From Methanococcoides seepicolus (GTDB lineage: Archaea; Halobacteriota; Methanosarcinia; Methanosarcinales; Methanosarcinaceae): a stretch of DNA of 44,995 bases. Below, in pieces: positions 1 through 44,995 of the stretch (its first letter is position 1; each line of letters opens with the position of its first letter). The translations under genes were made by a program, and so were the position numbers. Location: the NCBI RefSeq assembly GCF_023684405.1, contig NZ_JAGSOI010000014.1:1-44995 (forward strand), given 5' to 3'. The notes beneath the pieces were generated by a model that was not told the origin of the DNA, searched no databases, and saw nothing but the letters and a program-made list of their open reading frames with translations.

Positions 1-243
1 ATTTTTGTCTTTGATTTCAGCCAAAAATTCACAAACATCTTCTTTTTTTGAATGTTCTTTAAAATCAATAACTGAATTTCCATTCAATGTATAGAATCCA
101 AACGAATTCGCCCTCAATTTTGTAGTATTCTTGTATATCGTTGGTTTTGTAAACGACCACAGTCGCTGAGTGTTTGATGTTGTTTGTGGAGATGATTCAT
201 CCAAGAAACCTATTACTGTGTCATCATCCATCTCCGGGACTTT
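1..243 (-). CDS. IS630-family transposase, ORF B (DDE domain, partial at left edge)
   Basis: Reading the minus strand in the -1 frame from the A-run gives 81 open codons to the window edge. The start of this stretch contains TVIGFLDESSPQ, the usual context of the first catalytic aspartate of IS630 transposases, and continues with SFTKPTIYKN and later FGFYTLNGNSVIDF. The remaining catalytic residues would be left of base 1. There is no independent start codon with a ribosome site, which fits expression only as a frameshift fusion. The absence of stops suggests that the element is not badly decayed. Confidence 0.7.
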
Positions 244-716
244 TTTTTAAGTTGTTCTTCTGCATCATCAGGTCTGCGATAATCGTGAGAATAGGGTTTT
301 GCAAGTTTCATTCCAAAATTATGGAGGATCACACGAACCTGCTTTAAACTATATTTGACATCAAATTCCTTGAAAATAAGTTCTCTGGCGGCTTCTGTTG
401 TCCAATCGTCTCGTTTAGTAAGCATGATTTTTAATTGTTCCTTCTGTTTATCTGCAAGTTTTGATCGTCTTCCTCCTGAATATCTTGGTTTTAGTCCATC
501 GTACCCATCTTGATTCCATCGCTCCTGCCATGTATATCCTGTTTGTTTTGAACTCCCTATTCTTTGTATTGATTCTTCAACACTCAATTCCCCATAACGA
601 TATTTGATGAAATATAGTCTTTTCAGGAGTGTTGCATTCTTCTCTAATTTTATCTGCTTGTCTAACTCTTCAACGGTCATATGCCGTTCAATAAAGATCC
701 CCTCAGGTCTAACCAT
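213..716 (-). CDS. IS630-family transposase, ORF A (helix-turn-helix half)
   Basis: The product is 167 residues with the winged-helix/HTH architecture of IS630 N-termini: residues ~15-75 form a helix-turn-helix followed by a motif read as WNQDGYDGLKPRYSGGRRSK, then a second helical DNA-binding segment with DDWTTEAARELIFKEF. It stops at TAA soon after a run of eight A residues. It lacks all catalytic acidic residues, which lie in the -1 frame. Start is the ATG at 714-716. A fusion with ORF B through -1 frameshifting would make the active transposase; ORF A alone might act as a DNA-binding regulator, as in other two-frame IS elements (inference). Confidence 0.8.
   Translation of the reverse strand: MVRPEGIFIERHMTVEELDKQIKLEKNATLLKRLYFIKYRYGELSVEESIQRIGSSKQTGYTWQERWNQDGYDGLKPRYSGGRRSKLADKQKEQLKIMLTKRDDWTTEAARELIFKEFDVKYSLKQVRVILHNFGMKLAKPYSHDYRRPDDAEEQLKKKSRRWMMTQ
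240..246 (-). other. Putative programmed -1 ribosomal frameshift heptamer
   Basis: On the minus strand the sequence reads A AAA AAG in the phase required by the X XXY YYZ rule relative to ORF A (AAA at 245-243, AAG at 242-240). A one-base backward slip joins ORF A to the catalytic frame precisely here. This heptamer is the classic -1 site of several IS families; use here is inferred. Confidence 0.65.
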
Positions 717-979
717 GGAACAGTCTATATAACGAATTAGTCTAATAATTTGGGGTTTTAACTATAATTGAACCTCCAAGATCATCCGAGAATTCTCAAA
801 TATGCAATTTTTTAGAAAAATGACATTTTCTAGAGATACAATATACCCCCAACCACCGCCAAAATTCCTTCCCAAAGAAAAACATATATATTGTGTGCAA
901 AAGAATGTATAAATAGTACAATTGTCTCTGCAGATATTTCAAATCGTACCTTAAAATGCTAAAAGTGGTGGTGGTAACC
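717..979. other. AT-rich spacer with a short hairpin
   Basis: No gene is seen. A stem of about nine pairs lies at 813-832 (TAGAAAAATG against CATTTTCTA with one bulged A). The region should contain the right end of the IS630 element near 720-790 and the promoter of the following rightward gene. Confidence 0.4.
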
Positions 980-1342
980 ATGATAGAAATTGATGGTATA
1001 GAAAGCTCTAGTGAAACAAAGACCTATGCAATGACATACTTGCACAACTGTAGGATCTCAAAGGAATACAGGAATCAATTGCTCAATTGGGTAGGCACGT
1101 ATCTTGATGAGAATATGCTTGAGAACATTATTGTTTACAAGAATTCAGAACACTGGGACCAGCCCTTCGAATCCATAAAGAACGAGGCTGAAAATGACCT
1201 GGAAATTGCAGCTCTTTATGCACCTTCAAGTGAACACTTCAACATCGAGATGATGGTCTTTGAAGGTAATTTGCTGTCCATTTTCAACATATTGCTTTCC
1301 AAGACAGTAGAACATCTGGAAGAAAGGACAATAGCACACTAA
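980..1342 (+). CDS. Small conserved-looking protein of unknown function
   Basis: A 120-residue soluble acidic protein; I do not recognise a family. The ATG at 980 is preferred over the upstream ATG at 956 because GGTGGT sits just before it. There is no signal peptide or membrane helix. The C-terminal half has an amphipathic, hydrophobic stretch (NLLSIFNILLSK). It is convergent with the pyrimidine/heme block and ends just before a bidirectional hairpin at 1350-1373. Clean frame and ribosome site support a real gene; function is open. Confidence 0.6.
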   Translation: MIEIDGIESSSETKTYAMTYLHNCRISKEYRNQLLNWVGTYLDENMLENIIVYKNSEHWDQPFESIKNEAENDLEIAALYAPSSEHFNIEMMVFEGNLLSIFNILLSKTVEHLEERTIAH

Positions 1343-1349
1343 AATAGGT

Positions 1350-1373
1350 GTACGGGGTCTATCAGACCCGTAC
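1350..1373. terminator. Hairpin between convergent genes
   Basis: GTACGGGGTCT pairs with AGACCCGTAC around a three-base loop, with one bulged G. It lies between the rightward gene ending at 1342 and the leftward pyrK, whose last codons form one arm. It probably ends transcription from one or both sides. Confidence 0.5.
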
Positions 1374-2141
1374 TCTCTGACTGCTGGAATTCCTTTTGTG
1401 GTCGCCCAGTTCGGAATCAATGAGGAGGGAACCGTTTAGCACCGGGCCATCCTTACATACCCTCAGACCTTGAGGGTCCATACAGCAGGCGCCGCAAACT
1501 CCAATCGCACATTTGAAATACCTGTGCATACTGAACTCTGAGCGGTCAAGTGCATCTTTTTCCTGTAACACTTTCATTACATTGGCCATCATGATCTCAG
1601 GGCCGCAAACACATATCCTGTCATATACAGAAACATCCATGTCCGCAAGCACTGTAGTAACAAAACCGCATGTTCCGGCAGAGCCGTCATCTGTGGTGAT
1701 ATGAAGTTCACCCGCTGAAGAGAAACGGTCCTCGAAAACCAGTTCGTAACATTCCCTTGAACCCAGGATAGTAGTTACCTTTGCACCACATTCCGATGCA
1801 TAGTCGGCAAGGGGTCCCAGAGGTGCAGCTCCAACACCGCCTGCGATTATCAGTATGTGCTCATCTTTTTTAGGCAAAGTGAAACCTTTACCGAACGGTC
1901 CTCGCAGACCCACAGAATCGCCAACCTTCATATCGAAGAGTTTGGAAGTAGCATCTCCCACCTTCTGCACGGTGATCCCGTTCAGGTATGAAGAGCCCAT
2001 TGGAACTTCATCCACACCACGTACCCAGACCATGACAAACTGTCCCGGAAGGGCATCATCAAAGGAAACATCGAAACGGAACGTCCTAATGGAAGGGGAT
2101 TCCTCGACGATCTCAACTATCTTTGCATCTACTGGTTTCAT
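1362..2141 (-). CDS. pyrK: Dihydroorotate dehydrogenase electron-transfer subunit
   Basis: A 259-residue FAD/2Fe-2S protein that passes electrons from PyrD to NAD in class 1B dihydroorotate dehydrogenase (pyrimidine synthesis). The N-terminal part is a ferredoxin-reductase-type FAD barrel, the middle carries the nucleotide-binding glycine motif [15 protein letters not shown], and the C-terminus has the cysteine cluster [19 protein letters not shown] that binds the iron-sulfur centre. It is translationally coupled to pyrD: the pyrD stop and the pyrK start share a base (TAATG). It is the last gene of the leftward block and ends in a hairpin. Confidence 0.93.
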
Positions 2142-3043
2142 TAGAACACCTCATGGGAAAGACCAATAATATCCTCGACAGCCGAGTAACCTTTGTCCTG
2201 AAGGAAAAGGTCGATCCCTGATGCGATATCTGAAAATATATCCACACTTTCATGGACCGCTGAACCGATCTGAACTGCACTTGCGCCTGCCATCATCATT
2301 TCCACTGCATCTTCCCATGTGGAAACACCGCCAACCCCGATAACAGGAATATCGAGGGCTTCATAGAGATCATAGACACATTTAATTGCAACCGGTTTTA
2401 CAGCCGGGCCGGAAAGTCCGCCAAAGCGATTGCCCAGTATAGGATAACCGGAATTGATATCGATGGCCATACCACGAAGGGTATTGATGGCCACCACTGC
2501 ATCAGCACCGCCGTTCTGCGCTGCTTTTCCTATGGCCTTGATATCGGTCACGTTGGGCGTAAGTTTTACCCACACCGGCACGTCCACAGCATCACAAACA
2601 GCGGCTGTAATTGATTCCACCATACAGGTATCGGTTCCTATGGTGGCACCATAACCTTCCGCATGAGGACAGCTCACATTCAGCTCAAAAGCGGCCGGTT
2701 CGGAATCGGCAAGCCCTTCTGCGACCTTTACAAAATCCTCGGCATTGCCACCGAAGATGCTTGCTATCACCGGTACATCAGTGCCGGATCTAACTATCTT
2801 CATCTCATTATCAAATTCAGTATAGGAAGGATTTGGAAGGCCCATGGCATTCAAAAAACCGCATTCCAGTTCTATCATGCTGGGGTTCGGATGACCTGCC
2901 TTGGGCTCCGGTCCAATTGATTTGGTCACAACCCCACCTGCACCACATCCTGCAATGCGGAGCAGGGACGCCCCCGTAGTTCCCATTATACCGGATGCTA
3001 GCATGGTCGGATTCTTGAAATCTATACCTGTAATAGTTACCAT
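2141..3043 (-). CDS. pyrD: Dihydroorotate dehydrogenase, class 1B catalytic subunit
   Basis: A 300-residue FMN-binding TIM barrel that oxidises dihydroorotate to orotate in pyrimidine synthesis. The substrate-loop motif [14 protein letters not shown] carries the catalytic cysteine typical of class 1 enzymes, and the C-terminal phosphate-binding segment [20 protein letters not shown] is clear. The ATG at 3043 follows a strong GGGAGG ribosome site. It lies 23 bases after hemC and overlaps pyrK by one base, so it is probably cotranscribed with the heme genes, an uncommon mix of pathways. Confidence 0.95.
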
Positions 3044-3066
3044 AAGCTTCTACCTCCCATCATCAA

Positions 3067-4005
3067 TCATTCATCATCGCAGCCGGACATCTGGCAGACC
3101 GCAGCCCGCACAAGCTCTTTCCCGCCCATCTCCACAAGCATCCTACCAATACTCTGAGCATGTTCGCGATAGTTCCTTACAGGAATATCATCCTCGATAC
3201 GGACCTCACGTGTACCATCCACTGCGAGCACTTCCACGAGCACATGGATCTCATCGCCGTCCTCGTTCATCCGTGCAAAGGAACCAATAGGAACGATGCA
3301 ACCGCCTTCAACCTCCGTAATAAGAAGGCGCTCCACTTCCGTCTCGATCCTTGAGCGTTCGTGGTTCAGAACAGAACATGCTCTCTCGGCTTCATCCTCA
3401 GCCCTTGTGACTACCACAATGGTCCCCTGATTCGCAGACGGACAGAAGCTTGAAGCAGGAAGGCGTTGTACATCCATTTCCCAACCCATGCGCTGAAGTC
3501 CTGCTTCTGCAAGCATGATTCCATCATACTGACCTGCTTCCAGCTTCTTTATGCGTGTATTGATGTTACCCCGAAGGTCCTCTACATTGATATCAGGCCG
3601 ATACCTGAGAAGTTGTGCCCTTCTGCGCATGGACGTAGTTCCGATAATAGCACCATCCGGAAGCTCATCCAGAGTGGAACCGTCTGCTGTTAAAAGCACA
3701 TCGTATGGAGAATCACGTTTCAAGACCGCAGCAATAGCAAGTTCAGGCGGTCTTACGGTTGGAAGGTCTTTCATGGAATGGACCGCAATGTCCACTTCGC
3801 CTTCGATCATCCTGTCATCGAGCTCACGTACGAAAACACCCACTCCGGCAACTTCATGGAGCGGACGGTCCGTGAACACATCGCCGGATGTTTTGATCAC
3901 ATTCCTTGTAAGTTCATGGCCTTTCTCTTCAAGCATCCTTGTAACAAGGTCTGCCTGAGCGATAGCCAGAGCACTTCCGCGGGTTCCGAGTATCATCTTG
4001 GCCAT
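3067..4005 (-). CDS. hemC: Hydroxymethylbilane synthase (porphobilinogen deaminase)
   Basis: A 312-residue enzyme that joins four porphobilinogens into hydroxymethylbilane. The family start LGTRGSALAIAQ is present, the catalytic aspartate lies in HSMKDLPT (about residue 80), arginine-rich substrate-binding segments (TSMRRRAQLLRYRPD, EDLRGNINTR) are intact, and Cys236 in EVEGGCIVPIG is the attachment point for the dipyrromethane cofactor. Length is normal. It starts four bases after the hemL stop, so the two are coupled. Confidence 0.96.
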   Translation of the reverse strand: MAKMILGTRGSALAIAQADLVTRMLEEKGHELTRNVIKTSGDVFTDRPLHEVAGVGVFVRELDDRMIEGEVDIAVHSMKDLPTVRPPELAIAAVLKRDSPYDVLLTADGSTLDELPDGAIIGTTSMRRRAQLLRYRPDINVEDLRGNINTRIKKLEAGQYDGIMLAEAGLQRMGWEMDVQRLPASSFCPSANQGTIVVVTRAEDEAERACSVLNHERSRIETEVERLLITEVEGGCIVPIGSFARMNEDGDEIHVLVEVLAVDGTREVRIEDDIPVRNYREHAQSIGRMLVEMGGKELVRAAVCQMSGCDDE

Positions 4006-4009
4006 CTCC

Positions 4010-5278
4010 TTACTTCAAGTTAGCTGCATAAGCTTCGAGTGTTGTCTCGAGATCAGCTTCTGTGTGTGCGGTTGACAAAAAGTTCGTCTCGAACTGGGAC
4101 GGTGGGAGGAAGACATTGCTGTCAAGCATGTCGTGGAAGAACTGCAGGTAACCGTCCTTATCACATTTCAGTACATCCTGATAATTCAAAGGTTTGTCAC
4201 CGAAGAACACCTTGAACATGGATGCAATACCACCCACATGATAATCAAGTCCTTTGTCAGCGATTATATCAGTAAGACCGGCACGAAGCATATTCCCGGT
4301 AGCTTCGAGTTTCTCATGGACCTTCTCCTTTTCCAACACATCGACCGCTGCAATACCTGCTGCAACGGATGCCGGACTGCCACTGAACGTACCTGCCTGG
4401 TAAACTGAACCTGACGGGGAGATCATATCAAGTATCTCACGCTTACCGCCGAAAACACCGATAGGCAAGCCGCCTCCGACTATCTTTCCAAGAGTGGTCA
4501 TATCAGGAGTCACACCGAAATATTCCTGTGCTCCGCCCATTGCGAGCCTGAAACCGGTGATGACCTCATCGAATATAAGGACAACATCGTTCTCTTCCGT
4601 TACCTTCCTTACTTCCTTGAGATAATCACCATCTGGAAGTATAGGACCAATGTTACCCAGAACAGGCTCCATGATAACAGCAGCCATATCATCCTGATTC
4701 GATTCGATGACCTCTGTCATTGCCTCGATATCATTGTAAGCCACTTGAAGGGTGTTCTTTGTGAAATCTTCCGGTATGCCAAGGGAATCCGGCTTACCAT
4801 GTGTCGTTGCACCTGAACCTGCCTTAACAAGGACAGCGTCATGAGCACCATGGAAACCACCCTCGATCTTAACGAACTTGTTCTTTCCGGTAAAACCACG
4901 GGCAGCCCTGAGAGCGCTCATTGTAGCTTCGGTCCCTGTGGAAACAAATCTAAGCATATCAATGCTTGGATAAAGGGAAGCTATCTTTTCCGCAAGGGTC
5001 ACTTCAAGACCTGTTGGCGTACCATAAAGCCAGCCTTTATCGAGCTGGTCGATGATAGCCTGTTTGATGACAGGATTTACATGTCCCAGAATATTAGGGC
5101 CGTATGCCAGACAATAATCAATGTACTCGTTCCCGTCAATATCCTTTATGCGGCAACCATTTGCGGATTCCGTATAGAATGGATATGGTTTGATAGCACG
5201 CACCGGACTGCTGACCCCGCCTGGAAGGATTGATCTTGCTTTGTCGAATAGGTCTTTGGACTTGTCTAAAGTAACCAT
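4010..5278 (-). CDS. hemL: Glutamate-1-semialdehyde 2,1-aminomutase
   Basis: A 422-residue PLP enzyme that converts glutamate-1-semialdehyde to 5-aminolevulinate, the second step of the C5 pathway. Family hallmarks are the start motif [18 protein letters not shown], the cofactor contacts [12 protein letters not shown] and [10 protein letters not shown], and the Schiff-base lysine, Lys265, in [14 protein letters not shown]. The ATG at 5278 is preceded by a weak GGTG ribosome site. A 72-base gap separates it from hemB and may hold a separate promoter. Confidence 0.96.
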
Positions 5279-5330
5279 GATAACACCATTTGATAATTTA
5301 TTGTAAATTTTGTATTCCTTAGAAATATAT

Positions 5331-5343
5331 CGTTTTTATATCC
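5331..5343 (-). promoter_or_regulatory. Possible TATA box for hemL-hemC-pyrDK
   Basis: Read on the minus strand, GGATATAAAAACG stands in the short gap upstream of hemL, about 55 bases before its ATG, a normal distance for an archaeal promoter with a short leader. Seen by eye only. Confidence 0.35.
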
Positions 5344-5350
5344 ACAAAGC

Positions 5351-6325
5351 TCATTTAAGCATACGTGCGAGATCCTTTGCGAAATACGTGAGTATCATAT
5401 CAGCACCGGCACGTTTGATGGACATGAGGGATTCGTACATTACCAAATTCTCGTCAAGCCATCCCTTTTCAGCTGCTGCCTTTAGCATGGAATATTCCCC
5501 ACTGACATTGTACGCAGCAGTAGGCATCTTGAACTCATGTTTGATGCGATAGATAATATCCAGATAAGGAAGAGCAGGCTTTACCATAATGATGTCCGCA
5601 CCTTCTAAGATGTCAAGCTCCGCTTCACGGATAGCCTCATTTGAATTTGCAGGGTCCATCTGGTACGTTGAACGATCACCGAACTGGAAAGCGGAATCGG
5701 CAGCCTCCCTGAACGGACCGTAGAATGCTGAGGAGTATTTGGCTGCATAGGACATGATAGGAGTGTTCTCAAAATGGTTTTCATCAAGAGCATTACGGAT
5801 AGCACCTATCATACCGTCCATCATGCCTGACGGTGCAACTATGTCCGCTCCGGCTTCAACATGACTCGTGGCGATCTTGCCGAGAATATCAAGAGTAGGG
5901 TCATTTAGTACGTCCTCAGTGTCCATATCGACAATACCACAGTGGCCGTGATCGGTATATTCACACATACAGACATCGGTGATGACCACCATATCTTTAC
6001 CAAGGTCTTCCTTGATGCTTCGGACCGCCTGTTGTACGATGTCGTCCTCACCATAAGAACAGGTTCCGACAGCATCCTTGTTTTTGGGAATGCCGAACAA
6101 TACCAATGCCGGAATACCGAGATCTGCTGCTTCCTTTGCATCATCTACTACTTTGTCCAGCGGTAAACGCTGTACTCCGGGCATAGATGAGATATCCACG
6201 GAAGAATCAGTGGTCTCATCCACGAACATTGGATATATCAGGTCATCTACGCCAAGTGAGGTCTCCCTCACCAGATCGCGTATCTTACCACTTCTTAACC
6301 TTCGCATTCTAACCTGTGGGAACAT
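5351..6325 (-). CDS. hemB: 5-aminolevulinate dehydratase (porphobilinogen synthase)
   Basis: A 324-residue enzyme that condenses two 5-aminolevulinates into porphobilinogen. The zinc ligands lie in [14 protein letters not shown] (three cysteines, so the zinc type), and the two active-site lysines are in [17 protein letters not shown] and [12 protein letters not shown] start it at the ATG 6325, five bases after the hemA stop; a TTG at 6334 could add three residues. The tight spacing says hemA and hemB are cotranscribed. Confidence 0.96.
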
Positions 6326-6330
6326 TAGTA

Positions 6331-7605
6331 TCAACTCTTATTTGTAATTTCATCGTTCTTCTTAATTGGTCGTATATCAAATAAACGAGATACGGAATCA
6401 AGGAACTTATCGTCATCATATTCCGCAGCGTTGCGTAATTTCTTGGTGGGTTCTGCAAGGATCTTGTTCGTGATCGCATGCGTGAGATCTTCAAGCACCT
6501 TGCGTTCAATATCGCCCATAGTATGGTAGGCACTCAGTTTATTAATGGCATGCTCCATCTCGTTATGCCTGAGGCCGTGGGACTGGCTATAAAGATCTGA
6601 TATGATAGCATCAGCCTTTTGACGTTTGTACTGAGCCTTCAATAGATCCAATTCATCATCAATGATGACCTCAGCTTTCTTGGCCTCCACCATCCTCATC
6701 TGAAGGTTCTTTTCATTAATGACACGTAAACCGTCGATATTACGGAGAATTACATGCGGGATTTCCTCGACTGCAGGATCGATATCTCTCGGACTTGCAA
6801 TATCTATGAGGAGGAGGTCGTTCTCACGGCCTTCCATCACTTTACCCACGAGATCATCCTTCAATACATAATGAGGAGCAGAAGTAGCACTGATAACCAC
6901 ATCGGCAGCATGGACGTATTTTTCCAGCTGGTCGAACATGACAGCTTCTCCGCCAAGTTCTTCAGCAAGGTCCCTTGCCTTCTCGTAAGTCCGATTTGCA
7001 AGATAGATAACATGCATATCCCGGTGTGAAAGTGCTCTCGTGACCAATGTGCCCATTTCACCGGTACCGATCACAAGAATGTGCTTGTCATTCAGACCGT
7101 CAAGGATATCCTCTGCAAGATCGACCGCTGCCGAAGCAATGGAAACTGCACCCCTGTTGATGAAGGTCTCTGTACGGACCCTCTTGCCCACCTGGATAGC
7201 CTTGCTGAATGCGGTACTAAGCACTTTCCCAACAGTTCCGGCTTCTTTGGCCATCAGGAAAAAGTCCTTGATCTGACCGAGGATCTGGTCTTCCCCGATT
7301 ATCATAGATTCGAGACCGCATGCAAGCCTGAGCAGATGTCTTAACGATTCATCATGGTCATAGAACTCCACGATCTTTGCAGAAACGCCCATCTCTTTTG
7401 CATAATGGAAAAGTACACTGCTACCTTTTGAAGATACCACATATATCTCTACACGATTACAAGTCTTGAGGACTGCACACTCATAAACAAGCTCATTTGA
7501 GTAAAGCTGGCTCAGGACAAGCTCTATGTCACCATGCCAGGAATCTTCCATTTCCTCAACAGTAGCCTTTGCGTGTGTAATTACCATACTTGATATTTCT
7601 GTCAC
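6331..7605 (-). CDS. hemA: Glutamyl-tRNA reductase
   Basis: A 424-residue NADPH enzyme that reduces glutamyl-tRNA to glutamate-1-semialdehyde, the committed step of tetrapyrrole synthesis. The catalytic cysteine (Cys49) is in [10 protein letters not shown]; the [12 protein letters not shown] segment and the nucleotide-binding [15 protein letters not shown] are clear; the C-terminal half is the helical dimerisation domain. The start is GTG at 7605, seven bases after GGAGG. It begins a hemA-hemB pair 93 bases downstream of the precorrin-2 dehydrogenase gene. Confidence 0.96.
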
Positions 7606-7698
7606 TCCAAGCCTCCACGAACGGCGTGTGATAAGTGTAACATATTCCCATGAATACGAGCATTGGACTTAAACCTAATGTAATATTTCATGATAACA

Positions 7699-8379
7699 TC
7701 AACCTTTCTTGTCTAGGTGCTCCTGAACTATATTGTATGCTACATTATACCCTTTTTCATACGAAACTTCCAGGGCATCCCATATAGCATTGTCCTCAAG
7801 TATCTTCCAGAGAAGGGCTTTACGCTCTTTCTGCAAGTCCACTTTACTTTTGAGCAAGGTTCGCATCTCATCCTGCAAGCGTATCATCTCCCCATATTGA
7901 GGAGTGATTATAGATTCCAGTTTCCTGCGAGTATATTTTGAGACCGCAGGACTTGAACCAAATGTAGATATGCCTATGGAAAGTCCATCCCGCTGTATAA
8001 CAGAAGGAATTACGACCTCCCCTGCCATATCAATTCGGTTTACAAGGACCCCACGCCCTTGTGCAAGTTCCCGGATCCGATCATTCAATGAAGGAACGTT
8101 CGTTGCAGGAATTACAAGAAAAGCATCTTCCATCAGGGCAAGTATGGATCCATCGGAAACAGAAGAAAGGTCGGACCCGATCAATTCAACCGATGAAGAA
8201 GAAGCAAGCTCTTCAAGTTCAGGAGAAAAATCGATGCTTATTACAGCAGTTTCTGCATATTCTGCAAAGAGGGAGGCTTTTCGAAATCCCACAGAACCTC
8301 CACCGAAGACCACCACTTTCCGACCTTCCATGTCAATAAAAAGAGGCATATATTTCCGACCAAGGCCTTTCCCTGTCAT
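7699..8379 (-). CDS. Precorrin-2 dehydrogenase / sirohydrochlorin ferrochelatase family protein
   Basis: A 226-residue protein like the N-terminal half of CysG and yeast Met8p. The start MPLFIDMEGRKVVVFGGGSV is the NAD-binding Rossmann motif, followed by an IGISTFGSSPAVSKYTRRKL segment typical of the family. It oxidises precorrin-2 to sirohydrochlorin; whether it also inserts iron is not visible from sequence. The ATG at 8379 directly abuts the ahbB stop (TAAATG); an ATG at 8349 gives the shorter family-like start. The uroporphyrinogen methyltransferase half is absent, as is usual in archaea. It feeds siroheme to AhbA/B. Confidence 0.88.
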   Translation of the reverse strand: MTGKGLGRKYMPLFIDMEGRKVVVFGGGSVGFRKASLFAEYAETAVISIDFSPELEELASSSSVELIGSDLSSVSDGSILALMEDAFLVIPATNVPSLNDRIRELAQGRGVLVNRIDMAGEVVIPSVIQRDGLSIGISTFGSSPAVSKYTRRKLESIITPQYGEMIRLQDEMRTLLKSKVDLQKERKALLWKILEDNAIWDALEVSYEKGYNVAYNIVQEHLDKKG

Positions 8380-8859
8380 TTACAGCCTCACGCCAGTCTT
8401 TTTGAATTCCCGGACACTGTACAGAAGATTGTAATCGGAGATCCCCGTTGCCATGGATATCTCTTTAGCAACGTGCTCACAGTCATCGCGGGTATATGAA
8501 TGCACCATTGTGAAGAGGTTGTAAGGCCAGTCCGGATAACGAGGTCTTTCATAGCAATGCGTCACTTCAGAAAAACCTGCCATGACCGCACCGACCTCTT
8601 CGACACGTTCATCAGGAACATTCCAGGTACACATTGCATTCGCGGTTATGCCAATGGCACGATGTCCGATAGATGCACCGAACCTTCGAATAAAACCGTT
8701 CACCTGAAGATGTTTGATCCTATCGATCACATCCTCTTCGGTCATGCCAAGCTCCTTTGCCACATCAGCAAAAGGAGAATGAGTAAGCGGAATTCCATCC
8801 TGGGTCAATTTGAGAAGACGTGTGTCAAGCTCATCCATTTGAACATTATTATCTGACAT
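8380..8859 (-). CDS. ahbB: Siroheme decarboxylase subunit AhbB-like
   Basis: A 159-residue protein of the AsnC/Lrp-like family that, in the archaeal heme pathway, removes two carboxyl groups from siroheme to give didecarboxysiroheme. An N-terminal winged helix ([20 protein letters not shown]) leads to [17 protein letters not shown], whose histidine suits the heme-active-site role, then [12 protein letters not shown] and a C-terminal alpha/beta ligand domain. It overlaps ahbA by 11 bases, so the partners are made together. A versus B is assigned by motif and order and could be swapped. Confidence 0.85.
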
Positions 8860-9304
8860 CAAATTTCACCCCGATCTTAAAAAGACGTTTTGTCGGAAGA
8901 TCGATCAGTGGACAACCGGTCTCATCCCTGAGATCGTTTATTATCTGCTCCAGACGTTCCCGGTTCGCAGCGGAAACTGTGAACCAGATGTTATAATCTG
9001 CCTGACGCAAATAGTTGTGCGAAACTTCTTGATGCCTATTTATCAGTTCTGCGACCTCATCGATGCGGGATTCCGGCACCTTCATTGCAACAAGTGTACT
9101 GATGCCACCAACCTTTTTCGTGTTGATGACCGGACCGATACGCCTTATAGCGCCTTCTTCGCTAAGTCGTTCCATGCGTTCCAGCAAGTCCTCTTCAGAA
9201 ATGCCAAGCTGCTGGCTTAATTTCTCAAATGGGTGAGGATCAAGAGGAAAATCCAGCTGTATCAGGTTCAGGATCGACTTATCGACCTCATCAAGTTCTA
9301 TCAT
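8849..9304 (-). CDS. ahbA: Siroheme decarboxylase subunit AhbA-like
   Basis: A 151-residue AsnC/Lrp-like protein, partner of the next gene. It has the winged helix ([20 protein letters not shown]), then [20 protein letters not shown], a variant of the RRFGA-HR segment of the other subunit without the histidine, and a C-terminal ligand domain. The ATG at 9304 gives the usual family start and has GGTG about nine bases upstream; ATG 9319 or TTG 9331 would add a few residues. Such proteins are often annotated as transcription regulators; the pairing and heme context argue for the enzyme. Confidence 0.85.
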
Positions 9305-9396
9305 ATAAATTAACACCATTTTTATTTGCAATCGATCTGGATGCTAGGCAGAGTTCATGCCATCATTAGATTATTAATATTTCCCGTAACCAGAGT

Positions 9397-10437
9397 TCAT
9401 CTGGGATTATATATACAGTATGGCTCTTCCGCCATGTAGTCACCAGTGGCTGCATAAGCACGGGCACGGCAACCCCCGCAGACGTTGTTGTAGCTGCATT
9501 TTCCGCATTTACCACCGAGCTTATCATAATCGCGAAGATCGTTGAAAAGTTCAGAGTCTTCCCATATCTCCCTGAAGCTCTTTTCCTTCACGTTGCCTGC
9601 GACCACAGGCAGATATCCGCAGGGCTGGACATCTCCTGTACTGGAAACGAAGCAAAAGCTTATACCTCCGAGACATCCCCGAGTCATTGCCTCATAGCCA
9701 TGTGTCTTAACAGTGACCTCAGTGCCTTCTCTTTTTGCACGCTGGCGCATTATTCTGAAATAGTGAGGAGCGCATGTGGCCTTCAACTGGATCTTGACGT
9801 GCTTCTGCTGATCATAGAACCAGTTCAACACGCGCTCATATTCAGCAGGAGGTATCTCTTCGTTCTCGAGTTCCTTACCCCTGCCGGTTGGCACAAGAAG
9901 GAAGATATGATGTGCTTCCGCACCAATTTCGGTTGCAAGTTCAAGAATGGCAGGGATCTCATCGATATTCCTTTTTGTTATGGTTGTGTTTATCTGGAAA
10001 CCAAGCCCGCCATTTTTGAGGTACTCGATGCCACGCATAGTGCTTTCGAATGCACCGGGAACTCCACGGAAATCGTCATGTGTCTGTGCCGATGAACCAT
10101 CGATGCTTATACTGACACGCTGCACACCTGCGTCTTTTAGTTTTTTCACAACATCGTCATTGAGAAGGGTTCCGTTGGTCGCAAGAGCTACACGCAGACC
10201 TTTGTCAGTAGCGTATCTTGCGATCTCATAGACATCCTTGCGAACAAGAGGTTCGCCTCCGGTCAGAATGAGAATGGGATCTCCCATCTCTACGATCTCA
10301 TCGACGAAATGTTTTGCTTCAGACGTGGAAAGTTCACCCTCAGGTATCTCCGATGTAGATGAACCTCTGCAATGAACACATGCAAGATTACATCCCCATG
10401 TCAATTCCCATGCTATAAGTCGTGGAGGTTTTACCAT
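9397..10437 (-). CDS. ahbD: Heme synthase AhbD (radical SAM)
   Basis: A 346-residue radical SAM/SPASM enzyme. Cys16, Cys20 and Cys23 in WGCNLACVHCRG bind the S-adenosylmethionine cluster; LTGGEPLVR follows; the C-terminal cysteines in CGKCSYNNVCGGCRARAY hold the auxiliary cluster. The start PRLIAWELTWGCNLACVHCR matches AhbD, which oxidatively decarboxylates the propionates of Fe-coproporphyrin III to vinyls to give heme b. Position beside ahbA/B supports this over NirJ or AhbC. It ends 92 bases before ahbA and could be the first gene of the block. AhbC itself is not in this window. Confidence 0.88.
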   Translation of the reverse strand: MVKPPRLIAWELTWGCNLACVHCRGSSTSEIPEGELSTSEAKHFVDEIVEMGDPILILTGGEPLVRKDVYEIARYATDKGLRVALATNGTLLNDDVVKKLKDAGVQRVSISIDGSSAQTHDDFRGVPGAFESTMRGIEYLKNGGLGFQINTTITKRNIDEIPAILELATEIGAEAHHIFLLVPTGRGKELENEEIPPAEYERVLNWFYDQQKHVKIQLKATCAPHYFRIMRQRAKREGTEVTVKTHGYEAMTRGCLGGISFCFVSSTGDVQPCGYLPVVAGNVKEKSFREIWEDSELFNDLRDYDKLGGKCGKCSYNNVCGGCRARAYAATGDYMAEEPYCIYNPR

Positions 10438-10535
10438 GTATGATCAAATACTCCTATTTACTTAATATAATGTAAGCTATTATCAAAGGCAATTCTTTCA
10501 ATTTGCTTAAATAGTATGGAACTATACTACACAGA

Positions 10536-10549
10536 ACCCATATAAATCG
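10536..10549 (+). promoter_or_regulatory. Likely TATA box for ccmD-ccmE-prenyl synthase-radical SAM
   Basis: CCATATAAATCG at about 10538-10549 lies roughly 65 bases before the ccmD ATG, in the 175-base divergent gap shared with ahbD. An archaeal start site would fall near 10570. Seen by eye only. Confidence 0.4.
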
Positions 10550-10612
10550 TATCGTCAAGATACATAAAATAACAACATATAATGCCCTTTTTGGAGCTAA
10601 GGATGATAAGAT

Positions 10613-10741
10613 ATGGCAATGGGAGAACAGGCATTTCAGACAGCATTCGCAATTACATGGATAATAATACTTTCCTACATTGTTTATCTGATACGCACAC
10701 GCATGCGTCTTGCATCCCTGATCCGAAAGCTTAAAGATTGA
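10613..10741 (+). CDS. CcmD-like small membrane protein
   Basis: A 42-residue peptide with one membrane helix (about residues 12-28, AFAITWIIILSYIVYLIRTR) and a basic C-terminus (RKLKD). CcmD proteins in bacteria are of this size and shape and help release heme-loaded CcmE from the CcmC complex. The call rests on size, topology and its place 12 bases before ccmE. The ATG at 10613 follows AAGGATG. It is too short for most gene finders. Confidence 0.6.
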   Translation: MAMGEQAFQTAFAITWIIILSYIVYLIRTRMRLASLIRKLKD

Positions 10742-10753
10742 TGGTGTTTGCAA

Positions 10754-11134
10754 ATGGAAAAAAAACGAAAGGCGATCCTCACCATTTTTGCGATAGTAGC
10801 AGTTATGGTGATCGGACTTTGGGGCGTTGATGTCGAACAGGGATATATGATGGTCTCTGAGATCACGACCATCCCACAGGATCATGTCGGGCAGAAAGTC
10901 AGTACAATGGGACTTGTCAAAAATGGGACATTGAGCATCTCACCGGAAATGGTCTCGTTCACCCTTACGGATGCTGAAGACGAGGAACAGGAGATATATA
11001 TTGAATACACAGCTGACCTTCCTGCAAATCTTGTAGAAGGGAACAGCGTTAGCCTTACAGGGACCATGATATCAGAATCAAAGATAGAGGCAGACCAGAT
11101 CGTTATCGGCTGCCCTTCAAAGTATTCCGAATGA
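10754..11134 (+). CDS. ccmE: Cytochrome c maturation heme chaperone CcmE, CXXXY type
   Basis: A 126-residue membrane-anchored OB-fold protein. An N-terminal basic stretch (MEKKRKA) is followed by one helix (about residues 8-25) and an external beta-barrel with the family pattern VSEITTIPQDHVGQKVSTMG and LVEGNSVSLTGTM. Near the C-terminus stands CPSKY: the heme-binding histidine of the bacterial HXXXY motif is replaced by cysteine, as reported for archaeal CcmE. It carries heme for attachment to c-type cytochromes outside the membrane. The ATG at 10754 (GGTG upstream) is preferred over TTG 10748. Its setting next to heme genes fits. Confidence 0.85.
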   Translation: MEKKRKAILTIFAIVAVMVIGLWGVDVEQGYMMVSEITTIPQDHVGQKVSTMGLVKNGTLSISPEMVSFTLTDAEDEEQEIYIEYTADLPANLVEGNSVSLTGTMISESKIEADQIVIGCPSKYSE

Positions 11135-11173
11135 AACCTGGAACATATCACATTCATATTATGAGGACATGCG

Positions 11174-12058
11174 ATGAATATCGAACAATGGGATGAATAC
11201 CGGCAGATCACCGATGCCATGAACGAAATGATAAGCGACATGGATGATTCACCCCAGATGAAAAACGTCGTCGGACATATTTGCAGATCGGGCGGAAAGA
11301 AGGTCAGACCTATTATATTACTACTGGCTTCCCGAATATGCGGAGGAGACTCCGACAATAGTATAAATGCAGCACTTGCCATTGAGCTTATCCACTCCGC
11401 ATCCCTTATACACGATGATATCCTGGACGAAGGGGTCATACGAAGAGGAGTAGAGTCCGCACATAAGAAGTTTGGACCAGCAGCTGCCATGCTTGCTGGG
11501 GATTATATGATCTCAAAATCCATTGAGCTTATTTCAATATACAGTACACCGGTAGTGCGGGAGTTCGGACGTGCAGGAATGGCAATGGCAGAGGGCGAGA
11601 CCATTGACATAAAAAGCACATCCGAGGATTTTGCAGAGATGAACTATTTCGATTGCATCGACAAGAAGACCGCATCCCTCTTTGCGGCCAGTGCGGCAAT
11701 GGGTGCATATATCGTAGGTGCTGATGAAAGGACTGCAAGTAAATTGAAGGATTATGGAGAAAAGCTCGGAAGAGCATATCAGATCGTTGACGATATTCTG
11801 GAATATACCGAGAATGTCGATGATAAGAGATCCGAGAATGAATCCATATCGATCTTGCAGATATATAGAAGGGCCATACCACATGAGAGCGCTGTAGAAA
11901 AGGCGACCTTACTGGCAATGGAGAACGTGAGAATGGCAAAAGACATATTGGAAGAGTTCGAGCCTTCCGATTCAAGAAGCAAGCTCATGGAAGTTACAGA
12001 CCACATAACAACGGAAATGCTTCCGAAAACATTGAAAAATACTATCAGATCCAGGTGA
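11174..12058 (+). CDS. Polyprenyl diphosphate synthase, possibly geranylfarnesyl diphosphate synthase
   Basis: A 294-residue trans-isoprenyl diphosphate synthase. The first aspartate-rich motif is HDDILDE (Asp81-Asp85); the second is DDILE (206-210), a conservative variant of DDxxD. The residues before the first motif are small (Ala at -5, Ser at -4), which favours products longer than C15. In Methanosarcina mazei a C25 geranylfarnesyl diphosphate synthase supplies the methanophenazine side chain; the same role is inferred here from the neighbours (CcmE, radical SAM, ATP synthase). A geranylgeranyl product for membrane lipids is the main alternative. ATG at 11174 follows GAGG. Confidence 0.82.
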   Translation: MNIEQWDEYRQITDAMNEMISDMDDSPQMKNVVGHICRSGGKKVRPIILLLASRICGGDSDNSINAALAIELIHSASLIHDDILDEGVIRRGVESAHKKFGPAAAMLAGDYMISKSIELISIYSTPVVREFGRAGMAMAEGETIDIKSTSEDFAEMNYFDCIDKKTASLFAASAAMGAYIVGADERTASKLKDYGEKLGRAYQIVDDILEYTENVDDKRSENESISILQIYRRAIPHESAVEKATLLAMENVRMAKDILEEFEPSDSRSKLMEVTDHITTEMLPKTLKNTIRSR

Positions 12059-12063
12059 ACATT

Positions 12064-13257
12064 ATGCGGGTATATGACAAATCAGTTATCAAAGTAAATG
12101 CCAGTACAGAGAATGGAAAAGTCGTTCTCGATACAGAAGGACCACTATCAGCTGTATCAAAACCTGTGATAAAACGCATTAATAAGATATTCCGGGAAGA
12201 GAAGCCAATATTAGTGGACGAAGAGAATATCATTTTTTCCACATGGGTGCCACCGGTCCCAAGTCCCGCATTCAACAGGGTCATAAGTGCACAGATCGGC
12301 GCAATTATGAAAAAACGTATCCCTGACCAGTTCTCGATCGGGATAACAGACAGATGCCCATACAATTGCATACACTGTGGTGCTGCCGGCATTGTTGCAG
12401 ACCCTGAATTTGCGCTTGAAGAAATAAACAGAGTGGTCGATGAGGCAGTAGACCTTGGAGCATACCTGATATCTTTCGATGGTGGCGAGACCATGCTTCG
12501 AAGCGATATTGTGGACATGGTCGCCAGTGTTGATAAAACAAAGGCAATAGCCACCTGTTTTACATCAGGTTTCAAGTTGACACCTGAAAGGGCACGGGAC
12601 CTTAAGAATGCAGGCCTTTATTCAGCACATATCAGTGTGGATAGCCCGGATGAGAAAGAGCATGACCGCGTAAGGGGTTGTGAAGGGGCATTCCAGAACA
12701 GTATGACAGGTATCAAGAATACGCTGGATGCAGGGATCATGGCAGATATGTTCGTTGTGGCATCACCGGATAATATTGATGACCTTGAGGAGTTCTATAC
12801 CCTGGCAGATGATCTTGGCATGCAGGAAATGTCGATATATGAGATCATTGCCGTGGGAAGGTGGCTAGACCATGAAGACGAGACCCTCACCAAGAAAGAT
12901 ATTGTAAAGCTTGAAAGGTTCCAGAAGAGCAAGAACAAGGAAACTGACGGACCCAGGGTCACCGCGTTCCCGTATTTCAACGGACCTGAGCAGTTCGGTT
13001 GCTTTGCAGGCAGGAGATGGATGCATGTTGCTGCGGGCGGAGACGTTATGCCATGCGCTTATACACCGCTCTCCTTCGGAAACGTTAGAGAAGATGGTCT
13101 TGCAGAAATATGGAAACGTATGGGAAAACATGCGGCATACAAGGGATCTGCAGATTATTGTATGATGCGTAACCCGGAATTCAGAAAGGAGTATATACAC
13201 ACCATACCAAAGGATGCTCAAATTCCTTTAAGGGTTGACCTGCAATACAAAAACTAG
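12064..13257 (+). CDS. Radical SAM/SPASM-type protein of unknown substrate, linked to the prenyl synthase
   Basis: A 397-residue protein. The first ~85 residues are a distinct N-terminal domain; Cys98, Cys102 and Cys105 in DRCPYNCIHCGAAG bind the SAM cluster; ISFDGGETMLR is the GGE motif; the C-terminal part has GCFAGRRWMHVAAGGDVMPC followed by AYTPLSFGNV, an auxiliary-cluster domain like SPASM/twitch. It does not resemble AhbC in its N-terminus. The ATG at 12064 sits six bases after AGGTGA and the gene starts just after the prenyl synthase stop, so the two are coupled. A role in methanophenazine synthesis or another membrane cofactor is inference only. Confidence 0.8.
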   Translation: MRVYDKSVIKVNASTENGKVVLDTEGPLSAVSKPVIKRINKIFREEKPILVDEENIIFSTWVPPVPSPAFNRVISAQIGAIMKKRIPDQFSIGITDRCPYNCIHCGAAGIVADPEFALEEINRVVDEAVDLGAYLISFDGGETMLRSDIVDMVASVDKTKAIATCFTSGFKLTPERARDLKNAGLYSAHISVDSPDEKEHDRVRGCEGAFQNSMTGIKNTLDAGIMADMFVVASPDNIDDLEEFYTLADDLGMQEMSIYEIIAVGRWLDHEDETLTKKDIVKLERFQKSKNKETDGPRVTAFPYFNGPEQFGCFAGRRWMHVAAGGDVMPCAYTPLSFGNVREDGLAEIWKRMGKHAAYKGSADYCMMRNPEFRKEYIHTIPKDAQIPLRVDLQYKN

Positions 13258-13317
13258 TTATAAATAGAGCTAAAATAAAGAGAATTGAATATTCCCCTAC
13301 TTTTTTAGTGCATATTT

Positions 13318-13358
13318 GTTCTGGCAAACTGCACATGAGGTTTGCAGATAGTCAGAAC
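13318..13358. other. Two-tiered inverted repeat between radical SAM gene and ATP synthase operon
   Basis: GTTCTG-GCAAAC pairs with GTTTGC and, after a seven-base bulge, CAGAAC, around a ten-base loop. It lies 60 bases after the radical SAM stop and upstream of the ahaH promoter. It may end the upstream transcript or regulate the downstream one; no T-run follows directly. Confidence 0.4.
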
Positions 13359-13424
13359 TTAAGTATTTTTTATATAAATTTCCATGATAAATTATTAACA
13401 TTACCGCAAACAGAAAAGCATAAC

Positions 13425-13440
13425 CGAATAACTTATATGC
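13425..13440 (+). promoter_or_regulatory. Likely promoter of the ATP synthase operon
   Basis: CGAATAACTTATATGC looks like a BRE/TATA element about 70 bases before the ahaH ATG, predicting a start near 13460 and a leader of about 45 bases. A second AT-rich TATA-like site (TTTTTTATATAAA) lies at about 13367-13379. Confidence 0.45.
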
Positions 13441-13504
13441 AAGTTTGCTATTAGGAATGTAAATTACGCCAAGTTATCATTTTATAGATGTATCGAGGAT
13501 TTAC

Positions 13505-13831
13505 ATGGCCAAAGACAAAATCTTATCCGAAATCAAGGAAGCAGAACAAAGTGCGGCCAAAATGGTGGATGAAGGGCTTAAGAACAAGAGCGAGCGCATT
13601 ACAGCAGCTCGTGCTGAAGCCAGAGAGATCATCAAACAGGCGGAAACTGATGCAGCACAATCTGCCCAGAATGCACTGAAGTCAGCTGAAGAGACTATTA
13701 AACACGAATCTGAAGATATTATCTCCAAAGGCGTGAACGAAGCCAAAATGATCAGCGACAAAGCTGAGGGTAACGTTGACAAAGCCGTTGAAAATCTGGT
13801 CACAGAGTTTGAGAGGACAATACATGCTTAA
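13505..13831 (+). CDS. ahaH: A1Ao ATP synthase peripheral-stalk subunit H
   Basis: A 108-residue, highly charged, almost entirely coiled-coil protein (for example AAKMVDEGLKNKSERITAAR). Together with subunit E it forms the peripheral stalks that hold the A1 head to the membrane sector. It is first in the operon, the normal place of ahaH in Methanosarcina-type operons, and overlaps ahaI by eight bases. Confidence 0.88.
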   Translation: MAKDKILSEIKEAEQSAAKMVDEGLKNKSERITAARAEAREIIKQAETDAAQSAQNALKSAEETIKHESEDIISKGVNEAKMISDKAEGNVDKAVENLVTEFERTIHA

Positions 13832-15764
13832 GCCAAAACAGATGAGTCGTGCCGTCATTGTAGGACACAAGGACATCATGGAAGCTACCGTGGAAGCAAT
13901 TCACGGCAGCAACTTGTTCCACCTTGAAGATTACAATGAAGACGGTTCCGGACTTAAGCTTGGCAGACCATTCAAAAATGCAGGCGAAGTTTCTAAGAAA
14001 CTGATCCAATTAAGATCTATCTCATCCTTCCTTGGTGTTAAGAAAGAATCAATACCAAAAAAGAAGGAGACAACTGTTATCAATGAGCTCGATTCAATGC
14101 TGGACCAGCTTGATATCGAGGTTAGTACTAAAACAGAGAAAAAGTCTGAACTGGATTCACGACTCAAGGAACTTGAAACACTGAAAAAGGACATTAGTCC
14201 ATTTTCAGCGATCCCTATAGATATGGAATTATACCATAACTATGAGAGCATTAAGGTCTTTGCAGGAACTGTCAAGGAAAACATTGGTTCTGCTGTCTCA
14301 CAGGTAACATCGACCTATGAGATGGAATATGACCAAAGTACCGGAACTGTGGCATTATTCATTAAGAAAGAAGATGAAGCTAAGATATCAGAGATCCTTT
14401 CAAATTTCGAGTTCAGAGAGATAAGGATACCAGAGATAACCGGAACCCCTTCGACCCTGATAGCAGATATTACAAGGGAAGAAGAGGGAATCCAGAAGCA
14501 GATCACTTCACTGGAAACGGATATTACATCTATCAAGGATAAATATTCAGAGTTCATACTTGCCAGTGAGGAATTGCTTACTATCGAATCTGAAAAAGCA
14601 GAGGCTCCAGTAAAGATAGCAACATCAGAACACACATTCATCATGGATGGATGGATACCTGATGATCAATTTGCAACTCTTGAAAGGACAATTGAATCTG
14701 CTACAAACGGACGAGCTTTCGTTTCAAAGCAAAGGATCACAAACGCTGATACAGACATCATACCTATCGAATATGATAATCCAAAGATCACCCAGCCATT
14801 CCAGGAGATCATGGACCTTTATGCACGTCCAAAGTACAAGGAGATCGATCCAACTTCTCTGATATTCATATCATTCCCACTTTTCTATGGAATGATCCTT
14901 GGAGACATAGGATATGCACTGATCCTCCTAGCACTTGCATTAGGTATCAAAAAGATGGTCAAGTCAGATGCAGTAAAGCCTTTGATGAATGTACTTATCT
15001 ATTGTCAGATATCAACATTGATCTTTGGTGTTCTGTATGGTGAGTTCCTTGGGTTCCCACTTGCAAGTTTGCATACAGACCACGGAATTATACCTGGATT
15101 AATAGCAGGGTTCGAGACCATAACTCTCTTCAACTCCCCAGTTGGAGGAGAAGTTATCACATATCCGATACACCGCACACACATTGTGATGACGATGATC
15201 ATTGCAACGGCACTTATCGGTTCACTTCATGTCAATTGTGGATATGTAGTTGGATTCATAAACGAAAGAAGAAAGCACGGATTCGCTGCAGCTATGTTCG
15301 AAAAGGGCAGCTGGCTTGTAGTCGAACTCGGAATAATCCTGGGTGTACTTGGTTATACAGGTTACGCACCTACGGCGATCATAGGAATTATAGTGTTCCT
15401 TATAGGATTCGTCATGCTCATTAAAGGAGAAGGCGCAAAGGGAGCTATAGAATTGCCTAGCTTATTAAGTAATGCACTTTCCTACACTCGTTTAATAGCT
15501 GTAGGATTGTCATCAATCTATATTGCATCAACTGTCAATCTCATAGCTTTTGATATGATCCTTCCACAGGGCGGGATCGTGGCAGTGATCGGTGCAATAA
15601 TCGTATTCATATTCGGACATGCGTTAAACACAGTCCTGAGTATAATAGCCCCTGGATTGCATTCACTAAGATTGCAGTATGTAGAGTTTTTCGGTAAATT
15701 CTACGAAGGTGGCGGAAGAAAATACAGCCCATTCGGATACATTAGGAAATACACGGAGGAATAA
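13824..15764 (+). CDS. ahaI: A1Ao ATP synthase membrane subunit I (a-type)
   Basis: A 646-residue subunit: the N-terminal half is soluble with coiled-coil stretches that bind the stalks, the C-terminal half (from about residue 345) has seven or eight membrane helices. SNALSYTRLIAVGLSSIYIA contains the arginine that faces the rotor and is essential for ion flow. The ATG at 13824 (GAGAGG upstream) overlaps the end of ahaH and gives the family start MLKPKQMSRAVIVGHKD; the frame is open further upstream, but inside ahaH. Confidence 0.95.
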   Translation: MLKPKQMSRAVIVGHKDIMEATVEAIHGSNLFHLEDYNEDGSGLKLGRPFKNAGEVSKKLIQLRSISSFLGVKKESIPKKKETTVINELDSMLDQLDIEVSTKTEKKSELDSRLKELETLKKDISPFSAIPIDMELYHNYESIKVFAGTVKENIGSAVSQVTSTYEMEYDQSTGTVALFIKKEDEAKISEILSNFEFREIRIPEITGTPSTLIADITREEEGIQKQITSLETDITSIKDKYSEFILASEELLTIESEKAEAPVKIATSEHTFIMDGWIPDDQFATLERTIESATNGRAFVSKQRITNADTDIIPIEYDNPKITQPFQEIMDLYARPKYKEIDPTSLIFISFPLFYGMILGDIGYALILLALALGIKKMVKSDAVKPLMNVLIYCQISTLIFGVLYGEFLGFPLASLHTDHGIIPGLIAGFETITLFNSPVGGEVITYPIHRTHIVMTMIIATALIGSLHVNCGYVVGFINERRKHGFAAAMFEKGSWLVVELGIILGVLGYTGYAPTAIIGIIVFLIGFVMLIKGEGAKGAIELPSLLSNALSYTRLIAVGLSSIYIASTVNLIAFDMILPQGGIVAVIGAIIVFIFGHALNTVLSIIAPGLHSLRLQYVEFFGKFYEGGGRKYSPFGYIRKYTEE

Positions 15765-15768
15765 ACAA

Positions 15769-16008
15769 ATGGTAGACGCAGCAGCAGCAGTAGTATATAT
15801 GGACCCAGCAGGATTAAAAGCAATTGGAGCAGGACTCGCAGTAGGACTTACTGGACTTGCATCCGGAATTGCAGAAAGAGATATTGGTTCAGCAGCAATC
15901 GGCGCAATGGCAGAGAACGAGAGTCTATTTGGTAAAGGTTTGATCCTTACCGTAATTCCAGAAACAATCGTTATCTTCGGACTTGTCGTCGCACTGCTTA
16001 TCAGCTAA
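15769..16008 (+). CDS. ahaK: A1Ao ATP synthase rotor subunit K (c-type)
   Basis: A 79-residue proteolipid with two membrane helices in a hairpin. Glu65 in TVIPETIVIFGL is the ion-binding carboxylate of the second helix; the first helix has the glycine-rich AGLAVGLTGLASGIAER. The ATG at 15769 follows GGAGGA; longer upstream reading would run inside ahaI. Many copies are needed per complex, and a strong hairpin stands right after the gene (16012-16042). Confidence 0.95.
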   Translation: MVDAAAAVVYMDPAGLKAIGAGLAVGLTGLASGIAERDIGSAAIGAMAENESLFGKGLILTVIPETIVIFGLVVALLIS

Positions 16009-16011
16009 GTT

Positions 16012-16042
16012 AATTTAAGAGCAAACATATTGCTCTTAAATT
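16012..16042 (+). other. Perfect 13-bp stem-loop between ahaK and ahaE
   Basis: AATTTAAGAGCAA pairs without mismatch to TTGCTCTTAAATT around the five-base loop ACATA, followed by CTTTT. It starts four bases after the ahaK stop. Likely roles are protection of the ahaK message end, RNA processing, or partial termination that raises c-subunit output. Confidence 0.75.
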
Positions 16043-16060
16043 CTTTTAAGGTGTCAGAGC

Positions 16061-16612
16061 ATGGGACTCGAAACAGTTATAAAAGATATCATGGGTGCTG
16101 CCCAGACAGAAGTAAACATGATCAATGCAGATGCTGATGCAGAGGTATCACAGATACTGGATGATGCTAGGCAGACTGCAAAGAAGATCATGGGCGAACG
16201 TCTGGCGAAAGCAGAAGATGATATCAAGCGATTACGCCAACAGGAGATCTCCAGCGCAAATCTGGAAGTCAAACGTACAATGCTTAATGCTCGCAAAGAA
16301 GTCCTTGACAAAGTATACGATAATGCAATAGAAACTATTGCATCCCTTCCTGAAACAAAGCAGGAAGAGCTGCTAAAAGCGATCATTGATGAAAATGATA
16401 GCAATGGCAGTAAAATATACTCAAACAAGGACTCAGAAAAACTTGTCAAAAAGTTGTCTTCCCTTGAATATACCGGCAATATCGATTGTATTGGCGGATT
16501 GATCATGGAGAACGATGATGGAACAGTTCGTTTAGATTATACATACGATATAATCATGAAGAATGTTAATGAGCAATCATTGAAACAGACATCTGATATC
16601 TTGTTCGGGTGA
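16061..16612 (+). CDS. ahaE: A1Ao ATP synthase peripheral-stalk subunit E
   Basis: A 183-residue protein: the N-terminal ~100 residues are charged coiled coil (AEVSQILDDARQTAKKI), the C-terminus is the globular head-binding domain with CIGGLIMENDDGTVRLDYTY, a family signature. It pairs with subunit H in the stalks. ATG at 16061; eight bases separate it from ahaC. Confidence 0.93.
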   Translation: MGLETVIKDIMGAAQTEVNMINADADAEVSQILDDARQTAKKIMGERLAKAEDDIKRLRQQEISSANLEVKRTMLNARKEVLDKVYDNAIETIASLPETKQEELLKAIIDENDSNGSKIYSNKDSEKLVKKLSSLEYTGNIDCIGGLIMENDDGTVRLDYTYDIIMKNVNEQSLKQTSDILFG

Positions 16613-16619
16613 TATCCAA

Positions 16620-17693
16620 ATGGGGCTTTTGCAAAAATTCACAAGAAAAAGTAGTCCGAAGCAGAGCGGAAGTGGCTCAAATTACGCTTATGTGACTGCA
16701 CGCGTTCGCGCGATGAAAAGCAATCTTCTCCCTAGGGAAACATATCCTCGATTAATGAACATGGGAATCGACGAGATCACCCGTTTTATCGGAGAGTCAC
16801 AGTATAAGCAGGATGTCGATGAACTGGCAAGAACATATGACGGTGTGGATCTGTTTGAACACGCATTGAACAGGAATCTTGCGGTCACTTTTACAAAATT
16901 GATCAATATCTCCGAAGGAGAGTTGAACTATCTGATCTCTGAATATCTTAGGAAATATGATATATGGAGCATCAAGACCATTCTACGTGGAAAGTACTGT
17001 GATGCATCAGTAGAAGAGATCAATGATAGCATAGTTTCCGCCGGACAACTGTCTTATCCATTTTTGTCAAGCCTTTCAGAAAAAGAATCATATGAAAGCA
17101 TCATCGATGCTCTCAGTGGAACCGATTATTACCCAACATTAAAAGGATATGATGGGACAAACCTCTCTGAGATCGAAAACCAGCTTGATAAGATGTACTA
17201 TACCGGACTGTCCACTACAGTAGACAATCCAAAATCCAATGATAGTAAACTGTTCTCAAAGTTCATCCGTACTGAGATCGACATAAAGAACCTGAGTACC
17301 CTTTTCAGGTTGAAGAATGCCGGTGCGGAAAAGGATGAAATTGCAGACCTGATTCTTGAAGGCGGTCTTCATTTAAACATTAAAGAGATTGAAAAGCTAT
17401 TACCACTTCCATTCAGTGAATTTGTTCAGTCACTTGAGAAGTATCCTTATTGGGAGGATATATCTGGAATAGTGAAAACTGAAATGGATTCACTGGTAGA
17501 ACTGGAAACTCAACTCACGAAGTCCAACATCAAATCCGCTTCAAGCTTTTCACATGTGTACCCATTATCCATTGTTCCGATCATGGATTATGTACTGAAC
17601 AAGACGAACGAAGTACACAACTTGCGTATAATTCTGCGCGGAAAAGCAGCAGATCTTGATGAAGAAATAATCAGGAACCAGTTGGTGATCTAA
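16620..17693 (+). CDS. ahaC: A1Ao ATP synthase central-stalk subunit C
   Basis: A 357-residue, mainly helical, funnel-shaped subunit that connects the central axle (D/F) to the rotor ring. The segments [20 protein letters not shown] and [10 protein letters not shown] / [12 protein letters not shown], repeated in the structural halves, are typical of archaeal/vacuolar C/d subunits. It shares its last base with the first base of ahaF. Confidence 0.93.
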
Positions 17694-17992
17694 TGGAATT
17701 AGCAGTAGTAGGTAGCAGCGAGTTTGTAACAGGATTCAGACTAGCTGGTATTAAAAAGATATACGAAGCTAAAAGTGATGAGTTGGAATCTGTTGTCACA
17801 AAAGTGCTCAATGATTCAGATGTAGGTATCTTTGTGATACATGAAAATGACTTTAATAAACTACCGGAAATTTTGAGAGATACTCTTAGTGAGTCTGTTG
17901 ACCCCACAGTGGTCACTCTCGGAGGAACTGGTGAAAGTTCAAACTTAAGGGAAAAGATAAAACAATCGGTAGGTGTAGATCTGTGGAAGTAA
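17693..17992 (+). CDS. ahaF: A1Ao ATP synthase subunit F
   Basis: A 99-residue alpha/beta protein on the central axle. It starts [20 protein letters not shown], the common start of the family (a small Rossmann-like fold), with a charged C-terminal helix that contacts subunit D and B. It overlaps the ahaA start by ten bases. Confidence 0.93.
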
Positions 17993-19719
17993 ATGGTGAA
18001 ATTTATCGTGTGGCAGGACCTGTTGTTACGGTTATAGGAATTAAACCGAGAATGTACGACGTGGTCAAAGTAGGTCACGAGGGACTGATGGGAGAAGTCA
18101 TCAGGATCAAAGGCGAACAGGCTACTGTTCAGGTATACGAAGATACTTCCGGTCTCAAACCGGGAGAACCTGTAATGAACACCGGACTGCCTTTGTCCGT
18201 TGAACTTGGACCCGGATTATTAGAAAGTATTTATGATGGTATTCAGAGACCTCTGCCAGTGTTGCAGGAACAGATGGGCAACTTCATTCAGAGAGGAGTT
18301 ACCGCAAACGGACTGGACCGTGAAAGGGTCTGGGAGTTCAAGCCAACAGCAAGCAAAGGCGATGAGGTAAAAGGTGGTAACATACTCGGTTTGGTCCAGG
18401 AGACCAAAAATATCGAGCACAAGATCATGGTCCCACCATCGATCTCTGGTACTATCGAAGAGATAAAAGCAGGCAGCTTCAAAGTAGATGAGACTATCTG
18501 TGTTCTCACAGATGGAACAGAGATCTCAATGATGCAGAAGTGGCCAGTACGAGGACCACGCCCTGTAGCAAAGAAACTCATGCCAACCAAGCCTCTTATC
18601 ACAGGACAGAGGATCCTTGATGGTATGTTCCCTATAGCAAAAGGCGGAACAGCTGCAATTCCAGGTCCATTCGGATCAGGAAAGACAGTTACTCAGCAGC
18701 AGCTTGCTAAGTGGAGTGACACTGATATTGTGGTTTACATCGGTTGCGGAGAACGCGGCAATGAAATGGCTGATGTATTGAACGAGTTCCCGGAACTCGA
18801 GGATCCAAAGACAGGTCGTCCACTCATGGAAAGGACAGTTCTTATCGCAAATACATCCAACATGCCTGTAGCTGCTCGTGAAGCATCTGTTTACACTGGT
18901 ATCACAATTGCAGAGTATTACAGAGACATGGGATACGATGTATCACTCATGGCAGACTCAAGTTCAAGATGGGCAGAAGCAATGAGAGAAATTTCTTCAA
19001 GGCTTGAAGAAATGCCTGGAGAAGAAGGTTATCCAGCATACCTCTCTGCAAGACTCTCTGAATTCTATGAGCGTGCAGGAGCAGTTAACTCCCTTGCAGG
19101 ACTTGACGGTTCAATCACTGTAATTGGTGCAGTATCACCACCTGGTGGTGACTTCTCAGAGCCTGTTACCCAGAACACACTCCGTATCGTAAAGGTATTC
19201 TGGGCGCTTGATGCAAAGCTCTCACAGAGAAGACACTTCCCATCCATTAACTGGCTTACAAGTTACAGTCTGTACACCCAGGGACTTGCTGACTGGTACA
19301 GCGAGAACGTTGGATCTGACTGGACACAGCTCAGGGACGATGCAATGGACCTTCTTCAGCAGGAATCCGAACTTCAGGAGATCGTGCAGCTCGTAGGTTC
19401 TGATGCACTTCCGGAAGATCAGCAGCTCACACTTGAAGTTGCACGTATGGTAAGGGAATATTTCCTCCAGCAGAACGCATTCCACCCTGTTGACACATAC
19501 TGTCCGTTCGACAAGCAGTACAAGCTTCTCAAATCCATCACAAGATATGGAGAGATGGCAACAGCTGCACTTGAATCAGGAGTTCCAATGAACAAGATCA
19601 TCACCATCAAATCAAAGGATGAACTCGCAAAAGTGAAATTCGAAGAAGACTTCGATGCAGCACTTGATGTAGTCATGAAGAAGATGGATGAAGAATTTGC
19701 ACAGATCGGAGGCAACTGA
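17983..19719 (+). CDS. ahaA: A1Ao ATP synthase catalytic subunit A
   Basis: A 578-residue catalytic subunit. The archaeal P-loop GPFGSGKT lies near residue 228, the Walker B region follows ([20 protein letters not shown]), and the non-homologous insert found only in A-type catalytic subunits is present between about residues 110 and 190. It makes and hydrolyses ATP in three sites with subunit B. The start is GTG at 17983 within the end of ahaF, giving [17 protein letters not shown]. Confidence 0.97.
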
Positions 19720-19721
19720 AC

Positions 19722-21104
19722 ATGACCAAAGAATACAAAACGATCGTAGAGGTCTCCGGACCACTTATTTTCCTTGAGAAGACCGAGCCTGTAGGATATG
19801 GTGAACTTGTCCAGATCAACCTTCCTGATGGAACCACCAAGAGAGGACAGGTACTCGATACCTCTGCAGATATGGTAGTCGTGCAGGTCTTCGAAGGTAC
19901 AGTAGGACTCAACGAGGAATCCGGTGTAGTATTCAGTGGCGAGACCATCAAACTCCCTGTATCAAAGGATATGCTTGGCAGGATCCTTTCAGGAGCCGGT
20001 GAACCACTGGATGGCGGACCAAGGATCATACCTGACAAGAGAGTAGACATCAATGGTGCATCAATGAACCCATATTCCAGGATGCCACCAGAAGATTTCA
20101 TTCAGACAGGTATTTCCACCATCGACGGTACAAACACCCTTGTAAGAGGACAGAAACTTCCTATCTTCTCCGGATCAGGTCTCCCACATAACGAGATCGC
20201 ACTTCAGATTGCAAGGCAGGCTAAAGTTCCTGGTAGCGATGAACCTTTTGCGGTAGTTTTCGCTGCAATGGGTATCACTAACGAAGAAGCACAGTACTTC
20301 ATGGACGATTTCGAGAAGACCGGCGCTCTTGAGAGAGCTGTTGTTTTCCTGAACCTTGCAGATGACCCTGCTGTCGAGCGTATCGTTACTCCAAGGATGG
20401 CTCTTACAGCTGCAGAGTACCTTGCATACGAACATGATATGCACGTACTCGTAATTCTGACAGATATCACAAACTACTGTGAAGCACTCCGTCAGATGGG
20501 AGCAGCAAGAGAAGAGGTTCCAGGTAGACGTGGTTACCCAGGTTACATGTACACTGACCTTGCATCACTGTATGAAAGGGCAGGAGTTATCAAAGGAATT
20601 AAGGGATCTGTTACCCAGTTCTCCATCCTTACAATGCCTGGTGACGATATCACCCACCCGATCCCTGATCTTTCCGGTTACATCACCGAAGGACAGATCG
20701 TGGTTTCCCGTGAACTTCACAGGAAGGGTATCTACCCACCGATCAATGTATTGCCATCACTCTCACGTCTTATGAACTCCGGTATCGGAGACGGTAAGAC
20801 AAGGGACGATCACAAGGCAGTGTCTGACCAGATGTATGCAGCATACGCAGAAGGCCGTGACCTTCGTGGACTTGTTGCTATCGTTGGTAAAGAAGCACTG
20901 TCCGAAAGAGACAGGAAGATGTTGGAGTTTGCGGACTTGTTCGAGGACAGGTTTGTACGCCAGAGCAGAGACGAGGACCGTACCATCGACGATACATTGA
21001 AGGTCGCATGGGAGATCCTTGCAGAGCTGCCTGAAGCACAGCTTACCAGGATCGATAACAAGTACCTTGACAAGTACCACCCTGCTCACCAGAAAAGCGA
21101 GTGA
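19722..21104 (+). CDS. ahaB: A1Ao ATP synthase regulatory/non-catalytic subunit B
   Basis: A 460-residue subunit that alternates with A in the hexameric head. In place of a P-loop it has [18 protein letters not shown], as expected for the non-catalytic subunit; [13 protein letters not shown] and [19 protein letters not shown] are further family signatures. It begins two bases after the ahaA stop. Confidence 0.97.
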
Positions 21105-21124
21105 ATCGGTAGTGAGGGATCACA

Positions 21125-21745
21125 ATGGGCGCAAAAGAAGTAAAACCGACTCGTTCAGAACTCATTGAGCTGAAGAAGAAGATCAAACTTTCAGAAGGCG
21201 GTCACAAGCTGCTTAAAATGAAAAGGGACGGTCTTATCCTTGAGTTCTTTGAAATTCTTAGCAAAGCAAAGGACGTTCGCTCCGAGTTGGATGCTGCCTA
21301 TGAAAAGGCCAATGTGAAGATCGGTATCGCAGAAGCAGTGGAAGGCAGAATAACTGTAAAATCCACTGCATTTGCAATGAAGGATGCACCACAGATCGAG
21401 CTCGAAAGCCACAATATCATGGGCGTAGTAGTGCCAAAGATCGAATCCTCAAGTGTGCGTAAACCCATAAACAAGCGTGGATACGGACTTCTCGGAACAA
21501 GCTCTTACATTGACGAAGCTGTCGACTCATATGAAGAACTGGTTGAAAAGATAATTCTGGCAGCAGAGATCGAAACAACCATGAAGAAGCTTCTTGATGA
21601 TATCGAAAAGACAAAGAGGCGTGTCAATGCTCTTGAGTTCAAGGTCATACCTGAACTCACAGAAGCAATGGTATTCATTCGCCTGCGTCTTGAAGAAATG
21701 GAAAGAGAAAATACATTCCGCTTGAAGAGAATCAAAAAAGCATAA
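21125..21745 (+). CDS. ahaD: A1Ao ATP synthase central-axle subunit D
   Basis: A 206-residue subunit with long N- and C-terminal helices forming the rotating coiled coil inside the head. The start VKPTRSELIELKKKIKLSEG and the C-terminal KKTKRRVNALE-like region (KTKRRVNALEFKVIPEL) mark the family. It lies 20 bases after ahaB. Confidence 0.95.
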   Translation: MGAKEVKPTRSELIELKKKIKLSEGGHKLLKMKRDGLILEFFEILSKAKDVRSELDAAYEKANVKIGIAEAVEGRITVKSTAFAMKDAPQIELESHNIMGVVVPKIESSSVRKPINKRGYGLLGTSSYIDEAVDSYEELVEKIILAAEIETTMKKLLDDIEKTKRRVNALEFKVIPELTEAMVFIRLRLEEMERENTFRLKRIKKA

Positions 21746-21754
21746 GGCTTTCTC

Positions 21755-21934
21755 ATGCAACAAAACTCATCTGATCGGCCAAACCTGGCCGACAGAGCTT
21801 TTTCTTTATTAACTCGACCTGAAAATCTGGCACGCATATTAAGATGGGCGTGGCTAGTTTCACTTGGGATGTTGATCTTAGGCTATCTTATTATTTACTT
21901 CAAAGTAAAATCCCACATCAACTTCTTACCATAA
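21755..21934 (+). CDS. ahaG: AhaG, small single-helix membrane protein of the aha operon
   Basis: A 59-residue protein with a hydrophilic N-terminus (RPENLARILRWAW) and one membrane helix (about residues 31-49, WLVSLGMLILGYLIIYF). Methanosarcina aha operons end with a small gene ahaG at this place; its role is not settled and it might be an assembly factor like bacterial AtpI. It starts nine bases after the ahaD stop, so it belongs to the operon. The name rests on position and topology. Confidence 0.7.
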   Translation: MQQNSSDRPNLADRAFSLLTRPENLARILRWAWLVSLGMLILGYLIIYFKVKSHINFLP

Positions 21935-21938
21935 GAAG
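21922..21938 (+). terminator. Possible terminator of the ATP synthase operon
   Basis: CTTCTTA-CCA-TAAGAAG forms a seven-pair hairpin over the ahaG stop codon, followed by a pyrimidine-rich stretch (ATCTTTCCTGTTTCTCC). Typical for archaeal ends, but weak. Confidence 0.4.
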
Positions 21939-22149
21939 ATCTTTCCTGTTTCTCCAGCTCTTGTATCGAGCGAATATAGTTCTGATAAGGATAAACTGAA
22001 ATTATATCAGTAATACTTAAATAAATATCAGACATATAATAGATGAAATATAGAAATACTTTCGATCTGTGGAGCAAAACGCTTTTTCAAATTAGAGATA
22101 ATATTTTCTCCCAGATAATAAATTCATCGAACTCAAAAGTTGATCCACA

Positions 22150-22414
22150 ATGAATGAACTACCCTGGGAAAATAAAAAAGAAAATGCAAATTTCTCTAAT
22201 GAGCATTCACCTGAGCCCGAACTACCCTGGAAATCTGAAAAGAAGAACGACATATCTGCTGATGTGGAGTCTGAAGTCACCCCCTGATGACCATGTAAAA
22301 TCTATCTGGTTCATTGAACAGCTTGCAGGTCTTAAAGTCGATAAGAACAGGCTTTCAATAATAGAAAAGGACATTAAAAAAGTGATAAAGGGTACAGAGA
22401 TATATGGGATCTGA
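22150..22414 (+). pseudogene. Small soluble protein split by a +1 shift at CCC-TGA (first gene of the pilin-like cluster)
   Basis: From the ATG at 22150, 45 codons run to TGA at 22285-22287. They encode a hydrophilic protein with two ELPW motifs (NELPWENKK, PELPWKSEKK). One base further on, another frame continues without a stop to 22414 with DDHVKSIWFIEQLAGLKVDK and further helical sequence. Removing one C from the CCCCC run (22280-22284), or skipping the T of CCC-TGA, gives one continuous 87-residue protein. It may be a frameshift mutation, a sequencing error or a programmed +1 shift. The second part overlaps the next gene by 11 bases as coupled genes do, which suggests that it is translated. 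No family recognised. Confidence 0.6.
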
Positions 22415-22964
22415 TCAACCGATTACCGTAGATCGTATTGAACACACAGACCGGATAAATGAAAGACCATTCAAACGATCAGATAATAAACACCTGAGAA
22501 CAGACAGGGCTCAGATAACTATTGATTATCTGATAGCAATTACCATATTCCTGTTTGCTGTCTTTTTTGTTTTCCAATACACATCTGGTCTTTTCACCCC
22601 CTTCCAATCAGATTCAGATGAAGTCACACTCGTAGCAGATCGCGTTGCAACGTCGATAACAGAAATAGAATTAGCTTCCGGAGATATCAACACCCCGAAT
22701 CTCGTAGACCAGAACAATACTGACACATTATTCTATTCTTTAACATATGATTATGAAGATACAGTATCAGGTATGGGATTAAGAGGCGGGTTCCAAAGCT
22801 ATGAACTCAACATAACCATGGCTAATAGCACCTCTCTGATGTACATTGCTGGCAAACCATTACCAACTACTGGAAATATAGGACAGACCAGAAGAGTTGT
22901 CCTTCTTGAAGACATCGATTCCGGTAAAAGAGAAAATGCAATACTGTCAGTGCGGGTGTGGTAA
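22404..22964 (+). CDS. Archaeal pilin-like membrane protein (DUF7287-like)
   Basis: A 186-residue protein with a 35-residue basic leader, a pilin-type site DRAQITIDYLIAITIF (cleavage possible after Ala36, with Asp41 at +5, the place of the usual glutamate), one hydrophobic helix, then an external beta-rich domain with several N-glycosylation sites (NNT, NIT, NST). Minor pilins of archaeal type IV pilus systems look like this. It is first of six such proteins in line. The DUF assignment is from memory of haloarchaeal clusters. Confidence 0.65.
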   Translation: MGSDQPITVDRIEHTDRINERPFKRSDNKHLRTDRAQITIDYLIAITIFLFAVFFVFQYTSGLFTPFQSDSDEVTLVADRVATSITEIELASGDINTPNLVDQNNTDTLFYSLTYDYEDTVSGMGLRGGFQSYELNITMANSTSLMYIAGKPLPTTGNIGQTRRVVLLEDIDSGKRENAILSVRVW

Positions 22965-22965
22965 G

Positions 22966-23580
22966 GTGAGAAACTGGAAATATCCCGACATCAAAAAAGA
23001 CGAACAAGGCCAAATGCATACCCTTGAAGCTATCATGGCCACCACCATAATGATCGCAGTACTCGTATTTGCCGTACAAGCAACTGCCCTTACCCCACTT
23101 ACATCTTCCACTGCAAACGCTCACATCGAATCACAGATACACACTATCGGACAGGACATGTTAACAGTTCTTGACCACTCAGCGTATGGAACGAATTCAT
23201 ACCTGAAAGATCAAATAATCGATTGGAATGGCGATGAATACGTTTGGACTGCGACAAGTTATCGTTCTAGAACGAATAGCAGTGATATTTTGACCGGTCC
23301 TTTAACAGAAATGCTCGAACTTGTAGTGATAGAAAATGGAATTGCCCACAATATAGAGTTTACTTTCAATACCGAGACAGGATCAAGCCAAACAATGTCT
23401 TTCATTTATAATGGTGATCCGTCCGACAATGCAGTGATAATTTCAAGAAAAGTGCTGATCTCTAATACAGACATAGAAGATGCTGTCATCTTTGCATCAA
23501 ATGCCGGCATACCTGACGTAGACGGTTCAACTGATTACTATAACATAATTGATGTCAAACTTACCATGTGGCGTATGTGA
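22966..23580 (+). CDS. Archaeal pilin-like membrane protein (DUF7288-like)
   Basis: A 204-residue protein. I start it at the GTG 22966, one base after the previous stop region, because upstream codons lie inside the preceding gene; this puts EQGQMHTLEAIMATT near the N-terminus. Processing between Gln16 and Met17 would place Glu21 at +5, exactly the type IV pilin pattern. A helix to about residue 40 is followed by an external domain. Part of the pilin-like operon. Confidence 0.65.
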   Translation: MRNWKYPDIKKDEQGQMHTLEAIMATTIMIAVLVFAVQATALTPLTSSTANAHIESQIHTIGQDMLTVLDHSAYGTNSYLKDQIIDWNGDEYVWTATSYRSRTNSSDILTGPLTEMLELVVIENGIAHNIEFTFNTETGSSQTMSFIYNGDPSDNAVIISRKVLISNTDIEDAVIFASNAGIPDVDGSTDYYNIIDVKLTMWRM

Positions 23581-23593
23581 AAAACGAAACGAG

Positions 23594-24430
23594 ATGAAAA
23601 AAATGAAACATTGCGATGAATCCGGACAAATATTGTTACTTGCAGCCTTTGCAATAGGTTTCATGATAGTAATATCAACAGTGATGTTAAATAACATAAT
23701 ATATGCAAGCAATATGGCATCTGAATCAAGCAACGACATAAACCATTTTGAAATATCGAACATTGCCCAGATCACACAAGAAGCATCAAATGCTGCCTAT
23801 TATAACGCCACAACTGGTGATCAATTTGATAATGATGTTTATTTCAATTATCTTGAAACTTATAGTCAGGAGATCTCAACTCTTTATGCTTATCGAGGTT
23901 TTTCATTTTCCTTTGGAAACAGTACACTTCATGATGCATACTTTACAAAAAATGGATTAATTACAGGAAGATCGAACTGGACGATCATAGATAACATCAA
24001 CCAAACAAGCACATTTACAATAGAGATGGGAGATACAAGCAAACTTTCAAACTCATCGAATCCCTTTGAAATAAACGCCATAAACCATTCAGGTGTTCCC
24101 ATATGGAAAATGGAGTTGTACGATGATGGTAGCAACATAAATGTATCCGTGAACGATCAAACGCACATTATAGGAGCATCCAATAGCAGTATTTATCTCA
24201 ACATAATTGATAACGAAACAGTGTTCCATTTTGCTACATCAACTGCAAGTGAGAGCTACAGGATCGATTATTTCAATTCAAGCAATGCCATGGGTCTGTA
24301 TTCGATCACCGGAACTCTGTCCGATGGACATGATTTTACCCGTGAAAGGTATAAAGTGATCAATACGACGATCAGTATCGCTTCCAGCAAGAACAGGATC
24401 AATGTATCCCTTCCAATTACCGTACCCTGA
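23594..24430 (+). CDS. Archaeal pilin-like membrane protein (DUF7261-like)
   Basis: A 278-residue protein: a short charged leader (MKKMKHCDESGQ), one helix (about residues 12-35, ILLLAAFAIGFMIVISTVML), and a long external domain rich in Asn, Ser and Thr with many N-X-S/T sites. The ATG at 23594 is 13 bases after the previous stop; ATG 23603 is an alternative. It lacks the +5 acid. Likely a surface or pseudopilin-like component of the same assembly as its neighbours. Confidence 0.6.
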   Translation: MKKMKHCDESGQILLLAAFAIGFMIVISTVMLNNIIYASNMASESSNDINHFEISNIAQITQEASNAAYYNATTGDQFDNDVYFNYLETYSQEISTLYAYRGFSFSFGNSTLHDAYFTKNGLITGRSNWTIIDNINQTSTFTIEMGDTSKLSNSSNPFEINAINHSGVPIWKMELYDDGSNINVSVNDQTHIIGASNSSIYLNIIDNETVFHFATSTASESYRIDYFNSSNAMGLYSITGTLSDGHDFTRERYKVINTTISIASSKNRINVSLPITVP

Positions 24431-24440
24431 AGTGTGAAAA

Positions 24441-24914
24441 ATGAAGCAGTTCTATACAGATAATAAAGCAGTATCAACGTCAGTTGGATTCATACTTACA
24501 TTTGTAATAACAATTATAACCTTCATACTTGTCATGCAATCCTCATATGACCTAATGGACCAGGCAGAACATACGGTCATGCGAGAAGAATTTGAGATAC
24601 ATGGAAACAATATCGCACTTCAACTCGCGAAGATCGACACAATGATAGGTGTAGTAAACAACGGCGGTGGAGAGATCATTGATCATAGGTCAGAACTCAT
24701 GATACCAATAAGGATTGCAAATGAATATTATTATGTTGAATTCTCGAACCAGACCCGAGAGATCATATTTGAATCCAATGAACGTTCTGAAACAAGAGTA
24801 CAGGTCGCTTTCAACATTGAAAATACGAACATAATGTCCACAACATTAAGTAGTGCTTCAGGCGACCATTTCCTACTTTACAATAGTACCTCGAATATGA
24901 TCGAGATATACTGA
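24441..24914 (+). CDS. Archaeal pilin-like membrane protein (DUF7266-like)
   Basis: A 157-residue protein starting MKQFYTDNKAVSTSVGFILT. KA-VSTSVG matches the K-G/A cleavage context and the AVSPVIG-like helix start of euryarchaeal pilins. One helix (about residues 11-34) leads to a beta-rich external domain (IPIRIANEYYYVEFSN). Ten bases after the previous gene. Confidence 0.65.
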   Translation: MKQFYTDNKAVSTSVGFILTFVITIITFILVMQSSYDLMDQAEHTVMREEFEIHGNNIALQLAKIDTMIGVVNNGGGEIIDHRSELMIPIRIANEYYYVEFSNQTREIIFESNERSETRVQVAFNIENTNIMSTTLSSASGDHFLLYNSTSNMIEIY

Positions 24915-24935
24915 AGAAAAAAAGGTACTTAAACA

Positions 24936-25718
24936 ATGATACCAAAAAAGCTGTTCAATTCAGAAAATGCAGTATCAGAGGTCATCGACGTAGTGTTCAT
25001 ACTCGGCGTAATGTTCTTTGCAATATCTTTAATTGGAACCTCAGGATATCCATTTCTTCAGAACATGCAAGAGAATGGTCACACAGAGAACATAAAACAA
25101 AGCTATATCGTTCTTTCAGAGAACATGAACAAAGTTGTTTTTGGCAATGCGCCTTCCCAATCAGTAGAACTGAAAATGTATGGAGGGGGAATATGGGTTA
25201 CCGGAGATAGTGTCATCAACATAACCGTTCAAACATGGAACTCATCGCTTCTGCCTCCGGCTATCGAATCACAGACATTTTCGCATCAGACAAGGGAAAT
25301 ACAGAATGAGTATGAGGGGACTCTTATTTCCTATGAGAATACAGGAGTCTGGGCCAAATATGAAAACGGTGGAACTGTGATGGTAAAAGAACCAGAATTT
25401 GTGTTCTCTGATAACACGCTGTTCATACCTTCCAGTACGATTTCCGGAGTTGGCGGTCATGCCGGAGAGGGACTTGTGCGTGCAGTTGCGGATGGAGGAG
25501 AATCTTCAGTATATAAATACACAAATGTTTCCGCAGTAGATATCACCATAATGAGCCAGTACTACGATGGATGGGAAAAATATCTTGATGATACTTTTGG
25601 AATGAAAATTATAAGCAGGGATGAGAACAACAATACTATCCAAGTACGAAAAGATGATTATTTGGAGAACATTGATGTCTATATTCTGTATTCACCCCTG
25701 AGTGTCAGAATCGAATAA
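24936..25718 (+). CDS. Archaeal pilin-like membrane protein (DUF7289-like), copy 1
   Basis: A 260-residue protein starting MIPKKLFNSENAVSEVIDVV; AVSEVIDV resembles the start of archaellin/pilin helices, with Glu at +3. After one helix (about 13-38) it shares a layout with the next gene: a QSYIVLSENMNKVVFGNAP segment, a glycine-rich KMYGGGIW strand and a C-terminal IMSQYYDGWEKYLDD motif. The two look like diverged tandem copies. Confidence 0.65.
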   Translation: MIPKKLFNSENAVSEVIDVVFILGVMFFAISLIGTSGYPFLQNMQENGHTENIKQSYIVLSENMNKVVFGNAPSQSVELKMYGGGIWVTGDSVINITVQTWNSSLLPPAIESQTFSHQTREIQNEYEGTLISYENTGVWAKYENGGTVMVKEPEFVFSDNTLFIPSSTISGVGGHAGEGLVRAVADGGESSVYKYTNVSAVDITIMSQYYDGWEKYLDDTFGMKIISRDENNNTIQVRKDDYLENIDVYILYSPLSVRIE

Positions 25719-25730
25719 GGAGGAGAAAGG

Positions 25731-27158
25731 ATGGAGAAGAACTGTAAGATACATGAATGCAACTGTGGTGCATCAGCCGTTATCGGAGTACTGCTTATGT
25801 TCGCACTCACCATCGTTTCAATAAGTGCAATGCTTGTTTACAGTGTACCTATGATCTCTGACCTACAGGATAGTGCACAAGCCCAGAAAATAGAACAGGG
25901 GTTCACTATTCTGGACTCCCGTACCAGTAAAGTTGCCCTTGGAGAGTCACCCCTTCAGACAACATCAGTTTCACTTATGGGTGGAAGTATTAACGTGAAC
26001 GATGATACTGTGGATGATAAGAGCAGTATTAGACTTGTCATTACCAATCTAACGAACCCCGGCTCATCAGAGGAGTTCAACTGCTCTTTTGGTACAATCG
26101 AATATACAAAAGATAACCGAAAGATAGCATATGAAGGCGGAGGGGTCTGGTCTAAATATGAAGGTAGCGGAGGAGCTGTTATGATCTCACCACCAGAGTT
26201 CCATTACAATGGAGAAACACTCACGCTTCCAATAATGTCCATCACTGGCAGATCATCATCATCCGGCAAAGGTGACACCAGTATTGCAGTTTCATCGGAC
26301 AATAGACCTTCCATACTATTTCCTAACACCTCAATATCATCTTCGAGGACCAATCCCGTTACTTCAGATAAAGTATATATATACATCAAGAGCCAGTATT
26401 ATGATGCCTGGGCAGATTATGCTGATACAATGATCTACACAACTGCAACTCTCGACCACGAGAACACGACCGCGATCATCGAACTCGATGTCATGCCCCC
26501 AATGGGAACATCGACACTTACCAACATGATAAAGGTCGGTGTAGTGAATACATCAAGCCCATTGCCAATATACAATTTTTCTTTTGATCTTGAAGCAGAG
26601 AATTCCAATAATAATGGATTGAATCCTGCAAAATATGAGATCGGAGCAACATCCGGTACAAAGACGCTCACATACAGCCTTGCAAAAAAAAGTGGTGCAA
26701 ATCAGCTTGAAGTCCATGTAACTTATAAGGATACAGCAGCTGGAACTGAATATATTGAAGAATGGGAAGGGGTGACCACTTACCCCGTAAGCGGTAGTAA
26801 GGCAGACCAATATGCTACTGTAGATTTTCTGGATCCTGCATTCATGATGATATATGATCCACCTGGCACAGATGGCGCTAGCCCTGACTTTTCATGGAAT
26901 ACTTCCAGTCCCATAAGTGAACTTCCTGATGTGGAGATCTATATTACTAATGCTTCATTCTCGATGAACGACCTGACACAACATTATCTGAAACTGCTAA
27001 CAAAGGATGGAGCGATCACATTCGATATTGATGGTGGGAAGCAAGACCCTGTGGATTATGAAGAATCCACAATAACGATAAATTACGATGGAAGGCCAGG
27101 AGCGATCACTTACCTGCACGTTACCAGAAATTATCTGGATGTTGCAATAATAAATTGA
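25731..27158 (+). CDS. Archaeal pilin-like membrane protein (DUF7289-like), copy 2, extended
   Basis: A 475-residue protein with a strong AGGAGG ribosome site. CGASAVIGVLLMFALTIVSI is close to the euryarchaeal pilin helix start. It parallels its upstream neighbour: QGFTILDSRTSKVALGESP, SLMGGSINV, GGGVWSKYEGSGG and IKSQYYDAWADYADT correspond in order, so duplication is likely. The C-terminal ~200 residues (from about 275) are additional and beta-rich, including a stretch EVHVTYKDTAAGTEYIEEW. Last gene of the cluster. The cysteines near the N-terminus (CKIHECNCG) are unusual. Confidence 0.65.
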   Translation: MEKNCKIHECNCGASAVIGVLLMFALTIVSISAMLVYSVPMISDLQDSAQAQKIEQGFTILDSRTSKVALGESPLQTTSVSLMGGSINVNDDTVDDKSSIRLVITNLTNPGSSEEFNCSFGTIEYTKDNRKIAYEGGGVWSKYEGSGGAVMISPPEFHYNGETLTLPIMSITGRSSSSGKGDTSIAVSSDNRPSILFPNTSISSSRTNPVTSDKVYIYIKSQYYDAWADYADTMIYTTATLDHENTTAIIELDVMPPMGTSTLTNMIKVGVVNTSSPLPIYNFSFDLEAENSNNNGLNPAKYEIGATSGTKTLTYSLAKKSGANQLEVHVTYKDTAAGTEYIEEWEGVTTYPVSGSKADQYATVDFLDPAFMMIYDPPGTDGASPDFSWNTSSPISELPDVEIYITNASFSMNDLTQHYLKLLTKDGAITFDIDGGKQDPVDYEESTITINYDGRPGAITYLHVTRNYLDVAIIN

Positions 27159-27304
27159 AAAAATAGCTTAATAGGAAGTTTGATGTGAATATCAGTTCCA
27201 ACACCTTCCTCGCTTTCCATCCATATCTTTCCTTCATATGAATTAAAAGTATGTTTGCAGACATACAGACCGATACCAAATCCCCTTTTCACAAAAAGAT
27301 CTTT
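27131..27304 (-). pseudogene. Histidine kinase C-terminal fragment
   Basis: The minus strand has 57 open codons reading DLFVKRGFGIGLYVCKHTF then EGKIWMESEEGVGTDIHIKLP: the G2 box and final strands of a histidine kinase ATPase domain. A stop codon precedes it at 27305-27307 and no start exists; part of the loop before the G2 box is missing. It overlaps the end of the previous gene by 28 bases. It is a dead remnant. Confidence 0.7.
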
Positions 27305-27404
27305 TTACTCAGAAGTGTGTGGCGATAATTTCCCATGAAAACAATATGCAGAAACGAAATAAATTAAAAAAGATGAGGATATAGATATCCACATCTGTTA
27401 AAGA

Positions 27405-27992
27405 TCACTGATTTTCATCATCCTGATCTGATACATCAGTATATTCAGCAGTATAATTACCCTCAGTTCCGACATAGGACACAGTGGCTGCAACCAATGC
27501 AAGTGTTATGATCGGAATGGTTACAAGGGATACGATGTAGGTAATTCCACCAATAGCACTGATGATAGCCACAATGATAAACAATACCAGACTGTCCACA
27601 AAATTCTGTTTTGAAATATCTATACTTTCCTTTATTGCATCCATGGCGCCATAGTCCTTTATGACAAGCAGAGGAAAAGAATAGATAAGGAGAATTGAAA
27701 GGATCAGACCTGGAAGTATCAGGAGCATGTAGCCTATACCAATAAGGATAACGGAGACAAGCAAAAGGACCCAGCTTTTCACAAAACGATTGAAACCCTC
27801 GAACACATCATTGATCTCGACCTTTTCTCCCCTCAGACCTTTCACAGCCATATAAGTAAGACCATAGAATAGCGGAGCTATTGTCACAATGAAGATGGAA
27901 CCGAATACCACGATGATCGTAGCTACGATAAAGGCAGCAACGTTGTCCTTGAAAGCGTTCCAAGATCTACTAAATATATCTTCATAATCCAA
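27405..27992 (-). CDS. DUF4013-like multi-helix membrane protein
   Basis: A 195-residue membrane protein with about five helices (ATIIVVFGSIFIVTIAPLFY, LLLVSVILIGIGYMLLILPG and others) and an acidic tail (DVSDQDDENQ). The KESIDISKQNF segment between helices is typical of this family of archaeal membrane proteins of unknown role. Start is TTG at 27992, five bases after GAGGTG. It lies 69 bases downstream of the MscS gene, on the same strand; a common response to membrane stress is conceivable but unproven. Confidence 0.7.
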   Translation of the reverse strand: MDYEDIFSRSWNAFKDNVAAFIVATIIVVFGSIFIVTIAPLFYGLTYMAVKGLRGEKVEINDVFEGFNRFVKSWVLLLVSVILIGIGYMLLILPGLILSILLIYSFPLLVIKDYGAMDAIKESIDISKQNFVDSLVLFIIVAIISAIGGITYIVSLVTIPIITLALVAATVSYVGTEGNYTAEYTDVSDQDDENQ

Positions 27993-28061
27993 AATGTCAC
28001 CTCAAAAATAGATTGGTTCCCACACATATATAATTTTGTTAATGAGGGAACTTATAGTGGA

Positions 28062-29147
28062 TCATTCCGGCTTCAACAAGGTATATGTGGGAAATGGTAT
28101 CCCGATACCTGCTTTTTTGAACTCGATATCTATCATAGTATTTACTTCGTTGATGACACTGAACTTTTCGGAAGGATATTTTACCCAGAGTATCAAAGCA
28201 AAATCAAGACTGAAATCCCCATGATTATCAAAACGAACAGAAGGTGCCGGATCATCCAGAACGAGATCGATATCATTTCCGATCTTGAGCAGGACCTCCT
28301 TTACCTTTGAAACATCCGAACCATACTCGACCCCTATCATTATTTTTACCATCATCTGTGGTTGGGGAGAAGTGTAGTTCACGATCTTGTTGTTCGCAAT
28401 GATACTATTCGGGATTATTATCATATTGTTGTAAAAATCAAGTATACGGGTACTTCTGATACCTACTTCCTGTACGAGCCCTATCTGACCATCACCGATC
28501 TCGATACGATCACCATTCTTGAACGGCTTGTCATAATAGATGGAAAGCCCACCAAAGAATTGGGATATAGCATCCTTTGCGGCAAAGGCAATGGCAATAC
28601 CAACGATCCCGGCAGATGCAAAGAGAGGACCTACACTGATGCCCCAGACACCTTGGAGGATCATACCCACACCGACAAGGATGATGATGATATCAGACAA
28701 CCCTTTTAGCAAGGGCAGAAGCTCATCATCCATTTTGGTTTCCGTTTTCTGCACAAGTCCGGGGAAAACATTGTCAAACAATATCTTGTTTATATTGACC
28801 AATGTAAACAGCCACATCAGAGCCAGAAGTGTCAGTAGGAGATTATTGGTAGCAATAAGGAAATACTCCCCAATACCCACTACGGAAAGGGCAAGAAAGA
28901 TCCCAAAGAATATCAACGTGTAGTAGATCGGACGTTTTACAGCCCTGAGAACAAGATCATCGATCTTGAACCTGGTCTTTGCCGTGTAATGCAAAAGCAC
29001 TTTCTTAAAAATAAAATCCACAGCGAAAGCAAGGATTATTGAGGAAATAATTATCAGTGCAGCCACAGCCAGCTTAGATCCCGTTGTATCAAAAAGCGAT
29101 CCTGCAACCTGCTGGACGTACAAAGATATGGTATTATTGATTTGCAT
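28062..29147 (-). CDS. MscS-family mechanosensitive channel
   Basis: A 361-residue channel protein with four or five N-terminal helices; the pore helix and following linker read GPLFASAGIVGIAIAFAAKD, then FFGGLSIYYDKPFKNGDRIE and RIEIGDGQIGLVQEVGIRSTR, all MscS signatures. The C-terminal alpha/beta domain ends the protein. It opens under membrane tension to release osmolytes. No clear ribosome site; an AT-rich TATA-like stretch stands 25-40 bases upstream, so the message may be nearly leaderless. Confidence 0.93.
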   Translation of the reverse strand: MQINNTISLYVQQVAGSLFDTTGSKLAVAALIIISSIILAFAVDFIFKKVLLHYTAKTRFKIDDLVLRAVKRPIYYTLIFFGIFLALSVVGIGEYFLIATNNLLLTLLALMWLFTLVNINKILFDNVFPGLVQKTETKMDDELLPLLKGLSDIIIILVGVGMILQGVWGISVGPLFASAGIVGIAIAFAAKDAISQFFGGLSIYYDKPFKNGDRIEIGDGQIGLVQEVGIRSTRILDFYNNMIIIPNSIIANNKIVNYTSPQPQMMVKIMIGVEYGSDVSKVKEVLLKIGNDIDLVLDDPAPSVRFDNHGDFSLDFALILWVKYPSEKFSVINEVNTMIDIEFKKAGIGIPFPTYTLLKPE

Positions 29148-29183
29148 AACAATGGTACAATTGAAAAGAGAGTATATATTTAT

Positions 29184-29321
29184 ATGGATACACCATCCGA
29201 AACAATATTCAGCGTTTTTCTAAGTATCTCTTTGCTTGTTGCAGTAGCCCTCTTATTTTCAACCCAAAAGTCTGAGGTGCTGTCCATGTGCAACCGCATC
29301 CAAGTGCCACAGATAACATAG
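29184..29321 (+). CDS. Possible 45-residue single-helix membrane peptide
   Basis: From the ATG at 29184 runs MDTPSETIFSVFLSISLL followed by VAVALLFSTQKSEV: one convincing membrane helix. No good ribosome site is seen, but a TATA-like stretch just upstream would allow a leaderless message. It is divergent from the MscS gene and could be chance. Confidence 0.3.
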   Translation: MDTPSETIFSVFLSISLLVAVALLFSTQKSEVLSMCNRIQVPQIT

Positions 29322-29417
29322 ACCCCACAAAGCATCATTAAAGACAGAGGCTTGCGAATCCTTGAAGTAGCTATATTATATAATCATAGAACTAATAGCT
29401 TCATAGAGGATTGGAAA

Positions 29418-29741
29418 ATGTACACCGTATATATAAAAGCAGCTAAAGATGAAAATATCTTCACCCCTTGCAATGTCAATGTTGATGCCATCAAATACAT
29501 ACATTGCATAGAGAACAAAGTATTCCTGGCTTTAAATCCTGAAGACGTAGGGTCCATGATCTGCATATATGCTGGAGAGCCCATCAATGCAGAAGAACAG
29601 ATCGATAACATCGTATCTCTTATTGCATCAGCAAAAGCAGAGTCTGAAACATATGATATGCCCGTTATACTTGACTTTTCAGAACAGATCGACCAGCCAA
29701 AAGCCACCATGATGCGTGGTCCCCGTGCTGTTGTAAATTGA
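29418..29741 (+). CDS. Conserved-looking small protein of unknown function
   Basis: A 107-residue soluble protein that starts MYTVYIKAAKDENIFTPCNV. The ATG at 29418, with GAGG nine bases upstream, is chosen over an upstream in-frame start without a ribosome site. It has two cysteines in the first half and a final helix-strand segment VILDFSEQIDQPKATMMRG. I do not recognise the family. It stands alone and is followed by a clear hairpin. Confidence 0.6.
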   Translation: MYTVYIKAAKDENIFTPCNVNVDAIKYIHCIENKVFLALNPEDVGSMICIYAGEPINAEEQIDNIVSLIASAKAESETYDMPVILDFSEQIDQPKATMMRGPRAVVN

Positions 29742-29754
29742 AATTCTAATTTTT

Positions 29755-29775
29755 AGTTGTGCCAATGGCACAACT
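29755..29775 (+). terminator. Terminator hairpin
   Basis: AGTTGTGCC-AAT-GGCACAACT is a perfect nine-pair stem with a three-base loop, followed by CTTTGTTG. It ends the preceding 107-residue gene. Confidence 0.7.
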
Positions 29776-29800
29776 CTTTGTTGTTAATGTAAATGTAGGT

Positions 29801-29824
29801 TTGAATATCATTTCAAATATTCAA
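29801..29824. repeat. Short inverted repeat
   Basis: TTGAATAT and ATATTCAA pair around eight bases, 25 bases after the terminator. Role unknown; the region 29776-30140 otherwise holds only a coding remnant. Confidence 0.4.
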
Positions 29825-29829
29825 TAAAT

Positions 29830-29947
29830 AGTCTTTTTTGTGATTTTTCAGCAGCAGAACAAGGAGTTCAAGGAGCTTGGTATTAACAAGCGTGCTTCTG
29901 TTCTGTCTACTCATAACACAATGAGGTATAGTCGGGTTGTTGGCTGA
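29830..29947 (+). pseudogene. Short coding remnant with the NKEFKELGIN motif
   Basis: A start-less open stretch ends at TGA 29945-29947 and reads QQQNKEFKELGINKRAS. The same ten-residue motif appears at about 41850-41883 (NKEFRELGIN) with different synonymous codons, which says both derive from a real gene. The family is not recognised. Confidence 0.35.
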
Positions 29948-30140
29948 GCGGTAGCTATGCAGTTGTGATCTTGTCAGTCTTTTGACAAACGTTCTTTAGG
30001 CGGTGGGTCCCCCTTCCCCCCAAAGCACCATTAAGTATCCATCAGAGTTATGGATTACAAATAACCAACATAAAACAAAAAACCTTGAGAATTACGATGA
30101 AAATCTGATACAACAAAAAAACCAAACAAAAAGATAAGAA

Positions 30141-30212
30141 AGCCTCGGGTGGGATTTGAACCCACGACCTCGTCCTTACCAAGGACGCACTATACCCCTA
30201 AGCCACCGAGGC
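30141..30212 (-). tRNA. tRNA-Thr (anticodon GGT)
   Basis: The minus strand folds as a full cloverleaf: acceptor GCCTCGG with CCGAGGC, anticodon stem CGTCC/GGACG with loop TTGGTAA (anticodon GGT, reading ACC and ACT), T-arm GTGGG-TTCAAAT-CCCAC, discriminator T, no encoded CCA and no intron. It lies downstream of a chorismate-lyase-like gene on the same strand. Confidence 0.93.
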
Positions 30213-30274
30213 ATCATTATTAATGGGTACAACTCCCTGATACACAAAATCAAATATGAAGCTTTCGGTTGGGT

Positions 30275-30796
30275 TTATAAATCCCAGCGTTCATCCACCG
30301 GGAACCTCTCATTTATCCACATCATGGTACTGTTGTCATGTACTATGTGATAGGAGCGTGAAAGTACTCTACTGGTATCGAAAATAGGCTCATTTTCGGC
30401 AATATTGATATTATCGAAATCCCTGCGGGTCTCAATGCCGCTGTTCCTCAATATCTTGCCAATGGGGATATCTGCGCGCATCAGGTCCTGGCGTATATTT
30501 TCGGGCATCCTCTCGATGGGAGATAGGGACAACGCCCTCACAAAAGGAGTGTCACCTGCTAAAAGGGTGACCAGACGATAGTTCACGTCTGACCCTTCAG
30601 GGACCTTCAACAGAGAAGACATCTCAGCATCCGCTTTAACGATATGTTGTGCTTCAGTGACCACTGAAACGTCCTTACAGGTCATGATCTCCAAAAGGAA
30701 GGTCACAGAACCATCTGTACCGGCACATACCCTCAGGCATGTAGGGATATCAAATGCCTTGAGATCCCTTAAGAATTCCGAATTAACGAATGTCAC
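30275..30796 (-). CDS. Chorismate pyruvate-lyase-like protein (DUF98 family)
   Basis: A 173-residue single-domain protein. SLSPIERMPENIRQDLMRAD, IPIGKILRNSGIETRRDFDN and SRSYHIVHDN with a final NERFPV are in the order found in the DUF98 family, whose characterised members cleave chorismate to 4-hydroxybenzoate and pyruvate. The arginine, IPIGK and ETRR positions match the ligand-binding residues of that fold. In a methanogen the product could enter an aromatic cofactor, but this is open. GTG start; 33 bases after the DUF5611-like gene, so likely a two-gene unit. Confidence 0.7.
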   Translation of the reverse strand: MTFVNSEFLRDLKAFDIPTCLRVCAGTDGSVTFLLEIMTCKDVSVVTEAQHIVKADAEMSSLLKVPEGSDVNYRLVTLLAGDTPFVRALSLSPIERMPENIRQDLMRADIPIGKILRNSGIETRRDFDNINIAENEPIFDTSRVLSRSYHIVHDNSTMMWINERFPVDERWDL

Positions 30797-30829
30797 TACT
30801 GATCAATATCCGAACTTTTTTTAATATCA

Positions 30830-31141
30830 TCACTTTGAAACTGCTTTCTTTGCTTGGTTACGGCGTTCCTTAGCAGTATATCCTGTCGCGAGCAAAAGGA
30901 AATCCCGGAAACGTTTGTTCGTATCAAGGATAAGCTCATCGTCAACAGAAGAAACATCCATGTCCGTATCCACTACAAGTTTTTTGCCATCCATATAAAC
31001 AGATAACTCCTTGATAACACCATATGAAACAGAGAGCTTATCGCCATCTCTCTTGATGTCAACTGGGAAACATTTGCCTACTTCTTCATAGATCCGTTCG
31101 ATGTCCGGAGAAAAACCACGTTTTAACTTATATTCCTGCAT
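30830..31141 (-). CDS. DUF5611-like small protein
   Basis: A 103-residue soluble protein starting MQEYKLKRGFSPDIERIYEE. This start and the KRFRDFLLLATGYTAKERR end recall a small family of unknown function in Methanosarcinales. The ATG at 31141, behind AAAGGGAT, is preferred to one at 31171. Its lysine-rich C-terminus (RRNQAKKAVSK) may be flexible. It precedes the chorismate-lyase-like gene. Confidence 0.65.
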   Translation of the reverse strand: MQEYKLKRGFSPDIERIYEEVGKCFPVDIKRDGDKLSVSYGVIKELSVYMDGKKLVVDTDMDVSSVDDELILDTNKRFRDFLLLATGYTAKERRNQAKKAVSK

Positions 31142-31192
31142 TGCAATCCCTTTCGTAAATACATTGAACACGAATAAATATTCCGGTGAAAA

Positions 31193-32876
31193 TCAGCCTA
31201 ATTTCTTCAAAGTCACCCAAAAAGCACAACCTTTTCCATCAGGACGGTCATCGACACCCACCTGACCCTTATGAAGTTCAGCTATTCTCTTAACAATTGC
31301 AAGCCCCAGACCCGCACCTTTGATATGATCAGAATTAAACCTTGTGAACCTCTCAAACAAAAAGGGTTTGTCAGCATCAAGAACTCCAATACCATTATCC
31401 CTGACCATCACTTTCCAATGATCACCAAGTTCCGCGACATCCAGCTCTACCTTGGAGCCTTACGGACTATACTTTATCGCATTGGAAAGATAGTTGACAA
31501 ACACCGTATCAACCATCGGATTCGCATAAGCATGGCATTCCCCTTTAAAAACTAACGAGACATCTATCGACTTCTTGCGTGAATGAGGTCCAAGGTCCTC
31601 GATCACATTCTTCAAAATGGAAATAATATATATCATCTTAAAGTCAATATCTTCGATCGACTCCAGCTTTGCATATTTCGATGAAGATTCAATGAGATCG
31701 ATCATCTTATTGTTGCTTTTGCGGATCAGCCGTACCGATCTTTCCATCACAGGATCATCTACTTTATTGGACAAGAACTCGGAATAACCCTTAATAATTC
31801 CAGCCGGTCATCAGATCATGACTTAAGATATCAACGAAAACATCCTTGGTATCATGCAGGCACTTCAACTCCTCATTGACGCGTGACAAATGTTCAATAC
31901 GTTTTCTTTCGGAAAGATCTCTGGAAGTAATAAGGACTACTGGTTTTTCCTCATAATCAATAAGCCTGCAATTGAGTTCGACAGGAATACATTTTCCATC
32001 TCTTGTATTGCAGCAAGACTCTAAAAGAATAGAATGGACATTCTCGGAATTGTTCAGAACATCTATCGTTTCCATAATTAAGGCATCATCAAAAATTATA
32101 GAGTTATCCATACCAAGTAACTCGAAATACGAGTGGTCCAGCCCATCACATGCAACCTGATTGATCTCCCATATCTTACCATCAAGATCAAGGATGATCA
32201 TGGGATCAGTTGCTTTTTCGAAAAAGGTCTTGAACTTGAATTCGGTCTTGCTCACATACATAGTAGCAGACAGAACAAGTCCGTTCAGTTTTTCAGAATT
32301 TGCTTGTATCGCTTCGATCGCACGTATTCGTTCTTCATTGACCTCACCATCAAGGAGAAGATCAGTATATTTTTTGATCGAAGCTGAAGGACTCAGAGGA
32401 TAACACTCTGACCGCTCACAAAGGGATGTATCAAAAGAAATTGGCTCTTGCTTTTCAAAGAACGCTACAGGATCATTGTATTTAATCTGCCCTGTTATAT
32501 CATAGAAATAACCAACCCAGCCTTCATTATAAATATCAGAGTCAATAGGATATAATCGGTGTTCCAACCACCTGTGGACTGCACCTTTTTTTGGGGGTAT
32601 ATGTAGAAATATCTTTTCACCTTTGCAAAGCTGACCGGTAACATTCGAATAACCGGAACTTACCCCGGATCCTGAGACCGAGGAAAGTATCTGGCATAGA
32701 TCCATCCCAACAACAGGATCATTCTGCCCACATAGATCATGGATCAAGAAGTGATTTGCCCATTTTACCTTCAGATCACCATCTAGTACGACCACACCGA
32801 CTTTCAGGTGATCCAAAACATCACTGGTCAATAAGCTGTAGATGCATTCTATATGTTTTAATGCATCGGATTCCAC
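31193..32876 (-). pseudogene. PAS-domain sensor histidine kinase, inactivated
   Basis: From a GTG at 32876 (GGGAGG upstream) the frame encodes two PAS-like domains (about residues 15-120 and 205-310, the second with ATDPMIILDLDGKIWEINQ) and reaches the phosphate-accepting histidine in VDILSHDLMTG, then stops at once. Shifting frame there restores AGIIKGYSEFLSNKVDD, the usual H-box continuation, so one or two bases are missing near 31800. In the second frame a TAA at 31460-31462 (from a likely GAA) interrupts after NAIKYSP, and the ATPase domain continues in the same frame with RDNGIG and GAGLGLAIVKRI to the natural end. Two independent lesions show that this is a dead gene. Confidence 0.9.
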
Positions 32877-33296
32877 CTTTCGACCTCCCAAATTATAATT
32901 AAAGAATATTAGCAAACTGTTTACTTAAAATAAATAAATGCATCTTAATATTAAAACAGATCAATTTAACTTTAAGTGTCATCCGCGTGTACAAATTGTA
33001 GCATTTCATGTACATGCGTATATATCCCCTTCACGTCCATTGGACAAATATGATATTAATAACTACATATAACACCCCGTAGCACAACATAAATAAATAA
33101 GTTATTACATATTGTTATACTGAGTAAGGTTATATGATCGTTTCATACCGTACCAACACCAATCACCACAACAATTTTTTCCGTCGTTCAAAACCTTGCT
33201 CATTTTTAATTCGATCTTTTAAATATTGAAATAAATTATTACCCATATTGAACTGATTTTGCACAGGTCTTCGGAAACTTGTGGTCAGAACCAGCC
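32877..33296. other. AT-rich intergenic region, no gene seen
   Basis: About 420 bases between the dead kinase and the next leftward gene, both on the minus strand. It holds the kinase's former promoter and the 3' end of the radical SAM gene. Short open frames here lack ribosome sites and plausible composition. I see no RNA gene. Confidence 0.5.
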
Positions 33297-33992
33297 TTAT
33301 TTTTCAAGGACCACTTTCCCATTTACACCCATCAGAATAACGCGAGGTACGACCAGAAGGGCCTTCTTTCCGATCTTTTCCATATCCACCCATCCAGGGA
33401 CAGCACTGTCATAGTCTTGAAATGGAAGATCGAAATCGGGATTGCTCAGGAACTGATAGAACAGTACTTCAGAAGCACCCTCCATATATGGGAACAAAGA
33501 AGGTAAAGTAACAAGGTTCACATAACCTGGAATTACGCGCATCCATATACGCAACCACTTTTTGCGAGCGATCTCAAGGGAGGCTCTTAACAAGGTCACA
33601 TATTTATTAGTTCTCTCTTCAGACATGCCCGTCAGCTCCATAATAGCCTTCAAGTCATCAAGGGGTGCTTTCAATTCTAGGACAAAAACATGCACGTAAG
33701 GCAATGCTCCTTCCAGAACCTCAGGTTTCATCCCATTTGATTTTAACAGAACCTCTTTTCCAGCATCATTAAGTGCCTTTATGAGAGGGATAAGCTCTTT
33801 TTGCAATGTCGGCTCAGCCCCACCAAGGTGAACGGTCTTAGAATGAGAATTTTTGGCAAGATCGACAACTTCCTCCACAGACATTTCTTTGAAAGGCTGA
33901 TGAATGTGAACACAATAAGGACATTTCATATTACAACCAAAAAATTCCACACGCATCATTCCATTAGAATCAGATATATCGACCAAACGCAT
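33297..33992 (-). CDS. Radical SAM protein of unknown function (PflA-like)
   Basis: A 231-residue single-domain radical SAM protein. Cys20, Cys24 and Cys27 in FFGCNMKCPYCVHIHQP bind the cluster, and VHLGGAEPTLQKEL is a GGEP variant (GGAEP). Helix ELKAPLDDLKAIMELTG and an unusual C-terminus rich in Phe and aromatic residues (LFYQFLSNPDFDLPFQDY) follow; no auxiliary-cluster cysteines. ATG at 33992 behind GGAGGGT. It stands alone, divergent from a small unknown gene. The short length recalls glycyl-radical activases, but no glycyl-radical enzyme is near. Substrate unknown. Confidence 0.75.
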   Translation of the reverse strand: MRLVDISDSNGMMRVEFFGCNMKCPYCVHIHQPFKEMSVEEVVDLAKNSHSKTVHLGGAEPTLQKELIPLIKALNDAGKEVLLKSNGMKPEVLEGALPYVHVFVLELKAPLDDLKAIMELTGMSEERTNKYVTLLRASLEIARKKWLRIWMRVIPGYVNLVTLPSLFPYMEGASEVLFYQFLSNPDFDLPFQDYDSAVPGWVDMEKIGKKALLVVPRVILMGVNGKVVLEK

Positions 33993-34154
33993 CCATACCC
34001 TCCAGTTACAACATTAACTACCTTGAATAGTAAGTTTTTCGACAAAGGATATTAACCTATGTAACTACCTCCCCCCAGCCTTTCAAATAGGCATCACAGC
34101 GATTACTATTTATGCAGAACATGACATCAATTCATTAAATCCAAGGTGACCATA

Positions 34155-34457
34155 ATGCCAAAAAAACTAACAATTGAAGATCTCGAAAAAAGGAAAGAGA
34201 AGATAGAGATAGAGGAAGAACTTGGCGAAAAGCTCGAAGACCTTTATGACATCATAATGCCTCCGGGAACTCCATCTTACATAATGTATGATATGATCGA
34301 AGAGTTCGAACTGGAACCGGTCGAAAGGAAACTTACTGTCAACATCGTGGAATGTGACGAAAGGAACGTTATCGCCCTTAGAGGAAAACTCGAGGTTGTA
34401 AAGGAAGCAGAACAGTATTACTTCAAAGAGATGGAAGAATATATCAACTCAAACTGA
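34155..34457 (+). CDS. Small acidic protein of unknown function
   Basis: A 100-residue protein. The ATG at 34155 has AAGGTG six bases upstream; a GTG at 34146 within that site is rejected. The N-terminal third is charged helix (TIEDLEKRKEKIEIEEELGE), the rest an alpha/beta segment with RKLTVNIVECDERNVIALRG. Soluble, no cysteine cluster. Convergent with marker protein 2 across a hairpin. Family not recognised. Confidence 0.6.
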   Translation: MPKKLTIEDLEKRKEKIEIEEELGEKLEDLYDIIMPPGTPSYIMYDMIEEFELEPVERKLTVNIVECDERNVIALRGKLEVVKEAEQYYFKEMEEYINSN

Positions 34458-34469
34458 TCTAATAAAAGG

Positions 34470-34500
34470 AATGACCTGATGGCAGTGCCACAGAGTCATT
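34470..34500. terminator. Hairpin between convergent genes
   Basis: AATGAC pairs with GTCATT and, inside, TGGCA with TGCCA. It lies between the rightward 34155-34457 gene and the leftward marker protein 2 gene and overlaps the latter's stop codon. Confidence 0.5.
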
Positions 34501-35491
34501 CAACATCTTCTGCACTCAATTCAATTCCGGTTATAGTATCAGAGTTCAGGTCAAAGACAACTGCTTTTTGCTCACCCGAGTATATATCCACGAGACCGGA
34601 ATCATTGATGCTTCCAACTACCGCTGCAGTAATACCGACCTCTTCAAAGATACGTATACATTCATCACAGTTCTCCGGTTTTGTGCTAATGACATAACCA
34701 GTAGCAGGGTATATCTTAAGCCATTGTTCAAGCTCAAGCTCGTCAGGGATCGGGATCATATCGAGGTCCACGGATGCACCTACCTTGCTGGTCTCACATA
34801 ACATACCCAGAGTTCCGATAGTACCGGGATTACTGATATCCTTTCCTGCGATCGCCAATTTCTTTTCAGCAATGGTCTGCATTACAAGGAAACGGTCACG
34901 AACTGTCTGAGCATCTTTGAAAGATGTGGTATCCCAGCTGTAAGGGGAATTTTTCCCGACCCGACCATCCATATCATAGGCAACTATTATCGAATCTCCG
35001 GGTTTTGCCATATCACTTCTGATAAGACAGTCCTTTTTGGCGACCCCGATTATTGCAACCCCAAGGGAATTGTAAGGGGTGTCAGGGTGAATGTGACCAC
35101 CCACCATGGGAACACCGAACTTCTTCACGCCGTCCTTTATGCCCCGCATCATCTCTTTGCAGGCTTCAGTGTCACAAGAGGACATGACGTTCACCATTGC
35201 GACTGGCCTTCCACCCATTGCTGAAATGTCATTGACATTGACAACGACGGAAGTGTACCCGGTCCACCATTGGCTTTCCATTGCGATCTTGCCCCAGATA
35301 GCATCAGCAGCAAACAAGATCACTTCATCGCCACCAGTATCCAACACCGCAGCATCATCGCCAAAGTCAACAATGGTCTCGCCGTATTCACTACGGACAT
35401 CCTCGAACATATTCACGATATCAGCAATGGACTTTTTGCGGATTACACCTTCAAAATTCCGAAGGTTCACAGCTAATTGTTCAATATCCAA
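34496..35491 (-). CDS. Methanogenesis marker protein 2 (AIR synthase-related)
   Basis: A 331-residue member of the PurM/ThiL/HypE-like ATP-binding superfamily restricted to methanogens. DFGDDAAVLDTGGDEV, VVVNVNDISAMGGRPVAMVN and MVGGHIHPDTPYNS are the metal-nucleotide sites. Function is unknown; such enzymes activate substrates through phosphorylation. I choose the TTG at 35491 (six bases after GGGTGG, giving MDIEQLAVNLRNFEG); GTG at 35539 would add 16 residues and overlap nifB. Downstream of nifB on the same strand. Confidence 0.88.
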   Translation of the reverse strand: MDIEQLAVNLRNFEGVIRKKSIADIVNMFEDVRSEYGETIVDFGDDAAVLDTGGDEVILFAADAIWGKIAMESQWWTGYTSVVVNVNDISAMGGRPVAMVNVMSSCDTEACKEMMRGIKDGVKKFGVPMVGGHIHPDTPYNSLGVAIIGVAKKDCLIRSDMAKPGDSIIVAYDMDGRVGKNSPYSWDTTSFKDAQTVRDRFLVMQTIAEKKLAIAGKDISNPGTIGTLGMLCETSKVGASVDLDMIPIPDELELEQWLKIYPATGYVISTKPENCDECIRIFEEVGITAAVVGSINDSGLVDIYSGEQKAVVFDLNSDTITGIELSAEDVE

Positions 35492-35531
35492 TCCAATCCA
35501 CCCTTTAATGTCCTTAAAAATGAATGAAAGA

Positions 35532-36470
35532 TCATTCACTGTGATCTTTCTTTTCGATCGACTCCATCTTAATGACGTTCCTGCGCTCTTCGCTCATCTG
35601 TGAGAGGTCCTTACCGATAAGACCGTAAGCATCAGACCTGCATTGGCGACAGTGCCTCATCTGCTGCACGTAAGGTTCACAGGAATCCTGCAACTCTTTA
35701 CGTACTTCATTGGTTGGAGGTTCCATGTCCACGAACTTTGCCTGACATATGAGAGGCATGACGTTCATGATGAAAACACCCATTTCACGTATTTTCTTTG
35801 CAACCTCTATAATATGATCTTTATTGATCTCAGGGATCAGGACAGTGTTCACCTTTAATACCATCCCCGCCTCAACCGCTTTTTCTATTCCTTCAAGCTG
35901 GTTGGCAATGAGGATCTCTGCAGCTTCAACGCCTGTATAGGATTTGCCTTTGTAAGAGATATGGTCAACTATCTGTGCCTGAATTTCAGGATCGATGGCA
36001 TTAAGAGTTACAGTAAGTGTACTTACCCCTACCCTTAGAAGCTCATCCATTTTTTCCGGCAGAGCAAGACCATTGGTACTAAGACAAAGAGTTACATTCG
36101 GGAACTCGTTCTTGATAAGTTCGAGGGTCTCAAAGGTCTCATCGTTAGCTAAAGGATCACCCGGACCTGCTACAGCTACCACCTTAATGAAAGGATGGTC
36201 TTTGAGAACCTGACGGGTCTTTTCAAGGGCTTCCTGTGGATTTAATACTTCACTTGTAACACCAGGGCGACTTTCGTTTACACAATCGAACTTACGGTCA
36301 CAATAGTTGCACTGTATATTGCATTTTGGAGCAACAGCCAAATGTATTCGGCCAAATTTATGCTGCGCGTTCTTATCATAACAAGGATGTTCTGAGATCT
36401 TACGCAGAATTTCACGATCCAAACCATTTACATCATGACATTCTTCAGTGATTTTATCAGTATCAGGCAA
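35532..36470 (-). CDS. nifB: NifB-type radical SAM protein (nitrogenase cofactor synthesis family)
   Basis: A 312-residue protein. EHPCYDKNAQHKFGRIHLAV and Cys50, Cys54, Cys57 in PKCNIQCNYCDRKFDCVNES are NifB hallmarks, as are VAVAGPGDPLAN and RHCRQCRSDAYGLIG near the end. NifB builds the Fe-S-carbide core of nitrogenase cofactor; the short form without a NafY-like tail is normal in methanogens. Start is TTG at 36470, seven bases after GGAGG. No nitrogenase gene lies in the window, so the present role is unclear. It is followed by marker protein 2. Confidence 0.9.
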   Translation of the reverse strand: MPDTDKITEECHDVNGLDREILRKISEHPCYDKNAQHKFGRIHLAVAPKCNIQCNYCDRKFDCVNESRPGVTSEVLNPQEALEKTRQVLKDHPFIKVVAVAGPGDPLANDETFETLELIKNEFPNVTLCLSTNGLALPEKMDELLRVGVSTLTVTLNAIDPEIQAQIVDHISYKGKSYTGVEAAEILIANQLEGIEKAVEAGMVLKVNTVLIPEINKDHIIEVAKKIREMGVFIMNVMPLICQAKFVDMEPPTNEVRKELQDSCEPYVQQMRHCRQCRSDAYGLIGKDLSQMSEERRNVIKMESIEKKDHSE

Positions 36471-36549
36471 AATATGTCCTCCGGCAGTAATAAAGCATCT
36501 GAACTTAAATTAAGACCCTTAAAGATATAGATATAGGTTTTGGAATATC

Positions 36550-36900
36550 TCACTCAAAACCGTTCAATTCGCACCATTTTCCATGACCTTCCCATACCTT
36601 CACAGACACTGGAAACCCAAGCTGCTCAAAAAGCTGACCATGCATGTGTTCACAGATATTTTCGGCACTTGGGAAAGGAAGAACGTCATTCAAAAGCTTA
36701 TGGTCATATGTTTTGAGGATTTCCTTTACGATCTTCTTGATAATGTAAAAATCCATGACCATTCCATTCTCTTGTTTTTCGCCTTCCAGAACGATCTCTA
36801 TTTTATAAGTGTGACCGTGGACTATACCACAGGTCTCGTGTTCCGGCAAATAGTGTGCACTGTCAATGTATTCTATTATTCCAAGTCTCATTTTTGTCAT
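36550..36900 (-). CDS. queD: 6-carboxy-5,6,7,8-tetrahydropterin synthase
   Basis: A 116-residue T-fold enzyme for the second step of preQ0 synthesis. Zinc histidines lie in DSAHYLPEHETCGIVHGHTY (with the catalytic cysteine), and MVMDFYIIKKIVKEIL, DHKLLND and PSAENICEHM are family motifs. The ATG at 36900 shares a base with the queE stop (TAATG), so an upstream start at 36915 is less likely. Last gene of the preQ0 operon. Confidence 0.93.
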   Translation of the reverse strand: MTKMRLGIIEYIDSAHYLPEHETCGIVHGHTYKIEIVLEGEKQENGMVMDFYIIKKIVKEILKTYDHKLLNDVLPFPSAENICEHMHGQLFEQLGFPVSVKVWEGHGKWCELNGFE

Positions 36901-37616
36901 TATAAGCAACCCCACATTTTGTGTGTCTGAGGAATTATTAATGTATCCACTGAATCAAGCAGGTCTTTTTGCAATTGAAGCAAAAATTCAATGCCTGATG
37001 AAAAATGTTTTTGTGTAACCGGTTGAAGCACAACACAGGAAACATAGTCGGATATAGCATCCACCATCCTGTATACATCATCCGGAACAGTATCCTTTGT
37101 GACCACCAGTTTACAGAAACATTCCCTGTCCTTTGTCTGTCTGAGTGTCCTGAAACATTCGATGGTCCGTTCGAGATGTGAAACAAGGTCCTTACCTTCG
37201 AACTCATCTATGAGCTTTATGTCCCCTGAAACGTAAGAGATCTTATCCTTGATCTTTTCCGCCATATGAGGCAATGTCATGTTCGATTCCAGATACAATG
37301 GATGAGGTATATCCATTTCAGAAATGAAATCCGCATGGAGAAGAGGTTCACCACCGGTCAGGGAAACTGAATGGATATTGCCATAATTACTAAGGAGTTC
37401 ACTGACCTGAGAGGTCACAAGAGGATTAGGGATGTTCTCAAAGCTGTTCGAACCCGGTGTTCTTTCAAACATGCAGACACTCGGGTCTGCCGGCTGGGTA
37501 TCACAATAAGAACAATTCAGATTGCATCCAATGAAACGCACGAACGCCTGTCTCACACCAACATGAGGACCTTCGCCCTGAACGGAACAGAATATCTCAC
37601 TTATGGGAGCTTCCAT
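36900..37616 (-). CDS. queE: 7-carboxy-7-deazaguanine synthase (radical SAM)
   Basis: A 238-residue radical SAM enzyme. The family start APISEIFCSVQGEGPHVGVR leads to Cys31, Cys35 and Cys38 in IGCNLNCSYCDTQPA and then SLTGGEPLLHADF. It turns carboxytetrahydropterin into carboxydeazaguanine. One-base overlaps link it to the DUF366 gene before it and queD after it. Confidence 0.94.
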   Translation of the reverse strand: MEAPISEIFCSVQGEGPHVGVRQAFVRFIGCNLNCSYCDTQPADPSVCMFERTPGSNSFENIPNPLVTSQVSELLSNYGNIHSVSLTGGEPLLHADFISEMDIPHPLYLESNMTLPHMAEKIKDKISYVSGDIKLIDEFEGKDLVSHLERTIECFRTLRQTKDRECFCKLVVTKDTVPDDVYRMVDAISDYVSCVVLQPVTQKHFSSGIEFLLQLQKDLLDSVDTLIIPQTHKMWGCL

Positions 37617-38173
37617 TAGATCACATCCAAAGGCCGTGATTTTCGCAGGTCCTTTTCAATATCATCGATCTCAGCGACATAACGTTGGCCAATGTCGGCA
37701 AGTAAGCTTACTGCCCTGGCCTCATCGATCCCGACATATTTCAGATTTCCATAGAAGTCGTGGTAGACATTGATACCAAAATGGATCTTCTGGGATACTG
37801 CCGAAGTGCTGGCTATCGAGATCGTCAATTTTTTGCCATTTACAAAAAGATCATCACCTTGACGGGTAGTCACGACACCATTAGCAGAGAGAGATTCTGC
37901 AACAATTGAAGTAAAGAGTCGCTGTCTTGCGTATACCAATTTAAGGTCAGTGGAATCGAAGTGCTCTATTAAGAAATGCAGCATATCCGTAGAATAGATC
38001 GAATCGCCCATCCTTTTGTCCTCAAGGTCTATCATATGTTCTATCTTGACATCGCATCCTCCCCGGAAGGCAACGATGGAATCATACTGAACCCCTTTCA
38101 GGTTATACGCCCAGAGAGAAGATATCTGGCTGCCATCATAATGTACTTTTTCATCTAGAACGATACATTCCAT
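37616..38173 (-). CDS. DUF366 family protein in the preQ0 operon
   Basis: A 185-residue soluble protein starting MECIVLDEKVHYDGSQISSL. The segments IVAFRGGCDVKIEHMIDLED, HFLIEHFDSTDLKLVYARQR and ISIASTSAVSQKIHFGINV are typical of DUF366, a family of unknown function. It lies between queC and queE with a one-base overlap to queE (TAATG) and 13 bases after queC, so it is surely cotranscribed. A role in archaeosine or deazaguanine metabolism is a fair inference. ATG 38173 preferred over 38182. Confidence 0.82.
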   Translation of the reverse strand: MECIVLDEKVHYDGSQISSLWAYNLKGVQYDSIVAFRGGCDVKIEHMIDLEDKRMGDSIYSTDMLHFLIEHFDSTDLKLVYARQRLFTSIVAESLSANGVVTTRQGDDLFVNGKKLTISIASTSAVSQKIHFGINVYHDFYGNLKYVGIDEARAVSLLADIGQRYVAEIDDIEKDLRKSRPLDVI

Positions 38174-38186
38174 TACAAACACCTTA

Positions 38187-38885
38187 TCATTTTAAGTCAG
38201 CTCGTTTTTTAATAAGTGGATCTTCAAACTCGGAAGCCAGGAATGCACGCTTCCTTCTCATGCAACTTTCACATACACCACAAGGCTCTTCAGCCCCGTG
38301 GTAGCAACTCCAGCTCCATTCCAGAGGTGCACCCAATTCCATTGCTTTGCGCACTATTGATACCTTATCCATATCGATCAGTGGCGCGAGTACTTTTACA
38401 CCGTTAGCGGTTGAATAGGAAAAACATTCATCCACTGCGTTCACGAACTCTTTGGAATTATCCGGAAATGTTTTTGCCTCTTCACCATTGAAGCCTGCAA
38501 TGACATATTCACATCCATAACTTTCAGCAAAGCTTGCTGCAATATTAATGAAAACCCCATTTCTGTTGGGTACCCACACGTTCTTTGCAGAATCCGCAGT
38601 GATGTTAGAAGGATCATCTACAATGTCTTCGATCGACAGTTCAGGAACATCCAGGTCCTTGTTCACAAGAGATGTATTCGTGATGGAACCAAGCCATTTC
38701 AGCGGAATGATCCTATGCTCGATACCATAGTGTTCACAGACAGCTCTGGAATTTTCGATCTCCTTTTCAACGGAGCGTTGACCATAATCGAATGTCAGCG
38801 CCATTACAACTTCATGGTCCTGTAATGCAATTGCAAGAGCAGCTACTGAATCAAGACCACTGCTCAGTAATAGTATTGACTTCAT
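38187..38885 (-). CDS. queC: 7-cyano-7-deazaguanine (preQ0) synthase
   Basis: A 232-residue ATP-dependent enzyme that makes preQ0, the base inserted into archaeal tRNA and turned into archaeosine. The PP-loop is [12 protein letters not shown], with DYGQRS and [15 protein letters not shown] following, and the zinc site is in [19 protein letters not shown]. The ATG at 38885 behind CGGAG is chosen; the frame stays open further upstream without a ribosome site. First gene of the operon queC-DUF366-queE-queD. Confidence 0.94.
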
Positions 38886-38937
38886 GACAAAACTCCGAAA
38901 TAATATAATATATAGATAATACCTTAGTAATACCCCA

Positions 38938-38952
38938 GTATTATTTAAAGTT
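38938..38952 (-). promoter_or_regulatory. Possible promoter of the preQ0 operon
   Basis: Read on the minus strand, CTTTAAATAATACTGG stands about 55-65 bases before queC and looks like a TATA element. Two GGTATTA direct repeats, 12 bases apart, lie just downstream of it (38913-38936) and could be an operator. Confidence 0.35.
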
Positions 38953-39089
38953 GCCGAGAACAAAAAATAGTAGGAAATCGATTCATGAAAACGTGGCCAA
39001 TAGACATTTTTTAAAAGAAGGGAAGAAATTACTAAACCTATTATTAAATATTTAAAAAATAAATTCGAACAAAAAAGAAGAGAAAAGGA

Positions 39090-39239
39090 TCAGCATGCCA
39101 TCCTGACTGGAGTGATCCCTGACTGATCCACCATTGCGGATTCAAGACAGCGGATCGTACAATACTGCTCCTTCATGCGAGTATCATAAACGATCATCTC
39201 GCTCCCGCAAGTCTTACATTTTACTTTTACAAGCTCCAT
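39090..39239 (-). CDS. Small zinc-ribbon-like protein
   Basis: A 49-residue protein, MELVKVKCKTCGSEM at its start, with Cys8, Cys11, Cys27 and Cys31 (CKTC and CTIRC) as a likely zinc site. A strong AGGTGG stands seven bases before the ATG. It follows the surface-protein gene by 12 bases. Its exact role is unknown; similar peptides bind nucleic acid or partner proteins. Too short for ordinary gene calling. Confidence 0.65.
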   Translation of the reverse strand: MELVKVKCKTCGSEMIVYDTRMKEQYCTIRCLESAMVDQSGITPVRMAC

Positions 39240-39251
39240 ATCAAACCACCT

Positions 39252-39872
39252 TCATTTTCTTCTTTGTAAAAGGAACATCAATCCCAACACAATAAGCACA
39301 GGAAGTGCAATCGTTGGGAATTCAGGGATCTCTTCTGGAGAATTTGCTACCACCGTGTCAAACTTGACATCATTACCATTGGAATTGGTAGCTGTCAATG
39401 ACACATCGTAAGTACCTGGAGTATTGTACACATAGATGAACTCCGATACCCTGGAATCCTCAACACCATCGCCATTCACATCCCAGGAAATGCTGGTAGC
39501 ATTTTGGGACAGATCAGTGAACATGACACTGAATGGAGGAACCCCAACGGTCACATTGGAAACAAAGTCAGCCATAGGCAGGATATTTGCAGTAACCGGA
39601 CCCAATGGACTTACAGGTTCTGGAGAAACATAGTCTCCATTTGACACTCTGATCTCAGGAACTACATCGTCATTTGATGTAGTTTGATTAGACAACTCTG
39701 AGAAATTACTTTCATGGCTGTCTTGCTCATACAACTCTGAGAAATTACTTTCGTGGCCGTCTTCACCTGTATTCTTAGGAAGCTCAGGAGGAGCATCCGT
39801 GATAATAGTGAGACCACTCAAAAGTAAAGTGATTAACAATAAGAGACCTACAGGTTTTATAACTGGATTCAT
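39252..39872 (-). CDS. Secreted protein with PKD-like domain and PEF-CTERM sorting signal
   Basis: A 206-residue surface protein. A signal peptide (IKPVGLLLLITLLLSGLTII) opens it; an acidic linker with two 13-residue repeats (SNFSEL) follows; a PKD-type beta domain spans about residues 95-175 (VMFTDLSQNATSISWDVNGD, YNTPGTYDVSLTATNSNGND). The end PEFPTIALPVLIVLGLMF plus QRRK is a PEF-CTERM signal, the substrate tag of an archaeosortase. It should be cut and anchored at the cell surface. ATG at 39872 behind GGGGTGG. Confidence 0.88.
   Translation of the reverse strand: MNPVIKPVGLLLLITLLLSGLTIITDAPPELPKNTGEDGHESNFSELYEQDSHESNFSELSNQTTSNDDVVPEIRVSNGDYVSPEPVSPLGPVTANILPMADFVSNVTVGVPPFSVMFTDLSQNATSISWDVNGDGVEDSRVSEFIYVYNTPGTYDVSLTATNSNGNDVKFDTVVANSPEEIPEFPTIALPVLIVLGLMFLLQRRK
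39692..39764. repeat. Two 33-base near-identical direct repeats, period 39, inside the surface-protein gene
   Basis: Copies start at 39692 and 39731 and differ at only a few bases (TTTCATGGCTG against TTTCGTGGCCG). They encode the repeated peptide HESNFSEL in the linker after the signal peptide. Recent tandem duplication in a non-globular linker is the simplest explanation. Confidence 0.75.
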
Positions 39873-40108
39873 ATACACCACCCCATACAATTTTTAGTTA
39901 TTACCTAATTGAAACTATGCCTATAAATAATATATAAATATATCCATACTAAATAATATAAGTATTATGATTATTATATCATTTGGAATTTCTTCTTCTC
40001 AAAAAGTAAGCACATGCCATAAAGATATATTTTCACCAGGAAAATTTCACTCGATCAATTCGTTGGCATAAACTATGAAATGATATTGCTTGATGAATGT
40101 AACATAGT

Positions 40109-41089
40109 TTAGAACATTGAAAGAGATCTACCCAACCCCCTTTCCTTTGCGGCAGTATAAACGATGGTTGCAGTGGCAATATCCTGAATTGCAAGCCCTG
40201 TCGAATCAAAAACAGTAATTTCCGACTCGTCCTCCCTACCAACTTTGATCCCGGCGATCACTTCCCCTATTTCAGCCCAGATACCACCGGAGGTTATGAC
40301 CCCATCTGACAAAGGAACATTCACTTCCCCTGAATGTGATGCCTGAACAATATCATCCACGACCACTTTTGCACGGGTCAGAAGCATCGGGTCAAGTTCT
40401 TCCTTACCAGCTGCATCCGCACCTATGGCATTGATATGGGTACCAGGTCTGATCCATTCGGACCTGACGACCGGTTCCCTGACAGGAGTCACAGTAACAA
40501 GGATATCACAACCACAGACCTCCTCCACAGAAGATGCCACAATTATTTCAGCACCTATCTTTTGCATCATATCCCCCCTGAACCCTTCAGCCCGGTCCGT
40601 GCTTATATCATAGACCTTTACCTGATGAATATCAAAGACAAGCGACAATGCCATCAACTGTGTCTTTGCCTGATTTCCGGCACCAACAATGCCTACAACA
40701 TGTGAATCCTTACGCGCAAGATATTTTGCAGCGACCCCTCCGGCAGCACCGGTACGCAGATCAGTAAGATGAGTACCATCCATCACCGCAAGAGGCTGAC
40801 CGGTCTCTGTGGAGTTCAGGACGACCAGAGCCATCACCGAGGGCAGGCCTTTAGCACGATTATCAGGGTGAACATTGACTATCTTCACACCCGCAACATC
40901 CTGCTCCTCAAGATAGGCAGGCATGGTCCGAAGATCACCGTTGTGTTTATCAAAATACAGATAGGATTTAGGAGGCATTTGAACTTTCTTTTTACCATGT
41001 TGTTCAAATGCCTTTTCAACAGCTTCCATTACCGCAGAAAGCTCGAGAATAGATCTTACGTCATTCTGATCCAACCATAGAATATCCAT
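40109..41089 (-). CDS. Ornithine cyclodeaminase / archaeal alanine dehydrogenase family enzyme
   Basis: A 326-residue NAD-dependent enzyme of the mu-crystallin superfamily. ARKDSHVVGIVGAGNQAKTQ is the nucleotide-binding site; KIVNVHPDNRAKGLPSVMAL, TDLRTGAAGGVAAKYL and NAIGADAAGKEEL are family motifs. The archaeal branch reversibly converts alanine to pyruvate; ornithine cyclodeaminase is the alternative. ATG 41089 (GGGG upstream) gives MDILWLDQNDV; TTG 41104 would add five residues. Monocistronic. Confidence 0.88.
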   Translation of the reverse strand: MDILWLDQNDVRSILELSAVMEAVEKAFEQHGKKKVQMPPKSYLYFDKHNGDLRTMPAYLEEQDVAGVKIVNVHPDNRAKGLPSVMALVVLNSTETGQPLAVMDGTHLTDLRTGAAGGVAAKYLARKDSHVVGIVGAGNQAKTQLMALSLVFDIHQVKVYDISTDRAEGFRGDMMQKIGAEIIVASSVEEVCGCDILVTVTPVREPVVRSEWIRPGTHINAIGADAAGKEELDPMLLTRAKVVVDDIVQASHSGEVNVPLSDGVITSGGIWAEIGEVIAGIKVGREDESEITVFDSTGLAIQDIATATIVYTAAKERGLGRSLSMF

Positions 41090-41288
41090 GTCATATAACC
41101 CCAATAATCAAATGCCCGTGAAAGCTATAAACTTACTGGAGAATTTTTATTTCTCGGTTTTAACTATAATATGCATAATTGGCGTATTTATATGAGTATA
41201 TGTATATTTTCAGTTTTTTTGAATGTAATAAGACATAAATAGAATTTGCAACATAGTTAATTTATCCGACTAACTATCGGAGAGTGGT

Positions 41289-41729
41289 GTGGTTGATTAC
41301 GGCATTAAACAATTTAGAGAAGAATTGAAACATGTTTTAGTAGAGATTCTACTCTCGATAATGGCAATACTACCCGTAGCCAACTGGCTCTTTCCCGGAG
41401 GCAATGTTATGAGTAAGTTATTATCTTTCTTGCATGACATCCGATACGTCCTTTTGTTCTACATAGTCGGGGATCTCCTGACCACATACATAGGAATAAA
41501 CGGAGGACATGGGTTCGAATCGAATCCATTCCTTCCATCCTTTGGCCTGACCTTTCTATTAAAGCTCTTATTCCTATGCCTGTTAGGTATCCTCTACATA
41601 AGAACGCTTGAAAGACCGATCTTATGGGATTTCACAAGACACACAATAGTATTGATCGGCATATTTGCCACAGTGAACAATCTAATTGTCATTTATTATG
41701 GGTATTCACCCATTCAGCTGGTTATCTAA
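41289..41729 (+). CDS. DUF5658-like membrane protein
   Basis: A 146-residue membrane protein with about four helices. YIVGDLLTTYIGINGGHGFE followed by SNPFLPSFG fits DUF5658, a family of unknown function in which GD..TT and E.NP are conserved. GTG start at 41289 with GGAG upstream. Stands alone. Confidence 0.65.
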   Translation: MVDYGIKQFREELKHVLVEILLSIMAILPVANWLFPGGNVMSKLLSFLHDIRYVLLFYIVGDLLTTYIGINGGHGFESNPFLPSFGLTFLLKLLFLCLLGILYIRTLERPILWDFTRHTIVLIGIFATVNNLIVIYYGYSPIQLVI

Positions 41730-41808
41730 TGGCAAAGATCAAGTATTGAATTCACCAGAAGGGGAATCGAACCTTTGCCACACTTCCTCAAAAGCTCGCA
41801 TCATCTAG

Positions 41809-41991
41809 GTGACAAGACATGTTCAAGATCATGAGAGACATGAAGCTGAAAAGCTTAACAAAGAATTTAGGGAGCTTGGTATTAACATGCATACACTGAA
41901 CTTGACAAATTTTAAGTCGTGCACAGGTGGTAACAATTCAAGAAGAGGATGCGGCGCAGAAATAGCTATATACAAAAGAATAGTATATTAA
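41809..41991 (+). pseudogene. Possible coding remnant with the NKEFRELGIN motif
   Basis: An open frame of 60 codons includes HERHEAEKLNKEFRELGIN, which matches the remnant at 29830-29947 in motif and codon phase. Beyond it the sequence loses coding character. No ribosome site is clear. It is probably a decayed copy of a gene whose complete form is elsewhere. Confidence 0.35.
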
Positions 41992-42091
41992 TTCAGTCAT
42001 ATACGCATATTTCTTTGCGTATACCGTATTTGTTCAAATCGATAGACAAATGCCTCCATATTTGCTTCTAATGTAAAAGAGGATAACAATC

Positions 42092-42511
42092 ATGAAACTA
42101 CATTTATTTATTTTACTTTCAATTATGCTGTCGGTATGTCCGGTATCCGGTGAACCTCTTGAACCTCTTGAACCGTTTCAGGACAATAATACTCAATTGA
42201 TTATTGATTCTTTAAATCTCGAATCGATTAATTCGACTTCGGACTTATTTGATTCTAATTTGAGCTTGTCGGATTCCCTTATTTTAAGCTTTAAATCAAT
42301 TGCCTCGAATCTGGAATTGCTAGTTTCAACTGTCGAATCAATAAATTCTCTATTAGAATCAGAAAGCTCAAATTATCCATTCTTAGATTCAATTGCGGAA
42401 TCTACAAATTCAAGTCTAGCCCCGCTAAATTCGATTCTGGATTCGGTAAGATCGATTGAAGATTTGATATCTGATTTAGGCTCTATAGAAATCATTGATT
42501 CAACAAAATAA
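42092..42511 (+). CDS. Secreted serine/leucine-rich coiled-coil protein
   Basis: A 139-residue protein with a signal peptide (MKLHLFILLSIMLSVCPVSG), a short Glu-Pro-Leu repeat (EPLEPLEPF) and then about 110 residues with hydrophobic residues at heptad-like spacing and mostly Ser, Asn, Asp and Glu between (SIASNLELLVSTVESINSLL). It is predicted to form an elongated coiled coil outside the cell. The gene is unusually rich in GATTC/GAATC pentamers because of the Asp-Ser/Glu-Ser codons. Ribosome site GAGG. No family recognised. Confidence 0.6.
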   Translation: MKLHLFILLSIMLSVCPVSGEPLEPLEPFQDNNTQLIIDSLNLESINSTSDLFDSNLSLSDSLILSFKSIASNLELLVSTVESINSLLESESSNYPFLDSIAESTNSSLAPLNSILDSVRSIEDLISDLGSIEIIDSTK

Positions 42512-42993
42512 CATAGTATAAATTCAGTACTTCACTAATATTTTTCCATTTGCCATATCAACGCATTTCGATAGCCTTTGTTGATAGTTCACAATATATC
42601 CTTCCTGCAGCTACACAGATGTTCCTGGTATCTTGGTGTTTTGCGATCCTAACATAAGACCATGGTTAAAACTTGGTGCTGTAGGTTCCCAAGGATACCT
42701 TTCACACCCATTGCTTATCTAAACCAATACATAACATAGGTTTTACACAACAAACACTCGTCACTAAATTAGATTCAAGACCATTGATAATAGACAAATC
42801 CGGAGATCTTAATAAATGATGGCAATTCTGGAAGTAACAAAATACACATTTTGATTCCTTTTAGTTTATCCTGGTTGATTTCCGGACATTACACACATTC
42901 CTGATTATCAATCGTATTGATAATATGACTTAATTTCTTTGAAAAATTAACTTTAACCTTTTACACATAAATGACAGTATTAAGGTGATAGAA
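42512..42993. other. Intergenic, no confident gene
   Basis: About 480 bases. The minus strand has a start-less stretch around 42560-42660 that reads RIAKHQDTRNICVAAGRIYC and might be a decayed gene; it is interrupted on both sides. One copy of the 24-base repeat described under 43288 lies at 42520-42543. Confidence 0.4.
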
Positions 42994-43155
42994 ATGTATG
43001 ATTTGATAGAACAAAATAAGTCTGTGATTTTTGGGATTTGGTTCTATTTCCTAATTTCACAAATTTTGTTTCATTTCGGAGTTGCATTTATTCCTGGAAT
43101 GTTAATTGGTTTTGTGTTTGGTGTTGCTACTATGGCAATAATTGAAAGAATGTAA
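42994..43155 (+). CDS. 53-residue membrane peptide
   Basis: The ATG at 42994 follows AAGGTGAT by five bases, a good ribosome site. The peptide starts MYDLIEQNKS and has two hydrophobic segments (VIFGIWFYFLISQILFHF and PGMLIGFVFGVATMAII) that can form a helical hairpin. It stands alone. Function unknown. Confidence 0.55.
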   Translation: MYDLIEQNKSVIFGIWFYFLISQILFHFGVAFIPGMLIGFVFGVATMAIIERM

Positions 43156-43233
43156 TAATTTACATTCCTACTAAAAGTGTCAAATATTAGAGATCTACAA
43201 TTGTACATATAAGGTAAGATATAGGGAGAACTT

Positions 43234-43359
43234 ATGAAAGTATTATTAATTGATGTGGATAGCAAAATCCCAAATTTAGCCTTAATGAAATTCAGCAGTT
43301 CACTAATATTTAACCCCTTCTATAATAATCCCCATTTATCTACAATATTCAACTGTTAA
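43234..43359 (+). pseudogene. Truncated start of a B12-binding radical SAM-type gene
   Basis: After GGGAGAA and an ATG, the first 19 codons read MKVLLIDVDSKIPNLALMK, the characteristic start of a family of archaeal/bacterial cobalamin-binding radical SAM proteins. Similarity ends exactly there; the sequence then enters a copy of a 24-base repeat and stops after 22 more codons without family features. The gene has been cut; no remainder is found downstream. Confidence 0.6.
43288..43311. repeat. 24-base imperfect direct repeat (other copy at 42520-42543)
   Basis: The two copies read AAATTCAG then two or three variable bases then TTCACTAATATTT and agree at 22 of 24 positions. The second copy starts at the break point of the truncated gene at 43234. 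A short-repeat deletion or insertion is suggested. Confidence 0.55.
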
Positions 43360-43439
43360 CATCGGTTTTAGCTTCCGTCTCACCCATTCCGCAACAGTTT
43401 TTACATATGAAAATTAACAGATTTTCATGATCCCACATA

Positions 43440-43889
43440 TCATCGCACAACCAGCACCGGTACCTTGGAATGTCTAACAACATTCTCTGCTACACTACCG
43501 ATTAAGAACCTCTTAACTCCCGTCAAACCAAGTGTGCCCATCACTATCAGGTAAATATCATTTTTCTCTGCATAATCGATGATCTCTTCAGCTGGTCTGC
43601 CTTTGAGCAATACAGATTCCACCTGAACTTCAGCTTCCTTTCCAGCTTCTTCTACATATGCAGTTGCACGTCCTCCACTATCAACTAACTTATCTTCAAT
43701 TCCCTTCGCCCAGCTTATGCCCCTTCGTGCAACCAGGGCATACTCATCAGAAACAACATATACTGCATAAACTTCAGCCCCAGTCCCTTTTGCAATTTCA
43801 ATACCATAAGAAACTGCGTTTTTGGCATTATCTGAACCGTCGGTTGCAATCATAATTTTCTTACAAATATTTCCTTTCGTCTTGTCCAC
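43440..43889 (-). CDS. Universal stress protein (UspA family)
   Basis: A 149-residue single-domain protein: KKIMIATDGSDNAKNAVSYG at the start and VMGTLGLTGVKRFLIGSVAE at the end form the ATP-binding G-x2-G-x9-G-S site. GTG start at 43889. GGGG precedes it very closely, so the exact start is not certain. A TATA-like promoter lies 35-45 bases upstream. Paralogous to the rightward gene at 44328. Confidence 0.93.
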   Translation of the reverse strand: MDKTKGNICKKIMIATDGSDNAKNAVSYGIEIAKGTGAEVYAVYVVSDEYALVARRGISWAKGIEDKLVDSGGRATAYVEEAGKEAEVQVESVLLKGRPAEEIIDYAEKNDIYLIVMGTLGLTGVKRFLIGSVAENVVRHSKVPVLVVR

Positions 43890-43920
43890 TCCCCTTTAGT
43901 CCCATAATCTAATAGAGACA

Positions 43921-43932
43921 GTTTATATACTC
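43921..43932 (-). promoter_or_regulatory. Likely TATA box of the leftward stress-protein gene
   Basis: Minus strand GTATATAAACTG, about 35-45 bases before the GTG start; leader would be about 15 bases. Confidence 0.45.
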
Positions 43933-44264
43933 ATTTTGTAGCATTTTAACTCATGAGTCTTGATAGATGCAATTTACACAACTGAAACTTATCCTAAATA
44001 TATACTTTGGGCACATCTTATAAAAGTGATTTGTCAATTGATAGATAATATATAACCCTGACAATATTAAAACTTCATTTCAAATCGAGTAGTAGAGGCT
44101 TTCTTTTGCGATTGGAAATACATGCGGAGGGAATTTTACCACATATAAATGTATCGTATGATGTCGTTTATATGAGTTTAAACTGAAATTAGCGAACTAC
44201 TGTAGTTGTAAATTTAAGATAGTATTAAGATTTCTACAGAGTCGGAACGTTGATATATTATTGA
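43933..44264. other. Intergenic region between two divergent stress-protein genes
   Basis: AT-rich, no open frame with a ribosome site and no RNA gene seen. It holds the promoters of both flanking genes. Confidence 0.5.
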
Positions 44265-44278
44265 AGTTTATATTTATG
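44265..44278 (+). promoter_or_regulatory. Likely TATA box of the rightward stress-protein gene
   Basis: AGTTTATATTTATG lies about 50-60 bases before the GTG start, predicting a leader of about 35 bases. Confidence 0.45.
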
Positions 44279-44327
44279 TGGTAAAGTGCACCATGCACAG
44301 CTTACATATCAACAAGGGGGTAATTGT

Positions 44328-44774
44328 GTGACTGGTAAGAAATATAAGAAGATCCTGATAGCTACTGACGGATCAGAGTATGCGGATAGAGCAAGGTTAT
44401 CGGGTATCGATATTGCAAAAAAACTTGATGCAAAGGTATATGCGGTTTGTGTAGTACCTACACACCCATCTTCTTCAATGCCTATAGGTTCCAGGATGAT
44501 GCGATGGGATGTACCATTCAAGATCATGATGGAGGAGGCTACAAAAGCTGTTGAACAGATTGCAGATGCCTGCTCTTCGAGTGGTGTTGAGGTTGAAACT
44601 GTGATTCTTGAGGGTCATCCGGCAGAAGAGATCATCAAGTATGCAGAAGATAGCAACATGGATCTTATTGTAATGGGCAGTCTTGGAAAGACAGGATTGA
44701 CAAGATTACTTATTGGAAGTGTTGCAGAGGAAGTGCTGCGTCACTCTAAGGTAGATGTTATGGTTTCAAAGTGA
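44328..44774 (+). CDS. Universal stress protein (UspA family)
   Basis: A 148-residue single-domain protein with KKILIATDGSEYADRARLSG at the start and VMGSLGKTGLTRLLIGSVAE at the end, the nucleotide-binding site of ATP-binding Usp proteins. The start is GTG 44328 behind AAGGGGG; an upstream GTG at 44286 has no ribosome site. It is clearly a paralogue of the gene at 43440, arranged divergently. Confidence 0.93.
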   Translation: MTGKKYKKILIATDGSEYADRARLSGIDIAKKLDAKVYAVCVVPTHPSSSMPIGSRMMRWDVPFKIMMEEATKAVEQIADACSSSGVEVETVILEGHPAEEIIKYAEDSNMDLIVMGSLGKTGLTRLLIGSVAEEVLRHSKVDVMVSK

Positions 44775-44788
44775 GTTTTCTTGCTCAC
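44771..44788 (+). terminator. Hairpin terminator
   Basis: GTGAG pairs with CTCAC around an eight-base loop over the stop codon, followed by CATTTTTTG. Ends the stress-protein message. Nothing further is recognised to 44995. Confidence 0.55.
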
Positions 44789-44995
44789 CATTTTTTGATT
44801 TCTTGCATTTAGTAAATCTTTCAGATATTATCTTTTGTGACTTCTAATTATTTTAAAAATTATAGAATAGTAATTGCAATCCAATGATTATTGGGTATTG
44901 ATCACATATATTATGTAAGTGAGAAGAGTGAGTTACACGTTAATTCCAGATAATTCCCTCTTCTCTCCTTCTCTTTTGTTAGTATGTACATTCCT

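Follow-up and report, generated by a model that had tools for sequence, protein, structure and literature searches.

In cytochrome-containing methanogens and several anaerobic methane oxidisers, methanophenazine (MP) serves as the electron carrier in the membrane, and papers from 2018-2021 describe its biosynthesis as undeciphered beyond the tail synthase. The window analysed here, a stretch of 44,995 nucleotides from Methanococcoides seepicolus, raises the question whether a radical SAM gene lying directly behind a prenyl diphosphate synthase gene encodes a further enzyme of this pathway, as a sequence-only reading had proposed. The comparative analysis supported this proposal and widened it from a single enzyme to a set of seven genes. 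The pair is probably a part of the MP pathway of Methanosarcinia, although no assay, mutant or metabolite data are available and an MP role of the radical SAM protein, for which no reaction has been shown, is still a hypothesis.

The source genome (G000, 2.8 Mb) is that of a Methanosarcinaceae-type methanogen. The synthase gene, predicted to supply a C25 tail, occupies positions 11174..12058 of the plus strand, and the radical SAM gene, termed R1 and considered a candidate MP enzyme, follows at 12064..13257 on the same strand. The pairing is real and the coordinates hold: the synthase stop is a TGA at 12056-12058, leaving a spacer of 5 nt before the ATG at 12064, which is preceded by a ribosome-binding-like GGTGA. 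As judged from the sequence, this ATG is the most likely start of R1; in the family alignment the R1 orthologues start at the same MRVY motif, and the listed ORF start, a GTG at 12055, overlaps the synthase stop. A CcmE-like gene (10748..11134, plus strand; Pfam CcmE, 51.8 bits) lies immediately 5' of the synthase, and a heme cluster including AhbD heme b synthase (9397..10437, minus strand) lies upstream on the opposite strand. The A1AO ATP synthase operon downstream (13505..21104, plus strand), delimited by its ORFs and recognisable subunits, is context outside the proposed set. The same synthase context with ATP synthase genes has been described for Methanohalophilus mahii (PMC3017947), and an R1-type radical SAM gene is not discussed in the passages of that paper dealing with this context. 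The synthase and its genomic context are already known.

Profile searches revealed a Pfam polyprenyl_synt match of 180 bits for the synthase, with NF040627 (GFPS_Meth) as its top NCBIfam model. The score of 343.9 bits falls short of the cut-off of 600, but leads the second-best model (166 bits) by 178 bits. There is only one NF040627-type gene in the genome, the runner-up being a generic GGPP-type enzyme of 130 bits. A Methanosarcina-type orthologue (G154), to which the window synthase is 52% identical, reaches 619 bits, above the cut-off, and is followed by R1 as in the window. Named Methanosarcina MAGs have reductases with 84-94% identity to that of G154. MM_0789 of M. mazei has been shown to make the C25 chain for MP, according to the pertinent passage of PMC3017947, which cites Ogawa 2010. 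The window synthase resembles it in family, in the DD[IL]LE second motif and in its site between heme and ATP synthase genes, and differs from the curated family in its score. On sequence grounds it is a member of the MM_0789 family despite the sub-cut-off score, and a C25 product is likely, though not proven in the absence of an enzyme assay. The first aspartate-rich motif reads SASLIHDDILD, in agreement with the small residues noted earlier before DDILD. The second motif is indeed DDILE, but its description as a variant does not hold, since SASL[IV][HQ]DD..D and DD[ILM][LV]E occur in about 45 synthase orthologues, the second pattern in nearly all that were read, and the motif is a family trait rather than an oddity.

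Besides R1, the genome carries its two paralogues R2 (41%) and R3 (39%). While R3 (L041:8093-9325) lies elsewhere, R2 (L040:6289-7434) is the third gene of an operon with small intergenic gaps, of which a UbiA prenyltransferase (L040:8612-9565) is the first and a geranylgeranyl-reductase-like flavoprotein (L040:7439-8596) the middle gene. A fourth, shorter radical SAM protein, R4 (L190:6987-7961), was first noticed in other lineages and is likewise encoded in this genome; among curated models, R4 proteins (L190:6987-7961, L047:7090-8079) score highest with TIGR03961 (PTO1314 family radical SAM protein, hypothetical), reaching 130-141 bits where 306 are required. The synthase and R1 are adjacent in all 11 fetched loci, representing 11 Methanosarcinaceae genera, in 8 of 8 Methanotrichaceae-type genomes for which both coordinates are listed, and in genome G076; an adjacency kept across lineages in this way is not due to chance. 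Of 12 Methanosarcinaceae genera examined, 11 have the order UbiA-reductase-R2, and in the remaining one (G079) the reductase and R2 are adjacent with UbiA on a separate contig. This order is also found in G076 and in three named Methanosarcina MAGs, and the UbiA-reductase pair is kept in all five genomes of family f3. The conserved gene orders thus tie R1 to the tail synthase and R2 to the presumed tail-attaching and tail-saturating enzymes.

MP has an ether-linked tail, the first unit of which is saturated. The best equivalogs of the L040 UbiA include the ether-forming archaeal GGGP geranylgeranyltransferase, and those of the flavoprotein are archaeal geranylgeranyl reductases; this match to the chemistry of the MP tail supports an MP role. 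Both proteins differ from the archaeal lipid enzymes in remaining below the curated cut-offs (85 of 296 bits for UbiA, 122.5 of 158.8 bits for the flavoprotein), and the genome has a separate generic copy of each. That a membrane enzyme of the UbiA type can prenylate a phenazine has a precedent in Streptomyces Mpz10, which acts on dihydroxyphenazine (PMC4044012). Mpz10 is, however, a bacterial enzyme from a cluster that includes phenazine and isoprenoid genes, and its comparison to the L040 UbiA is by analogy only, without homology data.

Distribution of the set was monitored across 238 Methanosarcinia genomes. The radical SAM family, called at E <= 1e-60, was recorded in 198, mostly in three copies, and MqnE above its curated cut-off in 37; no genome carries both, and only three carry neither (G015, 57% complete; G057; G068, 63% complete). 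Strictly called orthologues of both the reductase (E <= 1e-57 as compared to <= 1e-36 for generic copies) and UbiA (E <= 1e-92 as compared to <= 1e-19) track the same split with bimodal scores in an 80-genome panel, and so do R4 orthologues (44-64% identity) in a 29-genome panel, with misses in G076 and G001. The R1 clade (support 100/99) was found by tree and profile only in lineages believed to use MP, the MP content of each lineage being taken from the literature. The phylogenetic profile suggested earlier as a check on the MP idea is therefore favourable to it.

The MqnE-positive families are f2 and f5. Over its full length, the McrA-like protein of f2 matches 7B1S, a structure of ethyl-CoM reductase, and the McrA of f5 best matches 9QQT/9QR1, from which, together with PMC7327174, f5 is inferred to be Methanoperedenaceae. 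By these identifications f2 and f5 are the lineages to which published work assigns menaquinone: menaquinone genes have been reported in GoM-Arc1 and in all Methanoperedenaceae but the basal MAG ASW-3, which "likely uses MP" (PMC7327174), and MP was absent from an M. nitroreducens enrichment (PMC5244752). G076, a member of f5 (genus g27), lacks MqnE and has R1, R2, UbiA, the reductase and the C25 synthase, and hence behaves as predicted for a basal member like ASW-3. Directly 3' of its UbiA-reductase-R2 genes lie those for the small and large subunits of a NiFe hydrogenase and for cytochrome b, which together are the genes of an MP-reducing kind of membrane hydrogenase. This neighbourhood and the association of R2 with UbiA and the reductase-like flavoprotein both support the MP idea. 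Since f2 and f5 are sister families, the profile amounts to one or two losses and one retention and not to 37 independent events, and other genes, perhaps many and unrelated, surely share the same split, for which no background rate is available; the operons are evidence independent of the profile. In the futalosine pathway (MqnE, MqnC), which replaces MP lineage by lineage, a prenylated redox carrier of the membrane is made anaerobically with radical SAM enzymes, as is proposed here for MP. MqnE and MqnC belong to radical SAM families different from those of R1-R4, and MqnE never shares a genome with the R set in the class.

Two deviations were recorded close to the core lineages. The C25 synthase orthologue is missing from all five genomes of f3 (ANME-2a/b-like by inference), in which only a generic GGPP-type enzyme was found, while R1, UbiA and the reductase are retained; the tail may therefore be C20, or be supplied by a different synthase. 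In f3 a CcmE-like gene lies directly 5' of R1 (L191:5015-6607, L192:4239-5849). G001 (L195, family f6, without mcrA) possesses the radical SAM family, UbiA and the reductase; its C25-type synthase is divergent and reads DDLLD where others have DDxxE.

Among 295 sampled genomes of the phylum, the radical SAM family was found beyond the class only in f12, f16, f18 and f22 and as singletons in f21 (G308) and f31 (G362). In the four families the radical SAM family is accompanied by R4 and the reductase, and their panel genomes gave no MqnE above cut-off, no C25 synthase orthologue and no UbiA orthologue. In f12, f18 and f22, which are small-genome archaea, one compact cluster (L047:4697-12254; also L043, L044, L046, L048, L051, L052) unites four radical SAM genes (the three copies and R4) with the reductase, a membrane protein and an NMT1/THI5-like protein, and mcrA is absent from all but G255 of seven tested genomes of these cluster lineages. 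The R3-type gene of the cluster is a true R3 orthologue (tree 100/99), its reductase is orthologous to that of Methanosarcinia (37-40%), and its R4 shares 44-64% identity with the R4 of the class. An assignment of f12, f18 and f22 to ANME-1 was ruled out by the missing mcrA, f11 being the ANME-1-like family by its McrA. In f11 and in the four-Mcr group f21, MqnE-type genes are present and reductase and UbiA orthologues are absent; f11 has no member of the radical SAM family, and f21 no more than a single isolated R2-like gene. Either MP or a relative of it is made in f12, f16, f18 and f22, or the product of the set is broader; their carrier is unknown.

Two assignments for proteins of the cluster were rejected. 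The membrane protein (L047:10440-11366) is not a UbiA, as it gave no Pfam or NCBIfam match and hhalign returned a probability of 0.4% against a real UbiA alignment. The NMT1/THI5-like protein (L047:11373-12254) is not MqnA or MqnD, matching NMT1/THI5 and SsuA-type binding proteins instead, and no strict orthologue of it was found in Methanosarcinia. It begins MLKINIGLIRG, apparently without a signal peptide, and, like proteins with Thi5 or MqnA-type folds, may be an enzyme and not a component of a transporter. As to the singletons, the lone R2-type gene of G308 (L049:7707-8837) is lacking in the sister G259; G308 is MqnE-positive and has four Mcr-like alpha subunits. The single divergent member of G362 (L050:9708-12295) has a B12-binding radical SAM gene as its neighbour, and G362 lacks mcrA and MqnE above cut-off. 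A contig scan with the reductase alignment suffered from promiscuous Rossmann patterns and, among close relatives, named only Methanosarcina, Methanothrix and Methanohalophilus; a scan of viral contigs was empty.

The occurrence of a related cluster in mostly mcrA-less lineages devoid of the C25 synthase, taken with the resemblance of UbiA and the reductase to lipid enzymes, leaves room for the explanation that the set makes another prenylated or lipid product (e.g. hydroxyarchaeol or some other unusual ether lipid, or another redox lipid) that was lost on the switch to menaquinone. This is regarded as unlikely, though it survives better than the other alternatives: the genome has separate generic genes for lipids, the partner synthase comes from the C25 MP family, absence of the set coincides with presence of MqnE, and the G076 operon adjoins genes for a NiFe hydrogenase and cytochrome b.

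The barrel of R1 spans residues 97-250 (Pfam Radical_SAM, PF04055; 72.5 bits vs a gathering threshold of 29.5), and a SPASM match covers residues 316-356 (39.3 vs 21.5 bits). The N-terminal domain, put at about 85 residues in the sequence-only reading, was borne out at about 90 residues ahead of the barrel; searched against Pfam up to E 10, it matched no model, RRE/PqqD included. Cysteines invariant in 17 family members, numbered from the ORF start at 12055, are C101, C105 and C108 of a CxxxCxxC motif and C316, C334 and C369, the latter forming a C-X12-G-X4-C pattern plus one further cysteine. These three in the SPASM/twitch-like C-terminus do not make up the full SPASM set for two auxiliary clusters, and the shortage of cysteines suggests a single auxiliary cluster with an open site, as predicted from sequence. 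In MoaA, the substrate binds to the open site of the auxiliary cluster. R1 shares with PqqE, SkfB, MoaA, AhbD and NirJ the CxxxCxxC barrel, a C-terminal auxiliary cluster and the C-X12-G-X4-C pattern, and is distinguished from them by having just three invariant auxiliary cysteines and by an N-terminal domain with the motif PPxPxxxFxR. It meets no equivalog cut-off in NCBIfam, scoring 88 of 650 bits for AhbC, 138 of 500 for AhbD, 67 of 515 for NirJ, 109 of 381 for PqqE and 83 of 265 for mycofactocin MftC. By these scores R1 is neither AhbC, AhbD nor PqqE, as had been asserted for the first two, whereas the neighbouring ordinary radical SAM/SPASM gene at 9397-10437 passes as AhbD (TIGR04545, 665.6 bits; cut-off 500). 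An AlphaFold model built from only 4 sequences (pLDDT 54.7) was too poor to settle the fold.

The solved structures closest to R1 are SkfB (E 2e-15) and PqqE (E 6e-15), and weak matches extend to many peptide maturase models; R1-R3 might accordingly be peptide-modifying SPASM maturases, RiPP-like or acting on a peptide-derived cofactor, with neighbours only partly relevant. There is little to recommend this reading, as no conserved short peptide gene accompanies R1 or R2 in the loci read, no RRE/PqqD model of Pfam matches the N-terminal region, and the auxiliary cysteines fall short of the full SPASM set. These points still leave room for a head group of peptide origin. That R1 is a housekeeping or heme/cytochrome radical SAM protein, placed by the heme cluster, CcmE-like gene and ATP synthase of the window, with CcmE and R1 kept together in f3 without the synthase and the absence from menaquinone lineages incidental, is very improbable, since those lineages also have cytochromes (PMC7327174) yet lack R1-R3, R2 is linked to prenyl genes and not heme genes, and R1 is below the AhbC, AhbD and NirJ cut-offs.

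An MP pathway of seven genes is consequently preferred, and the following scheme is inferred for it from the observed gene order, conservation, family membership and mutual exclusion with MqnE. The synthase (11174-12058) would form the C25 all-trans diphosphate of the tail, and R1, R2 and R3, each with one open auxiliary cluster, would together with R4 make or tailor a hydroxyphenazine head group by a non-Phz route. UbiA would join the tail to the head, and the reductase-like flavoprotein would reduce the double bond beside the ether. The radical SAM proteins are allotted to the head group by elimination, the other steps being given to the synthase, UbiA and the reductase. MP as the product, the radical SAM action on the head group, the order of steps and every chemical step remain inferences; the reaction of R1, which is one of the set, cannot be assigned, and contact of any of the enzymes with a phenazine is unshown. 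Translational coupling of the synthase and R1 suggests that the supply of tail and head is matched.

In the open literature, no link of these radical SAM, UbiA and reductase genes to MP was found, nor any MP mutant data for them, nor anything relevant on locus tags beside MA0606/MM0789. Subscription papers and preprints were outside the scope of this search, so priority cannot be asserted. In M. barkeri, ubiquinone-type genes including UbiA have been named as likely MP genes from their expression (PMC6315138), and PhzF-domain genes have been reported only in some MP methanogens (PMC5244752).

It is possible, though this is offered only tentatively, that phenazine arises in archaea by a pathway with no relation to the bacterial Phz enzymes, employing three or four radical SAM proteins (R1-R4), UbiA and a geranylgeranyl-reductase-like enzyme, and that the clusters of small-genome, mostly mcrA-less archaea represent the same machinery. 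If true, phenazine-type membrane carriers would be older and wider than the cytochrome-containing methanogens. For the methanogens themselves, the C25 synthase, R1-R4, UbiA and the reductase-like flavoprotein are testable candidates for the unknown MP pathway, and the set would serve as a genomic marker to tell MP from menaquinone, for which the present criterion is the absence of menaquinone genes only.
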